From an uncultured Gammaproteobacteria bacterium (GTDB taxonomy: Bacteria; Pseudomonadota; Gammaproteobacteria; Poriferisulfidales; GCA-002705445): a DNA stretch of 43,412 nt. The stretch is taken from the NCBI GenBank assembly GCA_913031205.1, contig CAJWEM010000007.1, forward strand, positions 1-43,412, written 5' to 3'. Below, in pieces: positions 1 through 43,412 of the stretch (position 1 is its first letter; each line of letters starts with the position of its first letter). Both the position numbers and the translations under genes were made by a program. The notes under the pieces are model-generated. The model made no database searches. It saw only the letters and a list, made by a program, of their open reading frames with translations, and was not told where the DNA came from.

Positions 1-530
1 ACGATGCAAGTTTGATTATATCTACAGGAGAATCAAGAATATCTTTTAAAAAATTAACAAAAAAAGAAAAAGAAAATTTCTGTAATACTATTTGTGAGGC
101 ACATACACAATTAGCTAAGATGATAGTTAAAGACGGAGAGGGCGCTACAAAATTTATTACAATTAAAGTCAATAAGTGTTTAACTTTTAATGAAGCTAAA
201 AATATTGCTATGTCGGTAGGAAATTCCCTACTCGTAAAAACAGCTTTGTTTGCTCAAGATCCAAATTGGGGTAGAATTATTAGCGCTATCGGTAATGTTG
301 AGATAAAAGCAAAAGATATTAATAAATATACTATATCATTTGGGAAGAATACAGTTTTCAAAAATGGTTATAAAGCAAAAAATTATGACGAAAAAAAATT
401 ATTTAAATATCTTAGGAATAAAGAAATTGACATAAATATTTGTTGTAATTCTGGAAATAAAGAGGCAACAGTATGGACAAGTGACTTAACATATCAATAC
501 ATTAAGATAAATGCAGAATACAGAACTTAA
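1..530 (+). CDS. argJ: Bifunctional ornithine acetyltransferase / N-acetylglutamate synthase, 3' part
   Basis: This is the C-terminal part of ArgJ, which moves the acetyl group between N-acetylornithine and glutamate in arginine synthesis. The reading frame is open from the first bases of the window, so the 5' end lies outside; a TTG at 12 is not a real start. Visible family signatures are an NDA-like stretch running into IISTGE, the KDGEGATKF motif, the SLLVKTALFAQDPNWGR block that forms much of the active-site beta chain, and the typical ending WTSDLTYQYIKINAEYRT. The C-terminus is complete. The autocleavage threonine lies upstream of the window. The stop overlaps the next gene by 20 bases, so the two are probably co-translated. 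Confidence 0.95.
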   Translation, partial: DASLIISTGESRISFKKLTKKEKENFCNTICEAHTQLAKMIVKDGEGATKFITIKVNKCLTFNEAKNIAMSVGNSLLVKTALFAQDPNWGRIISAIGNVEIKAKDINKYTISFGKNTVFKNGYKAKNYDEKKLFKYLRNKEIDINICCNSGNKEATVWTSDLTYQYIKINAEYRT

Positions 531-1107
531 GTTAGAAGAATTAAATAAATATTATATAACTCCTGAATATACAAAAAAAAACGAAAAATTATTTTTTGAG
601 GTGATTGATAATGCACTAAAAGATAATTTAAAGATAATACAATTTAGGTCAAAAAATATTAGTAAAGAATTATATAAAAAAATAGCATCGAAAATATCTG
701 ATAAATGTGAAAATAATAAAGCTTTATTTATTATTAATGGATATGAAAATTATAATAAAGATATTTCTTGCAGAGGTATTCAGTTTACTGCCAAAGATAT
801 TACAAATTTGGATTTTTCAAAAATTGACAAGAACAATTATTTTTTTGGTTCTTGCCATAATGAAAACGAAGTAGATATATGTAATAGAAATAATTTTGAT
901 CTTATTTTACTGTCGCCAGTGAAGGATACAAAAGATAAAAGCGGTTTTGGCTGGAAAAGATTTAAAGAATTAGCATCTCGCTCTAGTACTCCAGTATTTG
1001 CATTAGGCGGTTTGAATTTTGAAAAAGATATCCATGAAGTTGAAGAGAAAGGTGGGCGCGGCATTGCTGCAACAAGTTATTTTTATGATTTATATCAAGA
1101 TAGATAA
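511..1107 (+). CDS. ThiE/TenI-like TIM-barrel protein (Nudix-less relative of MutT-ThiE fusions)
   Basis: A 198-residue protein matching the thiamine-phosphate-synthase-like domain. In many gammaproteobacteria this domain is fused behind a MutT Nudix domain and sits next to argJ, zapD and coaE. Recognisable blocks are IQFRSKN (phosphate/substrate-side Arg and Lys), FIING then GIQFTAKD, GSCHNENE, LLSPVKDT and FALGGLNF. The usual IND motif, whose Asp binds magnesium in ThiE, reads ING here, so true TMP synthase activity is doubtful. No Nudix box (GX5EX7REUXEE) is visible in the protein or upstream, because the start overlaps the end of argJ. Its 3' end overlaps convergent zapD by 18 bases. Family is fairly sure, function is not. 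Confidence 0.75.
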   Translation: MQNTELKLEELNKYYITPEYTKKNEKLFFEVIDNALKDNLKIIQFRSKNISKELYKKIASKISDKCENNKALFIINGYENYNKDISCRGIQFTAKDITNLDFSKIDKNNYFFGSCHNENEVDICNRNNFDLILLSPVKDTKDKSGFGWKRFKELASRSSTPVFALGGLNFEKDIHEVEEKGGRGIAATSYFYDLYQDR

Positions 1108-1863
1108 AGAGAGTTCAAATCTTACATCCTCAGAAACAGGTTTTGATAATCTGCTGTCCCCATAAGAAGTTTTAAAAACCGCATTTATGTTTTGTCTGTT
1201 TACACTAATATCAGGATATATATTCATATTTTTTTCAAGCCTGATCCTAACTAAATCTATTCTCTGGTTATTCTCCAATTTTTTTTCAAAAAAAGAGTTA
1301 TTCGATGTGAATGCCTCAAATCTTGAACTTCTTCTTTTGATATCTAAAATTAGCTTAGATGACTCAAAAAAATGAGAAAATGGGATGCTCCATGTATTAA
1401 TATTTTCTATAATAAAATTTTTTTTTGATGATAGAAAGTTTAAATAGGCCGGCATATCAAAAAAATTATCTCCGGCAGGAATATGTAGTTTACTTTTTAT
1501 TTGCATTAAAAAATCATTATCGAGAATCGTTTTTGAAGGATTACCCTCTAATTCTTCTAATCTTGATAAGCATTCCTCAATTTCAGTCTTATACCTATCA
1601 TATTTTGAAAAGTCTAATATCTCACTATCATGTAATTTTTTTATCAATAAATTACTTTTCTCAAGTTCCTTTAGGAATTCTATTTTTAAATTTATTCTTT
1701 GTGAAAAATCAGACATTTCTAATAACGTTATAATACTAGATTTTATACTCCAAATGTTATCTTGCATCAATGAAGAATTAAGTTTTTCATTCAGATATTC
1801 GCATTTAAGAAAATTTCGTACATTCTCAGCAACTGGTTGTTCGTATATTATATAGTCACTCAT
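1090..1863 (-). CDS. zapD: Cell division protein ZapD (FtsZ-associated)
   Basis: A 257-residue protein of the ZapD (formerly DUF1342/YacF) family. ZapD crosslinks FtsZ filaments and stabilises the cytoplasmic Z-ring. The N-terminus IYEQPVAENVRNFLKCEYL matches the family opening YEQPLNERxRxFLRLE, and the middle carries IPAGDNFFDMPAYLNFL, close to the family's GG-x-FDLPAYxxWL motif. The protein is largely helical with a C-terminal beta-rich part. Length is close to the E. coli protein (247). The start ATG overlaps the coaE stop as ATGA, indicating translational coupling in a coaE-zapD pair, the order usual in gammaproteobacteria. Its 3' end overlaps the ThiE-like gene on the other strand. Confidence 0.92.
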   Translation of the reverse strand: MSDYIIYEQPVAENVRNFLKCEYLNEKLNSSLMQDNIWSIKSSIITLLEMSDFSQRINLKIEFLKELEKSNLLIKKLHDSEILDFSKYDRYKTEIEECLSRLEELEGNPSKTILDNDFLMQIKSKLHIPAGDNFFDMPAYLNFLSSKKNFIIENINTWSIPFSHFFESSKLILDIKRRSSRFEAFTSNNSFFEKKLENNQRIDLVRIRLEKNMNIYPDISVNRQNINAVFKTSYGDSRLSKPVSEDVRFELSLSILI

Positions 1864-2426
1864 AACTTATTTATTAATTCCTTAATGTTTATTTCTAATT
1901 CTGTGATTGAATTGTTATTTTTTATGTAATAATCTGAATTTTTTTTATTTTTGTCAAACGAATTTTGTAGTCTGATTATTTCCTTTGATAGTTTTTCATT
2001 ATACAATTCCCTTTTATTTATTCTTTTAAGCCGAATGTCCTCATCCGCATCTATATATATAGTTTTATATAATTTTATAAAATTATTATTCTGAATTATT
2101 GGGAATATAAAAAAAATCATTTTAGATGTATTATTTTCAATAATTTTTTTAAAATCTTCGAACACTTTTGGCTGAATATAACTTTCCAGCGCAATTCTTT
2201 TCTCATTATCTTTAAAAATATGTTCCCTTATAGTTCTTGTATTTATAGTATTTTCAGAAACATATTCTGGAAAAAATTTTTTCATTTCAGAAATTGTTTG
2301 TTTTCTTAGATAAATTTCTTTTACCTTTTCATCCGCGCAATAGCACTCATAATCTAACTTACATAAGATCTTTTGTGCTTCTGTTTTTCCAGATCCAATA
2401 GGGCCAGTTATTATATATATTCTCAA
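1860..2426 (-). CDS. coaE: Dephospho-CoA kinase
   Basis: A 188-residue P-loop kinase that phosphorylates the 3'-hydroxyl of dephospho-CoA in the last step of coenzyme A synthesis. The Walker A loop GPIGSGKT lies at residues 8-15, followed by a CADEKVKEIY stretch at the position of the family's D-x-D-x-hydrophobic motif. A lid-like segment (RLKRINKR) and the C-terminal YYIKNNNSITELE block, equivalent to the family's D-x-xI-x-N-x-GsxxeL ending, complete the match. It is slightly short against E. coli CoaE (206). It lies first in a coaE-zapD unit divergent from nadE; the 76-base AT-rich gap at 2427-2502 must hold both promoters. Confidence 0.93.
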   Translation of the reverse strand: MRIYIITGPIGSGKTEAQKILCKLDYECYCADEKVKEIYLRKQTISEMKKFFPEYVSENTINTRTIREHIFKDNEKRIALESYIQPKVFEDFKKIIENNTSKMIFFIFPIIQNNNFIKLYKTIYIDADEDIRLKRINKRELYNEKLSKEIIRLQNSFDKNKKNSDYYIKNNNSITELEINIKELINKL

Positions 2427-2502
2427 TTTAAATACCTTAACAATAGTTATAAATATATGTTATATATCTTATATTAATAGTAATTTATTTGATATTGATA
2501 TT

Positions 2503-4134
2503 ATGAAAGAAAAAGTAGAAGTTGTTATTGCTCAATTTAATTCTATTGTGGGAGACTTATGTGGCAATACAGATAAAATAATCAATATTATTACAGAAAA
2601 TAGATCCTTAGATATTAAAAAAATTATCATTTTTCCGGAACTGGCTTTATGCGGTTATTCTCCAGAAGACTTACTTTTAAGAAAAGACTTTTCGATTGCT
2701 GTAAAAAGCTCAATTGAAAAAATTAAAGAAAATGTTGGGAGTAATGAGTACTTAATTCTTGGGGCACCAAATTATTCAGAGGATATGTCTGAAATATGGA
2801 ATAGTGCTTATATTATGAATAACAAAAAAATTAATCACATATATGATAAGCAGTTTTTACCAAATTATGGCGTATTTGATGAAAAAAGATACTTTTCAAA
2901 AGGTAACAGTAATTTTGTAATCGACATTAATAATAATAAAATCTGCATACTCGTTTGTGAAGATTTATGGAATTTTCAGAATTTATATGAAAAAAATCTA
3001 GAAGATATTGATTTTTTAATTAGTATAAATGCGTCACCATTTGAAAATACAAAAGTTTCAAAGAGAATCGATGTTTTTAAAAAAATTGTTGAAAAATATA
3101 ATTTTAATCTAATTTACTTAAATTCGGTAGGAGGTCAAGATGAGATTGTTTTTGATGGATCATCATTCTTGATGGATAGAAATTCTAATCTAGTTCACAG
3201 GTGTAATACTTTTAAAGAAGAAAACTATAAATTTTTTATATTAGATAAAGAATTCTCAAATGATAATACTTATAGAGTTGAAACTAATACCGATGAACTC
3301 GAAGATTTATACGAAGCAATAAAGGTCGGAACATACGATTATATAAAAAAAAGTAATTTAAATGGAGTTTTATTAGGACTTTCTGGAGGAATTGATTCGG
3401 CTCTTACTTTAGCAATTGCTAGCGATATTTTTAAAAAGAATGACATCGAGGCAGTTTTGTTACCCTCAATTTATACATCAGATTTAAGCATACAGCTAGC
3501 TGAAGAACAATGTAATTTACTTGGTGTAAATTTCTCGACAATAAGTATCAAGGATGTTGACAATGCAATTAATAATACCCTAAAACAAAGATTTGATGGT
3601 TTATCAAGAGATATTACTGAAGAAAATATACAAGCTAGAGCAAGGGGCTTATTATTAATGTCAATTTCAAATAAAACAGGAAAAATCTTACTAACTACTG
3701 GAAATAAAAGCGAACTTGCAGTTGGTTATTCAACTTTATATGGTGATATGTCTGGTAGTTTTGCGCCACTCAAAGATATTTACAAAACTGATGTATATAA
3801 TTTAGCAAAATTTAGAAATAAGATTTCAAGAGTTATACCAGAAGGAGTTATAGAAAGGTTGCCAACCGCAGAACTTGCTCAAGACCAATATGATATTGAT
3901 ACGCTGCCCCAATATGATATTTTAGATAAAATACTAAAAGCTTTTATTGAAGAAAAAAAATCGTTAAGTGAGATTTGTGACTTAGGTTTTGAGAAAAGCC
4001 TTGTTTCAAATGTAATTAACATGGTCATAAGAAACGAATACAAAAGGAGGCAATATGCCCCAGGCGTTAAGGTTTCAGAAAAATCTTTTGGAAGAGATAG
4101 AAGATTCCCAATTGTCTCAAGATTTAAATATTAA
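2503..4134 (+). CDS. nadE: Glutamine-dependent NAD+ synthetase
   Basis: A 543-residue two-domain enzyme that amidates nicotinic acid adenine dinucleotide to NAD+ using ammonia from glutamine. The N-terminal nitrilase-like glutaminase carries the Glu-Lys-Cys triad: E46 in FPELALCGY, K116 in YDKQFLPNYG and C152 in LVCEDLW. The C-terminal synthetase domain has the ATP-pyrophosphatase loop SGGIDS at 294-299 and the TTGNKSELAVGYSTLYGDM block typical of NadE. Length fits the bacterial glutamine-dependent form. The stop codon lies in a TTAA tetranucleotide (4131-4134) that, read on the other strand, is also the stop of convergent bamD. Confidence 0.96.
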   Translation: MKEKVEVVIAQFNSIVGDLCGNTDKIINIITENRSLDIKKIIIFPELALCGYSPEDLLLRKDFSIAVKSSIEKIKENVGSNEYLILGAPNYSEDMSEIWNSAYIMNNKKINHIYDKQFLPNYGVFDEKRYFSKGNSNFVIDINNNKICILVCEDLWNFQNLYEKNLEDIDFLISINASPFENTKVSKRIDVFKKIVEKYNFNLIYLNSVGGQDEIVFDGSSFLMDRNSNLVHRCNTFKEENYKFFILDKEFSNDNTYRVETNTDELEDLYEAIKVGTYDYIKKSNLNGVLLGLSGGIDSALTLAIASDIFKKNDIEAVLLPSIYTSDLSIQLAEEQCNLLGVNFSTISIKDVDNAINNTLKQRFDGLSRDITEENIQARARGLLLMSISNKTGKILLTTGNKSELAVGYSTLYGDMSGSFAPLKDIYKTDVYNLAKFRNKISRVIPEGVIERLPTAELAQDQYDIDTLPQYDILDKILKAFIEEKKSLSEICDLGFEKSLVSNVINMVIRNEYKRRQYAPGVKVSEKSFGRDRRFPIVSRFKY

Positions 4135-5378
4135 TCCTCAAGAAGCTCAATTATTACTTCTTCTGAACCAACTGTATCTACTTCTTGTCTACTATTTTTT
4201 TTATTGTCGTCAATCTTCTCATCCTTCAAATCAGTACTTTCATCTTTAATATTTTCCCCCACAATAATATCTTTTGCAATTACATCAGAAGTATCATCCT
4301 TTGAAAAATACTCCAATAAGTTACTGCTAGTCTCTTTAATTTCTTCAACTACTTCGTCTATATCAATTAAATCCTTAGATTCTTTATGAACAATGGTGTA
4401 TTTTTTTGGTTTTATATTCCTTGGGATTTCAATAAGGTCGGAATTTGTAAAATACTCGACATTATACACACCAGAAAAGTCATCAAATTTTTGATCTTCT
4501 ATATCAAAACCCAATCCTATTGCTATATCATCCGCTGTTTCACTAAGAGCCAGAATATTTCTTTTAATATTATTATCAAGAACGTCTTGAAAAAACTTCG
4601 ATTTATGGTCTGGGTAATTAAGTGTAATTATTTTTTCAATATCTCTTGCATTATCTACCATCATAAGTTGATTATAAGCATTTCTTAAAAAGTACAGCGC
4701 ATCAACATTGGCAGGAGCATTTGGATATTTTTCAATCAAGTAATTACATCTATTAATAACAGCAACAAATGCTTTTCTTTTATAATAATAATTAGCGACA
4801 TGTAATTCATATGAAGCAAGCGTGTTTCTAAGATATATCATTCTTTTATATGAGTCTTCTACATAATCAGAGTCATCATAATTTTTAAAAACAAAACTAA
4901 AGTCCTCAAATGCTGTTCTCAGATTTACAGGATCTTTATCGATTTGCACATGTGGTAAAGCATAATTAAAAAAGGTTTTACCCCTGTTAAAATTTGTTAG
5001 TCCTCTTAAATAATAAGCATATGGTATTAGTCTACTTGTATTATTCATTGATATAAATCTATCAATAACCGATATAGCTTCATCCCATCGATTTAGTTTA
5101 TATACAGAAAAAGCCAACTCGATATGACTTTGCTCAGCATATTTAGAGAAAGGGTAATTTGATTCTATTTTTCTATATTCTTCAGCTGCTTCGTCATATT
5201 GCTCTCTTCTAAGCGCACTTTTTGCTCTAGCATATATTGCTTCAGCAGTTTGCGGTTCACCACTTGTATCAATAATATTTCCTCTACTGTCAATTTTTGT
5301 TCCTTCTTCTTTTGCTTGAAAACTTGAGCAACCAGCAAGAGACAAAATTAAAAGTGTATATAATCCAGTTTTTATCAT
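4131..5378 (-). CDS. bamD: Outer membrane assembly lipoprotein BamD with long acidic C-terminal tail
   Basis: BamD is the essential TPR lipoprotein of the BAM complex, working with BamA on beta-barrel insertion at the periplasmic face of the outer membrane. The signal peptide ends in the lipobox LAGC (Cys16). TPR-like helices follow to about residue 265, with diagnostic blocks YRKIESNYPFSKYAEQ, AYYLRGLTNF, AFEDFSFVFKNY and NRCNYLIEKYPNAPANVDAL. E. coli BamD is 245 residues; this one is 415, with about 150 extra residues that are acidic, low in complexity (many D, E, K, S) and probably disordered. bamD is divergent from rluD across only 31 bases, the conserved gammaproteobacterial arrangement. 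BamC is also in this window. Confidence 0.93.
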   Translation of the reverse strand: MIKTGLYTLLILSLAGCSSFQAKEEGTKIDSRGNIIDTSGEPQTAEAIYARAKSALRREQYDEAAEEYRKIESNYPFSKYAEQSHIELAFSVYKLNRWDEAISVIDRFISMNNTSRLIPYAYYLRGLTNFNRGKTFFNYALPHVQIDKDPVNLRTAFEDFSFVFKNYDDSDYVEDSYKRMIYLRNTLASYELHVANYYYKRKAFVAVINRCNYLIEKYPNAPANVDALYFLRNAYNQLMMVDNARDIEKIITLNYPDHKSKFFQDVLDNNIKRNILALSETADDIAIGLGFDIEDQKFDDFSGVYNVEYFTNSDLIEIPRNIKPKKYTIVHKESKDLIDIDEVVEEIKETSSNLLEYFSKDDTSDVIAKDIIVGENIKDESTDLKDEKIDDNKKNSRQEVDTVGSEEVIIELLED

Positions 5379-5409
5379 ATTCTATATATATATTTTTTTA
5401 TATTTAATT

Positions 5410-6357
5410 ATGATCAATAAAATAAACAATAATATTATAGAATATATAATATCCGAAGAAAGTAAAGGGCTGCGAGTAGATCAAGCAATTTCAAAAGCGT
5501 ATGAAGAATATTCAAGAACCTTAATCCAAAAATGGATCAAAAAAGAAAAGATATTAGTAAATGGTAAAACTACTAGAGCAAAAAATATTCTTTCTCTTCA
5601 TGACAAAATCACAATTTTCCCTGAAGAAAATATTAGCGCTGACGAGATAATACCTGAAAATATAAAAATAGATATTAATTTTGAAGATGAAGATCTTTTA
5701 GTTATTGAAAAAAACATTAATATTGTTTCTCATCCAGCAGATAGCGTCAAAAAAGGAACAATAGCGAATGGGCTTGTATATAAGTTTCCAGAATTAATTA
5801 ATCTACCAAGAGCTGGTTTAATACATAGACTTGATAAGGATACAACAGGGCTCCTAATAGTCGCCAAAAATCTTAAAAGTTATAAATTATTAACTCAAGC
5901 AATGCAAAATAGGCAAATAAAAAAAAATTATATTGCTTATGTTCATGGTCAAATTATGAAAAATGATACAATTAATAAGCCAATTTCAAGGCATAAAACA
6001 AATAGAAAAAAAATGGCAGTAAATTTAGAGGGTAAAGAAGCTATTACTTCTTATGAAGTATTACAAAACTTTAATTTTTTTACAAAATTAAAAATAAATC
6101 TTTTGACTGGAAGAACACATCAAATTAGGGTTCACATGAACTTTCTGGGACACCCTTTAATTGGTGATCAAACATATGGTTTAAATCCAAATAAATGTAA
6201 AAGCTCAAGTAATTATATTAAAAAATTTCCACGCCAAGCACTTCATGCAGAGAAATTAGAATTTTCTCATCCAATTTTAAAGAAAAGAATAATACTAAAT
6301 TCTTCCTTACCAAAAGATCTTTCTGAATTACACATAGAAATAAAGAAAAATGAATAA
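5410..6357 (+). CDS. rluD: 23S rRNA pseudouridine synthase RluD
   Basis: A 315-residue RluA-family pseudouridine synthase. RluD modifies uridines 1911, 1915 and 1917 in helix 69 of 23S rRNA. Residues about 18-80 form the S4 RNA-binding domain (LRVDQAISKAYEEYSR, KEKILVNGK). The catalytic motif HRLDKDTTGLL places the nucleophilic aspartate at D142, and LTGRTHQIRVHMNFLGHPLIGD is the conserved core. Assignment to RluD rather than RluA or RluC rests on the S4 domain and on the bamD/rluD/pgeF neighbourhood. The start lies 31 bases from divergent bamD with no visible Shine-Dalgarno sequence. It overlaps pgeF by 8 bases. Confidence 0.95.
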   Translation: MINKINNNIIEYIISEESKGLRVDQAISKAYEEYSRTLIQKWIKKEKILVNGKTTRAKNILSLHDKITIFPEENISADEIIPENIKIDINFEDEDLLVIEKNINIVSHPADSVKKGTIANGLVYKFPELINLPRAGLIHRLDKDTTGLLIVAKNLKSYKLLTQAMQNRQIKKNYIAYVHGQIMKNDTINKPISRHKTNRKKMAVNLEGKEAITSYEVLQNFNFFTKLKINLLTGRTHQIRVHMNFLGHPLIGDQTYGLNPNKCKSSSNYIKKFPRQALHAEKLEFSHPILKKRIILNSSLPKDLSELHIEIKKNE

Positions 6358-7057
6358 TTTAAAACCCAATTGGAATGTTTCAGGTTCAGTAAAAGTATTG
6401 GTTACAACAAAAGACTTCAATAATAGAAAGAATTTTAATGTGTCTTATGGCCATGATAAATCAATTGGTGTTAAAGATAATATCAACAGCTTAAAAGAAA
6501 GTTTTCTACCGTCATATCCATCTTTTGTCAAACAGGTTCATGGCACAAAAATAATAAATATCGACGAAGAAGATCACTCTTATGTCGCAGATGGTATTAT
6601 TACCCAGCAAAAAAATAAAGTTATTGCCATCAAAACTGCTGATTGCATACCTGTAATAATTTCGAGTCTATGCGGAAGTACAATTTGTATTCTTCATGTA
6701 GGAAGAAAAGGCCTTGAATTTAATATAATTAAAAAAGCATATAATATTCTTAAAGATTTTAGACTTTCCTATGAAGCTTGGATAGGACCTTGTATTTCAA
6801 AGAATTATTATTATGTCAATTCGAATATAAAAGATAATTTTGAAGAAATTGATAAAAGACTCCTGGATTTTTTTGAAAGAAAGGGAGATCTCTTTTCTAT
6901 GGATTTAGTAGGTATAGCATCGTTACAGTTATTGGACTGCAACATATCAAATATATTTTATTCAGGCTTTTGCACAGTCAAAAATAAAGATTTATTTTTT
7001 TCACATAGAGGGTTTTCAGACAAGGAAAGATTTGGAACTTTTGTTTGGACAGAATAA
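6350..7057 (+). CDS. pgeF: PgeF/YfiH-family peptidoglycan-editing and purine nucleoside phosphorylase-like protein
   Basis: A 235-residue member of the YfiH (laccase-domain, DUF152) family. Relatives remove L-Ser mis-incorporated into peptidoglycan precursors or act on adenosine; the exact activity here is unproven. The metal triad is visible: H64 in KQVHGTK, C99 in IKTADCIPV and H116 in ILHVGRKGLE. The usual HAGWRGL motif reads HVGRKGL, so the Trp is replaced by Arg. AWIGPCIS and the C-terminal SHRGFSDKERFG follow the family pattern. It overlaps rluD and is read with it. A hairpin that terminates the opposite gene lies a few bases after its stop. Confidence 0.9.
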   Translation: MNNLKPNWNVSGSVKVLVTTKDFNNRKNFNVSYGHDKSIGVKDNINSLKESFLPSYPSFVKQVHGTKIINIDEEDHSYVADGIITQQKNKVIAIKTADCIPVIISSLCGSTICILHVGRKGLEFNIIKKAYNILKDFRLSYEAWIGPCISKNYYYVNSNIKDNFEEIDKRLLDFFERKGDLFSMDLVGIASLQLLDCNISNIFYSGFCTVKNKDLFFSHRGFSDKERFGTFVWTE

Positions 7058-7060
7058 AAA

Positions 7061-7086
7061 AAAGGCGGTAAATTCATACCGCCTTT
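7061..7086 (-). terminator. Rho-independent terminator, strong toward the binding-protein gene
   Basis: A perfect 7-bp stem GGCGGTA/TACCGCC (7064-7070 and 7077-7083) with a 6-base loop, extended by three A-T pairs. On the minus strand the stem is followed by eight consecutive Ts, an excellent terminator for the binding-protein gene at 7107-8459. On the plus strand, after pgeF, only three Ts follow, so it would be weaker in that direction. It is the only convincing intrinsic terminator I found at a convergent junction in the window. Confidence 0.9.
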
Positions 7087-7106
7087 AATCAAAAAAACTT
7101 CAAAGA

Positions 7107-8459
7107 TTATAAGTCGAAGTTATCTCTGTCTTCTTCGTTATTACAATCACGTTTTTTAACGCCATTTTCTTTCGCGTACTTTTCAGCACCTTCGTCGATA
7201 ATAGCTTGTGATAATGCTACGTCACCTTCAATCCAGTCACTAGCTACTTTCCACTGACGCTTTCCAGCATCCCATTGTTGGAATTTAGCTAAATGTCCAC
7301 CAACGTGGTCCATACATGTGATGTTGATTTCAGGAACAAGACCAGTTGCACCAAGAGCGTCTAAGTCTTTTTTGTTGAGACGTAAATTCTCAAAACCCCA
7401 ACGTACTTGCGCACTATTGACCTTAGGTCCAAAACGATCTTGAGCTGTTTTTAAAGCTTCGGTATGGAACACACCAGCTAATACACCTAGGTTCCAATAT
7501 ACAGAACCAATACGGCTTTTATCAGCTAAGTCACCTTTACCAGCTTTGTAAACTGTGTCTACGATGTCGTCAATTACTTTAGCAACTCTTCCAGCTGGAT
7601 GAGTTGTAATAGCGTAATATCCTTCCGCAGCGTCACCAGCAGGAATCACGTCTCCATCTGAGTTACTCCAGATGTTTCCGATTAATCTTCCAACTGAGAA
7701 ACCAGTTCTTACAGCTGTTTGCATAGCTACAGGGTTCATCACACCCCATCCTCTTAATAGAACATAATCAGGCTTCATCTTACGAATTTTTAGCCATTGT
7801 GATTGTTGCTCGTTACCAGGATGTGGTACTTCGATAGCTGTATGTTCACAACCGTGCTTTTTACACATCATGTCCATAAACATAATAGCTTCACGACCGT
7901 ATGGTGAACCGTGGAATAACATAGCGATTTTTTTACCTTTTAACTTTGCTCTATCTCCTTCAAGTACGTCACCAATGAAGTGCATCATAATTGAGTGCTC
8001 ATCATATGTGTTAATACCAGGCATAAAGTAGTAAGGGAAAACGTCACCACGTTGTCCAGCTGTTTTTCCATGGTTTACAGCAATGATTGGCATCTTGTCT
8101 TTACGACCAGTTTCAATCAAAGCGGTACTGATACCCACACTTAATGGGTCAAAGAAAACAGCTCCACCTTCTTTATCTTTTAAACGTTTATAACATTCAA
8201 CGCCTCGTTCTACAGAATATTCTGTTTCACACTCTGACCAAACTAACTTCATTCCACCAACACCACCATCACGCATGTTTAATAGATTGTAGTAGTCTAG
8301 AATTCCACCAAAGTAACCTGTACCACCCACAGCGTATGGGCCTACACGGTAACTTGGAATTGGAACATAAAGTGTATCATCAGCAGCCTGAACAACTGGT
8401 GCTGTGAAAGACATTGAAGCTAAAAGCGCTATACTAGTAATTATTGCTTTTATTTTCAT
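7107..8459 (-). CDS. Periplasmic amino-acid/amide-type ABC transporter substrate-binding protein (HAAT/LivK-like)
   Basis: A 450-residue precursor with a clear Sec signal peptide (MKIKAIITSIALLASMSF..., cut after VQA near residue 25) and a type-I periplasmic binding fold of the Peripla_BP_6 branched-chain amino acid/amide group. The ligand is unknown; urea, short amides and hydrophobic amino acids are all possible. No permease or ATPase gene is adjacent, so it is an orphan in this window. Base composition is visibly richer in G and C than its neighbours. With the near-perfect AAGGAGG ribosome site at 8466-8472, an own promoter and a strong terminator, this suggests a very abundant protein with optimised codons; recent transfer is the alternative. 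Confidence 0.88.
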   Translation of the reverse strand: MKIKAIITSIALLASMSFTAPVVQAADDTLYVPIPSYRVGPYAVGGTGYFGGILDYYNLLNMRDGGVGGMKLVWSECETEYSVERGVECYKRLKDKEGGAVFFDPLSVGISTALIETGRKDKMPIIAVNHGKTAGQRGDVFPYYFMPGINTYDEHSIMMHFIGDVLEGDRAKLKGKKIAMLFHGSPYGREAIMFMDMMCKKHGCEHTAIEVPHPGNEQQSQWLKIRKMKPDYVLLRGWGVMNPVAMQTAVRTGFSVGRLIGNIWSNSDGDVIPAGDAAEGYYAITTHPAGRVAKVIDDIVDTVYKAGKGDLADKSRIGSVYWNLGVLAGVFHTEALKTAQDRFGPKVNSAQVRWGFENLRLNKKDLDALGATGLVPEINITCMDHVGGHLAKFQQWDAGKRQWKVASDWIEGDVALSQAIIDEGAEKYAKENGVKKRDCNNEEDRDNFDL

Positions 8460-8625
8460 TTGTACTCCTCCTTAAGAGGTTCATGTTGCAGTTAACTGCA
8501 GAATGAACAATTTTTATTATTGTTTTCATCCTACTTACTAAACTCAGGCCTATTTCAAAACATAACAGAAATTTTCTGATCCTCCTGATTACCTGAGCCC
8601 CAGACAACAAAAATTGCGTGGGGAA
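8460..8625 (-). promoter_or_regulatory. Structured 5' leader of the binding-protein mRNA (candidate regulatory RNA)
   Basis: The roughly 165-base untranslated leader contains several nested inverted repeats (plus-strand coordinates): CCCCA/TGGGG at 8598-8602 and 8619-8623; a long-range pair CCTGAG 8592-8597 with CTCAGG 8543-8548, which encloses CAGAA/TTCTG at 8566-8578; a compound hairpin GTTCAT/ATGAAC (8479-8484, 8503-8508) topped by GCAG-TTAA-CTGC; and a small hairpin at 8467-8479 in which CCTC can pair with part of the GGAGG ribosome site. I could not match it to a riboswitch class I know (glycine, guanidine-I, glutamine, SAM), so its nature is open. Confidence 0.45.
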
Positions 8626-8631
8626 CTTTCT

Positions 8632-8659
8632 AATTTACTAGAAAATGCGAAGCGGTCAA
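8632..8659 (-). promoter_or_regulatory. Putative sigma-70 promoter of the binding-protein gene
   Basis: On the minus strand a TTGACC -35 box (8654-8659) and a TAAATT -10 box (8632-8637) are separated by 16 bases, predicting a start near 8625. An inverted repeat TTTCTA/TAGAAA (8627-8644) overlaps the -10 box and could be an operator. The rest of the gap up to the proS stop (8660-8725) is plain AT-rich sequence with nothing else I recognise. Confidence 0.45.
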
Positions 8660-8725
8660 GTGTTATATATATATTTAAGTATTTGATTATATAATGATAT
8701 TAATCTATATATTCTTATCGATACG

Positions 8726-10027
8726 TTATTGATTTTTTTCAAATATTATTTTTAAAACTGCTTCAATCGTATTCGAGTTTGCCTGTACAGAATTAGAATT
8801 CTCAGAAATTGTAAAGGTTTTATCAGATACCCTCTCTTTTATCTCAAGGTTTTTATTTTCCAGATATTGCTTACCAACAATTATTTTATATGGCACTCCG
8901 ATTAAATCGCTATCAGAAAACATTATACCAGGACTTATATCTCTATCATCGAGTAAGACATCTACGCCGCAGGCTATCAGCTTTTGATAAACATCATCCG
9001 AGTAACCTTTTATTTTTTCATTTTTAGAATAACCAATCGAGATAATAACAATGTGAAAGGGTGTAATACTTTTGGGCCATATTATTCCTTTGTCATCATG
9101 TGATTGTTCAATTGCTGCTGCTGCAATTCTTGACACTCCAATACCATAGCATCCCATTGTTATTGTTATGTTCTTATTTTCTTTATTTGAGATGTTAGCA
9201 TTCATTGCATGGGAGTAATTTTTCCCAAGTTTAAAAATATGACCAACTTCGATACCTCTTTTAATCTTTACCTTTCCTGATCCGTCAGGTGATACATCCC
9301 CCTCTTTTGGAGGTTCAGGAAATAATTCTGCGTTAATTGCATAGTCTGATTTATCTGAGAAAATAAGTTCATCTTCACCATTATCAGCAATTACATGAAA
9401 TTCATGAGACTCGCTCCCGCCGATTTGACCATTATCTGCAATAACAACTTTAAACTCAAAACCTATTTTTTCAAATATTCTTTTATATGTATCAAACATT
9501 ATTTCATATGTTTTATTCAAACAAGCTTCGCTCTCATGGAAAGAGTAAGCATCTTTCATAAGAAATTCTCTTGCTCTCATTACACCAAATCTTGGCCTAA
9601 TTTCGTCTCTAAATTTTGTTTGAATTTGGTAATAAATAATTGGTAATTGCTTATAACTCTTTATTTCGTTTCTAACAATATCAGTTATGATTTCTTCATG
9701 TGTCGGCCCAAAACAAAATTCTCTTTCATGTCTATCAGTTAATCTAAGTAACTCTGGGCCATACTTTTCCCATCTTCCGGTTTCTTTCCAAAGTTCTGAG
9801 GGTTGTATTGCTGGCATCAGAATTTCTAGGGCGTTTGTATCGTTCATCTTTTCACGAATTATGTTTTCGATTTTTTTTAAAATTCGTAAACCCAATGGCA
9901 TCCAAGTATATAAACCAGATGCTAATTTTTTAATCATCCCTGATCTAATCATTAGCTTATGGCTAATAATTTCAGCATCGTTAGGTGTGTCTTTAGTTGT
10001 AGTTATGCCTGACTGTGTGTATTTCAT
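8726..10027 (-). CDS. proS: Prolyl-tRNA synthetase lacking the INS editing domain
   Basis: A class II aminoacyl-tRNA synthetase that charges tRNA-Pro. Motif 1 is around residues 30-53, motif 2 is FRDEIRPRFGVMRAREFLMKD near 139-159, and motif 3 is MGCYGIGVSR near 291-300 followed by AAAIEQ. The C-terminal anticodon-binding domain carries DDRDISPGIMFSDSDLIGVP. The flanking sequence resembles the E. coli-type enzyme, which is about 570 residues and has a roughly 180-residue editing insertion between motifs 2 and 3. Here that insertion is reduced to a short linker (about residues 230-258, including EPPKEGDVSPDGSGK), giving 433 residues. Clearance of Ala-tRNA-Pro would need a trans factor, not found in this window. 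Confidence 0.96.
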   Translation of the reverse strand: MKYTQSGITTTKDTPNDAEIISHKLMIRSGMIKKLASGLYTWMPLGLRILKKIENIIREKMNDTNALEILMPAIQPSELWKETGRWEKYGPELLRLTDRHEREFCFGPTHEEIITDIVRNEIKSYKQLPIIYYQIQTKFRDEIRPRFGVMRAREFLMKDAYSFHESEACLNKTYEIMFDTYKRIFEKIGFEFKVVIADNGQIGGSESHEFHVIADNGEDELIFSDKSDYAINAELFPEPPKEGDVSPDGSGKVKIKRGIEVGHIFKLGKNYSHAMNANISNKENKNITITMGCYGIGVSRIAAAAIEQSHDDKGIIWPKSITPFHIVIISIGYSKNEKIKGYSDDVYQKLIACGVDVLLDDRDISPGIMFSDSDLIGVPYKIIVGKQYLENKNLEIKERVSDKTFTISENSNSVQANSNTIEAVLKIIFEKNQ

Positions 10028-10054
10028 TTTTTTGAAACATTTAAGTTATAAAGA

Positions 10055-10074
10055 TTATATGATATATGATATAA
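10055..10074. promoter_or_regulatory. Candidate LysR operator in the proS/LysR divergent gap
   Basis: An inverted repeat TTATAT-N8-ATATAA lies in the 92-base gap between divergent proS and the LysR gene, and it contains two adjacent copies of ATGATAT (10059-10065 and 10066-10072). LysR regulators often bind a partly symmetric T-N11-A type site upstream of their own gene. The AT-rich composition makes chance matches easy, so this is tentative. Confidence 0.3.
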
Positions 10075-10119
10075 CTAAATATTATAAGAGGAGAATATAC
10101 TAGTAACAAAGGGGAGAAA

Positions 10120-11007
10120 ATGTCTGATAGGAGATTACAAGTATTCTATACCGTGGCAAAACTTTTAAGCTTTACTAAAGCTGCCGAAACATTGCATATG
10201 ACACAGCCTGCAGTTACTTTTCAAGTAAGACAGCTTGAGGATCATTTTAATACAAGATTATTTGATAGGACACATAATAAAATTGTATTAACAGATGCAG
10301 GTCAAAAGGTATTTTTCTACGCTGAAAAAATTTTTGAACTAAATTCAGAAATGGAACACTCTTTAAGAGCTCTTTCTGAGGATACTTCCGGCACATTATC
10401 TATTGGAGGAAGCACAACAATTGCGCAATATACCTTTCCATCTCTCCTTAAGGGCTTCCGAGAAAAATATCCTGATCTAAGTATTAGGATTTGTGAGGCA
10501 AATACCGAAGGAATTGTGGCAAAAGTAGAAAGCTCAATGATCGATTTAGGTATTGTTGAAGCACCAGTATCAAATCAAGACTTAGATGTTGATATTTTTA
10601 GGGCAGACGAACTTGTTTTAATTACACATCCAGAACATAAATTAGCAAAAAAAGAAAATGTTAAGCCAATAGATATTATAAAACTTCCTTTTATTACAAG
10701 AGAAGAGGGCTCAGGTACAAAGTCAGTTATCTTCGATTATTTTGCAAAACACAATATAGAAAAAAATAATATCAATATATGTATGGAACTTGGAAATTCA
10801 GAGTCAGTAAAAGGAGCTGTAGAAACTGGTATAGGGGTTTCTATACTTTCAAAAACAACAATTGAAAAAGAGCTACAATTAAATAGGCTTTCATATGTTC
10901 CATTAAGCCCAAAACTTACTCGTAATTTCTATTTTGTGAAGAAAAGGCATAAATTCAGACTCAAAGTTACTGATGAACTTATAACTTATGCAAAAAGTTT
11001 TGATTAA
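10120..11007 (+). CDS. LysR-family transcriptional regulator (CysL/CbbR-like)
   Basis: A 295-residue LysR-type regulator. Residues 1-60 form the winged helix-turn-helix (FTKAAETLHMTQPAVTFQVRQLED), and the rest is the periplasmic-binding-like effector domain (LSIGGSTTIAQYTFP, REEGSGTKS, VETGIGVSILSK). Overall it looks like the CysL/CbbR branch, whose members control sulfur or carbon fixation genes; that assignment is by resemblance only. A strong GGGGAG ribosome site at 10111-10116 fixes the start. It is divergent from proS, which may be a bystander rather than a target, and nearly touches convergent bcp (3 bases). Confidence 0.88.
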   Translation: MSDRRLQVFYTVAKLLSFTKAAETLHMTQPAVTFQVRQLEDHFNTRLFDRTHNKIVLTDAGQKVFFYAEKIFELNSEMEHSLRALSEDTSGTLSIGGSTTIAQYTFPSLLKGFREKYPDLSIRICEANTEGIVAKVESSMIDLGIVEAPVSNQDLDVDIFRADELVLITHPEHKLAKKENVKPIDIIKLPFITREEGSGTKSVIFDYFAKHNIEKNNINICMELGNSESVKGAVETGIGVSILSKTTIEKELQLNRLSYVPLSPKLTRNFYFVKKRHKFRLKVTDELITYAKSFD

Positions 11008-11010
11008 AAA

Positions 11011-11481
11011 TTAAGTATTAGTTTTAATAAAATTTAAAACCTCTTCGGCATGACCTTTAACTTTAACTTTTCTCCATTCTTTTATTAGCTTACCTTTTTT
11101 ATCAATAACAAAAGTACTTCTCTCAATGCCCATGTATTTTTTCCCATACATATTTTTTTCCTTTATTACATCGAACATTTTACATATTTCTTCATTTTCA
11201 TCACTTATCAAATCAAATTTATATTTGTATTTCTTTTTAAAATTTTCATGGGATTTTATACTATCTCTAGATATTCCGAAAATTTCAGTACTTAGATTTT
11301 TAAATTTTTTATAGTTATCTGAAAAGTCTATACCCTCTTGTGTACAACCAGGAGTGTTATCTTTTGGATAAAAATATAGAACTAAAAAATTATCTTGAAA
11401 ATCTTTTAACTTAAATTCAATTTCACTGGTTGATTTTGCTTTAAAATTGTTGACTTTTTTACCAATTTCTACAATTTTCAT
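11011..11481 (-). CDS. bcp: Peroxiredoxin, Bcp/PrxQ family
   Basis: A 156-residue thiol peroxidase that reduces peroxides in the cytoplasm. The peroxidatic site is FYPKDNTPGCTQEG, with Thr43 and Cys46. In E. coli Bcp the resolving cysteine sits five residues after it; here that position is Ile, so the enzyme either works as a 1-Cys peroxiredoxin or uses C100 (NEEICKMF) as partner. The C-terminal RSTFVIDKKGKLIKEWRKVKVKGHAEEVL block is typical. It is divergent from dapA across a 95-base gap with a tandem repeat, and abuts the LysR gene tail-to-tail. Confidence 0.95.
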   Translation of the reverse strand: MKIVEIGKKVNNFKAKSTSEIEFKLKDFQDNFLVLYFYPKDNTPGCTQEGIDFSDNYKKFKNLSTEIFGISRDSIKSHENFKKKYKYKFDLISDENEEICKMFDVIKEKNMYGKKYMGIERSTFVIDKKGKLIKEWRKVKVKGHAEEVLNFIKTNT

Positions 11482-11513
11482 AAAATATGCCTCTAAAGTT
11501 TTTTAAAAATAAG

Positions 11514-11553
11514 TTAGAATAATATTATATATTTTAGAATTATATTATATATT
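11514..11553. repeat. 20-bp tandem repeat in the bcp/dapA promoter gap
   Basis: Two directly abutting 20-base units, each beginning TTAGAAT (11514 and 11534) and ending TATTATATATT, differ at one position only (A or T at unit position 8). Each unit carries TATAAT on the minus strand and TATTAT on the plus strand, so both divergent genes could have duplicated -10 elements or operator half-sites two helical turns apart. Confidence 0.75.
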
Positions 11554-11576
11554 TCGAAGAAAAATAGGATAATTTT

Positions 11577-12449
11577 ATGTTTACAGGAAGCATGGTAGCA
11601 GTAGCTACACCAATGAATGAAGACGGATCGATAGACTTTGAAAGTTTTGAGAAATTAATTGAATTTCATATTGAAAATAAAACAGATGCAATAGTTCCAG
11701 TTGGAACAACTGGCGAATCTGCAACACTTAATCATGAAGAGCATTGTGAAACCATAAGTTTTGTTGTTTCAAAGGTTGCGAAAAGAATTCCTGTAATTGC
11801 CGGCACTGGAGCAAATTCAACCTCCGAAGCAATTGATCTTACAAAGTACGCTCATGATGCAGGAGTTGATGGCTGTCTATCCGTTACCCCTTACTATAAT
11901 AAGCCAACACAAGAGGGCCTTTATTTACATTTCAAATCTATAGCAAATGCTGTACCTGTTCCCTTAATTCCCTATAATGTTCCAGGTAGAACATCTTGTG
12001 ATATGTTACCTGAGACGGTAGAAAGATTTTTATCAATAAAAAATATTGTCGCGATAAAAGAGGCAATTGGCGATGTTGATAGAATAAAGAAATTGGTTAG
12101 TATTTGTGGTGACAAAATTAACATACTTAGTGGAGATGATTTAACAGCCATGGAGGCTCTTCTAAATGGTGGAAAAGGTGTTATTACCGTAACCGGAAAT
12201 ATTGCTCCGAAATATATGCATCTAATGTGTAAGGCAGCTATAGAGGGAGATAGAGAGTTGGCAAGCAAGTATGATAAAAAAATTATAGGATTGCATAGAG
12301 ATCTATTTTTGGAATCAAATCCAATTCCAGCAAAATGGGCTTTATATAAAATGGGTTTAATAAAAAAAGGTATACGACTACCTCTCACATTTTTTTCACA
12401 AGAACACCACGAAAAACTTTTAGAATCAATGAAGCTTGCAGGAGTATAA
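11577..12449 (+). CDS. dapA: 4-hydroxy-tetrahydrodipicolinate synthase
   Basis: A 290-residue TIM-barrel aldolase that condenses pyruvate with aspartate semialdehyde, the first committed step of diaminopimelate and lysine synthesis. Catalytic residues are in their textbook places: Schiff-base Lys161 in IVAIKEAIGD, Tyr133 in LIPYNVPGR, Thr44 and Thr45 in PVGTTGES, and Arg138. YYNKPTQEGLY is also conserved. Length equals the usual 290-300. It is followed after 3 bases by bamC, the classic dapA-nlpB pair, and is preceded by the tandem-repeat promoter gap shared with bcp. Confidence 0.98.
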   Translation: MFTGSMVAVATPMNEDGSIDFESFEKLIEFHIENKTDAIVPVGTTGESATLNHEEHCETISFVVSKVAKRIPVIAGTGANSTSEAIDLTKYAHDAGVDGCLSVTPYYNKPTQEGLYLHFKSIANAVPVPLIPYNVPGRTSCDMLPETVERFLSIKNIVAIKEAIGDVDRIKKLVSICGDKINILSGDDLTAMEALLNGGKGVITVTGNIAPKYMHLMCKAAIEGDRELASKYDKKIIGLHRDLFLESNPIPAKWALYKMGLIKKGIRLPLTFFSQEHHEKLLESMKLAGV

Positions 12450-12452
12450 TTA

Positions 12453-13544
12453 ATGCATAATAATAAAAATATTTTTTTGCTCTCTATTTTATTTTTTTCA
12501 CTTGCAAGTTGTTCAGATAAACCAATTACTGTTGATGATGTTACTGGCATAGGAGATGACATTGTCGAAATTTTTGGAGGAGAGGATTCAGAAAATTATG
12601 GTAACAGTAAAAGTATAGCATCATTAGAAATTCCTCCTTCTTTAGATAATCCAAATTATTCTGATTCTTTAAAAGTTCCTAAATCAATCAATGATAAAGG
12701 AGAAATTATAGATATGTCTGATGCGCCAGTTTTACCTACTTATTTAGATATGAGTATCGTAAAACAAGGAATTGCAAGATGGCTTGTCGTACAAGCCGAC
12801 CCTGTGTCACTGTGGCCATATTTGAGTCAATTTTGGATTTCGCAAGGCTATGAATTATCAATTAACGAACCCGTTAGTGGAATCCTTGAAACAAAATGGA
12901 AAAAAAATCAAATTAACTTTGATAGCGAGAGTGATCTTATTGAAACAGATGACTTCAATTACCATGCAATAAAAGAAAAGTTCAGAATACGGCTTGAGAG
13001 ACAACCAGATGGGGATACAAATATATATGTATCTAATCATTTGCTAGAGTTAGATGATGTCGATAATCAAGGTAATATAATTTGGAAAAATAAAAGATCT
13101 GATGTTTCTCGAGAAGCTGAAATGTTAGTAAGACTCATGGAGTATTTTGGATTAACTAGAAGTGAAGCTGTAGATATATTTAATGAAGGAGAGAAAGAAA
13201 AAGATAACAGTAAAACTTATATAGATCTAATCGATTTTTATGGAGTGCCAGCAATATTAATCAAAGAATCCTTTAGCAAACTTTGGAGAGAAGTCGGTTC
13301 TTCCTTAGATAGAAGCGGGTTATTTGTAGTCGATAATAATAGAGATTTAGCAACATATACAATTACAACAAACAAGATTTTAAAAACAGAGAAAAGTTAC
13401 GAAATAAAATTAACGAAAAAAAATGATGAATATCTCATTACTGTACATAATTTAAATAATTCTAAGTTATCAAATAAAGAAGCGAGGGATATTTTAAAAC
13501 ATATAATTTCGTCTTACGATACCAATATTGCAAAAACTAACTAG
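12453..13544 (+). CDS. bamC: Outer membrane assembly lipoprotein BamC (NlpB)
   Basis: A 363-residue lipoprotein accessory of the BAM complex. The signal peptide ends in the lipobox LASC (Cys20). The region after it (IASLEIPPSLDNP, then DAPVLPTYLD) resembles the unstructured N-terminal part of BamC that binds BamD, and two helix-grip-like domains follow: about 105-220 (VVQADPVSLWPYLSQFW...VRLMEYFG) and 260-355 (ESFSKLWREVGSSLDRSGLFVVD). Sequence similarity in this family is weak, so position behind dapA, the lipobox and the repeated domain layout carry the call. Its stop lies in a CTAG palindrome (13541-13544) that also provides the stop of convergent folE2. Confidence 0.88.
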   Translation: MHNNKNIFLLSILFFSLASCSDKPITVDDVTGIGDDIVEIFGGEDSENYGNSKSIASLEIPPSLDNPNYSDSLKVPKSINDKGEIIDMSDAPVLPTYLDMSIVKQGIARWLVVQADPVSLWPYLSQFWISQGYELSINEPVSGILETKWKKNQINFDSESDLIETDDFNYHAIKEKFRIRLERQPDGDTNIYVSNHLLELDDVDNQGNIIWKNKRSDVSREAEMLVRLMEYFGLTRSEAVDIFNEGEKEKDNSKTYIDLIDFYGVPAILIKESFSKLWREVGSSLDRSGLFVVDNNRDLATYTITTNKILKTEKSYEIKLTKKNDEYLITVHNLNNSKLSNKEARDILKHIISSYDTNIAKTN

Positions 13545-14437
13545 CCTGGGAATGAATGAAGTTTTGAAAACTTTAAATAAGATATTTTACTTTTTTTGCT
13601 GTTATGAGTATCTTTCTTTTTATCTTTCTCAATATAAGCATAAGCAGAATGATTATGAATAGACTCAAAGTTTTCAGACTCAATCTTATATGCAGTTATT
13701 CTGTCATCTTTATTTAAAGTAACAGCAACATCTCGGATAATATCTTCAGTAAATTTTGGGTTGTCATATGCTTCTTCTGTCACATATTTTTCATCTGGCC
13801 TTTTTAATAACCCATAAATTTGACATGATGCTTGATCTTCAAGCATCTCGATAATATCGTCAATCCAAACCGTATCTTCAATTTTTATGTGGGCAGATAT
13901 ATGAGATCTTTGATTATGAGCGCCATAGTCAGATATATTTTTAGAGCATGGGCATAAACTTGTAACTGGAACAGTAACTTTTAAATATTTATTAATAATA
14001 TTATTTTTAATTTCACAAGTAAAATTCACAGAATAATCAAGAAGACTTTCAACCCTCGATACTGGAGCAGCTTTCATTTTGAAGTAGGTAAAATCAACTG
14101 AAATATACGCTGATTCGGAATCTAAGATATTTGTTGTGTCTTTTACAAGATTCTGAAAGTTTTCAATATTTATAGTATCATCTTGGTCTTGAAGAATTTT
14201 CACAAATCTTGACATGTGAGTTCCTTTTACATCATGTGGAAGACCTACAGACATAATGAAATTACCTATTACTGACTGAGTATCGCCATCTCTGTCAGAA
14301 ATTTTAATAGGGTACTTTATGTCCTTAATACCAACTCTACTGATTGGTATGTTTCTGACATCAACCTTACTCTGAGTATCTTGTAATTCTTTTGAAGGTT
14401 TATTTTCCGTTTTTTTATCTTCTTTTTTTATTGCCAT
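13541..14437 (-). CDS. folE2: GTP cyclohydrolase FolE2 (type IB)
   Basis: A 298-residue GCYH-IB enzyme that converts GTP to dihydroneopterin triphosphate, the entry to folate and other pterins. It is the FolE paralogue that does not depend strictly on zinc. The N-terminal block DTQSKVDVRNIPISRVGIKDI and the active-site stretch TSLCPCSKNISDYGAHNQRSHI, with Cys162 and Cys164, are diagnostic. The first 15 or so residues are a charged extension. It is the last gene of the minus-strand run beginning at ypjD, 25 bases after dxs. No FolE type IA is visible here, so this may be the cell's only entry enzyme. Confidence 0.95.
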   Translation of the reverse strand: MAIKKEDKKTENKPSKELQDTQSKVDVRNIPISRVGIKDIKYPIKISDRDGDTQSVIGNFIMSVGLPHDVKGTHMSRFVKILQDQDDTINIENFQNLVKDTTNILDSESAYISVDFTYFKMKAAPVSRVESLLDYSVNFTCEIKNNIINKYLKVTVPVTSLCPCSKNISDYGAHNQRSHISAHIKIEDTVWIDDIIEMLEDQASCQIYGLLKRPDEKYVTEEAYDNPKFTEDIIRDVAVTLNKDDRITAYKIESENFESIHNHSAYAYIEKDKKKDTHNSKKSKISYLKFSKLHSFPG

Positions 14438-14462
14438 AACCTTGTTTAAATCTTGTAATATA

Positions 14463-16355
14463 TCATTTTATGTTACTAGAGTGATTTAGATCATACAAGT
14501 CATTATTTTTTGTAAATTTTTTTATTTTTTTAATAATTTCTATTTTCGAAATACCACCAAGCTTCAACTGCTCCTCTCTTGTTGCATGTGGGAAGAATTC
14601 ATCTGGGGCACCAATATTAATTACATGAATATTTTCAATCTTTTCATCTATAATTATTTCATTGACTAAACTACCAGCACCACCTTTTACAGTATTATCC
14701 TCTACAGTAACAAGCAAATGATTATTTTTAGCATTTTCAATAATTGTTTTTTTATCTATAGGCTTTATAAACCTCATATCTACTAATGTTGCATTAATTT
14801 CTTCCGCAACACTTTTGCAAATATCTAATACTGACCCAAAACATAATATTGAGATTTTCTCTCCTTCAATTATTTTTCTGGAAATACCAATTTCTAAATT
14901 TTCAAGATTATTGTTTATTTTTACTCCTAGACCCTCTCCTCTTGGATATCTGACAACGGCAGGACCATTATGAAGATAGCCTGTATAAAGCATATTTCTA
15001 CACTCTTGTTCATCGCTTGGCGCCATTATTAAAATGTTTGGAATGCAGCGTAAGTATGACAAATCAAACATTCCACTATGTGTACTTCCGTCAGCTCCTA
15101 CAAAACCGGCTCTATCAACTGCAAAAAGTACGTCGAGACCTTGCAAAGCCACATCATGTATTAATTGATCATAAGCTCTTTGAAGAAAAGTGGAGTATAT
15201 ACAAACTACTGGTTTTTGTCCTTCGCAAGCAAGCCCAGCTGCTAGAGTCACTGCATGTTGTTCAGCAATACCGACATCAATGTATCTCTCAGGAAATTTT
15301 TTAGAAAAATTTACTAAACCAGAACCTTCACGCATTGCAGGAGTGATTGCAAAAATTCTTGGATCCTTATTCGCAATATCGCATATCCAGTCATCAAAAA
15401 TTTTAGTATAGGTTGGTTTTTGATCTTTAGTTTTCTCAACACCTTTACTAGTATCAAAAATCGGGACTGCGTGATATTTTACTGGATCTGACTCTGCGGG
15501 AAGGTAACCCTTACCTTTTTTAGTGATTACATGAAGTAATTTAGGACCTTTAATCTTTTTTAAATTTTTAAGAGTTTTTACTAAATTCTGAGTATTATGT
15601 CCATCTATCGGTCCATAGTAATTAATTCCCATTTCCTCGAAAAGCATTCCAGGAGCTAATAAACCTTTAATATGTTTTTCAGTTTTCGTTAAGAATAAAC
15701 CGCCAGAAGGAGGCACTTTTTTAAATATATTTTTACTTCCTTCTTTAACCGTAGAGTACGCCTTGCTAGAAAGTATTTTTGTTAAATAGTTCGTCATAGC
15801 GCCAACATTTGGCGAAATTGACATTTCATTATCGTTCAAAATAACTAATATATCTTCTTTTATAGATCCCATATGATTTAATGCTTCGAAAGCCATTCCT
15901 GCACTTAGCCCCCCATCACCTATAACTGCTACAATCTTTTTATCTTCATTTTTATATGATGAAGCAATGGCCATCCCAATAGCAGCACTAATAGATGTGC
16001 TGGAGTGACCAACACCAAAAACATCATATTCACTTTCTTCTCTTGAGGGAAAAGGGTGCAGTCCATCTTTTTTTCTAATTGTATGAAGTTCATCTTTTCT
16101 TCCGGTAAGAACTTTATGCCCGTAGCATTGATGCCCAACGTCCCAAATTATCTTATCATCTGGCGTGTTAAAGGAATAATGAAGCGCAACTGTTAGTTCT
16201 ACAGCTCCAAGACTTGCACCAAAATGTCCTCCACACTGAGACACCGTCTCGATTAAATAATGTCTTAATTCATCAGAAACGTCATCCAAGTCGCTCAAAG
16301 ACAATATCCTAAGATCCGATGGATTAATTATTTTATTTATAAATTCGTATTTCAT
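14463..16355 (-). CDS. dxs: 1-deoxy-D-xylulose-5-phosphate synthase
   Basis: A 630-residue thiamine-diphosphate enzyme that joins pyruvate and glyceraldehyde 3-phosphate, the first step of the MEP isoprenoid pathway. Visible marks are IIWDVGHQCYGHKVLTGR, the ThDP/Mg motif GDGGLSAGMAFEALNH followed by ILNDNEMSISPNVG, and in the second domain VDVGIAEQHAVTLAAGLA and FAVDRAGFVGADGSTHSGMFD. Length is normal (E. coli 620). It follows ispA by 15 bases in the conserved xseB-ispA-dxs operon, which couples it to prenyl diphosphate chain synthesis. Confidence 0.98.
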   Translation of the reverse strand: MKYEFINKIINPSDLRILSLSDLDDVSDELRHYLIETVSQCGGHFGASLGAVELTVALHYSFNTPDDKIIWDVGHQCYGHKVLTGRKDELHTIRKKDGLHPFPSREESEYDVFGVGHSSTSISAAIGMAIASSYKNEDKKIVAVIGDGGLSAGMAFEALNHMGSIKEDILVILNDNEMSISPNVGAMTNYLTKILSSKAYSTVKEGSKNIFKKVPPSGGLFLTKTEKHIKGLLAPGMLFEEMGINYYGPIDGHNTQNLVKTLKNLKKIKGPKLLHVITKKGKGYLPAESDPVKYHAVPIFDTSKGVEKTKDQKPTYTKIFDDWICDIANKDPRIFAITPAMREGSGLVNFSKKFPERYIDVGIAEQHAVTLAAGLACEGQKPVVCIYSTFLQRAYDQLIHDVALQGLDVLFAVDRAGFVGADGSTHSGMFDLSYLRCIPNILIMAPSDEQECRNMLYTGYLHNGPAVVRYPRGEGLGVKINNNLENLEIGISRKIIEGEKISILCFGSVLDICKSVAEEINATLVDMRFIKPIDKKTIIENAKNNHLLVTVEDNTVKGGAGSLVNEIIIDEKIENIHVINIGAPDEFFPHATREEQLKLGGISKIEIIKKIKKFTKNNDLYDLNHSSNIK

Positions 16356-16370
16356 TATTTAAATCTTTAT

Positions 16371-17273
16371 TTAGAACTCTCTTTCAAAAATATAGTTTGA
16401 AATCTCTGCAAATATTGTTTTATCAAAATCAATGCTTTTTAACTTCTCATTAAAAAAATCTTTTTGTTCATTAAGTTTTTTTTGTGCCTCATCAACACCA
16501 AGTAATTTAACATAGTTAGGTTGATTTCTAATTTCGTCTTTATTACTAGTTTTTCCCAAAGTTTTAGAAGAACTTGTACAACCTAACAAATCGTCTTTAA
16601 TTTGAAAACATACTCCTAAAGTTAAACCTAATTCAAGTATTTCTTTTGAGTGATTAGGGTAATTCTTATCTAACATGTAAGGTAACATAATACACGGCGC
16701 TATTAAATTACCAGTTTTCAAGGTATAGATTTTTTCTAATTGTTTCAATTCAACATCTTTATTGTTTATAGCAAGGTCCAAATACTGACCCCCAGCTACA
16801 CCGTGAAGCCCAATCGCAGCCGAAAAGAAATTCACCCAGTTAAGTTGGGTCTCATGTGATATTTGGTTATTTTTTTTGTGACTTAATATTTGAAAGGCAA
16901 GAGACTGAAGAGCGTCGCCTGCAAGAACAGCAGAAGATTCATTAAAAGCAATGTGACAAGACGGAGACCCTCTTCTAATATCGTCATCATCCATACAAGG
17001 CAAGTCATCGTGAATTAATGTATAGGTATGGGTTAATTCAATAGCAACTGCAGGTTGATCAAGTAGCTCAGGATCCAAATTTAAAGCGGATCCGGTTGCG
17101 TAAACTAAAAGCGATCTAATATATTTACTTCCATTTAGAGAGGAATATTTCATTGGTTCAATTAAGTTACATGAACCATCACCATAAATATTAAATACAT
17201 CTTCAATTTTTTGTTGAATCCTACTAGTAAATTTTTTTCTAAATTCATTAAATTCTGTTTTATTATTGCTCAT
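16371..17273 (-). CDS. ispA: Farnesyl diphosphate synthase (short-chain polyprenyl synthase)
   Basis: A 300-residue all-helical prenyltransferase that condenses IPP with DMAPP and geranyl diphosphate to farnesyl diphosphate. The first aspartate-rich motif is DDLPCMDDDD (about residues 89-98) followed by RRGSPSCH; the second is FQIKDDLLG. LNGSKYIRSLL supplies the usual GGKRxR-type substrate loop in altered form (GSKYIR). It overlaps xseB by 11 bases and precedes dxs, the standard operon position of ispA. An octaprenyl synthase is unlikely given this context. Confidence 0.96.
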   Translation of the reverse strand: MSNNKTEFNEFRKKFTSRIQQKIEDVFNIYGDGSCNLIEPMKYSSLNGSKYIRSLLVYATGSALNLDPELLDQPAVAIELTHTYTLIHDDLPCMDDDDIRRGSPSCHIAFNESSAVLAGDALQSLAFQILSHKKNNQISHETQLNWVNFFSAAIGLHGVAGGQYLDLAINNKDVELKQLEKIYTLKTGNLIAPCIMLPYMLDKNYPNHSKEILELGLTLGVCFQIKDDLLGCTSSSKTLGKTSNKDEIRNQPNYVKLLGVDEAQKKLNEQKDFFNEKLKSIDFDKTIFAEISNYIFEREF

Positions 17274-17649
17274 ATTTTTTTATTATAGATTTTGCTTTTT
17301 TTAAATAAGATTCTATCTTAGAAATTTTATCAAGCGCACTTAAGTAGTATTCTGTAGCTTTTTCAATACTGATATCTTGATCTTCAATATTTTCCACGAT
17401 CTTTTCAATTTCTTTAAAAGTTTTCTCTATATCTATTTTTTCAGAAACGCTTTTTTTTATCTTTTTATTCTTCTCTATATTTTTTTCTATCTCTATAAGT
17501 TCCTTATCAGCTTCTTCCGAAAGCTTTATGCCTTTTTCAAAAAGATTTATAGACTCTTCAATCGGAGTTTTTGCTGAGTTGAGTTTTACAATTATTTTTT
17601 CTAAATCATCAATAATGTTTTCATAGTTTCTTTTTATTTTTTTTTTCAT
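17263..17649 (-). CDS. xseB: Exonuclease VII small subunit with two tandem XseB units
   Basis: XseB binds the helical arm of XseA in exonuclease VII, which degrades single-stranded DNA. Family members are usually about 60-85 residues and form one helical hairpin; this one is 128. Residues 9-60 match the family (YENIIDDLEKIIVKL, PIEESINLFEKGIKL). Residues 74-125 repeat it at a constant offset of 65 with no gaps: LEKIIVKL aligns with IEKIVENI, and TPIEESINLFEKG with ISIEKATEYYLSA. The second copy has lost the FEKG turn. The protein is extremely rich in K, E and I. It lies 3 bases after fdhD and overlaps ispA. XseA is not in the window. Confidence 0.9.
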   Translation of the reverse strand: MKKKIKRNYENIIDDLEKIIVKLNSAKTPIEESINLFEKGIKLSEEADKELIEIEKNIEKNKKIKKSVSEKIDIEKTFKEIEKIVENIEDQDISIEKATEYYLSALDKISKIESYLKKAKSIIKKYEQ

Positions 17650-17652
17650 AAT

Positions 17653-18477
17653 TTAGTCAAATATTATATTTTTTTTATTATTATATATTAAAAAAGATCT
17701 TTGCTTCGACCTTGCTATCATAGTTATATTTAAATCCTTAGCTAATTCAATACCCATATTTGTCACTCCTGACCTTGATATAATAATAGGAATACCCATA
17801 TGCTTTGCTTTCATAATAATTTCGGAGGTTAATCTTCCTGTCGTGTAAAATATAATCTCTTCTCCAGCCATGTCATTTAACCACATGAATCCAGCGAGTG
17901 TATCCGCGGCGTTATGTCTACCAACATCTTCAACAAACTCCAAAACATTTTTTCTGTCACAAAGAGCACAACCATGAACAGCTCCTGCTTCTTTATAAAT
18001 GTCATTAAATTTTGTAATTTTTGCAAGAAGATCGAATATCTCCGATCTTTTAATTTTTACACTTGGAAGAGTATTATCATAAAGCTTTTCTATTGTACTT
18101 CCAAAAATTGTTCCTTGACCACAACCCGTTGTAACAGTTTTTTTTTCAAGTTTATCCAATATATTTTTTACATTTTTATTTTTGGTTATCACATTAGATA
18201 TACCAATATCCCATTTCACGTCAATACTTAGAATGTTGTCAATCGAATCAATAATCCCTTGATTTCTCAGATAACCTAAAGTGAGCTCCTCTGGTCTAGT
18301 ACCCAATGTCATAAGAGTAATAAGCTCTTCGTTATCAATTTTTATTGTCAGTGGCAATTCACCAGCAACTTTTGAATCTACTTCTTCCCCTAAATGATTG
18401 TGCGTCAATACTTTATTTGTAGGAGATAGACCACTATTTGAAAGAGTTACTTTTGACTTATTATTTTTTTTGTTCAT
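17653..18477 (-). CDS. fdhD: FdhD-family sulfurtransferase / formate dehydrogenase accessory protein
   Basis: FdhD passes sulfur from IscS to the molybdenum-bis-MGD cofactor of formate dehydrogenases. The 274-residue protein shows RPEELTLGYLRNQGII, GAVHGCALCDRK, FVEDVGRHNAADTLAG, and TTGRLTSEIIMKA followed by SRSGVTNMGIELAK, all typical. The usual catalytic CxxC reads CGQG here (Cys119 only), so the second cysteine is missing. I chose the ATG at 18477, with GAG a short distance upstream, over a TTG at 18489 that would add four residues; the choice is not certain. It overlaps the yfjD-like gene by 17 bases. No formate dehydrogenase gene is visible nearby. Confidence 0.93.
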   Translation of the reverse strand: MNKKNNKSKVTLSNSGLSPTNKVLTHNHLGEEVDSKVAGELPLTIKIDNEELITLMTLGTRPEELTLGYLRNQGIIDSIDNILSIDVKWDIGISNVITKNKNVKNILDKLEKKTVTTGCGQGTIFGSTIEKLYDNTLPSVKIKRSEIFDLLAKITKFNDIYKEAGAVHGCALCDRKNVLEFVEDVGRHNAADTLAGFMWLNDMAGEEIIFYTTGRLTSEIIMKAKHMGIPIIISRSGVTNMGIELAKDLNITMIARSKQRSFLIYNNKKNIIFD

Positions 18478-19726
18478 TTTTAATCTCAAGTTGAACTGTT
18501 TTAACGGCGTTATCCATATTTTCGATTATTTTGAAGGTATGTCCTTGTATATTAATTATATCGTTAATTTTTGGCAAATTTTCTAGATGCTCTAATATGA
18601 AGCCATTAATTGTTTTTGCTTCCTTAGCAACAAGCTTTATATTAAAGATTTGATTTATTTCTCTAATGTGGACTCCACCATCAACTAGAAAGATATTTTT
18701 ATTATCTGTTGGGACAATTTCCTCATTATCAGCTGGGTCACTCGTGAAGTCTCCAACTATTTCTTCAAGAATATCCTCTAAAGTGACAAGACCTTGAATC
18801 TCTCCGTATTCATTAACAATGAAACCAATTCGCCTTTTTTCCTTTTGAAAATTTACAAGCTGTCTATATAAAGAGGTCCCGGAAACTATATAGTATGGTT
18901 TTTTTATTAAACTTTTTATTTTTTCTGTGTCGATACTTTTGCTCGCTAACATTGGGGCAATATTTTTTACATGAACTAATCCAAGAAGGTTTTCAATATT
19001 ATCCTCAAATACCGGGATTCTAGTATATGGAGTATTTTTGAAATTATTCACTACTGATCCTATATCCTCACCAAGGTCTATTCCATATATATCACTTCTT
19101 GGTATCATAATATCTTCAACTGTTGCTTTCTCGAGATCTATTATGCTTTCTAGCATTCTTAAATGAGGTTTAGAAAATTTTATAGATGTTTCTCCCAAAA
19201 TAGTTTTTAGTTCTTCAGAGGATAGAGTGCCTTTTGATAAATTTTGTTTTAGGCCAAGAATTTTAATCAAACTATTTGCAATAAGATTTATAATAAAAAC
19301 AAACGGATAAAGTAAAAACAACATTGGTTTATACAATAAAGATGAAGAATAAGCTATCTTTTCAGAATGCATTTCTCCAATAGTCTTTGGTGTTAGCTCG
19401 GCAAAAATAAGAATAAATATTGTCAAAAGACCAGTTGCAATAGCTAGCCCTAAATTACCATATAATCTTAAAGCAACTAAAGTAGTAATCTGTGTTATCA
19501 ATATATTCGTTAAATTATTTCCTAATAAAATTACACCAATAATTTTGTCAGGATTTTCCAAAAGTTTTTTGGCTGCTTTTGCTCCCTTGTTATTCAGTTT
19601 TGCTTGATGTCTCATTTTATATTTGTTTACAGACATAAGAGCAGTTTCCGATCCTGAAAAGAAAGCAGAAAGTAAGAATAAAACTACAAGTATAATAACT
19701 AAAATTTCGGTTGATATGCTGTCCAA
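18461..19726 (-). CDS. yfjD: HlyC/CorC-family (CNNM-type) membrane protein with CBS pair, YfjD-like
   Basis: A 421-residue inner-membrane protein. The N-terminal DUF21 (CNNM) domain has about four membrane segments, including IILVVLFLLSAFFSGSETAL and GLLTIFILIFAELTPKTIGE. A CBS-domain pair follows (DIMIPRSDIYGIDL, PYTRIPVFEDNIENLLGLVHVKN, GFIVNEYGEIQGLVTLEDILEEIVGDF), then a C-terminal CorC_HlyC domain (FLVDGGVHIREINQIFNI). Relatives are implicated in magnesium or cobalt export. The start must be the TTG at 19726, because the frame closes just upstream and the first membrane helix begins at once. Adjacent ypjD is its usual partner in gammaproteobacteria. Confidence 0.92.
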   Translation of the reverse strand: MDSISTEILVIILVVLFLLSAFFSGSETALMSVNKYKMRHQAKLNNKGAKAAKKLLENPDKIIGVILLGNNLTNILITQITTLVALRLYGNLGLAIATGLLTIFILIFAELTPKTIGEMHSEKIAYSSSLLYKPMLFLLYPFVFIINLIANSLIKILGLKQNLSKGTLSSEELKTILGETSIKFSKPHLRMLESIIDLEKATVEDIMIPRSDIYGIDLGEDIGSVVNNFKNTPYTRIPVFEDNIENLLGLVHVKNIAPMLASKSIDTEKIKSLIKKPYYIVSGTSLYRQLVNFQKEKRRIGFIVNEYGEIQGLVTLEDILEEIVGDFTSDPADNEEIVPTDNKNIFLVDGGVHIREINQIFNIKLVAKEAKTINGFILEHLENLPKINDIINIQGHTFKIIENMDNAVKTVQLEIKNEQKK

Positions 19727-19753
19727 TTTAATTTTCCAGATTTAATTTTTTAA

Positions 19754-20542
19754 TCATATTATTGTTTCTAAAACTAACTTTGTTCCAAAATAAGACAAAA
19801 AGAGAAAGAAAAAACCAATCAATGTAATATTTGCTGCATTGCTTCCTCTCCAGCCATAAACCTTTCGTCCTAAAATCAAGAGCACAAAAATAAACCAAGC
19901 GAAAATAGAAAGAATTGTTTTGTGAGCTAAGTGCTGAGCAAAGAGATCCTCAAGAAAAACTAAACCTGAAATTAGACTAGCCGAGAGAAATATTACACCC
20001 AGAAGTAATAGCTTAAACAACAAATTATCCATAGAATCTAAAGAAGGAAGCCTAGTTATTAAACCCATGGGCCGATTTTTTTGCAATTTTCTTTCTTGCA
20101 GCTTAACTATTATAGATTGTGCGGCAGACAAACCAAGAATGCTATAGCTAATTAGCGACAAAATTACGTGAATAAATATATAGTTATTCAATTCAACATT
20201 TACAGGATTATTTTGAAAGTCAAACAAAAATACTAGTGAAACAATTGGTAAAATTATGATTCCTAAAAACTGTGTATTCCCTATGATAGACGAAATGTAT
20301 AAAGTAATAGAAATTATAAAAGCTACAAGGATCAGCGCATAATTCAGAGATAAATTTACACTAAAGCCATCATTATAAATAGGCGACAGTTGATATGAGT
20401 GTAACAATATTGCAGTTAACCAAAACAACCAGATCAGTGTTTGTAACAATTTACTTGTTTTAACTGACGATAAAAAAGCCCATATTAAAAAGGCCGATAC
20501 AATATAAAACAGAAACGTTAGATAATTTAGGGTACTATCCAT
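19754..20542 (-). CDS. ypjD: CcsA/HemX-like inner membrane protein YpjD
   Basis: A 262-residue polytopic membrane protein with about eight hydrophobic segments, related to the CcsA/CcmC cytochrome c assembly family. The arrangement FIHVILSLISYSILGLSA and FAQHLAHKTILSIFAWFIF, with histidines at membrane edges, and the ending KVYGWRGSNA (compare the family's WGWRG-type motif) support this. YpjD itself has no firmly known role; it usually sits beside the YfjD-type CBS protein, as here with a 27-base gap. It appears to be the first gene of the seven-gene minus-strand run. The 154-base gap to slt holds its promoter, with a TATAAT on the minus strand near 20600. Confidence 0.88.
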   Translation of the reverse strand: MDSTLNYLTFLFYIVSAFLIWAFLSSVKTSKLLQTLIWLFWLTAILLHSYQLSPIYNDGFSVNLSLNYALILVAFIISITLYISSIIGNTQFLGIIILPIVSLVFLFDFQNNPVNVELNNYIFIHVILSLISYSILGLSAAQSIIVKLQERKLQKNRPMGLITRLPSLDSMDNLLFKLLLLGVIFLSASLISGLVFLEDLFAQHLAHKTILSIFAWFIFVLLILGRKVYGWRGSNAANITLIGFFFLFLSYFGTKLVLETII

Positions 20543-20696
20543 AAAGTAAGGCTTTGCTTAAAAATAAGAACGCATAATTTGGTGAATTTTCATATACTAT
20601 ATTATACATTTTTTTTTAAAAAGTGCATTTTTCACCTATATTTAGCATGATTTAAAAAATTTAAATGGATTGTATATTACCAATATTTTTAAAAAA

Positions 20697-22592
20697 ATGA
20701 GATTAAAAACAGTATTATTATCTGGAATTTTACTTTTTTCTGCGAATACTTTGGCAACAAATTATGATGTTGAGCGAAGTAAATACACAAAGGCTTTAAA
20801 ATACTACAAAAACAAAGACTATAAAAACTTTGAAAAATTAAAATCTCAGCTTATAAATTATCCTCTGTACGCTGATCTTGAGTATAAAAGCTTACATAAA
20901 TCAAAAATTAAAAATGATCAAAAAATCATCAAATTCATTGAAAAATATAAAACAAGCTATGTGTCAAGAAAAGCTTATATAAATTTAATTTACAGGTTAT
21001 CCAGCCAAAATAAATACAATAAACTTATACAAAATTATGAAAACATTGGGTCTACAGATTTGCACTGTTTATATATAAGGGCAAAAATAAAAAGTAATTT
21101 AAAAAAAGAAATTGATAAAGAAATAATCCCTATATGGCTTAGTTCAAAATCACAGCCAAAATCATGTGATTTCGTATTCAAATGGTTTTATAAAAAAGGT
21201 AAGTTAACAGATGAGTTGGTTTGGCAAAGAATAAAAATATCTTTGGATAGTAATAATTATAGTCTTGGAAGATATTTAGTAAGATTTTTATCAAATAAAA
21301 ATAAATTCTGGGCAAACAGTCTTCTTAAAACCTACATAAATCCAAAGAAAAACATAATTTCAAAATCTTATAAGAAAAATAATAGATATAGAAATACAAT
21401 TTTGAGATATGGCCTAAAAAGAATTGCAAAAAAAGATTATGTAAAAGCAAAACAATATTTAAAGAAATCAAAATCGTTTTATAGCCTCTCAGATAAAAAA
21501 TATTTTCAACTCTTACAAGAAATTTTTACTCAAGGCTTAAAAACCAATCAAAAGAATATTTTTAATGATAAAGATATGCTTTCTTACGAAAACAATGATT
21601 TATATTTTACGAAAGCGCTGGCAAATTATGCAATATATAATTCTAAATGGCAGAGGTTAATAAATTATATTGAAAAATTTCCTGCTTATGTGTCAGAGGA
21701 ACAAAAATGGATTTATTGGAAGGGTAAGGCAATCTATAAGCTAAATAAAGGAAATTCAAATGAGGTGCTTGGCGATTTAGCAAAAAAAAGATCATACTAT
21801 GGTTTTTTGTCTGCATACTTGATGAATAAACCTTTAAATATTAAAAATATTCCTTATCAAGCATCCAAAGATGAACTTAAAAACCTAGGCTCAAGATTTG
21901 AAATAAATAGAATCTATGAACTTTTTATTTTGGGGAAAAAGAGGGCTGCAAGGAGAGAGCTTAAATATTTAATGGATAATAGCAGTGCAATTAACTTTAG
22001 CTCATTAAGTCTTTTGTTTCAAAAATGGGGCTGGAGTGACGGAGTAATTCTCAGTTATGGCAAATCAAAATATTTTGATCATATTGAAGCTAGATTTCCA
22101 ATTCTTTATGAAGAATATTTTGATAAGTACTCAAAATCAAATACCGAAAAAAGTCTTTTGTTAGGGATTGCTCGCAAAGAGAGTATTTTTATTCAATACG
22201 CGAAATCATCAGCAGGAGCTTTAGGAGTAATGCAAGTTTTGCCGAGAACAGCATACTGGGTTCTAAAAAAATCTAAAATGAAAAAGGTTTCAAGGAACTA
22301 CTTATATAATAAAAATATGAATATATATTTAGGTTCTTACTATTTTAGATATCTATACAATAAAAAGAAGAGTTATGTTGAGGCTATAGCCTCTTATAAT
22401 GCAGGCCCAAGTATAGTTAGAAAATGGAGAAAAAATAATAAAGCTTCTGAGGATGCATGGATTGAATACATCCCTTATGATGAAACAAGAAGCTACACAA
22501 AGTTAGTTCTTGAATATGCACTAGTTTATGATTGGATTCAAAATAAAAAAAACACAATAAGAGTTTCTAAATTAATTAATATAGATAAATGA
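20697..22592 (+). CDS. slt: Soluble lytic murein transglycosylase (Slt70 type)
   Basis: A 631-residue periplasmic enzyme that cleaves the MurNAc-GlcNAc bond with formation of 1,6-anhydro products. A signal peptide (MRLKTVLLSGILLF, SANTLA) precedes a long helical superhelix (about 25-460) that forms the doughnut of Slt70, and a C-terminal SLT domain with catalytic Glu495 in GIARKESIF, then SSAGALGVMQVLP and EAIASYNAGP. I chose the ATG at 20697 because it gives a proper signal peptide; a TTG at 20670 would add nine residues, and neither has a clear ribosome site. The protein is very rich in Lys, Asn and Tyr. It ends 2 bases before convergent metY. Confidence 0.94.
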   Translation: MRLKTVLLSGILLFSANTLATNYDVERSKYTKALKYYKNKDYKNFEKLKSQLINYPLYADLEYKSLHKSKIKNDQKIIKFIEKYKTSYVSRKAYINLIYRLSSQNKYNKLIQNYENIGSTDLHCLYIRAKIKSNLKKEIDKEIIPIWLSSKSQPKSCDFVFKWFYKKGKLTDELVWQRIKISLDSNNYSLGRYLVRFLSNKNKFWANSLLKTYINPKKNIISKSYKKNNRYRNTILRYGLKRIAKKDYVKAKQYLKKSKSFYSLSDKKYFQLLQEIFTQGLKTNQKNIFNDKDMLSYENNDLYFTKALANYAIYNSKWQRLINYIEKFPAYVSEEQKWIYWKGKAIYKLNKGNSNEVLGDLAKKRSYYGFLSAYLMNKPLNIKNIPYQASKDELKNLGSRFEINRIYELFILGKKRAARRELKYLMDNSSAINFSSLSLLFQKWGWSDGVILSYGKSKYFDHIEARFPILYEEYFDKYSKSNTEKSLLLGIARKESIFIQYAKSSAGALGVMQVLPRTAYWVLKKSKMKKVSRNYLYNKNMNIYLGSYYFRYLYNKKKSYVEAIASYNAGPSIVRKWRKNNKASEDAWIEYIPYDETRSYTKLVLEYALVYDWIQNKKNTIRVSKLINIDK

Positions 22593-22594
22593 AA

Positions 22595-23860
22595 CTAATT
22601 TAAAGCTTGTGTTAAATCGTCAATAATATCATCAATATGCTCAATCCCAATTGATAGTCTAACCATATCTTCAGGAACACCAGCAGCCTCAAGCTCTTTT
22701 TTATTTAATTGTCTGTGGGTAGTTGATGCTGGGTGGCAAGCCAAAGATTTAGCATCTCCAATATTAACAAGCCTTACAATTAATTTGAGCTTATCTATGA
22801 ATTCTCCACCTGCTTTTGATCCGCCTTTGATTCCAAAACTCATTATTGCTGAAGCTTTTCCATTCATGTATTTATTGACTAAATGGTTATCTGGATGACT
22901 TTTCAATCCTGGGTAATTTACCCAACTAACTGAATCGTGGTTTTCCAAAAATTCAGCTACTGCAATTGCATTTGAACAATGTCTGTCCATTCTTACAGCA
23001 AGACTTTCTATACCTTGAAGAATTTGAAAACTATTCATTGGAGAAATTGCGGCGCCCATATTTCTTAATGGCACTACTCTTGCTCTTGTTATAAAGGCTG
23101 CAGGACCACAAGCATCAGTAAATACCATACCGTGGTAAGCTGGGTCAGGAGACGAAAGAAGAGGAAATTTATCTGAATTTTCTTTCCAATCAAATTTACC
23201 AGAATCAATAATCATCCCGCCAATTGTTGTTCCATGTCCACACAAATATTTTGTAAGAGAATGGATTACAATGTCAGCCCCATACTCAATCGGTCTGCAA
23301 ACATATGGACTAGGGACTGTATTATCAATAAATAAAGGTATTCTGTTTTTATGAGCGACTTCTGCAATTTTTTCAATATCAGTAACATTTGCAGCTGGAT
23401 TTCCAATTGATTCACAAAATATTAATTTTGTATTTTCATCAATCATTTTTTCCAAACCTTCTAGGTCTTTTACATCACCGAATCTTGCTTCAATTCCCAT
23501 TTTTGGGAAAGTATCTTTAAATAAGCTTACTGTTCCTCCATAAAGCGAGCTCGTTGAAACAATATTATCTCCGTTTGAAGTAATGTTGAGTATAGCTGCT
23601 GTTACAGCTGCCATGCCTGATGAAAAAGCCAGCGCACCGACACCCCCCTCCATTTGCGATACTCTATTTTCCAAAACTTCAGTTGTTGGATTCATTATTC
23701 TTGTGTAAATATTTCCCTTTACCTTAAGATCAAAAAGATCTGCTCCGTGTTGTGTATCGTCAAAAGCGTATGATGCAGTTTGATAAATTGGTACCGCAAC
23801 AGACTTTGTTGTTTTTTCTGGCTCATATCCACCGTGGATAGCAATTGTTTCTATTTTCAT
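22595..23860 (-). CDS. metY: O-acetylhomoserine sulfhydrylase (PLP-dependent)
   Basis: A 421-residue Cys/Met-metabolism PLP enzyme. MetY forms homocysteine directly from O-acetylhomoserine and sulfide, bypassing cystathionine. The PLP lysine is K204 in IHSLTKYLCGHGTTIGG. Other marks are YTRIMNPTTEVLENR, LAFSSGMAAVTAA, FCESIGNPAANVTD and the C-terminal TTHRQL followed by VRLSIGIEHIDDI. Its length (longer than the roughly 390 of MetB or MetZ) and the long insertion around 225-265 favour MetY. A GAGGA ribosome site precedes the ATG. I looked for a SAM riboswitch in the 155-base upstream gap and did not see one. Confidence 0.95.
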   Translation of the reverse strand: MKIETIAIHGGYEPEKTTKSVAVPIYQTASYAFDDTQHGADLFDLKVKGNIYTRIMNPTTEVLENRVSQMEGGVGALAFSSGMAAVTAAILNITSNGDNIVSTSSLYGGTVSLFKDTFPKMGIEARFGDVKDLEGLEKMIDENTKLIFCESIGNPAANVTDIEKIAEVAHKNRIPLFIDNTVPSPYVCRPIEYGADIVIHSLTKYLCGHGTTIGGMIIDSGKFDWKENSDKFPLLSSPDPAYHGMVFTDACGPAAFITRARVVPLRNMGAAISPMNSFQILQGIESLAVRMDRHCSNAIAVAEFLENHDSVSWVNYPGLKSHPDNHLVNKYMNGKASAIMSFGIKGGSKAGGEFIDKLKLIVRLVNIGDAKSLACHPASTTHRQLNKKELEAAGVPEDMVRLSIGIEHIDDIIDDLTQALN

Positions 23861-23987
23861 AAAATCCTCAAAAATTTTTCAATTTAATTAAATTATAAAC
23901 TTCTATTATTATTGAAATAATATCCCATAGTTTGCATTATTTGTAATATTTTTTTAATTTGCATGTGTAATTTTGTCTAAATTTGGC

Positions 23988-23993
23988 TATAAT
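23988..23993 (+). promoter_or_regulatory. Putative -10 box of the cytochrome c gene
   Basis: A perfect TATAAT lies 40 bases before the chosen TTG start. No good -35 box stands 16-18 bases upstream, so only the -10 element is claimed. The remainder of the 23861-24033 gap is AT-rich with no other feature I recognise. Confidence 0.35.
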
Positions 23994-24033
23994 ATATTAA
24001 AGTCTTAATAAAGATTTGATAAATGGAGATAAA

Positions 24034-24651
24034 TTGAAAACAATGAAGTTTTGTATACATTTAGTTTGGCTTTTCCTTTTTAGTATTAATAATATATTTG
24101 CTGACTCAACACCAGAGGAGCTTTCTTCAACATGTCTTGGGTGCCATGGCGTAGTCAGCTACAATAACATCTATCCAGCCTACAAAGTGCCAATGCTTGG
24201 AAATCAGCATAAAGATTATATCGTTGCAGCTTTAAAAGCATACAGATCTGGAGAAAGATCTCACCCAACAATGAGAGCTCAAGCAGCAAATTTGAGCGAT
24301 AATGATATTTCAAAGATTGCTGATTACTTCTCTTCTTTCAAACTTAACGAACAAAGAACACAAAATCTAGATGTAAAGATTATTGATGAAGCAAACGCAT
24401 GTGTTGGTTGTCATGGCCCAGATGGAAACAGCTTGGTTCCTACATTTCCAAAAATTGCAGGTCAATACCAAGATTATTTATTGCATGCTTTAAAATCTTA
24501 TAAAAATGGAAGTCGAAATAATGCAATCATGAGTGGGATTGCTGGAACTTTAACCGAAGAACAGATGATTAAACTTTCAAAGTTTTACGCTTCCCAGATA
24601 GGAATGCAAAAGATTAATCAAGGAACATTCGCTTTAAAGACGTTTGACTAA
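24034..24651 (+). CDS. Diheme cytochrome c4-type protein
   Basis: A 205-residue periplasmic electron carrier with two c-type domains. The signal peptide covers about residues 5-23. Heme 1 binds at CLGCH (34-38) with distal Met80 in HPTMRAQA; heme 2 at CVGCH (123-127) with Met in NAIMSGIAG. The repeated patterns LGNQHKDYIVAALKAYRSG and IAGQYQDYLLHALKSYKNG show the internal duplication of cytochrome c4, which commonly donates electrons to terminal oxidases. A GGAG at 24025-24028, five bases before TTG 24034, points to that start; TTG 24016 and ATG 24043 are alternatives. It ends one base before the ibaG stop. Confidence 0.93.
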   Translation: MKTMKFCIHLVWLFLFSINNIFADSTPEELSSTCLGCHGVVSYNNIYPAYKVPMLGNQHKDYIVAALKAYRSGERSHPTMRAQAANLSDNDISKIADYFSSFKLNEQRTQNLDVKIIDEANACVGCHGPDGNSLVPTFPKIAGQYQDYLLHALKSYKNGSRNNAIMSGIAGTLTEEQMIKLSKFYASQIGMQKINQGTFALKTFD

Positions 24652-24652
24652 T

Positions 24653-24892
24653 TCAAACTAAATTTTTATCCTCTTCGTTCGTGTATGTCTCCATGCTAAT
24701 CGCATGAAGCTCACCAGAACTTATAAATTCATCTAAAGCTTTATAAACAATCTTATGTCTATTTACAGTATTAAGTTCAAAAAATCCATCAAATACAATT
24801 TTTGCTGTATATTTACCTTGGCTACCTTCAACTGTAGCAGTTGATCCTTCTAAAGAAGATTCAATTATTTCTTTTATCTTAGCTTTGTCCAT
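24653..24892 (-). CDS. ibaG: BolA-family protein, IbaG type
   Basis: A 79-residue BolA-fold protein. Such proteins pair with monothiol glutaredoxins to carry or insert Fe-S clusters, and IbaG affects acid resistance in E. coli. The helix-turn-helix-like core VNRHKIVYKALDEFI and the ending GELHAISMETYTNEE match IbaG (YrbA) better than BolA proper. The conserved histidine (NRHK) is present. Its usual neighbour murA is not here. It is divergent from the persulfide dioxygenase gene with a 66-base gap, and tail-to-tail with the cytochrome c gene. Confidence 0.9.
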   Translation of the reverse strand: MDKAKIKEIIESSLEGSTATVEGSQGKYTAKIVFDGFFELNTVNRHKIVYKALDEFISSGELHAISMETYTNEEDKNLV

Positions 24893-24958
24893 ATTTCACT
24901 TTATCCTTTGGATTAAAAATTGTATATTTATAATACTTGAAAATGTAGAATTCATAAA

Positions 24959-25663
24959 ATGTTATTTAAACAGCTTTTTGAAAATGAATCATGTACCTAT
25001 ACTTACATGATATCTTGTACAAATAAAAAAGAAGCAGTTCTAATAGACCCTGTAATCGAAACCCTAGATAGAGATTTACAAATTATTAATTCGTTAGGAT
25101 TAAAACTAACTTATGCAATTGATACGCATATTCATGCTGATCACGTAACAAGCGCCTCAGCCTTAAGAGAAATAACAAAATGTAAAGTGGCTGGGCCAGC
25201 AAATGATAAACTAAAGTGTAGAGACATTAATTTTTTAGATAATGATTCACTGATTATTGGAAATTCTATAAAGATTAATGCTTTTCATACTCCAGGGCAT
25301 ACGGATACGCATTTTTCTTATTCGTTAAATTATAATTCTGAGAAAATGTTATTTTCTGGAGATGCACTTTTAATTGATGCTTGTGGTAGAACAGACTTTC
25401 AATCGGGATCTTCAGAGGTTTTATTTAATACTATTAAAAAAATATTTTACTCTATGCCAGATAATACAAAAGTATACCCAGCACACGATTATAATAATAA
25501 GAGTCTTTCAACAATTTACCATCAAAAAAAAGATAACGAATTAATTGACTTTGATATAAGTTTGAAAAACTTTATTAAAAAGATGAATAATTTAAAATTA
25601 GCAAAACCTAAGAAAATTGACATAGCAGTCCCAAGAAATAATGCATGCGGATTATCTAATTAG
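24959..25663 (+). CDS. ETHE1-like persulfide dioxygenase (MBL fold)
   Basis: A 234-residue metallo-beta-lactamase-fold protein of the ETHE1/Blh group, which oxidises glutathione persulfide to sulfite with a mononuclear iron. Metal ligands are visible: THIHADH (H57, H59, D61, H62), H114 in TPGHTDTH and D135 in FSGDALL. The ETHE1-specific stretch IDACGRTDFQSG separates it from glyoxalase II, and the PAHDY motif near residue 180 supplies the last histidine. No rhodanese domain is attached. Its presence near MetY suggests handling of sulfide or persulfide sulfur; this is inference. The 3' end overlaps convergent rnd by 8 bases. Confidence 0.9.
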   Translation: MLFKQLFENESCTYTYMISCTNKKEAVLIDPVIETLDRDLQIINSLGLKLTYAIDTHIHADHVTSASALREITKCKVAGPANDKLKCRDINFLDNDSLIIGNSIKINAFHTPGHTDTHFSYSLNYNSEKMLFSGDALLIDACGRTDFQSGSSEVLFNTIKKIFYSMPDNTKVYPAHDYNNKSLSTIYHQKKDNELIDFDISLKNFIKKMNNLKLAKPKKIDIAVPRNNACGLSN

Positions 25664-26765
25664 CATCAAAATAGGCGTCTGTAATATTTGAAATCTTTTT
25701 CATATCTATCAACTCTCTTCGCCAACCACTAATAAGTCTTGAATCACCGTCTTTATCCTTTAAAAAACTAAATATCATTTTCTTCGGTGAGACAATTTGA
25801 TATGAAATGTTATTTTTAATAGATATTGATTTATAGTAATCATATAGATCATCTGCAATTTTTTTATACTCATTAAAATCATAAACTTTCTTATTTATAG
25901 AATCTTTTTCGTTTTTGTTCTGATGTTCAATTTGAGATTTTATTTCTTTTATATCATCTTTAATAGAAATATATTTATTCTTAGGTAAATTAATCTCATT
26001 TGAGTTTATGAAATCTTTTGAAATATCGATTATCTTTTTTTCTGATAATATCCAATTCCTCGGAATATTCATTTTGATAGCTTTACTTTCTCTCCATATT
26101 GAAATCCCTTTAGCAACTTTTTTTACTCTAATCTCTAAACTCTTAATTGATTTAATTCGTTTCCATGCATTTTCTAATCTAGGGTCCCAATCAATATCAC
26201 TTATGAAGTTTTTCATTTCTTCTTTAAAATAATTTATTTTTTTTGTTTGAATTAACTCTTCGTTTAGAGAACTATATAATTTACCCAGATATATAACGTC
26301 ATTCAAAGCATAATCAATTTGATTTTTACTGAGCGGTCTTTTTTTCCAATCAGTCATCTTTTCTGATTTATTAATATCAATATCAAAAATAATCTTTACT
26401 AATTCAGCATATCCTATTTGATATTTATACCCTAAAAATGAAGCGGCAATCTGAGTATCAAAAATATTTCTTGGAATTTCACCAAAAACTATGTGAAGTA
26501 TTTCTAAATCTTGTCTGCATGAATGAAAAATTATTAATTTATCGCTGAAAAATATTTCTTTAAATAGTTTTTTGTAATCAATGTCTAGAGTCAAATCTAT
26601 ACATGAGTGATTCTCACCGTCTGAAATTTGAATTACACAAGGCTCTGGAAAGTATGTGCTCCGCCTCATAAATTCTATATCTACAGAAACAACCTGCGAT
26701 GCTTCAATAACTTTTAGGAAATCCTGAATTTCTTTAAAATCTGCTAGCAGCCTAATATTCTGCAT
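25656..26765 (-). CDS. rnd: Ribonuclease D
   Basis: A 369-residue 3'-5' exoribonuclease for tRNA and small RNA maturation. The DEDDy residues are in place: D29 and E31 in VSVDIEFMR (ExoI), the Asp of FHSCRQDLEIL (ExoII), and Tyr/Asp of YALNDVIYL (ExoIII). An HRDC-like helical region follows from about residue 210 (ISIWRESKAIKMNIPRNWILSEKK), and the C-terminal part is more divergent and lysine-rich. It lies 7 bases after mreD and is probably the tail of the mreBCD operon. Confidence 0.92.
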   Translation of the reverse strand: MQNIRLLADFKEIQDFLKVIEASQVVSVDIEFMRRSTYFPEPCVIQISDGENHSCIDLTLDIDYKKLFKEIFFSDKLIIFHSCRQDLEILHIVFGEIPRNIFDTQIAASFLGYKYQIGYAELVKIIFDIDINKSEKMTDWKKRPLSKNQIDYALNDVIYLGKLYSSLNEELIQTKKINYFKEEMKNFISDIDWDPRLENAWKRIKSIKSLEIRVKKVAKGISIWRESKAIKMNIPRNWILSEKKIIDISKDFINSNEINLPKNKYISIKDDIKEIKSQIEHQNKNEKDSINKKVYDFNEYKKIADDLYDYYKSISIKNNISYQIVSPKKMIFSFLKDKDGDSRLISGWRRELIDMKKISNITDAYFDAN

Positions 26766-26772
26766 TTCTTAT

Positions 26773-27255
26773 TTATGATGTGTATTTTTGACGTATAAAT
26801 CTTAGCACGTTAAACAAACCCGGCCAAATAATAACAGAGATCAAAACTGAAAAAATTATATGCACTAAATTGAAACTAATTCCAAGGATGTTATTGACTG
26901 CCGTGGACATTAAGAAGTAGGGTATTAAAATTATTAGTAATGAGGCCATCTTATTCCAGCTCGATTGCAACCTCATTTGTGGATAATAAATTAATATTAA
27001 GTAAATTGTTATTGTAAAACACAATGCATGGTATCCAATGGGCGTTATTAATAAAATATCCATTATTACTCCAGAAACAAAAGCATATGTAAGACTTATA
27101 TGTTTTGGAAAAGCAAGCGACCAGTATATTAAAATTAAAAGAAGAATAGGTGGTTTTGTAGCAGCCAATAAGTCTGGCAAAGGAATTAAATTAAGAATTA
27201 TTCCAATCATTAAAAAGACTATTGTTACAATATGAACTTTATTAATTATTACCAT
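26773..27255 (-). CDS. mreD: Rod shape-determining protein MreD
   Basis: A 160-residue inner-membrane protein with about five hydrophobic helices (HIVTIVFLMIGIILNLIPLP, PPILLLILIYWSLAFP, LTYAFVSGVIMDILLITPIG). The last one carries the conserved family pattern G-x-x-x-D-x-L. MreD belongs to the elongasome and supports MreC in activating the peptidoglycan polymerase. The start overlaps the mreC stop (the ATG lies in TTATGGTAA), so it is translationally coupled. Length is close to E. coli MreD (162). Confidence 0.94.
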   Translation of the reverse strand: MVIINKVHIVTIVFLMIGIILNLIPLPDLLAATKPPILLLILIYWSLAFPKHISLTYAFVSGVIMDILLITPIGYHALCFTITIYLILIYYPQMRLQSSWNKMASLLIILIPYFLMSTAVNNILGISFNLVHIIFSVLISVIIWPGLFNVLRFIRQKYTS

Positions 27256-28070
27256 AAAACCATTACCTCTCTATTTGAAGATAAAGCGGAACTTGGCACC
27301 ACACTAACATCTAAAAAATCCTGATTCATATCTTTATTTATCTTAGATATTTTTCCAATCAAGTATCCTTCAGGAAAGACATTATCGAGACCTGAAGTAA
27401 TTAAACTATCACCCTCAACAACATCTTCATTCAAAGCAATATACATTGCTTTTAATTTTCTGTTATCACCAGTTCCAGAAATTACAATCCTTTTTTTAGT
27501 TCTTGTATTAACTCCAAGAAGCGCATGTCCTGGGTCAGTAATTAAGGTAACAACTGAGAATGTTTGATTTATTTCAGATATTTGACCAAGAATACCTGTA
27601 CTGTCTATAACTGTTTGTCCGATAGATAAATTTTTATCACTTCCTTTATTTATAATGATTTTATTTGAGAACGGGCTTAAATTTACCCTTATAAGCTCTG
27701 CCAAAAGAATTCTTGAGGAGTTTACAGATGTAGAAGAGTCTAGTAATTTTTTTAATCTATTATTTTCTTCTGTCAATGAAGGAATCTTTTGTATTATACC
27801 AGATTGAATTTGAATTTTTTTCTTTAAAATTTTATTCTCTTCCATCAATTCACTTTTACTCTTAAAGAATGTTTGGATGTTATCATTTAGCTTTGATGGA
27901 AAATTTGCTAGGCTATACACTGGCTGAATTAGGTAAGATATGTTATTTCTTACCTTGTTACCATATTGTAAATCTTTATCTAAAAATAAAAAAGATATCG
28001 ATAATATAAGAAAAACAAAAAGTTTTAAAAATGTGATGTTGCTTTCTTTAAAATGTAAATCACTTTTCAT
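27249..28070 (-). CDS. mreC: Rod shape-determining protein MreC
   Basis: A 273-residue bitopic protein: a cytoplasmic N-terminus, one membrane helix (FLKLFVFLILSISFLF), a coiled coil (about 70-115, KSELMEENKILKKKIQIQ...ENNRLKKLL) and a C-terminal pair of beta-barrel domains with the marks NKGSDKNLSIGQTVID, GILGQISEIN, LITDPGHALLGVN and SGLDNVFPEGYLIGKI. MreC forms the periplasmic scaffold that contacts PBP2/RodA. E. coli MreC is longer (367) because of a C-terminal tail absent here. It follows mreB by 15 bases. Confidence 0.96.
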   Translation of the reverse strand: MKSDLHFKESNITFLKLFVFLILSISFLFLDKDLQYGNKVRNNISYLIQPVYSLANFPSKLNDNIQTFFKSKSELMEENKILKKKIQIQSGIIQKIPSLTEENNRLKKLLDSSTSVNSSRILLAELIRVNLSPFSNKIIINKGSDKNLSIGQTVIDSTGILGQISEINQTFSVVTLITDPGHALLGVNTRTKKRIVISGTGDNRKLKAMYIALNEDVVEGDSLITSGLDNVFPEGYLIGKISKINKDMNQDFLDVSVVPSSALSSNREVMVLW

Positions 28071-28085
28071 TTTATATATTTCTAA

Positions 28086-29111
28086 TTATTCTAAAGCAAT
28101 TGTGTCTTGACCTTTTTTATCAATAAGCTCTAACGCCAATCCACCACCGCGTGCAACGCATGTCAGTGGATCATCAGCAATGATCACAGGAATTCCTGTT
28201 TCTTCCTGAATTAGTTTATTTAGACCAGTCAGAAGCGCACCACCACCTGTCAAAACAATTCCATTTTCGGCAATGTCTGTGCTTAACTCTGGCGGAGTAG
28301 CTTCCAAAGCTGTTTTTACCGCGTTAGTAATTCCTTTCAGCGGATCTTGAAGTGCTTCAAGTATTTCATTACTGTTTATTCTAAAACTTCTGGGAATACC
28401 CTCAGACATATTTCTTCCTTTAACCTCCATCTCTTTAAGATCTTTGCCTGGATAGGCAGTAGCTATCGTATGTTTTATTTTTTCTGCAGTTGCTTCCCCA
28501 ATCAAGATGCCATAGTTCCATTTAATATAGTTTAGAATTGCATCATTAAACTTGTCTCCACCAATTTTAACTGATTCCGAATAGACAATTCCTCCAAGTG
28601 ATAGAACGGCAATTTCTGTAGTACCTCCACCTATGTCAAAAACCATAGAACCAATAGCTTCATTAATAGGGAGACCTGCCCCCAATGCAGCAGCCACAGG
28701 TTCTTCAATTAAGTAGACTTTACGAGCGCCAGCACCCTCAGCAGATTCTTTAATAGCTCTTCTTTCAACTTGAGTTGCGCCAGAGGGCACACATATTAAA
28801 ACTCTTGGGCCTAATATAAAATTTTTCTTACTTGCCTTCTTTATAAAGTATTGCAACATTTTTTCTGTTGTTGTGAAATCAGCAATCACACCATCTTTTA
28901 ACGGTCTTATTGTTTCTATATTTTCAGGCGTTCTTCCAAGCATTGTTTTTGCTTCAAGACCAACAGCTTTTACTCTTTTTTTACCACCTTCATCAGAAAT
29001 TGAAACTACGGATGGCTCATCTAAAACAAGACCCTTATTTTTCACAAAAATAATTGTATTTGCAGTGCCTAAATCAATTGATAAATCACTAGAAAAAATA
29101 TCTAAAATCAT
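28086..29111 (-). CDS. mreB: Rod shape-determining actin homologue MreB
   Basis: A 341-residue bacterial actin that guides lateral wall synthesis under the inner membrane. The opening [21 protein letters not shown] is the phosphate-1 region, [20 protein letters not shown] is phosphate-2, and [18 protein letters not shown] is the adenosine motif. An N-terminal MILDIFSSD stretch may be the membrane-contacting helix. Length is that of the family (347 in E. coli). It leads the mreBCD-rnd unit and is divergent from gatC; the 113-base gap contains TATAAT on the minus strand close to 29150. Confidence 0.98.
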
Positions 29112-29224
29112 TAAAACCCCCGAGTTTTCTGATATGCTACGTTATATTATAGTAAGATTTTAACTGAGGTTTAGTTAACCTACAAGGTCATCTGCAATAA
29201 AATAACAACATAAAGGAAATTATA

Positions 29225-29506
29225 ATGTTTGATGAAGATAAAGTAAAAGAAGTTTCGAAACTTGCCATGATTAAGCTTGATAATGATGACGCAAGTTACT
29301 TTTCAAAAGAGATTATAGATTTTTTGAAATTAGTTGAAAGTACAGAAAATATTGATTTATCGAAAGTTGAACCTTTATACCATGCTCCTGAGGCGTCATT
29401 AATTTTAAGAAAAGATAGTATCGATGATGATCCAAAAAATGATGGAATTAATTCAGCACCCGATCATAACGGAAAGCATTTTATTGTTCCAAAAGTGATT
29501 GAATAA
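29225..29506 (+). CDS. gatC: Asp-tRNA(Asn)/Glu-tRNA(Gln) amidotransferase subunit C
   Basis: A 93-residue subunit that wraps around GatA and stabilises the GatCAB complex. The N-terminal helices (VKEVSKLAMIKLDNDDASYFSKEIIDFL), the central VEPLYHAPEASLILRKD linker equivalent to the family's ten-residue V-x-P-x-xH pattern, and the ending APDHNGKHFIVPKVIE (family APxxxxgyFxVPkVie) are all present. An AAAGGAAA ribosome site precedes the ATG. It is the first gene of gatC-gatA-gatB, 6 bases ahead of gatA. Confidence 0.97.
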   Translation: MFDEDKVKEVSKLAMIKLDNDDASYFSKEIIDFLKLVESTENIDLSKVEPLYHAPEASLILRKDSIDDDPKNDGINSAPDHNGKHFIVPKVIE

Positions 29507-29512
29507 AAAATT

Positions 29513-30985
29513 ATGGATATATATAAAAAATCTCTCACACAATTAGCTGCTTTATTAAATAGTAAACAAATATCATCAAAAGAACTTACAAAATACTTTC
29601 TTAAAAGGATTGCAAAGTATGACTCTAAATTAAATTCCTTTATTTCTGTTAATGAAGATTATGCAAATCAGCAAGCAGACAATGCTGATAAATTGATCTC
29701 AGCAGGAAAAAATAATTTTCTTACAGGAATACCAATTGCACATAAAGATTTATTTTCTACAAAAGATATCTTTACCACTTGTGGTTCAAAAATGTTAGAG
29801 AAATATTTACCTCCCTACGATGCAACTGTGGTTAAAAAGCTTAATGATGCAGGAATGATAAGTATTGGAAAAACTAATATGGATGAGTTTGCCATGGGCT
29901 CATCAAATGAATCAAGTTATTTTGGTGATGTGAAGAACCCTTGGAACCTAGAAAAAGTACCTGGCGGTTCATCTGGCGGCTCTGCTTCAGCAGTTGCTGC
30001 AAGGTTATCCCCAGTGGCAACCGGTTCTGACACAGGAGGGTCAATAAGACAGCCGGCAGCATTTTGCGGACTTACAGGTCTCAAGCCAACTTACGGATCA
30101 GTCTCTAGGTACGGAATGATCGCTTATGCTTCTAGCTTAGATCAAGGAGGACCAATTGGAAAAAGTGCTGAAGATTGTGCTGTGATTTTTGATGAGATAA
30201 AGGGTTTTGATAAGAACGACTCCACGAGTAATCATCAAATTGATTTTAAAAAAACACAATTAAATTTAACTAAAGATGATGTAAATAAAATTACAATTGG
30301 CATCCCAAAAGAATACTTTTCTCAAGAAATGAACGAAGACATATCAAAAATTATCTTTCAAGCAATAGAAGAATTTAAAAATTTAGGTTTCAATATTAAA
30401 GATATAACTCTGCCAGATCACAGATATTCAATACCAGCATATTACATTATTGCATCTGCTGAAGCCTCATCAAATTTATCAAGATACGATGGAGTAAAAT
30501 TTGGATATAGATGCCAAGATCCGATTAGTCTGGAAGACTTATATTTTAGAACAAGAAAAGAGGGATTTGGCACAGAAGTAAAAAAAAGAATAATGATTGG
30601 TACTTATGCACTCTCATCAGGTTATTATGATGAATATTATATGCGAGCTTTAAAAATAAGAAGAATTATACGAGATAATTTTAAAGAGGCTTTTAAAGAA
30701 GTCGATTTTATATTTTCGCCAACTTCACCAACAACAGCTTTTAATATTGGTGAAAAAACTTCGAATGCTCTTGAAATGTATTTATCGGATGTATATACAA
30801 CACCAGTAAACTTAGCTGGATTACCTGCTATTTCAATACCTGTTGGATTCAATAATCAACTACCAGTTGGGATGCAAATCATTGGCGACTACTTTTCTGA
30901 AAGTAATATTTTAAATATTGCTAATTATTTTCAAAAGGAAACAGATTGGCATAATTATATTCCAGAGGAATTTAATCATGAGTGA
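29513..30985 (+). CDS. gatA: Asp-tRNA(Asn)/Glu-tRNA(Gln) amidotransferase subunit A
   Basis: A 490-residue amidase-signature subunit that releases ammonia from glutamine for transfer to mischarged tRNA. The Ser-cisSer-Lys triad is visible as K78 (PIAHKDLF), S153 (PGGSSGGSAS) and S177 (TGGSIRQPA). GLKPTYGSVSRYGMIAYASSLDQ is a GatA hallmark, separating it from other amidases. Length is typical (about 485). It overlaps gatB by 8 bases. The tRNA-Gln in the window would be a substrate if this cell lacks glutaminyl-tRNA synthetase. Confidence 0.98.
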   Translation: MDIYKKSLTQLAALLNSKQISSKELTKYFLKRIAKYDSKLNSFISVNEDYANQQADNADKLISAGKNNFLTGIPIAHKDLFSTKDIFTTCGSKMLEKYLPPYDATVVKKLNDAGMISIGKTNMDEFAMGSSNESSYFGDVKNPWNLEKVPGGSSGGSASAVAARLSPVATGSDTGGSIRQPAAFCGLTGLKPTYGSVSRYGMIAYASSLDQGGPIGKSAEDCAVIFDEIKGFDKNDSTSNHQIDFKKTQLNLTKDDVNKITIGIPKEYFSQEMNEDISKIIFQAIEEFKNLGFNIKDITLPDHRYSIPAYYIIASAEASSNLSRYDGVKFGYRCQDPISLEDLYFRTRKEGFGTEVKKRIMIGTYALSSGYYDEYYMRALKIRRIIRDNFKEAFKEVDFIFSPTSPTTAFNIGEKTSNALEMYLSDVYTTPVNLAGLPAISIPVGFNNQLPVGMQIIGDYFSESNILNIANYFQKETDWHNYIPEEFNHE

Positions 30986-32417
30986 TTGGGAAAGTGTAAT
31001 CGGTCTAGAGATACATGTTCAATTAATGACAAAGAGTAAAATCTTTTCATCTTCTTCAACAGCTTACGGCGCTGTACCCAATGAGCAAGCTTCATATGTT
31101 GATTTGGGCATGCCTGGCACACTTCCAGTTTTAAATGAAGAAGTAATTAAAAAAGCAATTGAGTTCGGTTTAGCTATCAACGGGCAGATCTCAAAAAAAT
31201 CAATTTTCGCTAGAAAAAATTATTTTTATCCAGATCTTCCGAAAAATTATCAGATAAGCCAATTAGACCTTCCTATAGTTGAAGGTGGATATATAAAGAT
31301 ACAAAATGACCAAAATATAGCAAAAAGAATAAATATTCTGAGAGCACATTTAGAAGAAGATGCTGGTAAATCAATACACAGTAAAAAGGATAACTGTACA
31401 TTTATAGATTTAAATAGAGCAGGCACGCCTTTACTCGAAGTGGTTTCAGAACCAGATTTAAGATCAGCCAACGAAGCTGTTGAGTATATGAAAAAAATTC
31501 ACGAGATAGTTACTTTTCTAAAAATTTCAGACGGAAATATGCAAGAAGGCTCATTTCGGTGCGATGCAAACGTATCAGTAAAAAAATATCACGACAAAGA
31601 ATTAGGTACTCGCACAGAACTTAAAAACATAAATTCCTTCAAATTTGTTGAAAAAGCAATAAATTTTGAAATTCAGCGACAGATTGACTTAATAGAGGAT
31701 GGAGGGAGAGTAATTCAAGAAACTAGACTATACGATGAAAATAAAAATATTACAAAATCAATGAGGTCGAAAGAAGAGGCAAATGATTATAGATACTTTC
31801 CAGACCCAGATTTACTTCCAATTGAAATAAACGAAAAATTTATAAAAGAAATTAAAGATGGGATGCCTATGCTCCCAGACGAAAAGAGGGTGAGTTATCA
31901 AGAAGATCATGCTTTAACCAATGAACAAATAAATATTCTTTTGAATAATTCAGATTTATCTCAATTTGTTGATGATGTCATAAAAAAATCAAAAATAGAG
32001 CCAAAAAAGCTAATGAATTACTTTATTTCTTCAATATATTTAAAAATGAATAAAGAAAACCTATTAATACAAGATATGACAATTACACCGGAAGATTTTT
32101 GTAAAATCATAAACGCTGTGGAAGATAAAAAAATATCAAAAGGGAATATAAAACAAATTGTTGATATTCTTTTAACCACAAAGGGATCGACAGAAAAAAT
32201 TATTAAAAAATTTGCAAAAGCACAAGATGACGATCTGGAGAATATTGATTCTCTTATAGATAAAGTAATCAGTGATAATCCGAAACAGGTCGATGATTAT
32301 AAAAAAGGAAAAACAAAAATTTTAGGTTTTTTTGTTGGCCAAGTTCTAAAAACTGCAAAAGATTCAGACCCGGGATTGATTAAGGAAAAGATAATAAAAA
32401 TATTAGATAAAGTTTGA
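30978..32417 (+). CDS. gatB: Asp-tRNA(Asn)/Glu-tRNA(Gln) amidotransferase subunit B
   Basis: A 479-residue subunit that binds tRNA and activates the misacylated amino acid with ATP. The start is the ATG at 30978 (MSDWESVIGLEIHVQL), the normal family opening; the frame is open further upstream inside gatA but those 20 residues are not part of the protein. Marks are GMPGTLPVLNE, DLNRAGTPLLEVVSEPD, FRCDANVSV and DYRYFPDPDL, then a C-terminal YqeY-like helical domain (about 330-475) that recognises tRNA. The 3' end overlaps convergent prmC by 15 bases. Confidence 0.98.
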   Translation: MSDWESVIGLEIHVQLMTKSKIFSSSSTAYGAVPNEQASYVDLGMPGTLPVLNEEVIKKAIEFGLAINGQISKKSIFARKNYFYPDLPKNYQISQLDLPIVEGGYIKIQNDQNIAKRINILRAHLEEDAGKSIHSKKDNCTFIDLNRAGTPLLEVVSEPDLRSANEAVEYMKKIHEIVTFLKISDGNMQEGSFRCDANVSVKKYHDKELGTRTELKNINSFKFVEKAINFEIQRQIDLIEDGGRVIQETRLYDENKNITKSMRSKEEANDYRYFPDPDLLPIEINEKFIKEIKDGMPMLPDEKRVSYQEDHALTNEQINILLNNSDLSQFVDDVIKKSKIEPKKLMNYFISSIYLKMNKENLLIQDMTITPEDFCKIINAVEDKKISKGNIKQIVDILLTTKGSTEKIIKKFAKAQDDDLENIDSLIDKVISDNPKQVDDYKKGKTKILGFFVGQVLKTAKDSDPGLIKEKIIKILDKV

Positions 32418-33029
32418 AAAAACCGAAATTCTATTAAAACCTAGTATATCTTTTTTTGTAAAATTGTAACAAAGGTTACATTTCGACGCAAAATTCTTAA
32501 GTTCTAAAGTTTGGTTATGTGAATGCTCAATAACTAGATAGGAATTTTCTTTAAAATGATCTTTTGATTCAAGCATTATAGTATAAATATCATAAAGCCC
32601 ATCATTTTTTGAGTATAAGCTGATATCTGGATCATCTAAACTCTGGTAATGTTTAGCGTTTTTTTTAGATAGATAAGGAGGATTAGAAACAATAATATTA
32701 TATTTTTTATCTTCTAAGTTAGAAAACCAATTTGATTTAATAAATTTTATATTTTTACTTACTTTATTCCTTTCGGCATTTTCCTTAGCATTTTGTAAAG
32801 CATTTAAACTTATGTCAGTGGCAGTTACATTAACACTACTGTATTCTTTCGCAATAGCTATGCTTATAAGCCCAGTACCTGTTCCAAGTTCAAGCAAATC
32901 AAATTCTCTATCATTTTTTATTAAATTTCTAAAAATTTTTTGATAGATGTCAATATCTTCTCTTGGGCAAAAAACATCTTTTGAGACATGAATATTAAAT
33001 TTTTCAAATTGAATTAGATTAGATTTCAT
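32403..33029 (-). CDS. prmC: Release factor glutamine methyltransferase PrmC, N-terminally shortened
   Basis: PrmC N5-methylates the Gln of the GGQ motif in release factors 1 and 2. The Rossmann methyltransferase domain is intact: [16 protein letters not shown] (SAM loop), [20 protein letters not shown] and the catalytic SNPPYLS. E. coli PrmC has 277 residues with an N-terminal helical domain of about 80 residues that docks on the release factor. Here only about 20 residues precede the CPREDI block (family IPRPDTE), so that domain is missing. The start is the ATG at 33029, overlapping the prfA stop by 11 bases; a GTG at 33059 would add ten residues and not restore the domain. Confidence 0.88.
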
Positions 33030-34101
33030 TACTTGCGAGAAGGTCTGCTTGATATTCACTAATTAAAGGGGAGGTAATGGAATGTAAATTACCGTCAAGG
33101 AAATCTTCTAAATTATAAATTGTTAAGTTTATTCTATGATCTGTAACTCTTCCTTGAGGAAAATTATAAGTTCTTATTCTATCCGACCTATCTCCAGTAC
33201 CAACAAGTTTTTTTCTTATTTGAGATTGTTCGTCCATTTGTTTTGATCTTTCGGCATCAAGTAATTTTGCTTGAAGTAAAGACATAGCCTTAGCTTTATT
33301 TTTATGTTGAGATCTGCCATCTTGGCATTCAACTACGACGCCAGAGGGAAGATGTGTTATCCTTATAGCAGAATCAGTTTTGTTAACATGTTGACCACCA
33401 GCACCAGAAGCCCTGAATGTATCAATCCTCAAATCTTCAGAATTAATTTTATAATCCTCAATTTCTTCAACTTCAGGCATAACAACAACAGTAGCAGCAG
33501 ATGTGTGAACGCGTCCTTGTGATTCAGTTTCGGGAACTCTTTGTACTCTGTGTGCGCCAGATTCAAATTTTAGTTTAGAGTAAGCTTTATCTCCTGTTAT
33601 CTTTATAATAACTAATTTATAACCACCCTTGTCGCCCTCACTTTCAGAAAGTAATTCAACACCCCAATTTTGTCTTTCGGCAAATCTACAATACATTTTA
33701 TATAGATCCCCAGCAAAAATTGCTGCTTCAAGCCCACCAGTGCCTGCCCGTATTTCTAAAAAAACGTTACTACTATCATTTGGATCTTCAGGTAGCAAAG
33801 ATATCTCCAAATTTTTTTCAAGTTTATCAATCTCTTCCTTTGCAAGCTTGACTTCCTCATCAGCCAGTTTTTTCATGTCTCCCGAAGCGGTATTAGATAT
33901 TTCTTCCGAGTCTTTTAAAGCCTCTTCACATTCCAAATACTTTCGATAATCTTTTACAATAAGTTCTAATTTTGCATATTCAACCGATAAATTTTTATAT
34001 TTTTCTAGGTTATTAATTACGTCTTGATTAGAAAGAGAATTTTCTATTTCTAAATGCTTTTCGGAAATTTCATTGAGCTTTTTTCGTAATGAATCTTTCA
34101 T
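33019..34101 (-). CDS. prfA: Peptide chain release factor 1
   Basis: A 360-residue class I release factor for UAA and UAG. The catalytic GGQ is at 235-237 in [18 protein letters not shown], and the codon-reading PxT motif is P190-E-T192 in [15 protein letters not shown]. coli has PAT there. The N-terminal helical domain and the central [17 protein letters not shown] block are typical. The start overlaps the hemA stop as ATGA, so it is coupled in hemA-prfA-prmC, the conserved gammaproteobacterial operon. The downstream prmC should methylate its Gln237. Confidence 0.98.
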
Positions 34102-35360
34102 TTTTTCTTGTTAATCAAGAAAATATCACAGACTAAGTTAATTAGTTTTCTATTATTTGTTTGCCCAGCTTTATTTAATGCGATTGTAGGTTTGTGAGAT
34201 AACTTTGAAGTAAGGTTTATACTTAATTGATTAATAATGTCTGATGGATCCTTACCAAGTTTGAGTTGATTCAATGATTTGTTAACACAGTCTTGTCTTA
34301 TAGTTTCGCAATCATCTCTATACATTTTGATTACTGAAAAAGCTGATTGGGATTTTCTCCAATTCATATATTCTTCAACTTTTGTATCTATAATGTTTTG
34401 AGCGTCTGATGCAGCATTTCTTCTCGCTTGGTAATTATTTTTGATGAGTTCCTGAATATTGTCTAATGTATACAAAAATATATCAGGAAGATTCTTTACC
34501 TCTGATTCAATATTTCTTGGAACTCCAAGATCAACCATATAGATTGGCTTATGTTTTCTAGATTTCAAGGATGTTTCTACAGCACCTTTTCCTATTAAAG
34601 GGATGCTTCCAGAAACAGCGCTAATTACAATATCTGCATCCTTTAAGCGACTCGCAACATCTTTAAGTGGTATTGCGAAACCACCTACTTCATCCGCGAT
34701 TACTTCAGCTTTTTCAATAGTTCTATTTGCAATAAATATGTCATTTATATTTTTCTTTTTTAAATTTTTTGCAGCAATGTTAATAGAATCACCTGCACCA
34801 AGAAGAAGAGCGTTCTTTTTTGACAGGTCATCATAAAATTGATCAGTTAGCGAAACTGCTACATTTGCTAACGAAAGCGAGTTTGCTCCTATCTTTGTAT
34901 CGGTTCTGACTTCTTTGGCAGTTGAAAATGCATATTGAAAAAGTCTATCTAAATTTTTTCCAATAGTTCCTGCGTTGTGAGCATTGATAAAAGCACTTTT
35001 AAATTGCCCAAGAATTTGTGGCTCTCCAATTACCATAGAATCTAAACCAGAAGCAACATTTAAGGCATGCCTTACAACATTGCTATCAGAAAAACTGTAT
35101 ATATTATTTTCGAAATCCTCCATTGATAAACCCTTTTGCCTTAACAACCAGTCAGAAATATTATCAACATATTGAAGATCCTCAATTTCAATATACAGCT
35201 CAGTCCGATTGCAAGTTGATAACAGAAAAGCTTCATCAACTAGTGGCATGCTATGAAGTTTTTTTAGAATTTTTTGGGATTCATATTTGTCTAAAGAGAG
35301 TTTTTCCCTGATATCTAGAGAAGCTGTTTTGTGACTCATTCCTATTGTGACTAAACTCAT
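34098..35360 (-). CDS. hemA: Glutamyl-tRNA reductase
   Basis: A 420-residue NADPH-dependent enzyme that reduces Glu-tRNA to glutamate-1-semialdehyde, the first step of C5-pathway haem synthesis. The nucleophilic cysteine is C50 in [11 protein letters not shown], exactly at the family position. The Rossmann NADPH-binding domain starts at [17 protein letters not shown]; in many homologues this reads GxGEm. Conserved IGEPQILGQ and the C-terminal dimerisation helix (about 310-420) are present. It heads the hemA-prfA-prmC unit and is divergent from the TPR gene; the 72-base gap contains both promoters, with a TATATTATAA stretch at 35418-35427. Confidence 0.97.
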
Positions 35361-35432
35361 CTCTTTCCCACTCTTAATTAATTAATCCGTTATGGTAGAT
35401 TGATTCATGTTCAACGTATATTATAACTAAAT

Positions 35433-37196
35433 ATGAGTAATAATAGAGAATCAATCATAAGCTATACTACTAAAATAAGGGTGTTTTTTAAACATTTCCT
35501 AGCAATAAATCTGTTATTTATAAGTTTTGCCTATCCCTTAAGTAATACAAACGACAACCAATCTCAGCTAATTTTTGTTGACGATAAAGAGAATGAAAGC
35601 TATGTGATGCAAAAAGCTTTTGAGGCAGAAATATTAGCTCAAAACCGTGATTATCAGGAAGCTTCAAAAATATACCAAGAAATTATTAACGAATCTGATG
35701 ATCCAGAAATTGCAAAGAGAGCAACACAATTGGCAGGTCTGGCAAATAACTATGAATTAATGTTAGAAAATTCCTCGCGGTGGTTACAACTTGCTGATGA
35801 AAAAGATAAAGCAACCATAAGACATGTAAGAATCTCAATCTTCTTAACACTAAAAAAAACAAGACCAGCTATTAAGGAAACGCTAGAAGCAATAGAAAAT
35901 TCTAAGGATAAAGATAAATTTGCTCTAGTATACGATACCTTAAAAGTTTTTGAAGACGAGACAATAAAAGAAATTTTTGATGTTGTTTATAAAAAACATC
36001 AGAATGAATATTTAGCCCATTTTTACTACACACAAGTTTTGCTAAATAATGCTTATTTCGAAGATGCTATTAAGGTAATTAAAAAAGCATATAAATTTAA
36101 AGAATTTAAAAAGAAAGAAAGCAGATGGGGTATTTTTCTAGCTGATGCTTACTACGAGCTAGGAGAATCTGATCTGTCTATAAATACCTTAAAAGATTAT
36201 TTAAGTTATTCACCAAAAAATATATATCTAAATAATTATTATATAAATATTCTAACAAAAGAAAAAAAGTATGATGATGCTTTAGAGCATTATAGATTTA
36301 TGTCAGCAAACAAATTAATTAATTTTTCAGATTTAGAAACTGCAAAGAAAATGGCGTTATTAAATATAGAAGCAGGCAAATTTAAGGACTCCATGGCTTT
36401 TATTGATTCAATTGAAGAAAAAGATATTAATAGCTTTCATTATTTAAAAGGCATATTTTATTCAAAAAAAAATAACTTTAAAGAAGCTGAAACTTATCTA
36501 CAAAAAGTTGAAAATGAAGATCCAAATTATATTGATTCTGTAAAAGAATTCTCAAAAATAAAAATTAAGAAGAAAGAATATAGCTTACTGAAAAGTTTTT
36601 TTAAAAAGCAATATAAAAATCTTAGTGGGATGTCAGATTTAGAAATAAGGCTAATATTGATAGAAACTGAAATTTTTTATAACGAGAAAAAATTTAAATA
36701 TTCAATGAATAGAATCAACTCCGGCTTAGAAAAATATAAAAATAATGGAGCATTTTTATATACTAGAGCTTTAGTTGCAGAGAAGCTTGATAGATTTGAT
36801 ATATTAGAAGAAGATTTGAAGAAATTAATCAAGTTAGAACCTGATAATGCCCAAGCATACAATGCCCTTGGTTACACTTGGGCAAACAACAATATTAATT
36901 TGAAAGAAGCTCACGAATATATTGACGAAGCTCTGTCACTAGAGCCAAATGACGCTGCAATATTAGATAGCAAGGGATGGATACTGTTTAGACTTGGAAG
37001 TTATAAAAAAGCTGAGCCCTACTTTATTAAAGCCTTAAAGTACAGTGACGATAGCGAAATTGTAAGTCATTTTGTTCAAGTGCTTTTAAAACTTGGTAAA
37101 ACAAACAAGGCAAAAAAGATATTTTCAAAATATATTAAACTCAATCCTGAAGACGAAAAATTAAATGAGTTAAAAAATTTACTAAATGAAATTTAA
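35433..37196 (+). CDS. TPR-repeat exported protein upstream of lolB
   Basis: A 587-residue protein with an N-terminal signal or anchor segment (about residues 18-36, FFKHFLAINLLFISFAYPL) followed by multiple TPR units. The clearest are near the C-terminus: AQAYNALGYTWANNNINLKEA, then AILDSKGWILFRLGSYKKAEPYFIKAL, and further degenerate repeats from residue 60 on. It has the size and position of the TPR protein that lies between hemA and lolB in Pseudomonas (PA4667), an exported protein of unknown precise role probably concerned with envelope assembly. It overlaps lolB by 11 bases. Function here is inferred from position only. Confidence 0.85.
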   Translation: MSNNRESIISYTTKIRVFFKHFLAINLLFISFAYPLSNTNDNQSQLIFVDDKENESYVMQKAFEAEILAQNRDYQEASKIYQEIINESDDPEIAKRATQLAGLANNYELMLENSSRWLQLADEKDKATIRHVRISIFLTLKKTRPAIKETLEAIENSKDKDKFALVYDTLKVFEDETIKEIFDVVYKKHQNEYLAHFYYTQVLLNNAYFEDAIKVIKKAYKFKEFKKKESRWGIFLADAYYELGESDLSINTLKDYLSYSPKNIYLNNYYINILTKEKKYDDALEHYRFMSANKLINFSDLETAKKMALLNIEAGKFKDSMAFIDSIEEKDINSFHYLKGIFYSKKNNFKEAETYLQKVENEDPNYIDSVKEFSKIKIKKKEYSLLKSFFKKQYKNLSGMSDLEIRLILIETEIFYNEKKFKYSMNRINSGLEKYKNNGAFLYTRALVAEKLDRFDILEEDLKKLIKLEPDNAQAYNALGYTWANNNINLKEAHEYIDEALSLEPNDAAILDSKGWILFRLGSYKKAEPYFIKALKYSDDSEIVSHFVQVLLKLGKTNKAKKIFSKYIKLNPEDEKLNELKNLLNEI

Positions 37197-37749
37197 GTTA
37201 ATAATAATTATATTTATCTCTCTAACTGGATGCCAGAGTATTCAAATTTTTAAAGAAAAACCACCTGTTGAAGAAAAAAAAATAGAGAATGTATTTTATG
37301 AAAACTTTTCTGCAAAAGGTGTTGTCAAGTTTTACGCAAAAAATAAAAATGTATCTTCTAGATTTAAATTCATAAAAAATAAGGATGACGAGAGAATAGA
37401 ATTTTTAGACGTATTTAATAATGTTATCGTGACTTTTCAAGTTGATGAAAAAAATATTGAGATACTAGACGGATCAAAAAAACTTAATTCTGAATCTTTG
37501 GAGAAAATAGTTAATAGACCATATTTTAAAAAAATTATTTTAAATTTTTCAAATATTTTAACTGGAACAACAGAATCCGCTGAAGTTATTAAAAAATATA
37601 GTAATGGTTTATTTGAATTTATAAAAAATGAAAAATATTCGATTTATTATAAAATGTATAATAAAGACCATTTACCGGTAAATATGAAAATAAATTTTTT
37701 AAATATCTTATTTGATTTGAAGATTGTGAATTGGACTTTAATCAAGTGA
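37186..37749 (+). CDS. lolB: Outer membrane lipoprotein receptor LolB
   Basis: A 187-residue lipoprotein with signal peptide MKFKLIIIIFISLTGC (lipobox LTGC, Cys16). LolB takes lipoproteins from periplasmic LolA and inserts them into the outer membrane. Sequence conservation is low, but the unclosed-barrel pattern of alternating strands (FSAKGVVKFYA, RFKFIKNKDDERIEFLD, IVTFQVDEKNIEIL), the length (207 in E. coli), the lipobox and the position before ispE support the call. Its stop TGA shares a base with the ispE start ATG (TGATG), giving tight coupling. Confidence 0.87.
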   Translation: MKFKLIIIIFISLTGCQSIQIFKEKPPVEEKKIENVFYENFSAKGVVKFYAKNKNVSSRFKFIKNKDDERIEFLDVFNNVIVTFQVDEKNIEILDGSKKLNSESLEKIVNRPYFKKIILNFSNILTGTTESAEVIKKYSNGLFEFIKNEKYSIYYKMYNKDHLPVNMKINFLNILFDLKIVNWTLIK

Positions 37750-38561
37750 TGATTTTAAAATCTCCAGCTAAAATAAATTTATTTCTAAATATTCTTGGAA
37801 AAAGAGATGATGGCTTCCATGAGATTCAAACTTTTTTTCAATTTATAAATTTATATGATCAAATTACTATTTCTGAGACTTCAAGTAAAAATATAATATT
37901 TACATCAAATAATTCTGACATTGATCCAAAAAATAATCTCTGCTTAAAAGCCGTTGAAATTTTCCAAGAAAAGATAGGTAATAATTCGAGAAAAAATGTA
38001 GAAATATTCCTAGAAAAAAATATCCCTATCGGCGCAGGATTAGGAGGAGGAAGTTCAAATGCAGCTTCAATTTTAACTGGGTTGAATCAGCTTTGGGCGT
38101 GTAATTTGAGTAAAAATGATCTAGCCACTATGGGTGAAAAATTAGGTGCAGATGTTCCTGCTTTCATCAATGGAGTTCCAGCATATGCAACTGGAATTGG
38201 CAGCAATTTACAAAATTTTTCCCTAGAAAATAAATTCTTTTTAGTTGTATATCCTTTGATAAATGTTTCTACCGCAAAGATGTATCAGAAATATTTGCCA
38301 GAGTCTTCAGTAAAGCAAATAAATATTGAGAATATTCATGAAAATATTGGTTTTAATAGTTTTGAGCCTCTTCTATGTGAAGAGTACCCTGAAATTAAAG
38401 AAACTTTAAGTATAATGAGGAAAAATTATAATGGTTACGTATCTGGTTCAGGGAGTTGTTTATTTTCGATTTTTGATAAAGAAGAAGACGCAAAAAAGGC
38501 ACAGGAATTTATTCCAAAAAGTTACCAAACTTATATTGTGCACAGCATAAATAATATATAA
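37749..38561 (+). CDS. ispE: 4-diphosphocytidyl-2-C-methyl-D-erythritol kinase
   Basis: A 270-residue GHMP kinase of the MEP pathway, phosphorylating the 2-hydroxyl of CDP-ME. Marks are [22 protein letters not shown] at the N-terminus, the ATP loop [14 protein letters not shown] near residues 88-101, LGADVPAF with the catalytic Asp, and the GHMP C-terminal [12 protein letters not shown] place the start at ATG 37749, in TGATG with the lolB stop; a TTG at 37731 is in frame but would give an atypical N-terminus. With dxs and ispA elsewhere in the window, three isoprenoid genes are present. Confidence 0.95.
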
Positions 38562-38581
38562 TTTATATATACTCGTTTTAT

Positions 38582-38657
38582 TGGGCCGTCGCCAAGCGGT
38601 TAAGGCATCGGGTTTTGATCCCGACATACGTAGGTTCGAATCCTACCGGCCCAGCCA
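38582..38657 (+). tRNA. trnQ: tRNA-Gln (TTG anticodon)
   Basis: A full cloverleaf with encoded CCA. The acceptor stem TGGGCCG pairs with CGGCCCA, the anticodon stem TCGGG/CCCGA encloses the loop TTTTGAT with anticodon TTG, and the T arm is GTAGG-TTCGAAT-CCTAC. The first pair is T-A (U1-A72), the weak pair typical of tRNA-Gln. It sits between ispE and prs, its usual place in gammaproteobacteria, and is probably processed from the same transcript. Confidence 0.98.
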
Positions 38658-38728
38658 ACTTTTTACTTCTTTTTTATGTAATTTGTATTATCATTGCACA
38701 CATAAATTCACTAGATTCCAAGGCGCCC

Positions 38729-39685
38729 ATGGCTAGTTATGAAACTTTGAAGATATTTTCAGGTAATTCTAATCAAGATTTATCTGAGAAAATTGCAAAA
38801 AAAATTGGGATTCCAATTGGCAAAGCCTTAGTAGGTCGTTTCAGCGATGGTGAGGTTCAAGTAGAATTGCACGAGGATGTCAGAGGCAAAGACGTATTTG
38901 TTATTCAGTCAACCTGCAATCCAACAAATGAGAATTTAATGGAACTGTTAATTATGGTCGATGCCTTAAAAAGATCATCTGCTGCTAGAGTTACAACAGT
39001 CATTCCATACTTTGGCTATTCAAGACAAGATAGAAGAGCTAGATCTTTAAGAGTGCCAATATCAGCAAAAGTTGTTGCAAATTTAATCAGTACAGTTGGT
39101 ACAAACAGATTATTAACTGTAGATCTTCACTCAGATCAGGAGCAAGGCTTTTTTGATATACCGGTTGATAATATATATGGCTCGCCAATATTAATTTCTG
39201 ATATGTGGAAAAAGAAATATTCTGATATTGTTATTGTTTCTCCAGATACAGGAGGAGTTGTAAGAGCTAGAGCGGTTGCGAAGCAACTCGGTATTGAAGA
39301 CCTAGCAATAGTAGATAAAAGAAGAGAAAAAGCAAATGAATCCGAAGTAATGAATATTATTGGAGATGTATCCTCCAAAACATGCTTGATTGTTGACGAC
39401 ATGGTCGACACCGCAGGGACATTATGTAAAGCATCCGTTGCTTTAAAAGATAGCGGAGCAAAGGCAGTAATGGCATATGCAACACACCCAGTTTTATCTG
39501 GAAATGCGATTCAAAATATTGAAAAATCAGCCCTCGACGAACTCGTTGTTACAGACACGATTCAACTTTCTGATGATGCAAAAAAATGTAAAAAAGTTAG
39601 ACAACTTTCGGTTTCAAATTTGCTCGCTGAGTCAATTATCAGAGTGCATACAGAAGAATCTTTAAGTTCGCTATTTACTGAGTAA
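38729..39685 (+). CDS. prs: Ribose-phosphate pyrophosphokinase
   Basis: A 318-residue enzyme that makes PRPP from ribose 5-phosphate and ATP for nucleotide, histidine and NAD synthesis. The start is ATG 38729 ([13 protein letters not shown]), with AAGG upstream; the open frame extending back into tRNA-Gln is not translated. Conserved blocks are [12 protein letters not shown], the ATP-binding [50 protein letters not shown]-type sequence and the PRPP loop [14 protein letters not shown]. Length is near E. coli Prs (315). Confidence 0.98.
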
Positions 39686-39691
39686 AAATAC

Positions 39692-39720
39692 TTGTTCTTG
39701 CTTTGAATTTAATTGATAAT
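39692..39720 (+). promoter_or_regulatory. Putative sigma-70 promoter for rplY
   Basis: TTGTTC (39692-39697) and GATAAT (39715-39720) are separated by exactly 17 bases and lie immediately after the prs stop, 28 bases before rplY. The -10 box matches 5 of 6 bases, the -35 box only its TTG core. It may add an internal start within the long plus-strand run. Confidence 0.4.
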
Positions 39721-39748
39721 ACTGCTCTAAATTATTTTATGAGACATT

Positions 39749-40447
39749 ATGGATTTTTTAATTAATGCTGAAAAACGTGACAAAAAGGGAACTTCTTCGA
39801 GTAGAAATATTAGAAGAGATGGCTTTGTGCCTGGTATAATCTATGGTGCTGGTAAAAAAGAACAAACAATATCTCTCCAGAAACACGAAATCGCAAAAAA
39901 TTTAGAACAAGATGCCTTTTATAGCCAAGTTCTTGATATATCGTTAGAAGGTAAAAAAGAGCAAGTAATTCTTAGAGATATTCAAAGACATCCAGCAAAA
40001 AGAGAAATTCTGCACATGGATTTTCAAAGAGTTAAAGCCGATCAGAAGATTAACGTAACGATTCCTTTAAATTTTGTGAATGAAGATGTTGCTCCAGGGG
40101 TGAAAGTTGACGGCGGCATAATTAGTCACTTAATGACAGAAATTGAAATAGTCTGTTTACCTGCCGATATCCCAGAAAATATTACAGTTGATTTAATTGA
40201 CCTTCCAATTGATCAGCCAATACATCTAAGCGAATTGAAACTTCCAAATGGTGTTGAGATTCCTCTTTTACAACATGGTGACGAAGATTCAGATGCTGCA
40301 ATAGTCGTTATACATAAAGCTAAGGTCGTGGTGGAAGAAGAAGTTGAGGGTGCGCCAGAGGCATCAGAGGTTGCATCGGATCAGAAAAATGACGAAAATA
40401 AAGATGCAGATAAAGATTCTGAAAGCGAATCAAAAGATAAAGAGTAA
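39749..40447 (+). CDS. rplY: 50S ribosomal protein L25 (general stress protein CTC type)
   Basis: A 232-residue, two-domain L25 of the CTC/TL5 type, binding 5S rRNA. The N-terminal 5S-binding domain spans about 1-92 (KRDKKGTSSSRNIRRDGFVPGIIYG, ILRDIQRHPAKREILHMDFQRV). The C-terminal beta domain spans about 93-190 (EDVAPGVKVDGGII, IEIVCLPADIPENITVDL). The last 35 or so residues are an acidic, low-complexity tail rich in E, D, K and S, probably disordered. E. coli L25 has only the first domain; the long form is common elsewhere. It precedes pth, its usual partner. Confidence 0.96.
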   Translation: MDFLINAEKRDKKGTSSSRNIRRDGFVPGIIYGAGKKEQTISLQKHEIAKNLEQDAFYSQVLDISLEGKKEQVILRDIQRHPAKREILHMDFQRVKADQKINVTIPLNFVNEDVAPGVKVDGGIISHLMTEIEIVCLPADIPENITVDLIDLPIDQPIHLSELKLPNGVEIPLLQHGDEDSDAAIVVIHKAKVVVEEEVEGAPEASEVASDQKNDENKDADKDSESESKDKE

Positions 40448-40474
40448 TATAAGCAAACAACTTAATTCGACCCT

Positions 40475-41074
40475 ATGCCAAATATTGATAAAGGCAATCC
40501 CCCTCAAATAAAACTCATTGTTGGATTAGGTAATCCCGAAAAAAAGCTATTAGGCACAAGGCATAACGTCGGTTATTGGTATCTTGATAAATTTATTAAC
40601 AAATTTCAAACTACTTTAACTGAAGAAAAAAAACTATCTAGTTTATTTTCTAAAGTTGATTACAAAGATAATCAAATATTTTTGATGAGACCCACTTATT
40701 TTATTAACGATAGCGGAAAGTCTATCAATAGTTTTATAAGTTACTACAAAATTGCTATTGAAAATGTATTGGTAATACATGATGATATTGATCTTAATGT
40801 TGGCTCTGTAAGATTAAAGTTTGGCGGAGGCCACGGCGGACATAATGGATTAAGGGATATAATTAATCACCTTGGGAAAAATTATTGGAGGCTTAGAATT
40901 GGTGTAGGCCATCCTGGCGAAAAATCATTAGTCCATAATTATGTTTTAAATAATCCATCAAAAGAGGAAGAGCTAGATATCAATATTGCTATGAATAATT
41001 CTTTTGATGATATCGATATTCTTTTAGACGGTGAATTTGATAAGTACACTAAAATTTTACACACGAGGGAATAA
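40475..41074 (+). CDS. pth: Peptidyl-tRNA hydrolase
   Basis: A 199-residue enzyme that frees tRNA from dropped-off peptidyl-tRNA. The catalytic histidine is H30 in LIVGLGNPEKKLLGTRHNVGY. RPTYFINDSGKSI, VIHDDIDLNVGSVRLKFGGGHGGHNGLRD-type core sequence (catalytic Asp near residue 104) and the RLRIGVGHPG block complete the family pattern. The N-terminus carries about ten residues before the first strand. Its TAA stop shares one base with the ychF start (TAATG), so the two are coupled. Confidence 0.97.
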   Translation: MPNIDKGNPPQIKLIVGLGNPEKKLLGTRHNVGYWYLDKFINKFQTTLTEEKKLSSLFSKVDYKDNQIFLMRPTYFINDSGKSINSFISYYKIAIENVLVIHDDIDLNVGSVRLKFGGGHGGHNGLRDIINHLGKNYWRLRIGVGHPGEKSLVHNYVLNNPSKEEELDINIAMNNSFDDIDILLDGEFDKYTKILHTRE

Positions 41075-42159
41075 TGGGATTTAAGTGCGGTATCGTTGGC
41101 TTACCTAATGTTGGTAAATCAACATTATTTAATGCTTTAACAAAGAATAGGGTTGCAGCAGAAAATTATCCATTCTGTACGATAGACCCGAATGTAGGAA
41201 TTGTTGAGGTAAATGATTCAAGGCTAAATGAATTAGCAAAAATAGATAATCCCAAAAAAATTATCCCAGCAGTAATTGAGTTTGTTGATATCGCTGGTTT
41301 AGTTGCAGGGGCATCGGAGGGCGAGGGTCTTGGCAACAAATTTTTAGCAAACATTAGAGAAACTGACGCAATTGCACACGTCATAAGATGTTTTGAAAAT
41401 GAAGACATTACGCATGTCGCTGGCAAAATTGATCCACTATCGGATATACAAACTATTAATACTGAACTTCTTTTGTCAGATCTATCAATTGTTGAGAAAA
41501 GCTTAGCAAGGTTAAAAAAATTATCAAAGACTGGAAAAAAAGATATTCTTGCTGAACTAGAAATTTTAGAAAAAGTCGAAGCAGAGCTTAATGACGGAAA
41601 CTTTCTAAAAGATATATATAACGAGAACAAAGAATTGTTAAAACAATATAATTTCTTAACAACGAAACCGTTCTTCCTAATTTTAAATGTTGCAGATGAT
41701 GAAGTTAATGGAAATAAATATACTGAGGAAGTGAGAGTTTTCTGTGAAGAAAAAAATATTTCAAATATTATTATATCCGCGAATGTTGAATATGAAATCT
41801 CTTTGATGAACGATGAGGAAAAAATAGAGTACTTTGAATTATATAATTTAAAAGAATCTGGCATTGATAGAGTAGCAAAGCATGGATACGATATATTAGA
41901 TTTAGGTACTTTTTTTACTTCAGGCCAAACTGAAACAAGAGCTTGGACTATAAAAAAAAATTCATTAGCACCAGAAGCGGCCGGTAAAATACATACCGAT
42001 TTTCAAAAAGGATTTATTAGAGCCGAAGTTATTTCATATGATGATTATGTGAATTTAAAAGGGACAGCGAATTCAAAAAACGAAGGTAAGATGCGCCTAG
42101 AGGGAAAAGATTATCAGGTAAATGAGGGAGATATAGTTGTATTTCGTTATAACGTTTAA
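41074..42159 (+). CDS. ychF: Ribosome-binding ATPase YchF (Obg family)
   Basis: A 361-residue P-loop protein, an Obg relative that prefers ATP and binds the 70S ribosome, linked to redox stress responses. The Walker A loop is GLPNVGKST at residues 8-16, G2 lies near NYPFCTIDPNVGIVEV, and G3 is DIAGLVAGASEGEGLGNKFL. The usual GTP-specificity NKxD reads NVAD (ILNVADDE), as expected for YchF. A coiled-coil domain (about 125-205) and the C-terminal TGS domain (LGTFFTSGQTETRAWTIKK, GFIRAEV) follow. It ends the pth-ychF pair, 24 bases before tRNA-Met. Confidence 0.97.
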   Translation: MGFKCGIVGLPNVGKSTLFNALTKNRVAAENYPFCTIDPNVGIVEVNDSRLNELAKIDNPKKIIPAVIEFVDIAGLVAGASEGEGLGNKFLANIRETDAIAHVIRCFENEDITHVAGKIDPLSDIQTINTELLLSDLSIVEKSLARLKKLSKTGKKDILAELEILEKVEAELNDGNFLKDIYNENKELLKQYNFLTTKPFFLILNVADDEVNGNKYTEEVRVFCEEKNISNIIISANVEYEISLMNDEEKIEYFELYNLKESGIDRVAKHGYDILDLGTFFTSGQTETRAWTIKKNSLAPEAAGKIHTDFQKGFIRAEVISYDDYVNLKGTANSKNEGKMRLEGKDYQVNEGDIVVFRYNV

Positions 42160-42183
42160 GTATAATAATTATCTCTTGAATAT

Positions 42184-42260
42184 GGCTATGTAGCTCAGAT
42201 GGTTAGAGCACAGCACTCATAACGCTGGGGTCGGTGGTTCAATTCCACCCATAGCCACCA
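42184..42260 (+). tRNA. trnM: tRNA-Met, elongator (CAT anticodon)
   Basis: A complete cloverleaf with encoded CCA. Acceptor stem GGCTATG/CATAGCC has a paired first position, so it is not the initiator. The loop CTCATAA holds anticodon CAT, and the T arm is GGTGG-TTCAATT-CCACC. Overall it resembles E. coli elongator tRNA-Met; an Ile2 tRNA with lysidine-modified CAT is the less likely alternative. The anticodon stem CAGCA/CGCTG contains one A-C mismatch at its loop-closing pair (42215 with 42223), where E. coli has A-T. Confidence 0.95.
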
Positions 42261-42273
42261 GGATTTTCCCACA

Positions 42274-42786
42274 TCAATTTAACTCAATTAGTTCTCTAAT
42301 GTTTTCAAGATAGTAATCTTTCACTGTACTTATAAAAAAAGTATCTAGCGAACCATAACTTTCTTCAATAAAATCATTTATATTCTCAAAACCTTGGTCT
42401 ATAGATTCATTTTGAGTTTCCGTAAATAAATCTGTGGTTTCGCAAATAACAGGGTTTCTATATTTTTGTGTACGAAATGATTCATATTCACTATAGGTTT
42501 CAGACGTCCAACCTATGCTTATAAGCTCAATAAAAGTATTAATATCATCAGATTTTTTTATGGCTTGAGAAATATAAATAGCACCATCTAAGTAATCAAG
42601 GATTTTAGTAAATATATCTTTTGATTCTTCATCTAATTCATCAAATATTTTTAGTACAAATTCCTCATCTTTTTTTATAAGATTTTGGAGTTCATTAAGA
42701 TGATTACAAATAGATACACAATCGCTTCTTTCAAGTAAAATATCTATTTTTGATATGATTTGTTCTTTATCTAAATTTTTACTCAT
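42274..42786 (-). CDS. Uncharacterised acidic helical protein
   Basis: I do not recognise this gene. From ATG 42786 it encodes 170 residues; a GTG at 42801 overlapping the upstream stop would add five. The protein is acidic (many D and E), has no signal peptide or membrane segment, and reads as mostly helical, with short cysteine-containing stretches (RSDCVSICNHL, NPVICETTD). The middle has FDELDEESKDIFTKILDYLDG; the C-terminus ends DYYLENIRELIELN. It follows the PD-(D/E)XK gene by at most 14 bases on the same strand, so the two are probably co-transcribed and may act together. It ends 13 bases from convergent tRNA-Met. Confidence 0.7.
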   Translation of the reverse strand: MSKNLDKEQIISKIDILLERSDCVSICNHLNELQNLIKKDEEFVLKIFDELDEESKDIFTKILDYLDGAIYISQAIKKSDDINTFIELISIGWTSETYSEYESFRTQKYRNPVICETTDLFTETQNESIDQGFENINDFIEESYGSLDTFFISTVKDYYLENIRELIELN

Positions 42787-42800
42787 ATACAAAGCATACA

Positions 42801-43412
42801 CTAATAATCATTTTTTCCATATTCACAAAATTGACAAGATTCCGCAGAATGAGGAATATCTTGTGAAGATAATAATTTGACTACTTTTTTAACGTAACTA
42901 ACAAAGTTATCTTCATCGATGGGTATTTCAAACCACTGTGCTTTATGAATGATTCCCAACGATGATTCACTTGTTTTTATCATTTTTTCATCAATATCTG
43001 GTTCAAATACAATTATTCCAAGTTTTGTAATAGGAGAAAGATGAGGTTTACCCTCGCGATTGTTTTCAAGAGCATACTTATAAGCATGTAACTGTGTGGA
43101 GTAATCTCTTGCTTTATCAGAACTCATAGCGGTTGTTTTAAAGTCAATCACAGCATATGAGCCATCATCAAGTTTCAAGAATGCATCACCTTTTCCTGAT
43201 ATATAACCTGCATTTCCATCTTCACACTTAATATCTACAGATTCTAATGTTTTACTTCCAGGTCCCTCAAAAAAAATCCCTTTGGGTATATCAATACAGA
43301 TATCTTCAGTTCTCATGCCTGTTGTAGAGTTTTTATGAATAATATCGTATTTTGAAAAGATACTAGGGAATGTCCCTGGTTGAGTGAGTCCTTTCCTGAT
43401 ATCCAAGTAAAA
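42801..43412 (-). CDS. PD-(D/E)XK nuclease-like protein, 5' end outside window
   Basis: The frame stays open to the window edge (204 codons), so the true start lies beyond 43412; a TTG at 43406 is probably internal. Counting from that TTG, the nuclease core is visible: D74 in ISGKGDAF, D88-x-K90 in YAVIDFKTT, and Q105/Y109 in TQLHAYKYALE, the QxxxY motif of RecB/Cas4-type nucleases. A C-terminal CQFC pair (C191, C194) could be part of a metal or Fe-S site whose other cysteines lie upstream. I recall similar small proteins beginning with a CPRCFYLD-like motif, and FYLDIRKG at the edge fits that. Substrate and role are unknown; no helicase or cas gene is beside it. Confidence 0.75.
   Translation of the reverse strand, partial: FYLDIRKGLTQPGTFPSIFSKYDIIHKNSTTGMRTEDICIDIPKGIFFEGPGSKTLESVDIKCEDGNAGYISGKGDAFLKLDDGSYAVIDFKTTAMSSDKARDYSTQLHAYKYALENNREGKPHLSPITKLGIIVFEPDIDEKMIKTSESSLGIIHKAQWFEIPIDEDNFVSYVKKVVKLLSSQDIPHSAESCQFCEYGKNDY

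Follow-up and report, generated by a model that had tools for sequence, protein, structure and literature searches.

Tandem XseB domains form the exonuclease VII small subunit of a gammaproteobacterial family

The exonuclease VII small subunit encoded in the window, a stretch of 43,412 nucleotides from an uncultured Gammaproteobacteria bacterium (contig CAJWEM010000007.1 of assembly GCA_913031205.1), is built of two tandem XseB domains. Its gene, xseB (17263..17649, minus strand), is a single open reading frame with its ATG at 17649 and its stop codon ending at 17263, and encodes a protein of 128 residues that was delineated from the list of open reading frames, profile searches and AlphaFold modeling. 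Domain 1 (residues 9-62; 17464..17625, minus strand) is defined by PF02609, AlphaFold and Foldseek matches to 8txr and 1vp7, and domain 2 (residues 74-127; 17269..17430, minus strand) by PF02609 and by comparison of a copy-2-only model with known XseB chains; the 11-residue linker between them (residues 63-73; 17431..17463, minus strand) corresponds to the gap between predicted helices. That this tandem-duplicated XseB acts in exonuclease VII is a prediction we make with great confidence. The best overall explanation of the data, to which we assign a probability of roughly 0.6, is a functional tandem-duplicated xseB in which each chain provides the XseA arm with two hairpins.

Each half of the protein is recognized on its own by the Pfam model of the family (PF02609, Exonuc_VII_S), for which the gathering score is 24 bits. 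Residues 1-68 alone score 46.3 bits (E 4.4e-12) and residues 67-128 alone score 30.9 bits (E 2.8e-7), while the complete protein reaches 65.7 bits in both PF02609 and TIGR01280, above both cut-offs. The best NCBIfam matches of each half are xseB models; copy 2 alone scores 28.6 bits against TIGR01280, below the cut-off of 35 bits for that model. All 11 copy-2 homologues match PF02609. No further PF02609 match was present in the 908-kb genome, even at E≤10, so that generic helices rich in K, E and I give no such hits here. With a home-made HMM of single XseBs, copy 1 scores 37.0 bits and copy 2 about 28.1-28.2 bits; the remaining ORFs of the window stay at or below about 2 bits. None of 995 residue shuffles of copy 2 reached its 28.1 bits with this model (best, 9.2), nor did any of 1000 heptad-block shuffles (best, 26.8). 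These results support the preliminary description, which saw two covalently linked XseB units in the protein, one of them diverged; the outcome that it had named against itself, a C-terminal half that is a generic coiled coil, did not occur.

The relationship between the two halves is visible in the profiles. In profile-profile comparisons with single XseBs, copy 2 has an E-value of 2.8e-8 and copy 1 one of 5.2e-12, and the two copies match each other with an E-value of 2.1e-6. The best ungapped BLOSUM offset between the halves is 65, exactly the gapless offset reported in the preliminary description. The Smith–Waterman score of the two halves, 44, is reached by 312 of 2000 shuffles, and we rejected their direct alignment as proof of duplication on this ground. 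The resemblance noted earlier thus reflects a real duplication according to the profiles, but its significance comes from these and not from pairwise alignment.

The AlphaFold model of the full protein (pLDDT 87, with 11 homologues in the input) contains helices at residues 9-23, 30-62, 74-88 and 95-127. They form two predicted helix-turn-helix hairpins with turns at residues 24-29 and 89-94, whose elements are equal in length and again lie exactly 65 residues apart. Residues 63-73, the linker, are the lowest-confidence internal block of the model. In a Foldseek search with the full protein, ranks 1-13 among PDB entries were all occupied by XseB chains (8txr, 1vp7), and copy 2 folded alone (pLDDT 89.6) likewise retrieved chains of the same two structures at ranks 1-13. 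No PDB entry other than XseB ranked above the XseB chains in either search; the E-values are weak for such small helical hairpins (0.07 to 0.9) and the probabilities range from 0.85 to 1.00. The antiparallel helical hairpin of the 1vp7 and 8txr small subunits is therefore reproduced in the prediction.

In the GTDB family, all 12 genomes carry the same one-ORF tandem at the same locus; 11 belong to one genus and one to another. These genomes were assembled independently and include single-cell and metagenome assemblies. A frameshift joining two separate genes, which the preliminary description had recognized as a threat to its proposal, is not what we find. The survey of related genomes for the fused form that it suggested gave a clear division: the whole family carries the fusion, and all eight genomes of the two sister families that share its order (G012-G019) carry a single-domain xseB. 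We assign a negligible probability to an assembly or frameshift artefact, or to a generic coiled-coil tail taken for XseB. The K/E/I-rich composition and the non-significant pairwise comparison of the halves would be in keeping with such an error, but it would not yield an identical architecture in 12 independent genomes, nor a copy 2 that exceeds the family cut-off and outscores its own shuffles.

No in-frame tandem was found outside the family among 369 class and 398 phylum genomes (overlapping sets), surveyed at E≤3e-4 and 1e-4, thresholds at which a tandem with the divergence seen in the second genus (G011) might go undetected; there, copy 2 scores 19.8 bits in a genome search, below the Pfam cut-off. 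Seven genomes, six of them from Gammaproteobacteria, contain at least two PF02609 matches but were set aside, because each match falls in an ORF of its own and these ORFs are mostly on different contigs. A scan across 84,980 species genomes, limited to proteins that share the chosen peptide patterns, returned 10 tandem loci, all from the clade of the window, along with 69 loci that have one domain and represent many phyla; every locus from another phylum was single-domain. An apparent second tandem lineage in marine Alphaproteobacteria (L087, L099, L115, L121, L132), hinted at by tblastn spans of 1-105, was rejected because the ORFs there are single-domain and 77-78 residues long. The two-domain architecture is thus fixed in its clade and rare within Pseudomonadota. 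The clade comprises marine genomes, both MAGs and single-cell assemblies, for example AH-287-I11, AG-447-N20, SI036_bin62 and MED781. Three public records of the clade (L076, L077, L083) are labelled 'uncultured Thiothrix sp.', a doubtful name for a family with genomes of about 0.7-1.1 Mb.

On the minus strand with xseB lie fdhD, immediately upstream (17653..18489), ispA, encoding a polyprenyl diphosphate synthase (16371..17273), and dxs (14463..16355), identified from the ORF list and, for dxs, from synteny. The window thereby has the xseB-ispA-dxs order that is usual for XseB without defining it. The ispA gene adjoins xseB in relatives too, and fdhD is the neighbour of xseB in 10 of 10 relatives as well as in G016, a sister-family genome with a single-domain xseB. 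Since the order fdhD-xseB-ispA-dxs is common to the tandem clade and G016, the simplest account is a duplication inside xseB, with the gene remaining where it was. In a tree of the domains, copy 2 of both genera groups in a single clade with support of 100/100; a single duplication ahead of the split between the genera is therefore most likely. As judged from sequence comparison, then, the most likely origin is a tandem, in-frame duplication of a single xseB domain preceding the divergence of the two known genera. The last 11 bp of xseB (17263-17273) are also the first 11 bp of ispA, and nearly all relatives show a similar overlap; this arrangement is consistent with translational coupling.

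Both halves are under purifying selection, with dN/dS between close relatives of 0.14 for copy 1 and 0.18 for copy 2. Copy 2 is slightly more conserved, with a mean identity of 67% versus 62% for copy 1. That a small genome gained and retained coding length in XseB argues against neutral decay. In the second genus (G011, locus L044), the two XseB domains have diverged far (28-34% identity) and copy 1 also lacks the glycine of FExG; fdhD, ispA and dxs are still recognizable as neighbours.

The two copies differ at a motif of helix 2, [FY]-E-x-G, which is conserved in XseB and lies outside the curated definition of the family. In 98 single XseBs, its glutamate is present in 97% and its glycine in 98%. 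Copy 1 keeps the motif throughout the genus of the window; domain 1 of the protein described here retains S33, E38 and G40. In copy 2, the aromatic residue is kept and the glutamate and glycine are lost in all members, with alanine or serine in place of the glycine. The preliminary description, which held that the second copy had lost an FEKG turn, was right about these two residues and wrong about the remainder, as the aromatic position persists and FEKG (residues 37-40) sits in the middle of helix 30-62, outside the turns. Because copy 2 lacks the glutamate and glycine of FExG, its contact may differ. Of the 13 positions conserved in at least 89% of the 98 single XseBs, copy 1 keeps about eight and copy 2 about five. 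The kept sites are partly complementary, with the serine, glutamate and glycine retained in copy 1 and two glutamates and an alanine (the E of FE, the E before the turn and the A of AEQKV) retained in copy 2 and lost from copy 1. This partition is not beyond chance (hypergeometric p about 0.25, calculated by hand), and as a case for subfunctionalization it is only suggestive.

The losses from copy 2 could also mean that only domain 1 works as an XseB and that domain 2, once an XseB domain, now has another partner or serves as a spacer. In all members, copy 2 lacks not only the serine, glutamate and glycine of the helix 2 signature but also the phenylalanine of helix 1, as such a change of role would allow. 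We nevertheless find this reading improbable, as copy 2 retains the signature sites that copy 1 has lost, has the same hairpin geometry and matches copy 1 in its degree of conservation.

The partner subunit, XseA, is encoded once in the genome (PF02601, G000:C3:59492-60436, full-length, 283 bits), and the protein (locus L003) can be aligned from end to end with E. coli XseA (8txr_A). The coiled coil of XseA is the part that binds XseB (PMC5684230). It spans 135-136 residues in both the tandem and the single-domain lineages, and in the XseA of this genome (residues about 268-403) it comprises three repeats of 45 residues each, with P308, P353 and P398 as markers. These repeats are still detectable when the sister families are included. 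In E. coli exonuclease VII, the published ratio is about six XseB per XseA, whereas PDB 8txr comprises four XseA chains and 16 modelled XseB chains. Known XseB attaches to XseA in several copies and is required for nuclease activity.

Three repeats and about six XseB per XseA would amount to two hairpins per 45-residue repeat, and two hairpins per repeat would in turn mean one fused chain per repeat. Each fused chain would probably supply two of the hairpins that decorate the coiled-coil arm. The number of hairpins would then be kept, each would be tied to a neighbour, and the two positions within such a pair could specialize. That about three two-hairpin chains replace six monomers on each XseA arm is, on this reasoning, slightly favoured, and the idea that the fusion changes the subunit stoichiometry and splits the roles of the units is plausible. 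A more specific arrangement, which we put forward only tentatively, is an ordered A-B belt in which each chain covers one 45-residue repeat of XseA with two non-equivalent, specialized hairpins; domain 1 would hold the ancestral contacts of helix 2 (S, E and G), and domain 2 would hold the other set that it retains. Alternatively, the tandem may bridge XseA protomers, with domain 1 on one arm and domain 2 on that of the dimer partner, so as to staple the XseA dimer. The flexible linker and the diverged surfaces of the copies permit bridging, and exonuclease VII is a multi-XseA assembly, as the four XseA chains of 8txr illustrate. We consider it unlikely, however, because the arm itself, with its three-fold repeat, provides adjacent sites within one chain, and XseA shows no alteration that would hint at a new bridge.

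To our knowledge, the need for many small subunits per large subunit in exonuclease VII is not well understood. A natural tandem that is fixed across a family offers a ready-made test, as it leaves half as many free chains and determines which hairpins are neighbours, and the divergence of the two domains makes their roles separable by deletion. The two-domain architecture is a real novelty in a known subunit, conserved across the family; in the part of the literature that was searched, no XseB in tandem or fused form is described.

In most respects, the protein resembles known XseB. Each half is an approximately 55-residue hairpin like those of the E. coli (8txr) and B. pertussis (1vp7) proteins and of the PF02609 and TIGR01280 families, the gene lies in an xseB-ispA-dxs neighbourhood and the partner XseA is present. 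A single domain of about 80 residues is usual for XseB but not defining, and since the family is defined by a domain profile, the presence of two domains is no ground for exclusion. The sister-family genes (G012-G019) are orthologous, that of G016 likewise sitting between fdhD and ispA, and encode one domain with a short tail (about 90 residues in all) where the window xseB has its second domain. Unlike the 80-residue, one-domain XseB of E. coli, the protein described here has 128 residues and two diverged domains, the second of which lacks the glutamate and glycine of FExG.
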